Shown: piece by piece, positions 1-37,449 of the stretch
Numbering within the stretch: position 1 is the first letter of the stretch
How the letters are laid out: each line of letters starts with the position of its first letter
NCBI GenBank assembly: GCA_018710985.1
Contig: DVIV01000058.1
Location: 1-37,449, forward strand
Direction of reading: 5' to 3'
DNA: 37,449 nt
Origin: Candidatus Limiplasma pullicola
Lineage (GTDB): Bacteria; Bacillota; Clostridia; Christensenellales; Aristaeellaceae
Position numbers and translations under genes: made by a program
The notes under the pieces: model-generated
What the model saw: only the letters and a program-made list of their open reading frames with translations
Databases searched by the model: none
Told to the model about the DNA's origin: nothing

Positions 1-248
1 ATTGCCTGGATAATGCTGTGATGGAAAATTTCTTTGGCCTGCTTAAGAGTGAGTTGCTGTACCTCCAGAAATTCCAATCCGTGGAACACTTCAAGCTGGA
101 ACTGCTGGATGATCTGGACTACTACAACAACCGCCGCATAAAGGCGAAGCTATAGGGCTTGCCGCCTGCTATTCACAGACAACAAGCCCTTTCAGCTGCT
201 TAAACATTTTTTCCTTCTAATATTGTCTAACTTTTTGGGGGCACTTCA
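1..248 (+). mobile_element. IS3-family insertion sequence, right end only (left part outside the window)
   Basis: The first about 200 bases encode the C-terminal part of an IS3/IS150-type transposase (rve domain). It is followed by a terminal-inverted-repeat-like sequence, TGTCTAACTTTTTGGGG, from 224. Ends of this kind are usual for the IS3 family. The exact outer boundary, about 243-248, is inferred because the left end is not visible and no target duplication can be tested. Base composition is visibly more AT-rich than the GC-rich genes that follow, which agrees with a transferred element. Confidence 0.8.
3..203 (+). pseudogene. IS3-family transposase (OrfB), 3' fragment with in-frame amber
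   Basis: Frame 3 reads [17 protein letters not shown], then a [12 protein letters not shown] segment. This is the end of the rve integrase core, and the E in NAVMENFF fits the last acidic residue of the DDE triad. The frame meets TAG at 153-155. It then continues in the same frame with GLPPAIHRQQALSAA to TAA at 201-203, which is the usual family C-terminus. Related transposases commonly have Lys or Gln where the TAG lies. The copy is therefore either slightly truncated (about 16 residues lost) or a decayed element. The 5' portion lies outside the window, so other lesions cannot be excluded. Confidence 0.8.
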
Positions 249-418
249 TAAGCCCCATTCCCGGTATACCCTGCCATTTTGCCACACCATGGGCTGTGGG
301 TCAATTTTTATCCCCCGAAAAATCGCCGCGCCATCCGCCAAAAGGCGGCTTTGCCGCATGCTTTTGGCCGTTTGGGGCACAATAGCCATCACTTCCATGG
401 ATGAAGGGATGCGTGCGT
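249..418. other. Intergenic region between the IS end and the DUF1614-like gene
   Basis: No convincing gene is present. A reading frame that starts inside the IS end and runs into 936 is a shadow of the gene at 419 with an arginine- and glycine-rich composition. A short hairpin, CCGCC AAAA GGCGG, lies at 335-348 followed by CTTTG. It may be a remnant terminator. No clear sigma-A or sporulation sigma promoter could be identified for the genes downstream, so their promoter may have been altered by the IS insertion. Confidence 0.4.
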
Positions 419-1072
419 ATGTCGATCGGAATGGTCCTTTTGACCGTTGTGGCGGTTCTGGTATTCTTCGGCGTGGCCCAGCGCGTGCTGGACAAGCTGT
501 ATCTGAGCGACCGGGCGGCGCTGGTTTTGATCGCGCTGATGTTCTTCGGAACGCTCATTCCCAATGTGCAGATTGGCAACGTTTCGGTGAGCATCGGCGG
601 CGCGGTGATTCCCTTCGGGGTGTGCGTCTACCTGCTGGTGCGGGCGGGGACGGCGAAGGAGCGCGTGCGCGCCGTGCTGGGCGCGCTGATCACGGCGGGC
701 ATCATCTACGCGCTTTCCCATTTCCTGCCCGACGAGCCGGAGCGCATGCTGATCGACCCGATGTACCTCTACGGGCTGGCGGGCGGCGTGGTGGCCTATG
801 TGCTGGGCCGCTCGCGGCGCGGGGCGTTCTTCTGCGGCGTGGTGGGCGTGATGCTGGCGGATATCGCCGTGGCAGTGGTCAACTGGTCGCAGGGCATCAA
901 CCAGCCGCTGGTGCTGGGCGGCGCGGGCGTGTTTGACGCGATGATGATCAGCGGCATCCTGGGCGTGCTGCTGTCCGAGCTGGTGGGCGAGGTGCTGGAG
1001 CGCATGGCGCGCGGCACGAATCCCCCGCGGGAGAGCGCCGTGAGCAACCCCGTGCGTCAAAAGGAGAAATGA
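419..1072 (+). CDS. DUF1614-like integral membrane protein
   Basis: A protein of 217 residues, almost entirely hydrophobic, with about six to seven predicted membrane segments (residues about 2-20, 29-45, 58-75, 85-105, 117-135, 140-160, 175-195) and a short basic tail. The pattern, with PNVQIGNVSVSIGGAVIPF near the N-terminus and a DPMYLYGLAGG loop, resembles the DUF1614 family, whose function is unknown. ATG 419 is chosen over ATG 401 because AAGGGA at 404-409 gives an SD with proper spacing. The stop is 3 bases before the spoIIP start, so the two are co-transcribed. That pairing suggests a sporulation or envelope role, but this is inference only. Confidence 0.65.
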   Translation: MSIGMVLLTVVAVLVFFGVAQRVLDKLYLSDRAALVLIALMFFGTLIPNVQIGNVSVSIGGAVIPFGVCVYLLVRAGTAKERVRAVLGALITAGIIYALSHFLPDEPERMLIDPMYLYGLAGGVVAYVLGRSRRGAFFCGVVGVMLADIAVAVVNWSQGINQPLVLGGAGVFDAMMISGILGVLLSELVGEVLERMARGTNPPRESAVSNPVRQKEK

Positions 1073-1075
1073 GCC

Positions 1076-2185
1076 ATGAAAAAAACGCTGTTTTCCGTGC
1101 TTTTCACCCTGGCGCTGTGCCTGGCGGCCCTGCCCGCCTGGGCGCAGGAGGACGTCTACACCCTGCTGAACCCGGACGGGCAGGCCGTCACGCAGTACAT
1201 GGGCGAGTGCGAGGCGGGCGACGAGTACATCAGCGGGGACAACCTGCATTACCGGGTGGTTTCCGTGGACCCGCAGGCCAAAACGGCGCAGCTGGAGCTG
1301 CTGGGCGAGGCCGACATGCCGGACGTGAGCTGGCTGGAGATGGAGCAGAGCCTTGCCGTCAGCGCCGTGGGCAACAAAAGGATCGCCCTGTACTGCACCC
1401 ACAGCGACGAGAGCTATATTGAAGGCGACGGCACCGAAAGCGACGAGGAGCGCGGCGGCATCTACGACGTGGCCGGGGCGTTTGGCGACGCGCTGGAGGA
1501 ACTGGGCGTATCCGTCACCCTCAGCGACGCCACCCACCACCCGCACGACGCGGGCGCGTACCGCCGCAGCCGCCAGACTGCCGTGGAGCTGCTCAAGGGG
1601 CAGCCCGGCGCCATCTTCGACATCCACCGCGACGGCATCCCCGACCCGGACCAGTACGCCGTGACCATCGGCAATGAAAAGATGAGCAAGGTGCGCCTGC
1701 TGGTGGGCAAGGGCAACCAGAACAAGGACGCCAACCTCAGCTTTGCCAAGCAGATCAAGGCCGTGGCCGACAAGATGTATCCCGGTCTCATCAAGGACAT
1801 CTACATGGGCAAGGGCGCCTACAATCAGGACCTGGCCCCGCGCAGCGTGCTTTTGGAGTTCGGCACGCACACGCTGCCCAAGGAGCGCGTGCTCGCCTCC
1901 ACCGGCCCCATGAGCGAGGTGGTCTACAAGGCGCTCTACGGCGGCGTGACCGGCTCCGCCGGGGCCAGCGATGCCTCGCGCGCCCCTGTCGGAGAAACGG
2001 TGGAGGGCGTGGACCAGGACAATACCGGCGCCGGCTGGGCCGTGTGGCTCATCGTGGCGCTGGTGGCGGGGCTTGGGCTGTTCGCCTTCCTGTCCACCGG
2101 CGGCAGGGGTGGCATGAGCAAATTCGGCCGCAGCCTGAGCGAGATGACCGGAGGCCTGTTCGGTAAAAAGCCGCCCCGTGAGTGA
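1076..2185 (+). CDS. spoIIP: Stage II sporulation protein P (peptidoglycan hydrolase)
   Basis: SpoIIP is an amidase/endopeptidase that, with SpoIID and SpoIIM, degrades septal peptidoglycan during engulfment of the forespore. The protein has 369 residues. A signal peptide covers about 1-23 (cleavage near AWA-QE). The SpoIIP domain runs from about 102 to 290, with the signature CTHSDESY (H109, E112), a YRRSR helix, FDIHRDG (H184) and LLEFGTH (E261), which match the metal-binding and catalytic positions of the family. A single membrane segment at about 321-340 precedes a short basic tail. The SD AAAAGGAG lies just upstream. The gene follows the DUF1614-like gene by 3 bases. The C-terminal anchor is unusual, because B. 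subtilis SpoIIP is anchored at its N-terminus. Confidence 0.9.
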   Translation: MKKTLFSVLFTLALCLAALPAWAQEDVYTLLNPDGQAVTQYMGECEAGDEYISGDNLHYRVVSVDPQAKTAQLELLGEADMPDVSWLEMEQSLAVSAVGNKRIALYCTHSDESYIEGDGTESDEERGGIYDVAGAFGDALEELGVSVTLSDATHHPHDAGAYRRSRQTAVELLKGQPGAIFDIHRDGIPDPDQYAVTIGNEKMSKVRLLVGKGNQNKDANLSFAKQIKAVADKMYPGLIKDIYMGKGAYNQDLAPRSVLLEFGTHTLPKERVLASTGPMSEVVYKALYGGVTGSAGASDASRAPVGETVEGVDQDNTGAGWAVWLIVALVAGLGLFAFLSTGGRGGMSKFGRSLSEMTGGLFGKKPPRE

Positions 2186-2229
2186 CCCCACGGCCTACAC
2201 GTTTTTCGCTTTCCTTCTTTTCTCAAATG

Positions 2230-2238
2230 TGCTATAAT
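2230..2238 (+). promoter_or_regulatory. Extended -10 promoter of the yerC-pcrA-ligA operon
   Basis: TGCTATAAT at 2230-2238 is a perfect extended -10 element (TGN plus TATAAT). The -35 position about 17 bases upstream (about 2210-2216) is pyrimidine-rich with no good TTGACA match, as is typical of extended -10 promoters. It lies 46 bases before the yerC start and separates this operon from spoIIP. Confidence 0.65.
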
Positions 2239-2283
2239 GGTATTAGGCAAAGTTTTGCACTGTTTGAGCGGAGGATTGCAACC

Positions 2284-2583
2284 GTGTTTATACCACGTTA
2301 TCACAACGAGCAGACCGATCTGCTGATGGACGCGCTGCTTCAGCTGAAAACCCCCGAAGAGGCCTACCGCTTTCTGGAGGATGTCCTGACGGTGCAGGAG
2401 CTCAAGAGCATCACCCAGCGGCTGGAAGTGGCCGTGATGCTGCGCCGGAAGGTGACCTATCAGGAAATTGCCCACCAGACCGGCGCGTCCACCGCCACCA
2501 TCAGCCGCGTCAACCGTGCCCTGCAGTACGGGGCCGACGGCTACACGCTGGTGCTGGACCGGCTTGAGGCACAACAGAAGTGA
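2284..2583 (+). CDS. yerC: YerC/TrpR-family DNA-binding regulator
   Basis: A 99-residue protein of the YerC/YecD branch of the TrpR superfamily, which are small helical proteins with a helix-turn-helix. LKTPEEAYRFLEDVLTVQELKSITQRLEVAVML forms the dimerisation helices. TYQEIAHQTGASTATISRVNRAL is the helix-turn-helix with the typical ASTATISRVNRAL recognition helix. The start is GTG 2284 with GGAGGA at 2270-2275. An upstream extension to 2182 would cover the promoter and is rejected. In Bacillus, yerC lies near pcrA and ligA, and that order is kept here, with pcrA starting 19 bases after the stop. The ligand and the regulated genes are not shown by the sequence. Confidence 0.9.
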   Translation: MFIPRYHNEQTDLLMDALLQLKTPEEAYRFLEDVLTVQELKSITQRLEVAVMLRRKVTYQEIAHQTGASTATISRVNRALQYGADGYTLVLDRLEAQQK

Positions 2584-2602
2584 AGATTGAGGATAGCATA
2601 GC

Positions 2603-6857
<4,255 letters not shown>

Positions 6858-6862
6858 GCGGC

Positions 6863-7927
6863 TTAGTCGCGCCGCGTCACTTCCAGCGGTATGCGCGGTG
6901 CAAGGCGGCGCAGACCCTCCTGCGACAGCGCCCGCTTCAAATCCTCAAACCCTTTCACCGGCCCGATGGCTTCAATCATCGGGCCGTCCTTTTTTTCCGC
7001 AATCTCCATCAAAGCCATGCCGCGCAGCCAACACAGCATGGAGGTTTCAATCCAGTACAGAAAGCGCGTGCCCGGGGAAAGGGCCTCCAACCGCTTCATT
7101 TTCAGGTACATCTCCACCCCATCCAGCACGTCGTGCCAGATGTCCACATAGGCATAGTCGTACCCCTGGCCGCCCATATGGGCGGCGTATTCATAGGCAT
7201 CTTCCTCCACGACACTCACTTTTTCCGCATTTTCAAAGGCGGGCAGAATATGCTCCCGAAACAGCGCAATCACGGATGGGTCGCGCTCAATCACCGTCAC
7301 GCGGGTCACCTCCGGCTTTCGTGCCGCCATAAAGGCATAGTAACCCAGCCCCAGTCCGAACACAGCCACCTTTCCGCTCACAGCCTGAATGTCCGCGGTC
7401 ACGGTGCTCAGCTCGCTCGGGGTGACGGTCATCCATTCCCGGCCGTTTTGCGTGACAACAGGGGCCTCAAACGGCTCATTGAAAAACCCGGCCTGCGGCA
7501 CCTCGCGACCGTCGGGCAAGAGCAGCATGTCGGCCGAAACGAAGGCCTCATACGCCTCGATACGCTTATACCCCAGGGTCCACTCCCCCTGCCGCGCCTG
7601 CGGCAGACGCACGGAGGCATAGTACGGGTCGGCACGGCAGGCCGCCGCATCCAACCGGTGCACACCGGGCCGGAAGTAGCGCTCCGCCATTTTCCGCGCC
7701 CACGGGTCGCCTGCGATGTCCAGCCCACAGGCCGAAGCCATCAGCAGCCGGTAGGCCTCCTCTTCGGTCACGCCGCATTCGCGGGTCAGCGCCTCAACGT
7801 CCTCGCCGCTGACAAAGCGCGGACACAGATTCAGATACCCGCTGAACCATTCCAGCGCGCGCAGGTTTTCCTCCGCAAGGTCCAGCAGGGCCTTGGTTGC
7901 GTCGTCTCCGGCAAATGCAAGGGGCAT
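6863..7927 (-). CDS. Class I SAM-dependent methyltransferase-fold protein, unknown substrate
   Basis: A 354-residue protein. The N-terminal half (1-165) is mostly helical and not recognised. The C-terminal half carries a Rossmann fold of the class I methyltransferase or spermidine-synthase type: VAVFGLGLGYYAFMAA (motif I, about 188-203), VTVIERDPSVIALF (acidic end of strand 2), VVEEDAYEY and YDYAYVDIWHD (motif IV region). The spermidine-synthase-like order suggests SAM or decarboxylated SAM binding, but no substrate can be named. SD AAGGAGG lies 8 to 14 bases before the start. It follows pyrG on the same strand and converges on ligA, whose terminator lies in its 3' end. Confidence 0.7.
   Translation of the reverse strand: MPLAFAGDDATKALLDLAEENLRALEWFSGYLNLCPRFVSGEDVEALTRECGVTEEEAYRLLMASACGLDIAGDPWARKMAERYFRPGVHRLDAAACRADPYYASVRLPQARQGEWTLGYKRIEAYEAFVSADMLLLPDGREVPQAGFFNEPFEAPVVTQNGREWMTVTPSELSTVTADIQAVSGKVAVFGLGLGYYAFMAARKPEVTRVTVIERDPSVIALFREHILPAFENAEKVSVVEEDAYEYAAHMGGQGYDYAYVDIWHDVLDGVEMYLKMKRLEALSPGTRFLYWIETSMLCWLRGMALMEIAEKKDGPMIEAIGPVKGFEDLKRALSQEGLRRLAPRIPLEVTRRD
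6960..6997 (+). terminator. Intrinsic terminator of yerC-pcrA-ligA, inside the opposing gene
   Basis: On the + strand GGCCCGATG (6960-6968) and CATCGGGCC (6977-6985) form a perfect 9-bp stem with an 8-base loop, followed by GTCC and eight T (6990-6997). No T-tract follows on the minus strand. It lies 103 bases past the ligA stop, inside the 3' coding part of the minus-strand methyltransferase-like gene, where it encodes KKDGPMIEAIGPV. Confidence 0.8.
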
Positions 7928-7964
7928 TGCCTCACGCCTCCTTATTGTACGAGATCACAGCACA

Positions 7965-7997
7965 GGGGGGACCCATTCAGGCGGGTCCCCCCTTTTT
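7965..7997 (+). terminator. Strong hairpin with T-tract on the + strand between pyrG and the methyltransferase-like gene
   Basis: GGGGGGACCC (7965-7974), an 8-base loop, GGGTCCCCCC (7983-7992) and then TTTTT make a 10-bp GC-rich stem with a U-tract only in the + direction. Both flanking genes are on the minus strand, so as an intrinsic terminator it would act on antisense transcription. On the minus strand the same hairpin sits between the pyrG stop and the next ribosome site and could act as an RNA end or a stabilising stem. Confidence 0.55.
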
Positions 7998-8008
7998 CAT
8001 CAAATCGA

Positions 8009-9610
8009 TCAGGCCTGCGCGCATTCCAGGCCGCGTTGCACCAGACGCACAAACAAAGGATGCGGCTTGCCCGGCCGGCTGATGTATTCCGGATGATATG
8101 CCACTGCGATATAAAAAGGATGGCCCTCCATTTCAAACGCTTCGGGGTAGCCCGCCTCCACGCTCACGCCCGCCAGGTGCAGGCCGCTGCGCTCCAGATC
8201 GGGCACATAGGCCGGGTCCACCTCGTAGCGGTTGGAGTGGCGCTCGTTGACGACCTCGGCGCCGTAGATGCGCCGCAATTCGCCGTCCAGCAGGCGCACA
8301 CCGCTGCTGCCCATGCGCGTCGCGGCGCGGCTGTCGTTCTGGCAGATGCGGTCCTCCGGCACGCGGACCACGGGATGCGTCGTCTCGGGGTCTGCCTCGG
8401 CGGTATGCGCGTCAGCGATGCCCAGCAGGCTGCGCACCGCCTCCACCACCGCCAGCTGCATGCCGAAGCCGATGGCCAGAAAGGGCACGCCTTGCTCGCG
8501 CGCATAGCGCGCCGCCACGATCATGCCGTCTACCCCGCGGTCGCCAAAACCGCCGGGCGCCACGATGGCATCATAGCCGGCCAGCAGTGCCTCCGCCGTA
8601 TCCGGTTCGATCTTCTCGGCGTTCACCAAGTCGATCCGGGGACGTGCGCCGCACTGTGCGCACGCGTGGCGCAGCGCCTCGGTCACGGACAGGTAGGCAT
8701 CCGGCATGGCGGTGTACTTGCCCACCAGCGCCACACGAAGCGGCGCGGCGGCTTCGTCCACGCGCCTGACATAGCTTTTCAGCGCGTCCAGATCGGGTGC
8801 AGGGTTTTCCAGATGCAGCTCCGAAAGCACCGCGCGGGCCAGCCCTTCCTTATCCAGCACCAGCGGCAGCCTGCACAGCGGCTCCACGTCCATGTTCTGT
8901 ATCACATTGGCGGTTTTGACGTTGCAAAACAGCGCGATTTTTTCCTTGCCTTCACCCGTCATGGGCTTTTCCGTGCGGCAGACGATCACATCCGGCTGAA
9001 TGCCCGCGGAACGAAGCGCGCGCACGCTGCTCTGCGTGGGCTTGGTTTTCAGCTCACCCGCGGTGGAGATATAGGGCATCAGCGTCAAATGGATATAGCA
9101 GCAGTCATGCGGATCGCTGCGTTCCAGGCGCATCTGGCGGATAGCTTCCAGGTAAACCGCCGCCTCCATGTCCCCCACGGTGCCGCCGATGTCCACAATG
9201 CTGATCTGCGCGCCGGAGCGCTCCGCCACGCCTTCAATATGGCTTTTGATCTCATTGGCCACATGCGGGATGGCCTGAATGGTCATGCCATGGAAATCGC
9301 CCCGAAGCTCGCGTTCCAGAAGGCGGCGATGAATCTTGCCCGTGGTGCAGCAGCATTCGCCGGGCAGGGTTTCATCCACGAGCCGTTCGTAGTTGCCCAA
9401 ATCCAGGTCCACGGCATGCCCGTCCTCGGTGATGAAAGCCTCGCCGTGCTCCAGCGGGCTAAGAAAGGCGGGCTCGGCATTGTAATAGAGGTTGAGCTTC
9501 TGCATGTTTACGCGATAGCCTCGCGCCTTGAGCAGGCAGCCCAGCGCCGCGGCGGTCACGCCCTTGCCCAGCGAGGAAACGACGCCGCCGGTAATAAACA
9601 CATATTTCAT
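8009..9610 (-). CDS. pyrG: CTP synthase homologue lacking the glutaminase cysteine
   Basis: CTP synthase aminates UTP to CTP, using ammonia released from glutamine by a C-terminal class I amidotransferase domain. The length of 533 residues is full. The synthetase domain has the P-loop SSLGKGVTAA (12-21), DLDLGNYER (68-76), IGGTVGD (141-147) and the UTP/CTP-site KTKPTQSSV (188-196). The amidotransferase domain has APGGFGDRG (351-359) and YHPEYISRP with the His and Glu of the triad (506, 508). The nucleophile elbow, normally GICLGMQ, reads AIGFGMQ, so the catalytic Cys is G381 (codon GGC, 8468-8470). The KLDPYINVDPGTMSP loop reads KLNLYYNAEPAFLSP, and the Mg-binding Glu of VEIGG is Asp (D140). 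It may use free ammonia, be a paralogue with a new role, or be losing function. SD AAGGAG is present. Confidence 0.88.
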   Translation of the reverse strand: MKYVFITGGVVSSLGKGVTAAALGCLLKARGYRVNMQKLNLYYNAEPAFLSPLEHGEAFITEDGHAVDLDLGNYERLVDETLPGECCCTTGKIHRRLLERELRGDFHGMTIQAIPHVANEIKSHIEGVAERSGAQISIVDIGGTVGDMEAAVYLEAIRQMRLERSDPHDCCYIHLTLMPYISTAGELKTKPTQSSVRALRSAGIQPDVIVCRTEKPMTGEGKEKIALFCNVKTANVIQNMDVEPLCRLPLVLDKEGLARAVLSELHLENPAPDLDALKSYVRRVDEAAAPLRVALVGKYTAMPDAYLSVTEALRHACAQCGARPRIDLVNAEKIEPDTAEALLAGYDAIVAPGGFGDRGVDGMIVAARYAREQGVPFLAIGFGMQLAVVEAVRSLLGIADAHTAEADPETTHPVVRVPEDRICQNDSRAATRMGSSGVRLLDGELRRIYGAEVVNERHSNRYEVDPAYVPDLERSGLHLAGVSVEAGYPEAFEMEGHPFYIAVAYHPEYISRPGKPHPLFVRLVQRGLECAQA

Positions 9611-9647
9611 GATTCATCGGCTCCTTGCATGCGGATGATTTCGCCTG

Positions 9648-9676
9648 ATTGTAGCGCGCGCGATGCCGCCTGTCAA
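9648..9676 (-). promoter_or_regulatory. Sigma-A-type promoter of pyrG
   Basis: On the minus strand TTGACA (9671-9676) and TACAAT (9648-9653) are separated by exactly 17 bases, 37 bases before the pyrG start. The -35 box overlaps the last codons of the upstream hydrolase gene. pyrG therefore has its own strong promoter. No pyrG-type attenuator is visible in the short leader. Confidence 0.8.
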
Positions 9677-10320
9677 CCCGGCTGAACCGCCAGCGTCACA
9701 ACGGGCGGGCGCTGGCCGATGTCCGCCTTTGCCACGCGAAGCAGCGGCATCTGCGTATCCTCTGCCCCGCTAAGCGCCAGAAAGTCCGCAAGCGGCGCGA
9801 TGTTCATTTCAGGGTCATACTGCGTGCGGTAGTGCATGGGCACCATCACCGTGGGCCGAAGCAGCTTTCGCACCTCCAGGGCCTGAGCCGCGTCGATGGT
9901 ATAATAGCCGCCCACGGGCAGCAGCAGCAAATCCAGCCGGCCGATCTGCGCAACCTGCGCGCGCGTGGGCAGGTGCCCCAGATCGCCCGCGTGGCCGATG
10001 CGCATGCCTTCGGCCTCCACCACAAAGAAGGTATTCTTGCCCCGCAGCGCGCCGCCCTGACCATCATGGAAGGTGGGCACGCCCAGAACGGACGCACCGC
10101 ACGCCAGCTCATACGAGCCCGGTGCGTCGATTCCCTCCGCGCCCGGCTCCAGGCAGGAAAGGCCGTCATGATCGTAATGGTGATGGGTGATCAGGCATAC
10201 GTCCGCCCTCAGCAGCCGCCTGGGATATTCGTAAAACGTGCCGTAGGGATCAAAGGCGATGACCGAGCCGTTTTCCAGTGTCAAGGTAAAAAAAGAATGC
10301 CCGTAGTATTTCAGAATCAT
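9673..10320 (-). CDS. Metallo-beta-lactamase-fold metal-dependent hydrolase (UlaG/YtkL-like)
   Basis: A 215-residue protein with the H-x-H-x-D-H metal motif (H46, H48, D50, H51 in ITHHHYDHDG). Further histidines lie in VPTFHDGQGG, in IGHAGDLGH (which also holds the bridging Asp) and in VPMHYRTQYD. This is the architecture of the UlaG/UPF0173 branch of the superfamily, whose members hydrolyse phosphodiester or lactone bonds. The substrate here is unknown. The start MILKYYGHS at 10320 is chosen because GGAGGGATAGC lies just upstream. An extension to 10371 would run back into the preceding gene. It is the last gene of a three-gene operon, one base after the stop of the gene before. Confidence 0.85.
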   Translation of the reverse strand: MILKYYGHSFFTLTLENGSVIAFDPYGTFYEYPRRLLRADVCLITHHHYDHDGLSCLEPGAEGIDAPGSYELACGASVLGVPTFHDGQGGALRGKNTFFVVEAEGMRIGHAGDLGHLPTRAQVAQIGRLDLLLLPVGGYYTIDAAQALEVRKLLRPTVMVPMHYRTQYDPEMNIAPLADFLALSGAEDTQMPLLRVAKADIGQRPPVVTLAVQPG

Positions 10321-10321
10321 G

Positions 10322-10867
10322 CTATCCCTCCTGCCTCGGTTGTCCGTCCATGTGTGCAATCCAGTCCGCAAGCACCCGTCCGCCGCCTTCAGCCAGGGGG
10401 AGGCCCATCCGCAGGCGGCGCGCGGACTTGCCGGTCAGCGCGGGTACGGCGGAAATCAGCGGTCCCAGCGCGCCTGCCGCCAGCTTCACCACTTCCCGCA
10501 CCTGCGCCATGGGCTGGCGCTCAAGCGGTGCAGGGTGGAGCAACAGCAGGCGGCACAGGGCATAGGCGGGATGCAGCGCTTCCTCGCGCGGCAGCGCGGG
10601 CAGGCATGCCGGCAGCCGGTCCAGCCTGTCGCGCCAGCTCTCCGCCGTCCAGTCCAGCCGCCACAGACCCGTGGCCGGGTCCGTTTCGTATCGCACGCCC
10701 TGCGCGTCCAGCGCAGCCATGGCGGGGACCAGCCGGCCGGTCCGTCGCGGCAGGTCGCTCACCCACAGGGCGCCATGGTCCAGGCACAGGCGCACGAAGC
10801 AGGGCGCATCCGCCGCGCTCCTCAGCGCCTCATACACCGCGCGCTGCGCGGCCGCCAGGTCAATCAT
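10322..10867 (-). CDS. Unrecognised protein in the DUF1934 operon
   Basis: A 181-residue protein that I do not recognise. It is rich in Ala, Leu and Arg, with mostly helical prediction and no membrane segment or signal. The N-terminus (AVYEALRSAADAPCFVRLCLDHGALWVSDLPRR, then a VRYETDPATGLWRLDW strand pair) could be a small winged-helix-like domain. The C-terminal half is helical. Coding status is supported by tight packing: its start overlaps the end of the DUF1934 gene by 8 bases, and its stop is one base from the hydrolase start, whose ribosome site lies within this gene's last codons. Confidence 0.7.
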   Translation of the reverse strand: MIDLAAAQRAVYEALRSAADAPCFVRLCLDHGALWVSDLPRRTGRLVPAMAALDAQGVRYETDPATGLWRLDWTAESWRDRLDRLPACLPALPREEALHPAYALCRLLLLHPAPLERQPMAQVREVVKLAAGALGPLISAVPALTGKSARRLRMGLPLAEGGGRVLADWIAHMDGQPRQEG

Positions 10868-11297
10868 CGCCCTGGCGGATGAGCCGCATTTCCAAATCGT
10901 GCATGGCGGCGAAGGCGCCGTTCAAATCCAGCTGATAGCTCAGCTGCACCTCTCCCCCGTCCTCGCCCAGGTCGTAGCGCAGGCGCGTGCAGTACACGGC
11001 CAGCTCCATATCCCCGTAGGGGGTATGATAAGCCCCCTCATAGCGGCAGCCCATGCGAAAGACCATGTCCGTGGCGTATTCGCCGCCGCGGCTCATGGTC
11101 GCTCCCCCCTCGTCGATGGTCAGGATCACCTGCTGGGCAGGCAGGCTTTCATCCAGCGTCTCCTCGTAACGGATGACAGCGCGGCTTTCCTCCAGCTCCA
11201 GCTGTCCGGAGGTGAGCATGGAGATGGTTTCATCCTCCGCGGCCTGCTCGCGGTGCGCGCTGGAACGAATGGTAATCAGCACCGGAATCGCCGGCAT
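10860..11297 (-). CDS. DUF1934 (YwiB-like) beta-barrel protein
   Basis: A 145-residue protein matching the DUF1934/YwiB pattern: a PVLITIRSSAH first strand, IRYEETLDE, QQVILTIDEGGATMSRGG, FRMGCRYEGAYHTPYGDMELAVYCTRLRYDLGEDGGEVQLSYQLDLNG, and HDLEMRL at the end. The family has a small calycin-like barrel and no established function. It is often near argS in Bacillus, which is not the case here. The start is set at MPAIPV (11297), after a G-rich ribosome site. A longer frame to 11372 would overlap the divergent promoter region. It is the first gene of a three-gene operon, and its stop overlaps the next start. Confidence 0.8.
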   Translation of the reverse strand: MPAIPVLITIRSSAHREQAAEDETISMLTSGQLELEESRAVIRYEETLDESLPAQQVILTIDEGGATMSRGGEYATDMVFRMGCRYEGAYHTPYGDMELAVYCTRLRYDLGEDGGEVQLSYQLDLNGAFAAMHDLEMRLIRQGDD

Positions 11298-11311
11298 GGG
11301 ACACCGCCCCC

Positions 11312-11372
11312 TTAACGCTTTGCGAAAAAAATGGTATACTGTACTATACCATAACGAAAGGGTGGGTTGCAA
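11312..11372. promoter_or_regulatory. Overlapping divergent promoters of ispE and the DUF1934 operon
   Basis: On the + strand TTAACG (11312-11317), 17 bases, then TATACT (11335-11340) fits a sigma-A promoter for ispE. On the minus strand TTGCAA (11367-11372), 18 bases, then TATAGT (11343-11348) can serve the DUF1934 operon. The two -10 boxes lie within the near-symmetric sequence GGTATACTGTACTATACC (11333-11350), so the two promoters should compete for polymerase. Confidence 0.5.
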
Positions 11373-12316
11373 TGCTTTGTCTGGCCGCCTATGCCAAGAT
11401 CAACTGGACGCTGGACATTCTGGGTACACGTCCGGACGGATACCATCTGATGGATATGCTGATGCAGACCGTATCCCTGTGCGACCTGCTGTGGATGGAG
11501 GAAGCGGAGGAGTTGACGCTGGAATCCGCGGCCGGCGGCACGGAAGGGGCCCGCGCCCCGAAGGCGGGCGACGGCCTGTCCTCCGACGGGGTGCGCTTCG
11601 ATGCTTCCAACCTGGTCTACCGAGCGGCCCTGCTGCTGCGCGAGCGCTGCGGCGTGCGGCGGGGCGCCCGTATCCGACTGGCCAAGCGCATCCCTTCGGG
11701 CGCCGGCATGGGGGGCGGCAGCGCGGACGCGGCTGCGGCGCTCAAGGGGCTAAACAGCCTGTGGGGGCTGGGCCTCTCACGCGCGGAGCTCTTGTCCCTG
11801 GGCCTGGAACTGGGCGCAGACGTTCCCTTTCTCATCACGGGCGGGCTGGCGCATGTGGGCGGCATCGGCGAATGCATCCAGCCCCTGTCGCCCGCGCCGG
11901 AGGTGTGGCTGGTGCTTGTGCAGCCCTGCGAAGGCCTGAGCACGCGCGAGGTATTTTCAGCCTTTGACCGGGTGAACGCCGCCAGGCTGCGCCATCCCGA
12001 CAACGCCGCCGCGCAGGATGCGCTGCTCAAGCGTGATCTGGCTTCTCTCGCCCCCGCGATGGCCAATGTGCTGCAGGCCGTCAGCGAGCCAGCGCGCCCG
12101 GCGCTCGGGCAGGCGCTGCGCGCGCTGGAGGCCGCAGGGGCCGCCTGCGCGATGATGACGGGCAGCGGTTCGGTGGTCTATGGGGCGTTTGAACGCTGCG
12201 CAGACGCCGTGGCCGCCTACGCGGCATTGGAGGCGCTGGCTTCGCGGAGGGGATGGGGCCGCGTATGGCTCACCCGCACCCTGCCGCGCGGGGAAAAAAG
12301 CGTTGCAATCACCTGA
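11372..12316 (+). CDS. ispE: 4-diphosphocytidyl-2-C-methyl-D-erythritol kinase IspE
   Basis: A GHMP kinase that phosphorylates the 2-OH of CDP-methylerythritol in the MEP isoprenoid pathway. The 314 residues are slightly longer than usual (about 285) because of an insert at about 54-75 (GGTEGARAPKAGDGLSSDG). Motifs: AKINWTLDILGTRPDGYH (8-25, with the catalytic Lys in AKIN), the GHMP ATP loop IPSGAGMGGGSADAAAAL (107-124), ELGADVPF (146-153, with the catalytic Asp D150), and MMTGSGSVVYG near the C-terminus. A G-rich ribosome site precedes ATG 11372. It is divergent from the DUF1934 operon. Confidence 0.95.
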   Translation: MLCLAAYAKINWTLDILGTRPDGYHLMDMLMQTVSLCDLLWMEEAEELTLESAAGGTEGARAPKAGDGLSSDGVRFDASNLVYRAALLLRERCGVRRGARIRLAKRIPSGAGMGGGSADAAAALKGLNSLWGLGLSRAELLSLGLELGADVPFLITGGLAHVGGIGECIQPLSPAPEVWLVLVQPCEGLSTREVFSAFDRVNAARLRHPDNAAAQDALLKRDLASLAPAMANVLQAVSEPARPALGQALRALEAAGAACAMMTGSGSVVYGAFERCADAVAAYAALEALASRRGWGRVWLTRTLPRGEKSVAIT

Positions 12317-12331
12317 TAAACAGGTTATAAT
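12303..12331 (+). promoter_or_regulatory. Promoter of the cyclophilin gene
   Basis: TTGCAA (12303-12308), a 17-base spacer and a perfect TATAAT (12326-12331). The -35 box overlaps the last codons of ispE, and the start codon is 83 bases downstream. The leader (about 12339-12413) holds a GC-rich inverted segment but no riboswitch that I recognise. Confidence 0.7.
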
Positions 12332-12413
12332 GCTAAGCAGAACCGGCCTGAAAGGCCCCCATCGCGGGCAAGGCCGTTCCCCCGCAGAGCAACAAAGAAA
12401 GGTTTGATTTCCG

Positions 12414-12929
12414 ATGGCCAATCCTACCTTTACCATCACGATGCGAAACGGCGGCGTCATGACCGGCGAACTGTACCCCGATATCGCGCCCGAAAGCGTG
12501 GGCAACTTCATTTCCCTGGCCAACAGCGGGTTTTACGACGGTCTGATTTTCCATCGCTGCATTCCCGGCTTCATGATTCAGGGCGGATGCCCCAAGGGCA
12601 CCGGCACCGGCGGCCCCGGCTACCGCATCAAGGGCGAGTTTGCCCAGAACGGCGTGCCCAACCCGCTCAAGCACACCTACGGCGTGCTGAGCATGGCGCG
12701 CAGCATGATGAAGGACAGCGCCGGTTCCCAGTTTTTCATCATGACCAGCGACAGCCCGCATCTGGACGGCGCCTACGCGGCCTTCGGCAAGGTGACCAGC
12801 GGCATGGAAGTGGCCGATGGTATCGTGTCCCAGCGCACTGACCGTGCCGACAAGCCGCTTGAGCCGCAGGTGATCGCCTCCATCCGTGTGGAGACCAACG
12901 GCGTGGCGTATCCCTTTACCAAGCTGTGA
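12414..12929 (+). CDS. Peptidyl-prolyl cis-trans isomerase, cyclophilin type
   Basis: A 171-residue single-domain cytoplasmic cyclophilin (PpiB type) that speeds proline isomerisation in protein folding. The core shows [39 protein letters not shown], with the catalytic Arg in FHR and the FMIQGG loop, then [19 protein letters not shown] and [17 protein letters not shown]. No signal peptide is present. AAAGG lies about 12 bases before the ATG. It has its own promoter and terminator, so it is probably monocistronic. Confidence 0.95.
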
Positions 12930-12937
12930 TGCAACGC

Positions 12938-12980
12938 GGCGGCGCACGGGCGTTTGTGGCACCCTGCGCCGCCCTTTTCT
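12938..12980 (+). terminator. Intrinsic terminator after the cyclophilin gene
   Basis: GGCGGCGCA (12938-12946) pairs with TGCGCCGCC (12965-12973) as a 9-bp stem with an 18-base loop, followed by CTTTTCT. It starts 9 bases past the stop codon and ends about 30 bases before the next gene. Confidence 0.6.
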
Positions 12981-13008
12981 ATTCCAAGCGAAAGCGAGCG
13001 AACCGCCC

Positions 13009-15402
13009 ATGCCCTTGCTGCTTCCCGAACTGCTCTGCCCCGCCGGGGACGAGGCCGCCCTGCGCGCCGCCGTGGACAGCGGCGCCAACGCGGTCTATCT
13101 GGGGTACCGCGCCTTCGGCGCGCGCGCCAGCGCCACCAACTTTGACGGGCAGGCGCTGGAAGAGGCCGTGCGCTATGCGCATCTGTACCACGTTCGCGTG
13201 CATGTGACGGTCAATACGCTCGTCAAACCCGGAGAGATGCAGGACCTGCGCGCCGCGCTCGGCGAAATTGCCGCCTCCGGCGCGGACGCGGTGATCGTAC
13301 AGGACCTGGGCGTTGCTGCCCTCGTTAGGCAGGAGTTTCCCTCGCTGGCGATGCACGCCTCCACCCAGATGGCGATTTGCAACGGCGAAGGTGCGCGTCT
13401 GGCGGGTCAGCTGGGCTTTTCCCGCGTGGTGCTGGCCCGTGAATGCGCTCTGGCGGACGTGCGCGAGGTAGCGGCTACCGGCATCGAAACGGAGGTGTTT
13501 GTGCATGGCGCGCTGTGCACCGCCGTGAGCGGCCGCTGTTTGATGAGCAGCATGTCCGGCGGGCGGAGCGGCAACCGCGGGCGCTGCGCCCAGCCCTGCC
13601 GTCAGGGCTTCCGGATGGAAGGAATGCAGGGGCCGCTTTTGTCGCTGCGCGACCTGTGCCTGCTGGATGACCTGCCCGCGGTATGCGCTTCGGGGGTGCG
13701 TTCGCTCAAGGTGGAGGGCCGGCTCAAAAGCCCTGAATACGTGGCCGTGGTCACTTCGGTCTACCGCCGGGCGCTGGATGCCGTCGCGCGGTGCGATTTC
13801 CGCCCGGACCCGGCGCAGCGCGAGCAGCTTTTGCAGATTTACAACCGGGGCGGCTTCACGCGCGGGCATATTCTGGGCGCGGAGGACGCGGACCTGGTCA
13901 CGCCGGACCGCGTGAGCCATGAGGGCCTGCCGCTGGGCAAGGTCGTAGCCGTGCGGGGGCATCTGGCTGCGCTGCATGTGGACCGCGCGCTTCATGACGG
14001 CGACAGCCTGCAGCTTCGCGGGGCAGGTGAATCCTGCGATTTGCGCTATTCCGGACCGGATGTGCCCGCGGGCGGCACGGCTTCCCTGCGCCTGCGGCCC
14101 GACACGGAAGCAAAGCCCGGCATGCGGGTTGCCCGCCTGGCGGACGCCTGCCAGCTGGCAAAGGCCCGGGCGCATGCACCCCGTCCCATTCCCGTGAGCA
14201 TGACGGCCCGCTTTGCGCTGGGCCGTCCCATGACGCTGGCGCTCACTGACGGCGAGGTCAGCGTGACTGCGACCGGCCCCGTTGTCGAGGCTGCCAGAAG
14301 CCGCGCTTCCACCGAAGCGGACGCACACCGCCAGCTGGACAAGCTGGGCGGCACCCCCTTCGCGCTGGATGAGCAAAGCGGGCTGCAAGCGGTGCTGGAT
14401 GAAGGAATCTTTTTGCCCGTGAGCGCGCTCAACGCCCTCCGGCGGGACGCGGTGGAACGGCTCATTCAGGCGCGCACGGATGCGTTTGCCTCCGCCGGGC
14501 GTCCCCCCTGTCGCGCCGCTCTGCCTGCGGCTCCCGCGCGGCCGCAGCCGGCTTCCCCCATCGGACCTGATACGTTGGCCGTGATCTTTTCGGACCCGGC
14601 GCTGGCCGGGGGCCTTTCGCAGGCGGGCGCCACGCTTCTGTGCTTCGCGCCCCGCGCGTTTACGCCGGAAGCGCTTGCGCGCGACCTGCCGCGCCTGCCT
14701 CGCGGTACATGGCTGCGCCTGCCTCCGCAGATGACGCAGCGCACGCAGGACGCCTGTCTGGCCGTCATCCGCGTCCATGCGGACCGGCTGGGCGGCCTGA
14801 TGGCTGAAAGCGTAGCTCAGCTGGGCCTGCCGATCCCCCTGCCGGTGCTGGCCGGCGAGGGTGTGCCCGCCACCAATCCCCCGGGCCTTGAGACGGTTCG
14901 CGTACTGGGCGCGTGCGGGTTTGTGCTGTGGCCTGAATGGACCTTTCCCGAGCAAAAGGGCCTGACGCCTCTGCCTCTGCCCGCGCTGCTCAAGGTCTAC
15001 GGCCGTGAAACGCTCATGCTGCTCAATCACTGTCCCGAACGGGTGCGGCGCGGGCTAAGCCGCGGCCGCGCGGATTGTGCCCTGTGTGCGGATGAGGCCA
15101 TGGTCTGCGCGAAAGCCAACCCCACCCTTACCGACCGGCTGGGCTATCGCTTTCCGCTGACGCGCACTCGTTTTCCCGAAGGCTGCGAGCTGAGTGTGCT
15201 GGGCGCCCTGCCCACCGACCTGCGCGCCCGCGACGCGGACCGCCGCGCGCTGGGCGCGGGCATGCTCCTGCACTTCACCGTTGAAAGCGCGGGGGAACAG
15301 CTTTCCCTCACGCGCGCCTACGCGGCGCTGCTCTCCGGCGCTCCCTGCGGCCCCGCCGCCTTTGAAACCACGCTGGGCCACTGGATGCGCGGCGTGGAAT
15401 AG
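13009..15402 (+). CDS. U32 family peptidase with DUF3656 region (RlhA/YhbU-like)
   Basis: A 797-residue protein. Residues about 5-290 form the U32 peptidase/collagenase-like TIM barrel: PELLCPAGDEAALRAAVDSGANAVYLG at the start, HASTQMAICN, and the family signature EVFVHGALCTAVSGRCLMSS followed by NRGRCAQPCR, whose cysteines can bind a cluster or metal. The rest (about 290-797) matches the DUF3656 and C-terminal U32 extension. Proteins of this layout in E. coli (RlhA) act in 23S rRNA C2501 hydroxylation, so an RNA-modification role is as likely as proteolysis. The start is MPLLLPELL at 13009, without a strong ribosome site. The longer frame from 12886 overlaps the cyclophilin gene and is rejected. 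Confidence 0.88.
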   Translation: MPLLLPELLCPAGDEAALRAAVDSGANAVYLGYRAFGARASATNFDGQALEEAVRYAHLYHVRVHVTVNTLVKPGEMQDLRAALGEIAASGADAVIVQDLGVAALVRQEFPSLAMHASTQMAICNGEGARLAGQLGFSRVVLARECALADVREVAATGIETEVFVHGALCTAVSGRCLMSSMSGGRSGNRGRCAQPCRQGFRMEGMQGPLLSLRDLCLLDDLPAVCASGVRSLKVEGRLKSPEYVAVVTSVYRRALDAVARCDFRPDPAQREQLLQIYNRGGFTRGHILGAEDADLVTPDRVSHEGLPLGKVVAVRGHLAALHVDRALHDGDSLQLRGAGESCDLRYSGPDVPAGGTASLRLRPDTEAKPGMRVARLADACQLAKARAHAPRPIPVSMTARFALGRPMTLALTDGEVSVTATGPVVEAARSRASTEADAHRQLDKLGGTPFALDEQSGLQAVLDEGIFLPVSALNALRRDAVERLIQARTDAFASAGRPPCRAALPAAPARPQPASPIGPDTLAVIFSDPALAGGLSQAGATLLCFAPRAFTPEALARDLPRLPRGTWLRLPPQMTQRTQDACLAVIRVHADRLGGLMAESVAQLGLPIPLPVLAGEGVPATNPPGLETVRVLGACGFVLWPEWTFPEQKGLTPLPLPALLKVYGRETLMLLNHCPERVRRGLSRGRADCALCADEAMVCAKANPTLTDRLGYRFPLTRTRFPEGCELSVLGALPTDLRARDADRRALGAGMLLHFTVESAGEQLSLTRAYAALLSGAPCGPAAFETTLGHWMRGVE

Positions 15403-15439
15403 CCCGTCCCCTACCATTTTCCGAAAGGAAGGACCCTTT

Positions 15440-17794
15440 ATGGAACAGGACCGCGCCCTTCGCGTGCTGGAATTTACCAAGATCCGCGAGCGCCTGGCTG
15501 CGCATGCCCTGACGGACATGGGCAAGGAAAAGTGCCTGGCTCTCGTGCCCTACGATGATGTGAGCGAGGTGCGCCGCGCGCTGGACGAAACGGAGGAAGC
15601 CTGCGTGCTGCTCAGCTACCTGGGCGGCCAGCCGTTGGTGAGCTTTCCCGACGTGCGCGAGCAGGTGACGCTGGCCCAGAAGGGAGCGTGCCTCAGCCCG
15701 CGGGCGCTGCTGGACATTGCCGCCTGCCTGCGCGCCGCGCGCGCGGCCCGCTCTGCGCTGGTGCGCGACCGCGAGGATACGCCCATTCTGACCGGTCTGG
15801 CTACCCGCCTTACCGCGCTGGACGGCATCGAAAACGATATCTCCGCCGCCATCATCAGCGAGGAGGAAATCGCGGACCGCGCCTCGGCGGAGCTGCATCA
15901 GATTCGCCGGCAGATTCGCAGCGCCAACGAGCGCATGCGCGACCGCCTCAGCCAGATGATCCGCTCCTCCAGCTTTGCCAAGTATCTGCAGGACAGCATC
16001 ATCACCATGCGGGGCGACCGCTACTGCATCCCCGTGAAGGCCGAATGCCGCGCCAACGTACCGGGGCTGGTGCACGACCAGAGCGCTACCGGGGCCACGC
16101 TGTTCATCGAGCCGATGTTCGTGGTGGAGCTGGGCAACGACCTAAAGCAGCTCCGCGCGCGGGAACAACAGGAAATTGCCCGTATTTTGCAGGCGCTGTC
16201 CGACCAGATCGCGCCGCATGCGGAGGGCATCTTCGCCAACATCGAGCTGCTCACGCATCTGGATTTTGCTTTTGCCAAGGGGCTGCTGGCGCGGGAGATG
16301 CGCGCCAGCCTGCCGAAGATGAACACCCGCGGCTACCTCAAGATCGTGCGCGGGCGGCATCCCCTCATCGACCCGGACAAGGTCGTGCCCAGCGATCTAT
16401 GGCTGGGCGACCAGTTTACCACGCTCATCATCACCGGCCCCAACACCGGCGGCAAAACCGTGACGCTAAAGACCGTGGGCCTGTTCACCCTCATGGCGCA
16501 GAGCGGCCTGCACGTGCCCGCGGAGCTGGGCACGGAGCTAAGCGTCTTTGGCCGGGTATACGCCGACATCGGCGACGAGCAGAGCATCGAGCAGTCGTTG
16601 AGCACCTTCTCCTCGCACATGACCAACATCGTCGAGATCGTTTCCTGCGTTCAGGACAACGACCTGGTGCTCTTTGACGAGCTGGGCGCAGGCACCGATC
16701 CCACCGAGGGCGCGGCGCTTGCGCAGAGCATCCTCTCCAGCCTGCTGGAGCGCAAGGTGCGCACCATGGCCACCACCCACTACAGCGAGCTCAAGGCCTT
16801 TGCCCTGAGCACTCCCGGCGTGGAGAACGCCAGCGTGGAGTTTGACGTCGAATCGCTCCGGCCCACCTACCGCCTCTCCATCGGGATTCCGGGCAAGAGC
16901 AACGCCTTTGACATCTCCCGAAAGCTCGGCCTGCCCGAACGGCTGATTGACGGGGCCAAGGCGCTGCTTTCCAAGGAGGATATCCGCTTCGAGGACGTGA
17001 TCGCCAACGCCGAGTATCACCGCCAGATCGCCGAGCGCGAGCGGGAAATCGCCGAGGAAACCCGGCGCGAGACGGTCAAGCTACGCGACGAGGCCGAGCG
17101 GCTGCGCCGCGAAATCGAGCAGAGCCGCGACAAGAGCCTCAAGAAGGCCAAGGACGAGGCCCGCCGCGTGATGGAAAACGCCCGGCGCGAGGCCGACGGC
17201 ATCATCCGCGAGCTCAAGGCCATGAAAAAGCAGGCCCAGACCCCGGAGCACGAGGTCCAGCGCCTCAAAAAGCGCATGGAGGACGGCATCGACGCCCTCA
17301 GCGAGGGACTGAGCGAAAAGAGCGCCGTCAACTTCACCCCGCCCAAGAGCGTGCGTCCCGGCGACAGCGTGGAGATCGTGCATCTGGGCACGAAGGGCAC
17401 GGTGCTCTCCCCCGCCGACCGCAACGGCGAAGTGCAGATTCAGGCCGGCATCATCAAGATGAAGGCGCACATCAGCCAGCTACGGCTGGTAGAGGCGGAC
17501 AAGCCCAGGCAGAGCCGCGTGATGAACCGCGTATCCGCCGCCAAGCCCGCCGTGCCCATGGAGGTGGACGTGCGCGGCATGACCCTGGACGAGGCCATCG
17601 CCGCCGTGGACATCTATCTGGCGGACGCCACGCTGGCCGGGCTCAACGAGGTCAGCATCATCCACGGCAAGGGCACCGGCGTGTTGCGCACGGGCATCCA
17701 GCGCCATCTGCGCACGCATATGAATGTGAAAAAATACCGCGACGGCATGTACGGCGAAGGCGAGCAGGGCGTGACCGTCGTAACCCTGAAATAA
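15440..17794 (+). CDS. mutS2: Endonuclease MutS2 (ribosome-rescue/anti-recombination ATPase)
   Basis: A 784-residue MutS2. The N-terminal core and clamp are followed by the ABC-type ATPase with Walker A TGPNTGGKTVTLKT, and by DLVLFDELGAGTDPTEGAALAQ (Walker B and signature) with the TTHYSELK His switch. A long charged coiled coil (about 520-640, RQIAEREREIAEETRRETVKL and onward) precedes a KOW-like segment and a C-terminal Smr domain (about 710-784) with VDVRGMTLDEA and IIHGKGTGVL. MutS2 proteins suppress recombination and, in B. subtilis, split collided ribosomes. ATG 15440 has AAGGAAGGA upstream. The gene follows the U32 gene by 37 bases. Confidence 0.96.
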   Translation: MEQDRALRVLEFTKIRERLAAHALTDMGKEKCLALVPYDDVSEVRRALDETEEACVLLSYLGGQPLVSFPDVREQVTLAQKGACLSPRALLDIAACLRAARAARSALVRDREDTPILTGLATRLTALDGIENDISAAIISEEEIADRASAELHQIRRQIRSANERMRDRLSQMIRSSSFAKYLQDSIITMRGDRYCIPVKAECRANVPGLVHDQSATGATLFIEPMFVVELGNDLKQLRAREQQEIARILQALSDQIAPHAEGIFANIELLTHLDFAFAKGLLAREMRASLPKMNTRGYLKIVRGRHPLIDPDKVVPSDLWLGDQFTTLIITGPNTGGKTVTLKTVGLFTLMAQSGLHVPAELGTELSVFGRVYADIGDEQSIEQSLSTFSSHMTNIVEIVSCVQDNDLVLFDELGAGTDPTEGAALAQSILSSLLERKVRTMATTHYSELKAFALSTPGVENASVEFDVESLRPTYRLSIGIPGKSNAFDISRKLGLPERLIDGAKALLSKEDIRFEDVIANAEYHRQIAEREREIAEETRRETVKLRDEAERLRREIEQSRDKSLKKAKDEARRVMENARREADGIIRELKAMKKQAQTPEHEVQRLKKRMEDGIDALSEGLSEKSAVNFTPPKSVRPGDSVEIVHLGTKGTVLSPADRNGEVQIQAGIIKMKAHISQLRLVEADKPRQSRVMNRVSAAKPAVPMEVDVRGMTLDEAIAAVDIYLADATLAGLNEVSIIHGKGTGVLRTGIQRHLRTHMNVKKYRDGMYGEGEQGVTVVTLK

Positions 17795-17816
17795 CGCGAA
17801 AGGTGGGACAGACCCC

Positions 17817-18527
17817 ATGTCTGAAAAGCAACGCATCCTGTTGGTGGACGACGATCCCAACATCAGCCACCTGGTCCGGCTCTATTTGGAAAAGGAAGGC
17901 TTTGACGTAACCGAATCCGCGCGCGGAGACGAGGCGCTGGAGGCTTTCCGGCGCGAATCGCCGGCCCTGGTGCTTCTGGACGTGATGCTGCCCGGCATGG
18001 ACGGCCTGCAGGTGCTCAAGGAAATCCGCAAAACCAGCAAGGTGCCTGTCATCATGCTCACGGCGCGGGATGAAACGTTTGACAAAGTGCTGGGGCTGGA
18101 GCTGGGCGCGGATGACTACGTGACCAAGCCCTTTGAAACCAAGGAGCTGGTGGCGCGCGTCAAGGCCGTATTGCGCCGCGCGCCCGCCGAAAGCGCCCCC
18201 GCCTCCGGGGACGAGGACGACACCCTGCGCTATCCGGGGTTGACGGTGAGCCTGGCGCGCTATGAGGTGACGTATGAAGGCCGCGAGCTGGAAATGCCGC
18301 CCAAGGAGCTGGAGGTGCTGTTCTACCTGGCCTCGCATCCCAACATGGTCTTTACCCGCGAACAGCTTCTGGAACGCGTGTGGGGCTTTGACTTTTTCGG
18401 CGACAGCCGCACCGTGGACGTGCACATCAAGCGCCTGCGTGAAAAGCTGCCGGAGTGCGAAAAATACGGCTGGGAAATTCATACCGTGTGGCGCGTGGGC
18501 TACAAATTTGAGTACAAGGCCAACTGA
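17817..18527 (+). CDS. OmpR/PhoB-family response regulator
   Basis: A 236-residue two-component transcription factor. The receiver domain (about 5-120) has the acidic pocket DDD at 11-13, the phosphoacceptor D55 in LVLLDVMLPGMDG, the T/S switch in MLTARD and K104 in DDYVTKPFE. The winged-helix DNA-binding domain (about 140-232) has PPKELEVLFYLASHPNMVFTREQLLERVWG and RTVDVHIKRLREKL. A linker of about 20 residues rich in Ala, Pro, Asp and Glu joins them. It follows mutS2 by 22 bases and precedes its partner kinase by 24 bases. It resembles PhoP/WalR-type regulators, but the genes regulated cannot be told. Confidence 0.95.
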   Translation: MSEKQRILLVDDDPNISHLVRLYLEKEGFDVTESARGDEALEAFRRESPALVLLDVMLPGMDGLQVLKEIRKTSKVPVIMLTARDETFDKVLGLELGADDYVTKPFETKELVARVKAVLRRAPAESAPASGDEDDTLRYPGLTVSLARYEVTYEGRELEMPPKELEVLFYLASHPNMVFTREQLLERVWGFDFFGDSRTVDVHIKRLREKLPECEKYGWEIHTVWRVGYKFEYKAN

Positions 18528-18551
18528 CGGTTTCCCGGAGAGGATGACCCC

Positions 18552-20030
18552 ATGTTTCAAACCATGTTTGACCGGCTGCTGGCGCTGTTCATGTGCGTCA
18601 TTCTGCTGGTCGTACTCATCAGCGGCGCGTTTTCCCTGTTTTCCATCCGTTCGGCCATGATTGACAGCCGCATGGAAGGCCTTCTGTCGCAAGCGCGCGA
18701 GATCGCCTTTCTGGCCAGCCGGGTGGATGACAGCACCATCGCGGACTATCTCAACATCCAGTCCTCCACCATGGCCTACCTGCAATGGAAGGCGCGCACC
18801 GTCTACGAGGACTACGGCGCCTACATCCTCATCGTGGACCGCAACGGCCGCGTGATGGACAATATGCAGTCCGCCATCGAAGGCAGCGTGGACGCCTTGC
18901 AGACGCTGGATGCGGAGGACATGTCCGCCGCGCTCATCGAGGTGCTCAGCGGCCGCGAGGTCCAGACGCAGATCACCCACGATTCGCAGGGGCCCGTATT
19001 CACCGTGGCCGTTCCCTGGATTCAGGACGATACGGTGCTGGGCGCGGTGTTCATCCACACCAGCTCTCAAATCATCGAGGCGGAATACCACGGCCTCTTG
19101 CTCCAAATCGGCATCGGTTTCGCCTTTGCGGCGCTGGCAGCCATCATCGGCACGGCGTTCTACACCCGCGGCATCGTAAAGCCCCTCACCGTCATCACCG
19201 GCGCCGCCGAGGAGATGAGCCGCGGCCGCCTCAACGCCCGCGCCCAGGTGACGGGCGTCAACGAGGTGCGCCAGCTGGCCGGGGCATTCAACGTCATGGC
19301 CGAGAAGCTCGAGCAGGTGGAGGAAAGCCGCCGCGAATTTGTCGCCAACGTCAGCCACGAGCTTCGCTCCCCTGTAACCAGCATTCACGGCTTTGTGGAA
19401 GGAATGCTGGACGGTACGATTCCGCAGGAGGAATACCCGCGCTATCTGCAGATCGTCTTTGACGAGACCAACCGCATGAAGCGCCTCATCGCCGACCTTC
19501 TGCAGCTGAGCCGGATGGACAAGGGCGTGGACAAGCTGGTCCTGACCGATTTTGATATCAACGAGCTCATCCGCCGCGTGCTCATCGGCCGGATGAACGA
19601 CATCGAGGAGAAATCCCTCAACGTGCAGATTGACTTCTACACCGAGCCATGCCTGGTGCGCGCCGACAGCGACCGCATTTCCCAGGTTGTGCACAACATC
19701 GTGGACAATGCCCTCAAGTTCGTCTTTGAGAAAGGGAGCTTGACAATCCGCACGTCCTTGTTGCATGATAGTACGGTAGCCGTCGTGATCCTAAACGATG
19801 GGGCGCCCATCGCGCCGGAGGATCGAGAGCACCTGTTTGAGCGTTTCTATAAAGCGGACAAGGCCCACACCTCCGGCAAGGGGACGGGGCTGGGGCTGAG
19901 CATCTGCAAGCAGATCATGGATATGCACCGTCAAACCATTGAGGTGCTGCCGCTGGAAAGCGGAGCGGGCTTCCGCTTCACGCTGCAGCTGTCGCACAGG
20001 CAGGAGCCGCAGAAGCTGGAATCGCGCTGA
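18552..20030 (+). CDS. Membrane sensor histidine kinase, partner of the upstream regulator
   Basis: A 492-residue protein. A membrane segment at about 12-33, an extracellular sensor domain of about 150 residues (34-182) and a second membrane segment (about 183-203) are followed by a HAMP domain (about 204-257), HisKA with FVANVSHELRSPVTS (phosphorylated H269) and HATPase with HNIVDNALKF (N box), NDGAPIAPED (G1), FERFYKAD (F box) and GKGTGLGLSICKQI (G2). The G1 box has NDG in place of DNG, a variant I regard as tolerated in such kinases. The extracellular domain fits a Cache/PAS-like sensor, and the signal is unknown. An operon with mutS2, the regulator and aroK is indicated by short gaps. Confidence 0.94.
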   Translation: MFQTMFDRLLALFMCVILLVVLISGAFSLFSIRSAMIDSRMEGLLSQAREIAFLASRVDDSTIADYLNIQSSTMAYLQWKARTVYEDYGAYILIVDRNGRVMDNMQSAIEGSVDALQTLDAEDMSAALIEVLSGREVQTQITHDSQGPVFTVAVPWIQDDTVLGAVFIHTSSQIIEAEYHGLLLQIGIGFAFAALAAIIGTAFYTRGIVKPLTVITGAAEEMSRGRLNARAQVTGVNEVRQLAGAFNVMAEKLEQVEESRREFVANVSHELRSPVTSIHGFVEGMLDGTIPQEEYPRYLQIVFDETNRMKRLIADLLQLSRMDKGVDKLVLTDFDINELIRRVLIGRMNDIEEKSLNVQIDFYTEPCLVRADSDRISQVVHNIVDNALKFVFEKGSLTIRTSLLHDSTVAVVILNDGAPIAPEDREHLFERFYKADKAHTSGKGTGLGLSICKQIMDMHRQTIEVLPLESGAGFRFTLQLSHRQEPQKLESR

Positions 20031-20059
20031 GCCCCGAAAGGCACAAAGGAGGACTGAGG

Positions 20060-20566
20060 ATGGAACGTCACATCTTTTTGGTGGGTATGCCCGGCAGCGG
20101 AAAAAGTGCCCTGGGGCGCCGCGTGGCCCAAAAGCTGCAGATCCCCTATCTGGATACGGACGTCTATCTGACCGAAACCACGGGCATGAATACCGCGCAG
20201 CTCTATACCACCTTTGGTGAGCAGGCCTTCCGCGACGGCGAAACGCGCCTATTGCAGCAGCTTGTCAACGCCACGCCGGGTATCATTTCCACCGGCGGCG
20301 GCGTGTGCCTGCGCGAGGAAAACCGGCGCCTGATGCGCAACCATGGCCTGATTGTGCTCATCGACCGCCCCATTGACGACATCATGCTGGATATCCGCGC
20401 CGAAAAACGGCCGTTTCTGGCGCAGAAGGGCCGCGAGGAAATCGAGCGCATCTACAACGAGCGCATGCCGATCTACAAGAGTGCCGCTGATGTGGTGATG
20501 GACAACGGCAACGGCTTCCACAACGGCCTGGCCTCGCTGGAGGAGATCGTGCGGCGGTATGCCTGA
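20060..20566 (+). CDS. aroK: Shikimate kinase
   Basis: A 168-residue P-loop kinase that phosphorylates shikimate in chorismate synthesis. Walker A GMPGSGKSALG (9-19), the shikimate-binding DTDVYL (with the DxD Asp residues), FRDGE (Arg that contacts shikimate), STGGGVCL (the GGG substrate loop) and the lid RPFLAQKGREEIERIYNER are all present, so the enzyme looks active. AAAGGAGG precedes the ATG. It follows the kinase gene by 29 bases. The other shikimate pathway genes are not in the window. Confidence 0.93.
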   Translation: MERHIFLVGMPGSGKSALGRRVAQKLQIPYLDTDVYLTETTGMNTAQLYTTFGEQAFRDGETRLLQQLVNATPGIISTGGGVCLREENRRLMRNHGLIVLIDRPIDDIMLDIRAEKRPFLAQKGREEIERIYNERMPIYKSAADVVMDNGNGFHNGLASLEEIVRRYA

Positions 20567-20578
20567 CGGGAATCCGCC

Positions 20579-20612
20579 CCCGCCTGCCGGAGCCTCCCGG
20601 GAAGCAGGCGGG
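20579..20612 (+). terminator. Hairpin after aroK
   Basis: CCCGCCTGC (20579-20587) pairs with GCAGGCGGG (20604-20612), a 9-bp stem with a 16-base loop, 12 bases after the aroK stop. No real T-tract follows (TTCCGC), so it is a weak intrinsic terminator or an mRNA 3'-end stabiliser. Confidence 0.4.
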
Positions 20613-20659
20613 TTCCGCGCTGTCCTTCGGTTGTTCCCGTTCTCCTAAGAATCCTGCAC

Positions 20660-20684
20660 GCCGGCGGAAGCTCCGCCGGCCTTT
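20660..20684 (+). terminator. Perfect GC hairpin before the MFS gene
   Basis: GCCGGCGGA (20660-20668), loop AGC, TCCGCCGGC (20672-20680) then CTTT. It is a very stable 9-bp stem with a short T-tract. It ends 14 bases before the MFS ribosome site and could be a second terminator for the mutS2-aroK transcript or a leader attenuator of the MFS gene. Confidence 0.45.
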
Positions 20685-20710
20685 GAATGTCTCGGAAAGG
20701 ATGTTCTTAT

Positions 20711-21892
20711 TTGACTGCGCTGTTGATTCTGATTTATGTAGCCTTTATCAGCCTGGGCTTGCCGGATTCGCTGCTGGGGTCGGTCTGGCCTGCCATGCAC
20801 GTCGATCTGGGAGCGGACCTTTCCCTGGCGGGCGTGCTCGGCGCCGTGGTTTGCGCCGGCACGGTGCTCAGCGGGCTGTTCAGCGCACGCCTGATTGCGC
20901 GCTTCGGCACGGCGCGCGTGACCGCCGTGAGCGTGCTGATGACCGCCGCCGCCATGCTGGGAATGGCGCTGAGCCGCTCGTTTGCTTTCACGCTGCTTTT
21001 GTGCGTGCCGCTGGGATTGGGCGGCGGTGCGGTAGACGCGGCGCTCAACAACTTCGTGGCCCTTCACTATCGCGCGCAGCACATGAACTGGCTGCACTGC
21101 TTTTGGGGGCTGGGCGCCACGCTGGGGCCGGCCGTGATCGGCCTGCTGCTACGGCTGACGGGCCAGTGGCGCGGCGGCTATCTGGGGATGGCGGCGGCCC
21201 AATGCGTACTGGCCGCGGTGATGTTTGCCTCGCTGCCGCTATGGCGCAAGGTGGAGGGCGGCACGGCCGGTCGGGACGATGATTCCGGCGCGCGGCCGAT
21301 GCGCCTGCGCGAAGTGCTGGCCCTGCCCCTGGCCGGGCCGGTGCTGGTGTCGCTGCTGGCCTACTGCGGCGCGGAAAGCGTGATGAACCTGTGGTGCGCA
21401 AGCTACCTGGTCGGTGCGCGCGGCATTTCGGCGGACACAGCCGCGTCATGGGTCTCCCTGTTTTTTCTGGGAATTACACTGGGGCGCATGCTGGCGGGTT
21501 TTCTCGCCGCGCGCATGCGCCCGGCGCAGCTCGTGCGGGTCGGCGTCCTCTGTTCCATCGCGGGCATCGCGCTGCTGCTCATGCCGCTGGACGGCCTGCT
21601 GCCGGTCGCCTGCCTGCTGGTCGGGCTTGGGTTTGCGCCTGTCTATCCCTCCATGCTGCACCGCACGCCGGTCATCTTCGGACAGCAGGCCAGCCAGAGC
21701 GTGATGGGCATTCAGATGGCCTTTGCCTACATCGGAAGCACGCTCATGCCCCCTCTGGCCGGTGCGCTGACGCATCTGACAGGCATGGGTTTTCTCCCGC
21801 TTTTCGTGCTGGGACTGGTCGCGGTGCTGCTGATTCTGAGCGAGCATGTGAACCGCCGCCTGTGCGCGAGAGACAGGCAGACGGCTGCATGA
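20711..21892 (+). CDS. Major facilitator superfamily transporter
   Basis: A 393-residue protein with 12 predicted membrane helices. The first helix opens TALLILIYVAFISLGLPDSLLGSVWP, and the helix 2-3 loop carries ARFGTARV in place of the usual G-R-x-G motif. Helix 5 is followed by MNWLHCFWGLGATLGPAVIG, a pattern seen in the FucP/GlcP-type sugar-proton symporters and YfkF-like exporters. The substrate is not determined. The start is probably TTG 20711, because AAAGGA at 20696-20701 is the only good ribosome site. ATG 20687, in frame, would lie directly on the hairpin with no such site. It appears monocistronic, with terminators on both sides. Confidence 0.88.
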   Translation: MTALLILIYVAFISLGLPDSLLGSVWPAMHVDLGADLSLAGVLGAVVCAGTVLSGLFSARLIARFGTARVTAVSVLMTAAAMLGMALSRSFAFTLLLCVPLGLGGGAVDAALNNFVALHYRAQHMNWLHCFWGLGATLGPAVIGLLLRLTGQWRGGYLGMAAAQCVLAAVMFASLPLWRKVEGGTAGRDDDSGARPMRLREVLALPLAGPVLVSLLAYCGAESVMNLWCASYLVGARGISADTAASWVSLFFLGITLGRMLAGFLAARMRPAQLVRVGVLCSIAGIALLLMPLDGLLPVACLLVGLGFAPVYPSMLHRTPVIFGQQASQSVMGIQMAFAYIGSTLMPPLAGALTHLTGMGFLPLFVLGLVAVLLILSEHVNRRLCARDRQTAA

Positions 21893-21901
21893 GGGCATTG
21901 A

Positions 21902-21938
21902 AAAAGCCGGCGCGGTTTTGCGAATCGCGCCGGCTTTT
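21902..21938. terminator. Bidirectional terminator between the MFS gene and the VTC operon
   Basis: AAAAGCCGGCGCG (21902-21914) and CGCGCCGGCTTTT (21926-21938) form a 13-bp stem with an 11-base loop. A and T tracts flank both sides, so it can end transcription from either strand. It lies between two convergent stop codons. Confidence 0.85.
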
Positions 21939-21939
21939 G

Positions 21940-22644
21940 TTATTCAAAGTTTTCAAAGCGCCTGCACCAGACGTACTTCGAAATAGCGCTGTTTTGCGCG
22001 CCTTTGACATAGGTGCAGAGCAGGTCCCGGATGTAGGGCGGCATCACGCGGTTGAATTTGACCTCCAGAATCATCTCGTCATGATCGAATGTGGGGACGG
22101 TGGGCACATAGGGGTTGAAGATATCGATGGAGCCAAGACCCGTGTGCAGCTGCTTATCAAAGGTGATGCGCACTTCCTCGGCGGGATGCACATACGCCTC
22201 GCGCACATAGTCTACGATGACCACAGGATGCAGGCCGTTGATCGCCATTTCCCGGTAGACGTCGCGCAGCAAGCCGCTTCGCGTGCGCTCCAGACCCGTA
22301 GGGTCGGCGGCGATGAGCTGCTCGGCCAGAAGCTTGGGAATGGCGATGGAACGCTTGGAGATCAGCTGGCCCACCTTGGTTTTGCACTCCATGCGAATGA
22401 GTTTGTCCGAAAAGTTGTAGATGCGGATGCGGAACTTGTCGCGGTCCTTGACGCCGTTGATCTTGTCCAGCAGGGCGTCGTTGAAGCGCGTATCGAAGTA
22501 GAGCGAACGGATGTGGTATTCGTTGTTCTCATCGCCGTTCCGATCGCGCCAGAGCACCCGGTCCAGCGCCCGGCTGAGCACCTGGTATTCCAGCGGCGAT
22601 ATGAAGAACTTCAGCTCATGCCGCAGAGGTACGGAAATCGCCAT
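21940..22644 (-). CDS. VTC-domain protein (polyphosphate polymerase type)
   Basis: A 234-residue cytosolic protein made of a VTC domain alone. In yeast VTC4 this fold, a tunnel of basic residues, makes polyphosphate from ATP. The tunnel-type residues are visible: RHELKF (R8, E10, K12), DKFRIRIYN (K70, R72, R74), MECKTK (E86, K88, K90), LISKRS (K97, R98) and ILEVKFN near the end. These support catalytic competence, but bacterial VTC-only proteins are rarely tested. SD AAAGGAGGA lies before the ATG. It is the last gene after DUF4956, 14 bases away. The membrane neighbour may supply localisation. Confidence 0.88.
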   Translation of the reverse strand: MAISVPLRHELKFFISPLEYQVLSRALDRVLWRDRNGDENNEYHIRSLYFDTRFNDALLDKINGVKDRDKFRIRIYNFSDKLIRMECKTKVGQLISKRSIAIPKLLAEQLIAADPTGLERTRSGLLRDVYREMAINGLHPVVIVDYVREAYVHPAEEVRITFDKQLHTGLGSIDIFNPYVPTVPTFDHDEMILEVKFNRVMPPYIRDLLCTYVKGAQNSAISKYVWCRRFENFE

Positions 22645-22658
22645 GGCGTTTTCCTCCT

Positions 22659-23357
22659 TTACGCGCCGACCTCGCTCTGGCAGGCGACCAGCGTGGCGTC
22701 ATGGACACCCTCGATATCCAGCATGCGGGTGACCACCTCGGTGCGCTCGCTGATGCGCACCTCATAGGTCATCTCCGCGCCCGCGCGAGTGAGGGTCTTG
22801 GAGCGCAGCTTGCTGCTGCGCACGCTGCGGTTGAGCTCGCTCTGGATGGCCGCCTCGCAGAACTCGTCATAGTGCACCACCAGCAGATAAGCGTTGGGCG
22901 TGGTGAGCTTGGCAAAGGAAATCACGAACATCAGGATGGCGATGCACAGCACCACGATCACCGCGATCAAATGCAGACCTGCGCCCAGCAGGATGCCCAT
23001 CGTCAGCGCCCAGAACATATAGGCCGTGTCCAGCGGGTCCTTGACGGCGGTACGGAAACGCACGATGCTCAACGCACCCACCATGCCCATGGAAAGCGCG
23101 ATATCGTTTTTGATGCACATGACCACAGGGGTGGTGATGAGGGTGAGCATGATCAGCGTCAGTGTAAACGAAGGGCTATAGAGCACGCCGCGATACGTCT
23201 TTCGGTAGACGATGGCAATTACAATACCGATCAGAAATCCCAGTCCCAGCGCGATAAACAGGTCGCTGGGCACGATGGATTTGAACTGAGCAGCCAGGCC
23301 CGTGGCCTCAACGATGGAGCTGGCGCTGGTGGCAAGGGACAGGGCGGTGGATGTCAT
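22659..23357 (-). CDS. DUF4956 membrane protein
   Basis: A 232-residue protein of the DUF4956 family, which usually accompanies VTC and CotH genes. About four membrane segments lie between residues 30 and 150: IALGLGFLIGIVIAIV, SFTLTLIMLTLITTPVVM, MFWALTMGILLGAGLHLIAVIV and VLCIAILMFVISFA. The conserved loop is GMVGALSIVRFRTAVKDPLD (about 92-111). The C-terminal 75 residues are soluble and ferredoxin-like. No activity is established for the family. It could anchor the VTC enzyme or export its product. A perfect AAGGAGGT site and a strong promoter precede the ATG. Confidence 0.88.
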   Translation of the reverse strand: MTSTALSLATSASSIVEATGLAAQFKSIVPSDLFIALGLGFLIGIVIAIVYRKTYRGVLYSPSFTLTLIMLTLITTPVVMCIKNDIALSMGMVGALSIVRFRTAVKDPLDTAYMFWALTMGILLGAGLHLIAVIVVLCIAILMFVISFAKLTTPNAYLLVVHYDEFCEAAIQSELNRSVRSSKLRSKTLTRAGAEMTYEVRISERTEVVTRMLDIEGVHDATLVACQSEVGA

Positions 23358-23390
23358 GGGCGGGTAACCTCCTTCGTGGCTTGAACCAAT

Positions 23391-23419
23391 AGAATACCTG
23401 ACAGCAGGGGCTTTGTCAA
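23391..23419 (-). promoter_or_regulatory. Promoter of the DUF4956-VTC pair
   Basis: On the minus strand TTGACA (23414-23419), a 17-base spacer and TATTCT (23391-23396) stand 34 bases before the DUF4956 start, in the gap after the CotH gene. The pair can therefore be expressed without CotH. Confidence 0.75.
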
Positions 23420-23429
23420 CCGGCGGGGA

Positions 23430-26400
23430 TCAGCCCCATTTTACTCCTTCGGTCACTTTGGCGTCGGGGGGCAGCTCCGGCTTGGGACCAAAGTAGATGA
23501 GCATCTGATCATCGGTAAGCTCCCATTTTTCCTGCACCATTTCATAGAAATAGGTGGGGCGCTTCTTGAGGACGTTGCGCGTGTAGTCCAGACGGGTGTT
23601 CCAGTAGCGCATCGCGCCCTCCGGCGTGGTGGGCGAATCCATGTTGATGTTCTTGTCGTTCTCCTCGGCCCAGCGCGCAAAGTGCAGCGACATTTCCGGC
23701 TCCAGGGTAGCGGCCATCTCGTCAAAGAGCTCCGTCATAAACTCGGTGGTGAACACCTGATAGATCTCGCCCAGACGGGTGAGGAACTTGTGGAGCATCT
23801 CCTCGTTTTCCAGCAGCTTGCGGATCAGCGTGTTATTGATGTTCTGCTGGCCTGCGCCCGATTCCTTCAGGTAGCTGGTGGGACTGTCAAAGCCGGACTG
23901 GAACAGGCCGTAGTCCGCGTCGTAGAAAATCCACTTCCACTTCTGCCCCTCCCCGTCCAGCTTGTAGAAGCGGATGTTGCCGGGGTCGGAGTTGCCGAAG
24001 AACATCTCAAAGGCCATGTAGTCGAAGTAGTTGTCCACGTCGATGTTGTCCAGGATGTACTGCAGATCCTCCTCGTTGGTGCCGGGCGAGGACGCCTCCA
24101 CCTTCTTGATCATGGCCTTGTATTCCTGATTGCTGCCATAATTGACGGTGCCGCTGGCCTCCAGAATGTCCATGTTGTCGGCCTCCTCCAGCGAGAGGCC
24201 CTCGTGCTGTGCGACAAAGAAGCGGTCCACGCGCTCGCGCAGGTTGTAATGGCCCCAGTACACGCCGTTGAGGTAGACCACCACGGGCCTCCATTCCTGG
24301 TAGAGCACGTCGCTGGGATTGTCGCTGACCTCGTTGAAGCGCTTGATCAGCTGGCTCTGGAACGCGTCGTTGAAGCGCGTCCACACGCTGTCGTTGCCGC
24401 CCATGCGCAGCACAAAGCTCTTGTACTGGGTGAAGGGCAGGTCCTCAAAGAGCTGCGCGTCAAAATACTTATTGCCGTACTTGGCCTTGGCGCGCACCTT
24501 GAAGGTCTTTTGCGGCATATCCAGGCTGTACTGGCCCTGCAGGCCGAACTCGCAGTCCTGGTCAATGAGGGTATTGCCCTCCTTGTCGTAAAACTCCACA
24601 TGTCCGGGACGCGCTTCCTTGCCGACCGTGCGGTAAAGCGGGTATTCGCCCGTGGTCAGCTTGAAGGGCAGCTTGCCGGGCTCCTTGTAGAGCTCGCCGC
24701 CAATGGCCAGCATGCCGTCCTCCTCATTCCACAGCTCGTCGGGTTCGGTGACCAGGCTGACGATGGGGAACGCGTGATAGAGGTTCATCAGGTAGGTGGC
24801 AGTCACGGTTTCGCTGGGCTGCAGCGTTCCGCTGGGGTCGAATGCGCGGGCGCGCAGCACGGTCACCTTGTTGAAGGTCAGGGTATCACCTTCGTAGCGG
24901 ATGCCGTTTTCCTCCGTGGGAATGGAGGCGTCGGTGGTGTAATAGACCACGGTGCCCTCCGGCACATTGATGGTCACTTCGATTTCGCCTTTATATTCGC
25001 CGCCGGGCAGGGACAGGGAGGGATTTTCGGTATAGCCGTAGTATCCCGAGCCGTTTTCCGCGCCGGGCGTGGGAACGTCGTAGTAATAAAAGCCGCTCTG
25101 GCCAAGAGTGCGGCCGTAGCTGTGGTCTGTGGGGATGAGGCTCAAAGGGATGCGGTCCAAAACGCGGCCCGTCGGGTCGCAAAAGGAAATGGTTTCGCCG
25201 CCCGCACGGGCAATGGAAAAATTGGCATGCAAATCCGTAATGGTAGACAATTCCGCCTGTCCGTCGAGATAAATGATCTTGTATTCGCCCGGCGCAATGG
25301 CAGTTCCCTGGGGGAACTGCCATTTGCGCGGGCGACCGAGATCGTCGCTCAGGCCGTAGTTGCTGAGATCCACGGTCTGGTCGGACGTATTGTAAAGCTC
25401 CACATAATCGGTGGTAATCGCAGCGGGACCCAGCCCTATGGTGTCGTTGGAGGCCATGACCTCGCTGATGATGACGCCGGTGGGGTTATAGGCGCGGATC
25501 AGCTCGTCGCTGCGCGCCTGCCCCTGGGCATTGTTGGGCTGGCCGGGCGTGCTGAGCTCAAACAGCTTCCATTCGCCCGTGTCGCTGCGGCCGTAGGAAT
25601 AGTCCTCCGGCACATTTTCGATGCTCACACGGTCCACCAGGCGGCCATAGCTGTCGCTGAGCACGATGCTTTCTCGCTCGGCGGAGATGGAGAAATTGGT
25701 ATGAGGCACGCCGTTTTCCTGCAGCTTGTCCTTGCCGGAGCAGTACACCAGATAGTAGCCGTTCGCCGGTATGGTTGCGCCGTCCGGGAAGCGCCACTTG
25801 GTTGGCTTATTCTCCTTGTCGCTCAGATAATAGCCGGTCAGGGAAATGGGGCTGTCGGTGCTGTTCTTCAGCTCCACCCAGTCCACAATCTCGCCGTCCT
25901 CGTCGGGGATGCCCACCTTGGGGTCGGGGCACACCTCGTTGATGACCAGCGCGCCGCTCTCCACCGAATTGGCCGAGCGATATTCCACAAAGCCTTCTTC
26001 GGTGTTTTCATAGCCGGGGCTGTAGTAGGTGGTAGTCTCGTAGTGGCGCACGCCGTCCTCGTCGATGCCTGTGAGCGCATAGCTGGTATCCGCCGTCAGC
26101 GTGGGCGTGGCCAACTCGTCGATGAGGTACATATCGGGGTCATACAGGTAGAGGTGGTCGCCTGCCGAAGAAATCTTGAACTTGCCGTGGAAGGGCTTGG
26201 ACGGGTCCAGCTGATAGCTGTCGCTGGCAAAGACGATCACACGCTCCCCCGCCTTGAGCGTATAGCTTGGGAAGGGGAAGGTGATGCGGTCCGTACGGTT
26301 GGTGAGCATCACGCCTTCCATGTCCAGATCCGCGCCTGTGCCGTTGTACAATTCCAGCCAGTCGTTGAACTCGCCGTTTTCGTCCGGTACGGCGCTGTTG

Positions 26401-26651
26401 TTGGCAGCCATCACCTCGCTGATGACCAGGCCGTCAAACCGGCTCCCGCCGACCCGTCTGCCCGCTTCCTTGGGGCTGACGATGTAAATCAAGATCAGCA
26501 GCGCCGAAAACAATAGCAGCAGCGGCAGCACCTTTTGCAGCTGGCTTTTGCGCTTTTTGGGCGCGTAGTCCTTGCGCGGCCTCGGCGCATTGGGCGTGGC
26601 GGGGTCCGTGCGCGTGGGACGGCGCTCCTGCTGCGGCGTGTTGTACTGCAT
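23430..26651 (-). CDS. CotH-family kinase with three lamin-tail domains
   Basis: A 1073-residue membrane-anchored surface protein. Residues 1-40 are polar and cytoplasmic, 41-59 form a membrane segment, and the rest is outside. Three lamin-tail domains start at about 74, 230 and 385, each opening with a strand such as GLVISEVMAANN, ALVINEVCPDP or GVIISEVMASND and each containing a D-(W/Y)-(L/V)-E-L-(Y/K)-N pattern. A CHB/HEX-C-type beta-sandwich follows (about 545-630, VVYYTTDASIP). The CotH kinase domain comes last (about 650-1040), with VVVYLNGVYWGHYNLRERVDRFF and WKWIFYDADYGLF, resembling the CotH/Fam20-like Mg-binding region. CotH proteins phosphorylate Ser or Thr of surface or coat proteins. 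It is the first gene of the CotH/DUF4956/VTC set. Confidence 0.88.
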   Translation of the reverse strand: MQYNTPQQERRPTRTDPATPNAPRPRKDYAPKKRKSQLQKVLPLLLLFSALLILIYIVSPKEAGRRVGGSRFDGLVISEVMAANNSAVPDENGEFNDWLELYNGTGADLDMEGVMLTNRTDRITFPFPSYTLKAGERVIVFASDSYQLDPSKPFHGKFKISSAGDHLYLYDPDMYLIDELATPTLTADTSYALTGIDEDGVRHYETTTYYSPGYENTEEGFVEYRSANSVESGALVINEVCPDPKVGIPDEDGEIVDWVELKNSTDSPISLTGYYLSDKENKPTKWRFPDGATIPANGYYLVYCSGKDKLQENGVPHTNFSISAERESIVLSDSYGRLVDRVSIENVPEDYSYGRSDTGEWKLFELSTPGQPNNAQGQARSDELIRAYNPTGVIISEVMASNDTIGLGPAAITTDYVELYNTSDQTVDLSNYGLSDDLGRPRKWQFPQGTAIAPGEYKIIYLDGQAELSTITDLHANFSIARAGGETISFCDPTGRVLDRIPLSLIPTDHSYGRTLGQSGFYYYDVPTPGAENGSGYYGYTENPSLSLPGGEYKGEIEVTINVPEGTVVYYTTDASIPTEENGIRYEGDTLTFNKVTVLRARAFDPSGTLQPSETVTATYLMNLYHAFPIVSLVTEPDELWNEEDGMLAIGGELYKEPGKLPFKLTTGEYPLYRTVGKEARPGHVEFYDKEGNTLIDQDCEFGLQGQYSLDMPQKTFKVRAKAKYGNKYFDAQLFEDLPFTQYKSFVLRMGGNDSVWTRFNDAFQSQLIKRFNEVSDNPSDVLYQEWRPVVVYLNGVYWGHYNLRERVDRFFVAQHEGLSLEEADNMDILEASGTVNYGSNQEYKAMIKKVEASSPGTNEEDLQYILDNIDVDNYFDYMAFEMFFGNSDPGNIRFYKLDGEGQKWKWIFYDADYGLFQSGFDSPTSYLKESGAGQQNINNTLIRKLLENEEMLHKFLTRLGEIYQVFTTEFMTELFDEMAATLEPEMSLHFARWAEENDKNINMDSPTTPEGAMRYWNTRLDYTRNVLKKRPTYFYEMVQEKWELTDDQMLIYFGPKPELPPDAKVTEGVKWG

Positions 26652-26736
26652 GTGAGGGATCGGCCTCCTTTCCTGTGTAGAAAATAACGCGCAGCGGCCT
26701 GCCCGCTCTCAGGGAAAAGGGGCAGGGGCTCTGGTT

Positions 26737-26765
26737 AGTATACCATAAACACGCGGGGTTGGAAA
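26737..26765 (-). promoter_or_regulatory. Promoter of the CotH gene
   Basis: On the minus strand TTTCCA (26760-26765), 17 bases, TATACT (26737-26742), 86 bases before the CotH start codon. The leader contains a GC-rich stretch (about 26695-26730) with CCTGCCCC/GGGCAGG-type self-complementarity. The ribosome site GAAAGGAGG is near the start. Confidence 0.6.
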
Positions 26766-26807
26766 CGCCCAAATTGTATCAGTTTTTTGCCGGGCCGCCT
26801 GGGATGC

Positions 26808-26841
26808 AAAAAAACGGCGGCCGCATTGCTGCAAGCCGCCG
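26808..26841 (-). terminator. Intrinsic terminator of the sugar ABC importer operon
   Basis: On the minus strand CGGCGGC, a 13-base loop and GCCGCCG (26841 down to 26815) are followed by seven T (26814-26808). It lies 17 bases after the true end of the second permease reading frame at 26858. This supports the view that the gene once ran to 26858 and not to the internal amber. Confidence 0.88.
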
Positions 26842-26857
26842 GCAAAAGCCCGCTGTG

Positions 26858-27688
26858 TTATCCTTTCACCGCGCCGCTGGTGAGGCCCGCGATGAAATAG
26901 CGCTGGAGGAAGATGAACACCACCGTAACCGGCACGGCGCTGACGACGCTGGCGGCCATCATGGCGCCCCAGTTGGTGCTGGCCTAGCCCAGGAAAGTCA
27001 TCACCAGCCCCGAAGCCAGCGTGCGCTTGGCGGTGTCGGTGACCAAAGTCATGGAGTAGAGCAAATCATTCCAGCTCCACACGAAGCCGTAGATGGCGAT
27101 GGATACCATGCCCGGCACCGCCATGGGGAAGATGATCTTCCACATGATGCGGAAATTGCCCGCGCCGTCGATCTTGGCGCTCTCGATGAGCGAGTCGGGC
27201 AGCTGGTCGAAATACGTCTTGAGCGTCCAGGTGCCCACCGGAAGGGTAAAGGCCACGTAGCTGATCATCAGCGCGTAGTAGCTGCCCAGAAGGCCGAGCT
27301 TCTGCATGAGCACGTAGATGGAGAGCAGCAAAATGGCCTGCGGAAACGCCTGACTCATCATAAACAGGCCCATGACGAATTTGCGGCCCCGGTAGCGGAA
27401 CTTGGAGAAGCTGTAGCCCGCGAAGGCGCACACTGCCGTGGCCAGGAAGCTGGAGGAGAAGCTGACCACGAGGCTGTTGAGCAAATAGCGCATGATCTTG
27501 GGATCGGTTACGATGCCGCGCAGGTTGTCCAGCGTCATGGGTCCGGAGAAAAAAGCCAGGCTAAAGGTTTCGGCGGCGGGCTTCAGGGCCGTGTTGATCA
27601 GCCACAGGAGCGGAAGAAATACAAATCCGCCGATCAGAACCACAGACGCCCAGAAGAATACGCGGAAGCCTACGGTTTTTTGAAACAT
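26858..27688 (-). pseudogene. Sugar ABC transporter permease (MalG type) with in-frame amber
   Basis: The frame starts at ATG 27688 (MFQKTVGFRVFFW, after GGGAAGG) and encodes six membrane segments of a CUT1 MalG-type permease. It includes the EAA loop ESAKIDGAGNFRIMWKIIFPMAVPG, which contacts the ATPase. After LVMTFLG the frame meets TAG at 26984-26986. It then continues unbroken for 41 more codons as ASTNWGAMMAAS and LQRYFIAGLTSGAVKG to TAA at 26858, exactly the usual family C-terminus. Related permeases commonly have Gln there, so CAG to TAG is the likely change. The product would lose the last membrane helix. TAG is an ordinary stop elsewhere in the window, for example in ligA. Confidence 0.85.
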
Positions 27689-27702
27689 CCTTCCCGCCCC
27701 CC

Positions 27703-28595
27703 TCAGTCGCTTTCGTTGACCTGACGCAGGTAGACGAAGCTGAAAATGGCCAGCAGCAGCGCCCAGATGGTGCCCACCGTGGCGGCCTTGCCCATGTTCC
27801 AGTTCTTGAAGGCCGTCTTGTAGACCTCGATGGACAGCGTCGTGGTGGCGCGGGCGGGGCCGCCCTGCACCATGGTCCAGGGCAGGTCGAAGTGCTGGAG
27901 GTTGCCGATGGCGCCCAGGATAAGCACCAGCGTCATGATGCCCCGCATGGCCGGTGCGACGATGTGGGCAAACACCTGCCAGTTGTTGGCCCCGTCGATG
28001 CGGGCGGCCTCGATCTGGTCCAAAGACACGCCCTGCAACCCGCCCAGAAGAAAGGCCATGTACCAGGGCAGCATCTGCCAGGTGCGGGCGATCACCACGC
28101 AGCTCAGCCCGTTTCCGTCTGCCCCAGCCATGTCTGCCCTTCGCCACCGCAGGCTTCAATGAGGGCGTTGAGAATGCCGTACTGGCCGTTGAAGATCCAG
28201 GTCCACAGAAAGCCGATGGCCGTGCCGGGAATGATCCAGTTGACCAGCGTTACGCCGCGCAGAAACTCGCTCCCGCGGAAGCCCTGGTTCAGCACAATTG
28301 CCCAGATCAGCCCCAGGAGAAACGGCAGGGCCGTGGAGAGCAGCACGAACGCCGCGGTGGTCAGCACCGTCTGCCCGAAGTAGGGGTCGGAGAGCACCTT
28401 GGCATAGTTGGCAAGGCCCACGACCTCATAGGTAGGGCGCATGAGCGAGCGGTCCGTAAAGGACATGAAGATGGCGCTGATGAACGGGTAAAGAATGATG
28501 GCCAGAAACATCGCAAGTCCGGGGATGACCAGCAGCACGCCGGTATGGCGGTCGCTCAGTCCCCGCAGGCGCGGCGCGGAATCGCGTTGAAGCAT
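27703..28595 (-). pseudogene. Sugar ABC transporter permease (MalF type) with frameshift
   Basis: The N-terminal part (28595 down to 28104) reads MLQRDSAPRLRGLSDRHTGVLLVIPGLAMFL and runs to TWLGQTETG followed by TGA. The C-terminal part continues in another frame (from about 28107 to 27703) as LSCVVIARTWQMLPWYMAFLLGGLQG, with the EAA loop EAARIDGANNWQVFAHIVAPAMRG, ending YLRQVNESD. Both halves match one MalF-type permease. Adding one base near 28107-28112 would give a 297-residue protein of normal size. The lesion is a single-base loss between the membrane segments, so no functional permease is expected without frameshifting or sequence correction. The stop is 14 bases before the next permease. 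Confidence 0.85.
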
Positions 28596-28620
28596 GGCGG
28601 ACCCTCCTCAAGCATGGGCG

Positions 28621-28650
28621 GGGCGGAAGGGACGCTTCCCCCTTCCGCCC
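28621..28650 (-). promoter_or_regulatory. Intercistronic hairpin between binding protein and permease genes
   Basis: GGGCGGAAGGG (28621-28631) pairs with CCCTTCCGCCC (28640-28650) as an 11-bp stem with an 8-base loop, just after the binding-protein stop and with no T-tract. Such hairpins usually protect the binding-protein mRNA and lower expression of the downstream permeases. Confidence 0.55.
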
Positions 28651-28666
28651 ATGGAACCGGGTTTCC

Positions 28667-29908
28667 TTACAGGGAGTTCAGACGGCCTTCCATGTCGGCC
28701 GCGGCCTGCTCGGAGGTCTTCTGGCCCAGCAGGACCGCCTGTACCTCTTCGGTGATGATGGCCTTGATCTCGTTGGCATTGATCATGCTCGCGGTCTCCT
28801 CCAGGCGCGCGGTGGCGGTAGAGGTGAGGAAGCCGCTCAGGTAGGCGTCGTTCTTGACCACGTCGGTCGCGGCGGCGCTCTTGGTCACGGGCGGCATGCC
28901 GTTTTTCTCAAAGTACTCCAGCGCGATGGCGTCGCTGGTGAGAACCTTCGCCATCTCGGCCACGGCCTCCTTGTTCTCGCTGGCCTCAAAGGCTACCAGC
29001 AAATGACCCCACATGGTGCTCTGAGGCTCGTCGCCCTCATTGAGCACAGGGCGGAGCATGGCGGAGCAGACGTTGACCACGTCCTCGGGCGCCACGCCGT
29101 TGCTCACGGCCTGGCCCTTGGCCACAACCGCGTCGTCATAGAAGGCGATCTTGCCCTGCGCAAAGAGCTGACGGCTGTCGCCGCGGCCGGTATCCATGGC
29201 AATGTAGCCCTTGTCCAGCAGGCTCTTGTACCAGTTGAGGCAGTCGACGGTCGCCTGGCTGTTGATGGTCACGCTGCCGTCCTCCCCGAAAATGCTGCCG
29301 CCGAAGGCCCACAGCCAGGGCATGAAGTCGCCCGCGCAAGTGGCGTCCTTGGTGGACAGGCCGTAGGGAATCAGGCTTTCGTCCATGGCCTTGATGTCGG
29401 CCATGCAGGCTTCAAACTCCTCAATGGTGGTGGGCACGGTGTCCCAGCCGGCGGCGGCGAGCAGCTCGGGGTTATAGACCATGCTGATGGACGCCATGGA
29501 CCAGGGCAGGCCGAGCTGCTTGCCGTCGATGCGGCCGGAAGCCAGCGCGGATTCCTCGAAGTTCTCCGTGAGGTAGTCCTCCCCCAGAATCTCGGCCCAG
29601 TCGGCGAGCACGCCCGCCTGAGCCACGGTGTTGAAGATGCTGATGTCGGTCTGGGCGATATCGAGCTGTTCGCCGCCCTGCACGCGGATGAGCAGCTGCT
29701 GGGCGGTGTCGTCCCAGGTCCAGCCCACCCAGGTAACGGTGTTGCCGGTTTCGGCCTCATAGGTGTCCATCATCTTCTGGAAGATGTCCTTGGTGGCTTC
29801 TTCCTCGCCGGACCAACCGGCCCAGACGATGTTGGCGCCCTCCGCCACGGCCGCGGCCGAGGTCAGAAGCATCATTGCGCAAAGGAACAGTGCAAGCAGC
29901 TTTTTCAT
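28667..29908 (-). CDS. Sugar ABC transporter substrate-binding protein (CUT1 type)
   Basis: A 413-residue extracellular solute-binding protein, family 1. A signal peptide covers 1-22 (MKKLLALFLCAMMLLTSAAAVAEG). The mature part has the two-lobe fold pattern: NIVWAGWSGEEEATKDIFQKMMDTYEAETG, ADWAEILGEDYL, KQLGLPWSMASISMVYNPELLAAAGWDTVPTTIEEFEA and MWGHLLVAF. There is no lipobox cysteine after the signal, unusual for a Gram-positive binding protein, which is normally a lipoprotein. C10 lies inside the hydrophobic core. The ligand is probably an oligosaccharide or a related polyol. AAAGGAGGAG precedes the ATG. It follows the FAD enzyme gene by 47 bases and is intact, unlike the permeases. Confidence 0.92.
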   Translation of the reverse strand: MKKLLALFLCAMMLLTSAAAVAEGANIVWAGWSGEEEATKDIFQKMMDTYEAETGNTVTWVGWTWDDTAQQLLIRVQGGEQLDIAQTDISIFNTVAQAGVLADWAEILGEDYLTENFEESALASGRIDGKQLGLPWSMASISMVYNPELLAAAGWDTVPTTIEEFEACMADIKAMDESLIPYGLSTKDATCAGDFMPWLWAFGGSIFGEDGSVTINSQATVDCLNWYKSLLDKGYIAMDTGRGDSRQLFAQGKIAFYDDAVVAKGQAVSNGVAPEDVVNVCSAMLRPVLNEGDEPQSTMWGHLLVAFEASENKEAVAEMAKVLTSDAIALEYFEKNGMPPVTKSAAATDVVKNDAYLSGFLTSTATARLEETASMINANEIKAIITEEVQAVLLGQKTSEQAAADMEGRLNSL

Positions 29909-29955
29909 GATGGTCTCCTCCTTTAACGGTATCGTTCTATTGCTATGCCGCCCGG

Positions 29956-32103
29956 TCAGCGGTCATATTCGGGATTCGGGAGCACGGCGCAGACCACGGC
30001 GTCGCCGCCGTAGGTGGCGGTGATGCGCACCTCCAGCTCCGTGCAGGCTACGGGTTCAAAGCGGTGAAGTCGCCTGCGCTGGTCGTTTCCGCTTACCTCG
30101 GCAAGTGTCCTTTCGCCCTCCGGCCCGCGGGCTACCAGCCGATAGCTGCGCGCCAACTGAGGCGGCATGCCCTGCCGCGCCGCATAATGATGGTGCGGGT
30201 CCCAGGTTTCGCAGCGGCTGCTGGTCAGTTCCATGGACAGCTCGGGATCGAAGAACAAAAGCACGGATTCCAACTGCACCGGTTTCTTCCAGCGAAGATA
30301 CAGCGCTTCGCCCGCCGTGCCGAGGCCCTCCGACGCCCACACGCGCGGCCCGTTCCAGGGGCGCAGATAGCCGTCCTGCACGTTTTGGGGCGCATACAGC
30401 GCCTTCCCGGAAAGCGTAAGGCAGGGATGAAACCATTCCGCCTCCGCACAGGACCCCGCCAGCACGCCGGGAAGCGGCGTGCCGCCTACCAGCGCCACGC
30501 CCGGCGCAGGCTCCAGCCGCACTTGAACAAAGCCTTCTCCCTCCGCCGGAAGCTCGATTTCCCCATGGCCGGCAGGGATGTGCAGGCAAAGCGTTTCCGC
30601 GTCCTGCGGGAAAGGCGCCCGCCGCGAGGGCAGGGGCGAGGCATCCAGCGCCATGCGCACATCCGTTTCCCGCTCGCTCTCCACCGTCAGCCGCGCCGTG
30701 CCGCCGCATGCGGGATAGACCACAAAGGCCGGCTCCGACAGGGGCCAGCGCCCTTCGTCCGCCTCCCCCACGGGCTGCCGCACGGAGGACGCCGTGATTT
30801 CATCGGCGCGAAGAAAACCGCTTTCCATCCGTTCCGACAGCAGCGCGTCATCCAGGGCAAGCCGCCGGCGCAGCGCGTCCAGGGCCATCTGTAAAAGCGT
30901 ATCGGGTGCCAGATGCCGCGCGGCGCACATCGCCGCCGCCGTCCCGGCCGCCTGTCCCATAAGGGCACAGGTGTTCATCACCCGCGCGGAAGTAAAGGCC
31001 GCATAGCTCATGGAGGCGCACCGGCCCGCGAAGAGCAGGTTGGTCACCCCCGGATAGTACAGGCATCCGAACGGTATGCCATAGCACGCTACCGCAAGCT
31101 GACGGCACTGCTCCTTTTCGCTGAGCACCCCGCCGGAGGGATGGCTGTCCATGTACCATCCGCCATAGGCCACCGCGTCGGGACGGCTGAGGCCGCCCGT
31201 CACGTCCCGCTGGGTCAGGGTATCGCGTCCGATCAGCCTGCGGGACCCGCGACGGCCGGGATACAGCCCCAGCCATTCCAGCTGGAGGTTATCCGAATCG
31301 TAGCGCCCGCTGTTTTTGATATAGTTCCAGATGCCCAGCGCGATAGCGCGCAGCTCCAGGCCGATGCGCTGGTCGTCGGCGATCACATCCAGCCTGCCGC
31401 CGTACTCAAACCACCAGCAGTCGCTTCCCTGCATATCCGCGCGCACCACGCGTCCGCCCCGGTCCACCAGCTGGCGCACCCGGTCCAGCGGATAGGCGTA
31501 ATCGGGGGCGACGAAAGGCGCCGGATGATCCAGCCTCCGCGACTGAAGCAGAATGGAACAGCCCTGCGTGCAGCGGTCCGCCGTGGGAAGCGCCATGCTT
31601 TCCCCAAAGGCGTCCCGTCCCTCGCGCCCCTCACGATAGGGAACGTCCGCCAGCTTGGAGAGATACCCGTCGCCCGTGCAGTCCACGTAGATATGCGCCT
31701 GCTGTTCCCATTCGCGTTCGGTGCGCAGGCCGCGCAGCGTGACGCTCTCAACCTGCCCATTCCGGACGCTTGCCGCCGTCAGCTGGGTGTTGAGCAGCAG
31801 CGTCAGGCCCGGCTGGCTCAGCAGCGCGTCCAGCAGCACGTCGTCCCAAGTGAGGACGCTGCCCAGCGGATCGCGTGCGAGGGCCCGCAGCTTCAGTTCA
31901 CCCCAGATGCCCATTTCTTCCGCAAACAGGTTTCCGCCTCCGGTTGCGCCCCGCGTCCATACGCGGATCTCGCTGGAGCTGTTTCCGCCCGGAACCGGTC
32001 GGTCCGTGACCAGCAGCGTGCAGGCTCCGCTACGCGCGGCGGCCAAAGCGGCGCATACCCCGGCCGGACCGGCTCCGATCACGGCAACATCGTATCGCGG
32101 CAT
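29956..32103 (-). CDS. FAD-dependent oxidoreductase (FAD_oxidored family)
   Basis: A 715-residue protein. The N-terminal Rossmann motif YDVAVIGAGPAGVCAALAAARSG (4-26) is followed by VPGGNSSSEIRVWTRGATGGG and HIYVDCTGDGYLSKLADVPYREG (the second FAD-binding part), then GRCASMSYAAFTSARVMNTCALMGQAAGTAAAM. This pattern is that of the PF12831 FAD_oxidored family, often found with sugar transport genes. The C-terminal 250 residues look like a beta-sandwich, possibly a carbohydrate-binding domain. ATG 32103 is chosen because GGGGGAG lies 11 bases upstream. The GTG at 32115 would have no spacing. It is the first gene of an operon with the ABC importer and is divergent from the PocR-AraC regulator. The substrate is not known. 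Confidence 0.85.
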   Translation of the reverse strand: MPRYDVAVIGAGPAGVCAALAAARSGACTLLVTDRPVPGGNSSSEIRVWTRGATGGGNLFAEEMGIWGELKLRALARDPLGSVLTWDDVLLDALLSQPGLTLLLNTQLTAASVRNGQVESVTLRGLRTEREWEQQAHIYVDCTGDGYLSKLADVPYREGREGRDAFGESMALPTADRCTQGCSILLQSRRLDHPAPFVAPDYAYPLDRVRQLVDRGGRVVRADMQGSDCWWFEYGGRLDVIADDQRIGLELRAIALGIWNYIKNSGRYDSDNLQLEWLGLYPGRRGSRRLIGRDTLTQRDVTGGLSRPDAVAYGGWYMDSHPSGGVLSEKEQCRQLAVACYGIPFGCLYYPGVTNLLFAGRCASMSYAAFTSARVMNTCALMGQAAGTAAAMCAARHLAPDTLLQMALDALRRRLALDDALLSERMESGFLRADEITASSVRQPVGEADEGRWPLSEPAFVVYPACGGTARLTVESERETDVRMALDASPLPSRRAPFPQDAETLCLHIPAGHGEIELPAEGEGFVQVRLEPAPGVALVGGTPLPGVLAGSCAEAEWFHPCLTLSGKALYAPQNVQDGYLRPWNGPRVWASEGLGTAGEALYLRWKKPVQLESVLLFFDPELSMELTSSRCETWDPHHHYAARQGMPPQLARSYRLVARGPEGERTLAEVSGNDQRRRLHRFEPVACTELEVRITATYGGDAVVCAVLPNPEYDR

Positions 32104-32320
32104 GTGTTGACACACTCCCCCGTTTGCAGTATCATCCTAGATAGAAGGCAAGAGCGGTTTTCGTTTCCAACGCTCTTATCCTTTATGGCCAGATTGTACC
32201 ATGTTTTCCGCATGAAGAAAGTCAACTTTCTGCAATAGAATAGCACAATTCTGCCATTTGAAAAAAACTGTGCTGATTGATGCTATCATTTGCAGTTTTA
32301 TGCTAATCAGGAGGGATCGC
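32104..32320. promoter_or_regulatory. Divergent control region of the FAD/sugar operon and the PocR-AraC gene
   Basis: A 217-base AT-richer intergenic region. For the minus operon an extended -10, TGGTACAAT, lies at 32196-32204. Two inverted repeats stand upstream of it: GAAAGTCAACTTTC (32217-32230, two 6-base arms around CA), and AGCACAATT (32242-32250) with AACTGTGCT (32266-32274), 24 bases from centre to centre. Both are candidate regulator sites. For the regulator gene the possible -10 boxes TATCAT and TATGCT lie at about 32284 and 32299, and AGGAGGG (32309-32315) precedes the start. The repeats are seen directly, while binding is inferred. Confidence 0.5.
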
Positions 32321-33226
32321 ATGCCCCAGACCAATCGCTGCCAGGCGCTGATTCATCAGCTGGAATATCTTGAAGCGGCGTATCATCTGCATATCTGCGT
32401 TAAGGACTACGTGGGCTTCATCCCCATCGACAAGGAGCTCAGCGCAGCGCTCACGCCCTATCTGGGGCACAGCAACCCCTACTGCATGTTCATCAAGCAG
32501 AGCCAGAGCCGCTATTATCACTGTCTGAGCATGATGAAGAAGATGGCCAACAAATGTCTCACCGAGGGCTGTACCTACCGGGGCGCGTGCTACGCGGGGG
32601 TGGGCGAATACGTCTCCCCCATTCTCTGGGAGGGAAAGCTGCTGGGCGCGGTAACGGCAGGTTTTTTGCCCATGAAAAAGGAAGAGGCGCAAAGCCGGAT
32701 CGCCTATGCGATGACCGGTGCGCCGGAGGAGGAGCTTGCCGCGGCGCAGCGCCTCTATGAGCAGAACATCCTGCCCACCGCCGTGCCGGAACAGACGCTT
32801 TTGCCCGCACTGGACTTTGTTGCCAGCTATCTGGCCATGACCTACCGCATGGGACAGGAAAGCGTGACCGGCCAGCATCTGGTGAGCGCGCGCAAACGAA
32901 GCGGCACGGACGAATTATTGACCCACGCCGTGGGTTTTTTGCATCAGGAATACCAGAATCCCATTACCATATCATTGCTCGCGGCGGAATGCCACTGCTC
33001 GGAAAGCAGTTTGAACCACATGTTCAAGAAACGGCTGGGCGTGAGCATGAGCACCTATGTCAACAAACTGCGCGTGGAACGCGCCAAGCGCTATCTTCTG
33101 GAGACGGATGATTCCATGCTCTCCATCGCGCTGAGCGTGGGCTTTAGGGACGGCAACTACTTTGCGCGGGTCTTTCGGCAGCTCATCGGCATCCAGCCCA
33201 CCGAATTCCGGCGCCGCTACCGCTGA
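32321..33226 (+). CDS. AraC-family regulator with PocR sensory domain
   Basis: A 301-residue regulator. Residues about 10-175 match the PocR domain: LGHSNPYCMFIKQSQSRYYHC, ANKCLTEGCTYRGACYAGVGEYVSPILWEGKLLGAVTAGF, with several conserved cysteines. PocR domains sense small organic molecules. Residues 198-301 are an AraC DNA-binding domain with two helix-turn-helix units: ISLLAAECHCSESSLNHMFKKRLGVSMSTYVNKLRVERAKRYL and IALSVGFRDGNYFARVFRQLIGIQPTEFRRRYR. The ATG at 32321 has AGGAGGG 5 bases upstream. It is divergent from the FAD enzyme/ABC operon, which it probably activates in response to the imported compound. It converges on the MATE gene, with 4 bases between the stops. Confidence 0.9.
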   Translation: MPQTNRCQALIHQLEYLEAAYHLHICVKDYVGFIPIDKELSAALTPYLGHSNPYCMFIKQSQSRYYHCLSMMKKMANKCLTEGCTYRGACYAGVGEYVSPILWEGKLLGAVTAGFLPMKKEEAQSRIAYAMTGAPEEELAAAQRLYEQNILPTAVPEQTLLPALDFVASYLAMTYRMGQESVTGQHLVSARKRSGTDELLTHAVGFLHQEYQNPITISLLAAECHCSESSLNHMFKKRLGVSMSTYVNKLRVERAKRYLLETDDSMLSIALSVGFRDGNYFARVFRQLIGIQPTEFRRRYR

Positions 33227-33230
33227 GCGC

Positions 33231-34589
33231 TTATACCACCCGTTTGGTCAGCCACTTGGAGCCCAGATAGCGCGTCACGAAAAATGCGGCGCGTACCACC
33301 CAGTCGATGAACATGGCCACCCAGATGCCCAGCAGGCCCATATTGAACGAATACACCAGCAGGTAGCTTGCCCCGATACGGAACACCCACATGCAGAAGA
33401 CCGACACGCCCATGGTAAATCGCGCGTCGCCCGCGGCGCGCAGGGCGTTGGGCACCGTAAAGCTGGCCGGCCAGAAGATGGCTGCTGCCACCGCATACCA
33501 GCGCAGCACCTCCTCGGCGGCATCCACCCCCTCCGGGCTGAGGTTAAACAGCCCCGCCAACGGCCGCGCAAACGCAAACAGCGCAACATCCGCCAAAAAC
33601 GTAAAGCCGTAAACCAGAAGGATCAGCCGGTTCGCGTAGTATCGCGCCTGCTTGGTGTCGCCCGCGCCCACACACTGTCCAACCACGGTCACAATGGCCA
33701 GGCCGATGGCGGTGCCAGGCAGGTTGCAAAGCGAGGAAATGTTGTTGGAAATGGCGTTGGCTGCGATGATGGACACGCCGAACATGCTCACGATGCCCGC
33801 CACCATGAGCTTGCCGATCTGGAACATGCTGTTTTCCAGTCCGTTGGGGATACCCTGGCTGAAGATGCGGCGGATCATGGGGCCGTCCGTTTCAGGACGC
33901 ATGGGATGAATGAGGTGGATGGGAGCCGAGCGGTTGAGCAGCAGCCACACCATGATGCCCGCGCCCAGCATACGCGCCAGCAGCGACGCCGTGCCCGCGC
34001 CCGCGACCTCCATGTTCAGGCCATAGATCAGCAAAGCGTTTCCGCCGACGTTAAAAACGTTCATCATCAGCGAGGTGTACATGCTGGCCTTGCTGTTGTT
34101 CATGGCGCGCAGCAGCGCCGCGCCGCCGTTGTAGAGCGCGAGCGCCGGATAGCTCACCGCAGAAAGGTACAAGTAGGTCCGGCAGTAGACGAGGGTATCC
34201 TCCGGCAGCGTGCCAAAGCACAGGGTAAGCAGCGGGTTGGCAAAGACGATGGCCACAACGCCCAGCGCCGTCGCCAGCGCGGTGGATACATACATCAGCT
34301 GCTTGGCGGCGTTGCATGCGCTTCGGTTGTCGCGCCGCCCAAGATACTGGGCCGCCACCACCGCGCCGCCCGTGGCCATGGCGGAAAACAGCTGGATGAG
34401 CAGCACGTTGATGCTGTCCACCAGCGAGATAGCGCTGACCGCGCTTTCGGACACGGTGCTGACCATGACGGTATCCGCCATGCCGATGAACAGCGCGAGG
34501 AACTGCTCGATCACCAGGGGAATGATCAGCCTGCGCAGGTCCCGGTCGGAAAACAGCCTATCCTCAACCGCCTTATTCGTTGGAAACAC
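33231..34589 (-). CDS. MATE family efflux transporter
   Basis: A 452-residue protein with 12 membrane helices. It opens LFSDRDLRRLIIPLVIEQFLALFIGMADTVMVSTVSESAVSAISLVDSINVLLIQLFSAMATGGAVVAAQYLG, the standard first-repeat pattern of the DinF/NorM-like MATE family. The second repeat starts at IRRIFSQGIPNGLENSMFQIGKLMVAGIVSMFGVSIIAANAISNNISSL. MATE pumps export cationic drugs, or in related branches lipid-linked or peptide substrates, using Na+ or H+. The start is uncertain. GTG 34589 is preferred and overlaps the end of the upstream gene by 17 bases. It is translationally coupled to the YbhN-type gene, so a shared envelope task is possible. Confidence 0.88.
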   Translation of the reverse strand: MFPTNKAVEDRLFSDRDLRRLIIPLVIEQFLALFIGMADTVMVSTVSESAVSAISLVDSINVLLIQLFSAMATGGAVVAAQYLGRRDNRSACNAAKQLMYVSTALATALGVVAIVFANPLLTLCFGTLPEDTLVYCRTYLYLSAVSYPALALYNGGAALLRAMNNSKASMYTSLMMNVFNVGGNALLIYGLNMEVAGAGTASLLARMLGAGIMVWLLLNRSAPIHLIHPMRPETDGPMIRRIFSQGIPNGLENSMFQIGKLMVAGIVSMFGVSIIAANAISNNISSLCNLPGTAIGLAIVTVVGQCVGAGDTKQARYYANRLILLVYGFTFLADVALFAFARPLAGLFNLSPEGVDAAEEVLRWYAVAAAIFWPASFTVPNALRAAGDARFTMGVSVFCMWVFRIGASYLLVYSFNMGLLGIWVAMFIDWVVRAAFFVTRYLGSKWLTKRVV

Positions 34590-35640
34590 CCTCCCGCTTT
34601 TCTTGCGTACGCCTTTTGCGCAGGGCTCCGAGGTTCTCTGCAACCGTCAGTGCCGCGCCTGCGAGAATGCTCAGATAATAGGTAGAAAAACGCCAGATCA
34701 GCAGCGCCACAAACAGCTGCGCGTCCGGAAAAATCCCGCGGAACAGCACCGCAAAGCCGCCCTCCTGAGCGCCGCTTGCACCCGGCAGGGGCGTATAGCT
34801 GGCCCCGATATAGAGCAGCACCCCCATCGTGATCAGCTCGCCCGCCGATATGCCCGAAAGTCCGAAGGCGTTGTAGATGGCGATGATCACCAGCATCAGC
34901 GACATGAGCTGTCCCAGCGCGATCAGGCACTGGATGATCACGTCTCGCGGGTGGCGGATGACCAGATGCACGCTGCTCACAAAGCTTTCACAGTGATTCT
35001 CCCATTTCCGGCGCGATGCGTCCGGGTCCTTGCACAGGCGCACTCGCACGCCCACACGAATGCACTTGTCGATCACCCAGCGCACGGCGCGACGGCTGAT
35101 CGCCATGAGCGCCACCATCCCGATGGAAAAGAAATTGACCACATACCCCATCAGGATGAACCATTTGCTGCCCTGCGTATGCGCGTCCACAAAGCCGGCG
35201 TTCGCAATCCACATGACCGCGCCGGTCACCAGCAGCACCACCTGAAACACGATGAATTTGACCGCCATGCCGGAACCGCTCACACCTACGCTCACGCCGT
35301 ATTTGTGCAGGCAGTACATCTCCATGGGCTGGCCGCCCGAGGCGCCTGGCGTGAGGTTGCAGTAATAGATCCCCGTCATCGCCGCCCGCAGGCTCTGCCC
35401 AATTCGGATGGGCTGCCCCTGCATCCTCAGAAAGTGATGGATGGCCAGCGCGTCGGTGAGCACATAGAGCATCCAACTCATCAGGCACAGCGCCAGATAC
35501 GCGGGACTCATGGCGCGAAGCGCCGCCCCCAGCGCCTCCAGATCGTTTCCGCTGAAACCCACATACAGCACCACGCCCAGCGTGACAAGCAAAAACAGAA
35601 AGCTGAGCATCCTCTCGGCGTTCGGTTTGTTTTTCTTCAT
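34573..35640 (-). CDS. Lysylphosphatidylglycerol synthase TM-region (YbhN/UPF0104) protein
   Basis: A 355-residue membrane protein with about eight helices of the LPG_synthase_TM/flippase-like type, the membrane half of MprF without its aminoacyl-transferase domain. The family motifs are visible: YYCNLTPGASGGQPMEMYCLHKYGVSVG, where LTPGASGGQP is typical, and GASYTPLPGASGAQEGGF near the C-terminus. Such proteins are thought to move lipids or lipid-linked sugars across the membrane, but direct evidence is limited. ATG 35640 follows GGGAG. It is the first gene of a pair with the MATE exporter, under the promoter at 35686-35715. Confidence 0.88.
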   Translation of the reverse strand: MKKNKPNAERMLSFLFLLVTLGVVLYVGFSGNDLEALGAALRAMSPAYLALCLMSWMLYVLTDALAIHHFLRMQGQPIRIGQSLRAAMTGIYYCNLTPGASGGQPMEMYCLHKYGVSVGVSGSGMAVKFIVFQVVLLVTGAVMWIANAGFVDAHTQGSKWFILMGYVVNFFSIGMVALMAISRRAVRWVIDKCIRVGVRVRLCKDPDASRRKWENHCESFVSSVHLVIRHPRDVIIQCLIALGQLMSLMLVIIAIYNAFGLSGISAGELITMGVLLYIGASYTPLPGASGAQEGGFAVLFRGIFPDAQLFVALLIWRFSTYYLSILAGAALTVAENLGALRKRRTQEKREGVSNE

Positions 35641-35685
35641 AGCATGCTCCCGTTCCCCAGACTCGGCGGCTGTCCCGCCGTGCGT

Positions 35686-35715
35686 AGTATAGCATAGTTC
35701 GCCGGGACATGGCAA
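35686..35715 (-). promoter_or_regulatory. Promoter of the YbhN-type/MATE operon
   Basis: On the minus strand TTGCCA (35710-35715), an 18-base spacer and TATACT (35686-35691) stand 46 bases before the start codon. The -35 box abuts the large inverted repeat at 35716-35766. Confidence 0.7.
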
Positions 35716-35766
35716 TGCGGACCGGTTTTTTCGGCAAAGAATGCGCCCGAAAAAAGCCGGTCCGCA
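35716..35766. repeat. Long inverted repeat between two divergent promoters
   Basis: TGCGGACCGGTTTTTTCGG (35716-35734) and its near-perfect complement CCGAAAAAAGCCGGTCCGCA (35747-35766) form a stem of 19 bp with one bulged G and a 12-base loop. The T and A runs are inside the stem, so it is not a usual terminator. It lies exactly between the -35 boxes of two divergent promoters. Confidence 0.75.
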
Positions 35767-35770
35767 CCTC

Positions 35771-35799
35771 TTGACAGAAGGATAGGATACGGCTATACT
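35771..35799 (+). promoter_or_regulatory. Strong sigma-A promoter of the fur/zur operon
   Basis: Perfect TTGACA (35771-35776), a 17-base spacer and TATACT (35794-35799). It is the best promoter in the window. The expected start of transcription, about 35806, falls at the edge of the palindromic operator at 35808-35826. Confidence 0.88.
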
Positions 35800-35807
35800 A
35801 CCAATTC

Positions 35808-35832
35808 GAAAATGAAATTCATTTTCATTTCA
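35808..35832 (+). promoter_or_regulatory. Fur-like operator (9-1-9 palindrome) over the transcription start
   Basis: GAAAATGAAATTCATTTTC (35808-35826) is a perfect 9-1-9 inverted repeat, the same layout as the classical Fur box but with different bases. A second, overlapping dyad TGAAAT-8-ATTTCA covers 35813-35832, so two dimers could bind. Its place over the start site implies autorepression by the adjacent regulator. Confidence 0.8.
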
Positions 35833-35857
35833 GCCGCTGTCAAAGGAGGGGCGCGCC

Positions 35858-36274
35858 ATGTCGCAGCGCGGGACCTATCAGACCCGGCAGCAGGAGGCGG
35901 TGTGCGCGCTGTTCGCCTCCCGGCCGGAGGAATGCCTCACCGCCGAGGAAGCCTACCAGGCGCTTTTCAGGGCCGGTTCGGACGTGAGCAAAACCACGGT
36001 CTACCGGGCCATCTCACGGCTATGCCAAGCGGGCCGCCTGCGGCGGTACGCCCCGCACGAGAGCGGCGAGGCCGCCCGCTACCAGCATAACCCCTGCACG
36101 GAGAGCCACCTGCACATCCGCTGCATACACTGCGGGGCGCTGGCGCACCTTCACTGCGACGAGGCGGAGGCCTTCGCCCGTCATCTGGGCCAGCATCACG
36201 GCTTCACCCTGGACGAGCGGCAGACCATCCTGTACGGTGTGTGCCAGGCCTGCCGGGAAAAAAACGCGAAATGA
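35858..36274 (+). CDS. Fur-family metal-responsive repressor, probably Zur
   Basis: A 138-residue Fur-family protein. The N-terminal winged helix (about 8-75) has TAEEAYQALFRAGSDVSKTTVYRAISRLCQAGRLRRY, with the family recognition helix SKTTVYRAI. The metal-binding C-terminal domain has ESHLHIRCIHCGALAHLHCDE, with His and Glu ligands and the first CxxC, and VCQACREK with the second CxxC, forming the structural zinc site. Placement before a zinc-type binding protein and ABC ATPase points to Zur, but Fur or PerR cannot be told apart by these motifs alone. AAAGGAGGGG precedes ATG 35858. It is autoregulated by the box at 35808-35826, and the downstream SBP starts 8 bases after the stop. Confidence 0.88.
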   Translation: MSQRGTYQTRQQEAVCALFASRPEECLTAEEAYQALFRAGSDVSKTTVYRAISRLCQAGRLRRYAPHESGEAARYQHNPCTESHLHIRCIHCGALAHLHCDEAEAFARHLGQHHGFTLDERQTILYGVCQACREKNAK

Positions 36275-36282
36275 GGAACCCT

Positions 36283-37224
36283 ATGAAATTCATCCGTCAT
36301 CTGCTCGCATTCCTTTGCTGCGCGGCGCTGCTGTGTCCCTCCTGCATCGCCTCCGCCCTTTCGGCCGAGGAGGGGATGTCCATCGTGTGCACAATCTTCC
36401 CCGCCTACGACTTCGCCCGCCGGCTGGCCGGCGATACGGCGCAGGTGCGGCTGCTCCTGCCCCCCGGAAGCGAGAGTCACAGCTATGAGCCCTCGCCCAG
36501 GGATATCATCGACATCCAGGAGGCGGACCTGTTCCTCTACGCTGGCGGCGAAAGCGACAGCTGGGTGGACGGCATCCTCGCCTCCATGGGCGACAGCGCA
36601 CCTCGCGCCTTGCGCCTGACGGACTGCGTTACGCTCCTGGCCGAGGAGACCTCCGCCAGCATGGAGCAGGAGCATGACCATGGCGAGGAAGCGACGGAAA
36701 TGGACGAGCACGTATGGACCTCGCCCAAGAACGCAATGCTGATCGTAGCGCAGCTGTGCGCCGCCCTGTGCGAAATCGCGCCCCAGAACGCACCGGCGTA
36801 TGAGGATGCGCTCACGGCCTATCTGACTGAGCTTGAGGCGCTGGACGCGGCCTTTGAGGAAACCGTAGCTGGCGGCAAGCGGGACCTGATCGTCTTTGGC
36901 GACCGGTTTCCCTTCCGCTATTTCGCGCATGACTACCACCTGCGCTACGACGCGGCCTTTCCCGGCTGCAGCGAGGACAGCGAGCCCAGCGTGCGCACGG
37001 TGATCTCCCTGGTGGACACCATACGGGCCGAGCAGATCCCTGTGATCTTCTATATCGAGTTTTCCAGCCGCAAGACTGCCGATGTTCTGGCCGAGGAAAC
37101 CGGGGCGAGAGAGCTTCTGTTCCACAGCTGCCACAACGTGTCGGCTGAGGAGCTGGATGCCGGCGCCACCTATCTGTCCCTGATGTGGAACAACGTGGCG
37201 GCGCTGAAGGAGGCTCTTGACTGA
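36283..37224 (+). CDS. Zinc/manganese-type ABC transporter substrate-binding protein
   Basis: A 313-residue extracellular binding protein of the cluster A-I (ZnuA/TroA) family. A signal peptide covers about 1-27 ([27 protein letters not shown]). Cysteines lie in a lipoprotein-like region, but the lipobox is not canonical. Metal-site residues seen are His in [13 protein letters not shown] and His in [12 protein letters not shown] short acidic/His loop [16 protein letters not shown] precedes the latter. The third site reads [10 protein letters not shown], where ZnuA usually has a His, and the C-terminal part has [14 protein letters not shown] and [10 protein letters not shown]. The ligand set thus differs from ZnuA. 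ATG 36283 has GAGGA 5 bases upstream. The gene overlaps the ATPase start (TGATG). Confidence 0.88.
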
Positions 37225-37449
37225 TGGCGCTGATTACCTGCGAAAAGGCGGCCTTTGCCTATGAGGGCCGTGTGGTTGTGGATGCGCTGGACCTGACGGT
37301 GGAGCGGGGCGAGTACCTGTGCATCGTGGGGGAAAACGGGTCGGGCAAGAGCACGCTGGTCAAGGGGCTGCTGGGGCTGATAACACCTGTGAGGGGCTGC
37401 GTTCGCTATGGCGACGGCCTCAGGCGCACCGAAATCGGCTATTTGCCGC
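37224..37449 (+). CDS. Metal ABC transporter ATP-binding protein, 5' part (cut by window end)
   Basis: The first 75 residues of an ABC ATPase: [58 protein letters not shown], with Walker [10 protein letters not shown] at about 36-44, then RRTEIGYLP, which is the approach to the Q-loop. It overlaps the binding-protein stop by one base (TGATG). It would pair with a membrane permease expected just outside the window, forming the metal importer controlled by the upstream repressor. Its signature and Walker B are not visible here. Confidence 0.93.

Follow-up and report, generated by a model that had tools for sequence, protein, structure and literature searches.

A conserved CTP synthase paralog with glycine in place of the glutaminase nucleophile in Candidatus Limiplasma pullicola and its relatives, a putative ammonia-dependent isozyme

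In every CTP synthase (CTPS) ATP phosphorylates UTP at O4, and class I glutamine amidotransferases (GATases) act via a Cys thioester. Ammonia-fed isozymes of glutamine-fed reactions are known from other enzyme families, to which the gene described here does not belong: AsnA is the ammonia-fed partner of the glutamine-fed AsnB in other bacteria, and mammalian CPS1 retains its glutamine amidotransferase (GAT) domain with a dead nucleophile. For the E. coli CTPS, the review PMC9138612 assigns T51, M52, V60, E68, L109, T438, and R468 to the GTP site, to activation, or to the NH3 gate; E68, R468, and R470 appear to contact GTP, and every V60 substitution tested hurt GTP binding and activation. The variants L109A and D107A are described in the same review as keeping glutamine hydrolysis and wild-type NH3-dependent CTP formation, with glutamine-dependent CTP formation markedly impaired. 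The wing variant R429A also shows wild-type NH3-dependent CTP formation and an impaired glutamine-dependent reaction, and with NH4Cl the variant G352P retains nearly full activity (PMC9138612). According to PMC9138612 and PMC8325340, the hole that admits outside NH3 is thought to be covered by GTP.

The gene analyzed here, pyrG2, lies at positions 8009-9610 on the minus strand of a window of 37,449 nucleotides (the whole stretch of DNA analyzed, contig DVIV01000058.1 of Candidatus Limiplasma pullicola) and encodes a CTPS paralog of 533 aa with a synthase domain (PF06418) and a class I GATase domain (PF00117). Its translation contains VPFLAIGFGMQLAV, PGGFGDRG, and YHPEY. The nucleophile elbow reads AIGFGMQ, the codon at 8470-8468 is GGC, and the encoded Gly aligns with the nucleophile Cys379 of E. 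coli CTPS (residue numbers throughout are those of the E. coli reference, identical in sequence to PDB 1s1m). The initial annotation, made from the window alone, had placed a Gly codon for the nucleophile at 8468-8470 and had regarded the rest of the triad and the PGGFGDRG loop as kept; both readings are borne out by the translation, codon, and alignment, in which H515 and E517 are retained. The promoter, which had been called excellent, holds up as a consensus match: a sigma-70-like TTGACA-17-TACAAT element at 9676-9648 (minus strand), sharing bases with the end of the upstream gene, agrees with the consensus at 11 of 12 positions, and one such element was found against a mean of 0.6 in shuffles.

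Against PF06418 (CTP_synth_N) the translation scores 342.2 bits (cut-off 26.1), and against the full-length models PRK05380 and TIGR00337 it scores 632.8 bits (cut-off 308) and 605.9 bits (cut-off 462.75), respectively. An AlphaFold2 model built from 23 paralogs has a mean pLDDT of 87.6; when the predicted fold was compared with the PDB, all of the 50 matches listed were CTPS or CTPS GAT domains, the best among them being 1vco (E 2.6e-62). Its sequence, its predicted fold, and its synthase site place pyrG2 in the CTPS family. With Gly at the nucleophile it lacks the catalytic Cys of the Cys-His-Glu triad and, judged by the nucleophile, PyrG2 is no glutamine-hydrolyzing CTPS.

A search of the window assembly with PF06418 gave two places, pyrG2 and a Cys-type pyrG at G000:C27:93900-95474 with the elbow PFLGLCLGMQ. 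A second pyrG with the Cys, which the initial annotation had proposed to look for, is therefore present, and pyrG2 as the sole pyrG of the genome is ruled out. The other readable class I GATase elbows of this genome keep Cys as well (CarA-like, GuaA-like, PyrG, and three others, the names being assigned by motif and length; one more match, the eighth, lies below threshold and is unreadable), so that the nucleophile loss is specific to the pyrG2 paralog.

Genes of the pyrG2 type are present in 32 of the 308 genomes of the window's family, the window genome counted. These relatives are 49-74% identical to the window copy and the normal copies 47-48%. The paralog boundary was set by reading position 379, because the scores grade into those of the normal copies without a gap. 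Position 379 is Gly in 32 of 32 paralogs (30 aligned rows and the two remaining), which settles the proposed check of Gly conservation in close relatives, and the six rows fetched directly under the identity boundary all have Cys. Among the 50 normal CTPS rows the residue is Cys in 49 and Ser in one; rows are fetched loci, a subset of those found, and L019 and L078 are one gene, so that 50 rows stand for 49 genes. The codons at 379 in the 30 paralog rows are GGC (15), GGT (8), GGG (6), and GGA (1). Four different Gly codons among 30 genes, with Gly fixed in the paralogs of the family, rule out a sequencing error at this position. In a tree of 81 rows the paralogs form one clade with branch support 100/100 (one row, L085, was miscut, with 19% of columns filled in the tree, and was read correctly in the residue alignment). 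As a side observation, the genome G060, which also carries a Gly paralog, has a normal-type CTPS (L070) that reads GISLGMQ, with Ser at the nucleophile and His469 kept.

Beyond the family, no match in the order and class draws came close to the paralog scores. In an order-level draw of 396 genomes five paralogs scored 891-942 bits and the best other match 750; in a class-level draw of 391 genomes the best match besides the window scored 767 bits, with Cys at the nucleophile in the loci that were fetched from this draw. The best 80 loci of a genome-contig collection, from which records near the window were possibly left out, contained no Gly type among the 78 that are readable. When these 80 loci and the order draw are taken together (109 loci), 100 read Cys, five Gly, and two Ser, and two were unread; all five Gly loci come from the window's family. 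A phage origin of pyrG2 was rejected, since tblastn against phage records gave 16 records, all below 60% identity. In the window's order, the only CTPS match of the genome G351 (93% complete; L216/L228) has a Ser nucleophile together with Asn469, and two of its genus-mates (L018, L212) have Cys, which would allow a further independent loss.

To see what else has changed, the 30 paralog rows were compared with the 50 normal rows, a position counting as conserved when shared by at least 90% of the normal rows. At 32 of the 234 conserved positions the residue is lost in at least 90% of the paralogs. T51, E68, L109, T438, and R468 are changed in all 30 paralogs, and M52 and V60 in 29. The replacements are A or P at E68, H, R, K, or Q at L109, and S, G, D, or E at R468 (30/30 each), and A, S, T, or I at V60 (29/30, Ala or Ser in 27). 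H469 is Asn in 30/30, I148 is Met in 29/30, L380 is F or Y in 28/30 with its elbow neighbor G377 changed too, and the wing motif GGTMRLG is replaced. Besides Asn469, the paralogs have invariants of their own at Pro416 (30/30) and Arg419 (29/30). Of the 14 conserved residues assigned to the GTP site and NH3 tunnel the paralogs have lost seven, compared with 25 of the 220 others (Fisher one-sided p = 8e-4), a value that is only descriptive because the list was written after the residue table had been seen. The kept half includes P54, H57, G352, R356, and R470. The set of features that marks a GTP allosteric site (E68, R468, R470, L109, and the wing) is thus broken in the paralogs, in which E68, L109, and R468, and T438 besides, are lost without exception. 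Leu109 is found in 45 of 50 normal copies, and since the position varies in Cys-type copies its loss alone is no sign of lost glutamine use.

The synthase site is a different matter: 0 of 14 conserved residues are lost, on a list that we drew from general knowledge of CTPS structures. K18, K40, D72, D147, E149, K187, K189, and K223 are kept in 30/30 paralogs and E140 in 29/30; we take these nine to belong to the synthase site, where D147 and E149 presumably bind the pyrimidine. The window copy is the one with Asp at 140, and it also carries D42N, both absent from the other 29 paralog rows; its own rate may therefore be below that of its relatives. In the GAT domain H515 and E517 are kept in 30/30, and Q383, E403, and R470 in 29/30 each. 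The pyrG2 gene is intact, conserved, and of single origin in the family, and it has kept the ATP/UTP/Mg site and lost most contacts of the GTP site along with the nucleophile for glutamine hydrolysis. Of the phrase "otherwise complete protein" in the initial annotation, the open frame of 533 aa stands and the completeness does not, as GTP-site and tunnel residues are altered too. Compared with the glutamine-hydrolyzing PyrG (TIGR00337, E. coli 1s1m), PyrG2 shares the two domains, the predicted fold, the conserved synthase-site residues, and the His-Glu of the triad, whereas the Cys is missing, T51, E68, L109, T438, R468, and H469 are replaced, and the paralogs have fixed residues of their own.

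A parallel case was found in the genus of Sporosarcina sp. JAI121. The CTPS of this strain (L127) turned up in a scan of the contig collection with the elbow GISLGMQ and is the only CTPS match of its genome; by protein search, 60 of the 61 genomes of the genus have one CTPS match. Two CTPS pieces in the genome G1068 (L320, L321), on two contigs and both without Cys, cover the same part of the query and so probably represent two CTPS genes; one of them is only 55% identical to the Sporosarcina query, so that this piece may be either an additional gene or foreign sequence in the assembly. In the 62 rows from the genus (L260-L321), position 379 is Ser in 29, Gly in 30, Ala in three, and Cys in none, and is therefore variable in contrast to the fixed Gly of the window-family paralogs. 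In the Sporosarcina family, the 30 best-scoring loci of a 121-genome draw have Cys in 30/30, and in the tree the Sporosarcina clade stands apart from the window clade and beside its own Cys-type family. Like pyrG2, the Sporosarcina enzymes have position 109 non-Leu (61/61 rows), T51 changed (52/61), the wing altered in most, and the synthase residues kept. They differ in their separate origin, in being the only copy in nearly all genomes, and in retaining E68, V60, and R468, so that the GTP site was not dismantled in the same way. Among 30 relatives of Sporosarcina that have the Cys, position 109 is Asn in 12. A strict covariation of positions 379 and 469 (218 rows, some genes double) was refuted, since 49 of the 62 Cys-less Sporosarcina rows keep H469. 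No title among those listed in an open-licence library concerned a natural nucleophile-less CTPS or such Sporosarcina enzymes, which does not prove that none has been described.

Other nucleotide-pathway GATases of the genus are affected as well. Of 30 rows fetched for CarA (L353, L354, L370-L397), the 28 of CarA length all have Gly at the nucleophile (GIGLGHQ); the other two (L379, L388; GVCLGHQ) belong to short GATases of their own, with frames of 219 and 211 aa. GuaA lacks the Cys in 33 of 42 rows (L356, L360, L398-L437): 40 rows have Ser (19), Gly (8), Ala (2), Asn (2), or Cys (9), and both additional rows are without Cys. Seventeen of these 40 rows were read by eye, and a recount left two previously read rows unread (one Ser, one Cys). 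The GuaA of strain JAI121 itself (L411) keeps the Cys. Across several enzymes of nucleotide synthesis, the genus thus seems to have mostly abandoned glutamine amidotransfer. PMC7775470 describes ammonia as mandatory for S. pasteurii and glutamine synthetase activity as lacking; it also states that omitting the ammonia source did not alter growth, urea supplying ammonia, and that the strain grew without glutamine. Gene content does not reflect this reported lack of activity, as a whole-length glutamine synthetase match is present in four of five genomes of the genus, not necessarily of S. pasteurii (G1090, G1087, G1050, and G1072; G1060 has fragments only). A genus with a nucleophile-less CTPS as sole copy suggests that such an enzyme can suffice, and the Sporosarcina CTPS would presumably run on ammonia.

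Taking these observations together, we propose that pyrG2 rather likely encodes a second CTPS isozyme that depends on ammonia and is independent of GTP, in addition to the glutamine-dependent enzyme. The nucleophile, the GTP contacts, and the lid have been lost together while the ligase site is kept, as would be expected of an enzyme fed by free NH3, and in lacking the glutaminase nucleophile with an intact synthase site pyrG2 has the sequence features of such an isozyme. In the proposed mechanism, UTP would be phosphorylated at O4 by ATP on PyrG2, free NH3 would enter by the cleft otherwise capped by GTP and pass a gate widened by V60A/S, and it would then displace the phosphate to give CTP. 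Glutamine would not be hydrolyzed, and GTP would be neither activator nor blocker. The V60 change need be no loss in PyrG2, as the effects of V60 substitutions in E. coli concern GTP binding and activation. The E. coli variants L109A, D107A, R429A, and G352P in PMC9138612 resemble the expected PyrG2, with the NH3 reaction kept and the glutamine reaction impaired or undetectable; they differ in being single laboratory substitutions with the Cys kept, whereas pyrG2 was changed at several sites in evolution. The cell would then own a glutamine-fed PyrG and an ammonia-fed PyrG2, comparable to AsnB and AsnA. As the window genome also has the normal PyrG, it can probably do without the ammonia route.

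All 30 paralog rows have open frames of at least 529 residues, and third-position changes are 2.4 to 5.8 times as frequent as second-position changes in the six pairs examined. The paralogs change about 2.2 times as fast as the normal copies in both domains. Over 105 genome pairs, the ratio of GAT to synthase distances is 1.89 for paralogs and 1.96 for normal copies. The GAT domain is thus no more relaxed, as measured against the synthase domain, than in normal copies, which together with the full retention of His515 and Glu517 disfavors a merely vestigial domain and leaves room for a new task such as ligand sensing. The initial annotation had suggested a kept role, and the open frames, the fixed Gly, and the excess of third- over second-position changes agree with this; of its suggestions, ammonia-dependent CTP synthesis has the strongest support, from which residues were kept and which were lost and from the Sporosarcina parallel. 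A tentative and in our view unlikely extension is that the GAT domain was rebuilt as a non-hydrolytic sensor by which glutamine or another nitrogen signal gates the ammonia-fed CTPS, so that the switch between PyrG and PyrG2 would follow the nitrogen status. Its pocket would be the emptied nucleophile site with the fixed Gly379, Asn469, the mostly aromatic residue 380, and the kept His and Glu.

We think it quite unlikely that PyrG2 is a regulatory or structural paralog that tunes the Cys-type PyrG by joining it in mixed tetramers or filaments, with minor chemistry of its own. The continued constraint on the GAT domain would fit such a subunit, as would the CTPS L4 loop, which extends to the neighboring subunit (PMC9138612), and 27 of the 32 paralog genomes have another CTPS match. 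However, a purely structural subunit would need none of the synthase-site residues, and not one of the 14 conserved is lost. The paralog also stands alone in five of the 32 genomes (G010, G063, G073, G080, and G105), although these prove little because CTPS is often missing from the assemblies of the family, 93 of 308 of which are without any CTPS match. Of the 120 good genomes among the 308, 30 have no match, and the Pfam model finds none in 59 of 200; the same model matches in 121 of 121 Sporosarcina-family genomes. Either the gene has been lost and cytidine is salvaged, or the assemblies have gaps.

The genomic neighborhood bears on a changed substrate. Upstream of pyrG2 on the minus strand lie genes for a metallo-beta-lactamase-fold (MBL) protein (PF13483; 9673-10320), directly adjacent, a 181-aa protein without Pfam match (10322-10867), and a DUF1934 protein (PF09148; 10860-11297); we used a home-made gene caller, which set the starts of the first and third and missed some genes. 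This row, divergent from ispE, is complete in eight of 29 loci of relatives, all of them close relatives, and is partly visible at a contig end in one more; the remaining loci have different neighbors. A biosynthetic cluster around pyrG2 was ruled out, since the neighbors differ outside close relatives and no pathway is readable, and neighbors shared by close relatives only favor vertical inheritance over a specialized pathway. Other genes were noted in passing. A 354-aa protein with a weak spermidine-synthase/methyltransferase match (6863-7927, minus strand) adjoins pyrG2 in the window and in L033 only among the 29 loci, and a gene whose sequence resembles RlmI-type rRNA methyltransferases is present in eight of the 29 (L037, L039, L102, L103, L105, L109, L111, and L112), close to pyrG2 in L039 and L111. 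The window also encodes, at 23430-26651 on the minus strand, a 1073-aa protein with lamin-tail domains and a CotH kinase domain.

It is improbable that pyrG2 is a neofunctional amidoligase, with a UTP-like acceptor and, in place of ammonia, a small primary amine or a hydrazine-like compound as donor, or with a modified pyrimidine as acceptor. The Ala or Ser at gate residue V60, the F or Y at L380, and the Met at I148, which lies between D147 and E149, would be compatible with such chemistry, but the remaining acceptor-site residues are kept and pyrG2 has no accompanying pathway genes, its changing neighbors being unlike a biosynthetic cluster. Even less do we credit a slowly decaying duplicate heading for loss. 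The 2.2-fold faster evolution, the restriction of the paralog to about a tenth of the family genomes, and a G063 match that overruns a TGA at its extreme end (a slightly shorter match there is stop-free) could be read in this way; yet the frames stay open across divergence to about 50% identity, third-position changes are well above second-position changes, and the Gly, Pro416, Asn469, and Arg419 are fixed or nearly so. Glutamine hydrolysis by a Cys-free mechanism, for which the kept His515, Glu517, Q383, E403, and R470 might speak, is hardly believable, since class I GATases need the Cys thioester, the Gly has no side chain to offer, and the elbow residues G377 and L380 are altered too.

For an ammonia-fed isozyme the consequences reach beyond this locus. 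On its sequence the pyrG2 type is a real, conserved CTPS variant, and current family models misname such nucleophile-dead copies: pyrG2 is labelled "glutamine hydrolyzing CTP synthase". Natural variants of this kind could be used to separate NH3 entry, GTP control, and glutamine hydrolysis, a task that laboratory mutants have addressed one residue at a time. Textbook accounts present CTPS as using glutamine and requiring GTP. A Gly clade in the window's family and an unrelated genus seemingly dependent on a nucleophile-less CTPS would show that the coupling to glutamine and GTP is dispensable, presumably where ammonia is plentiful.
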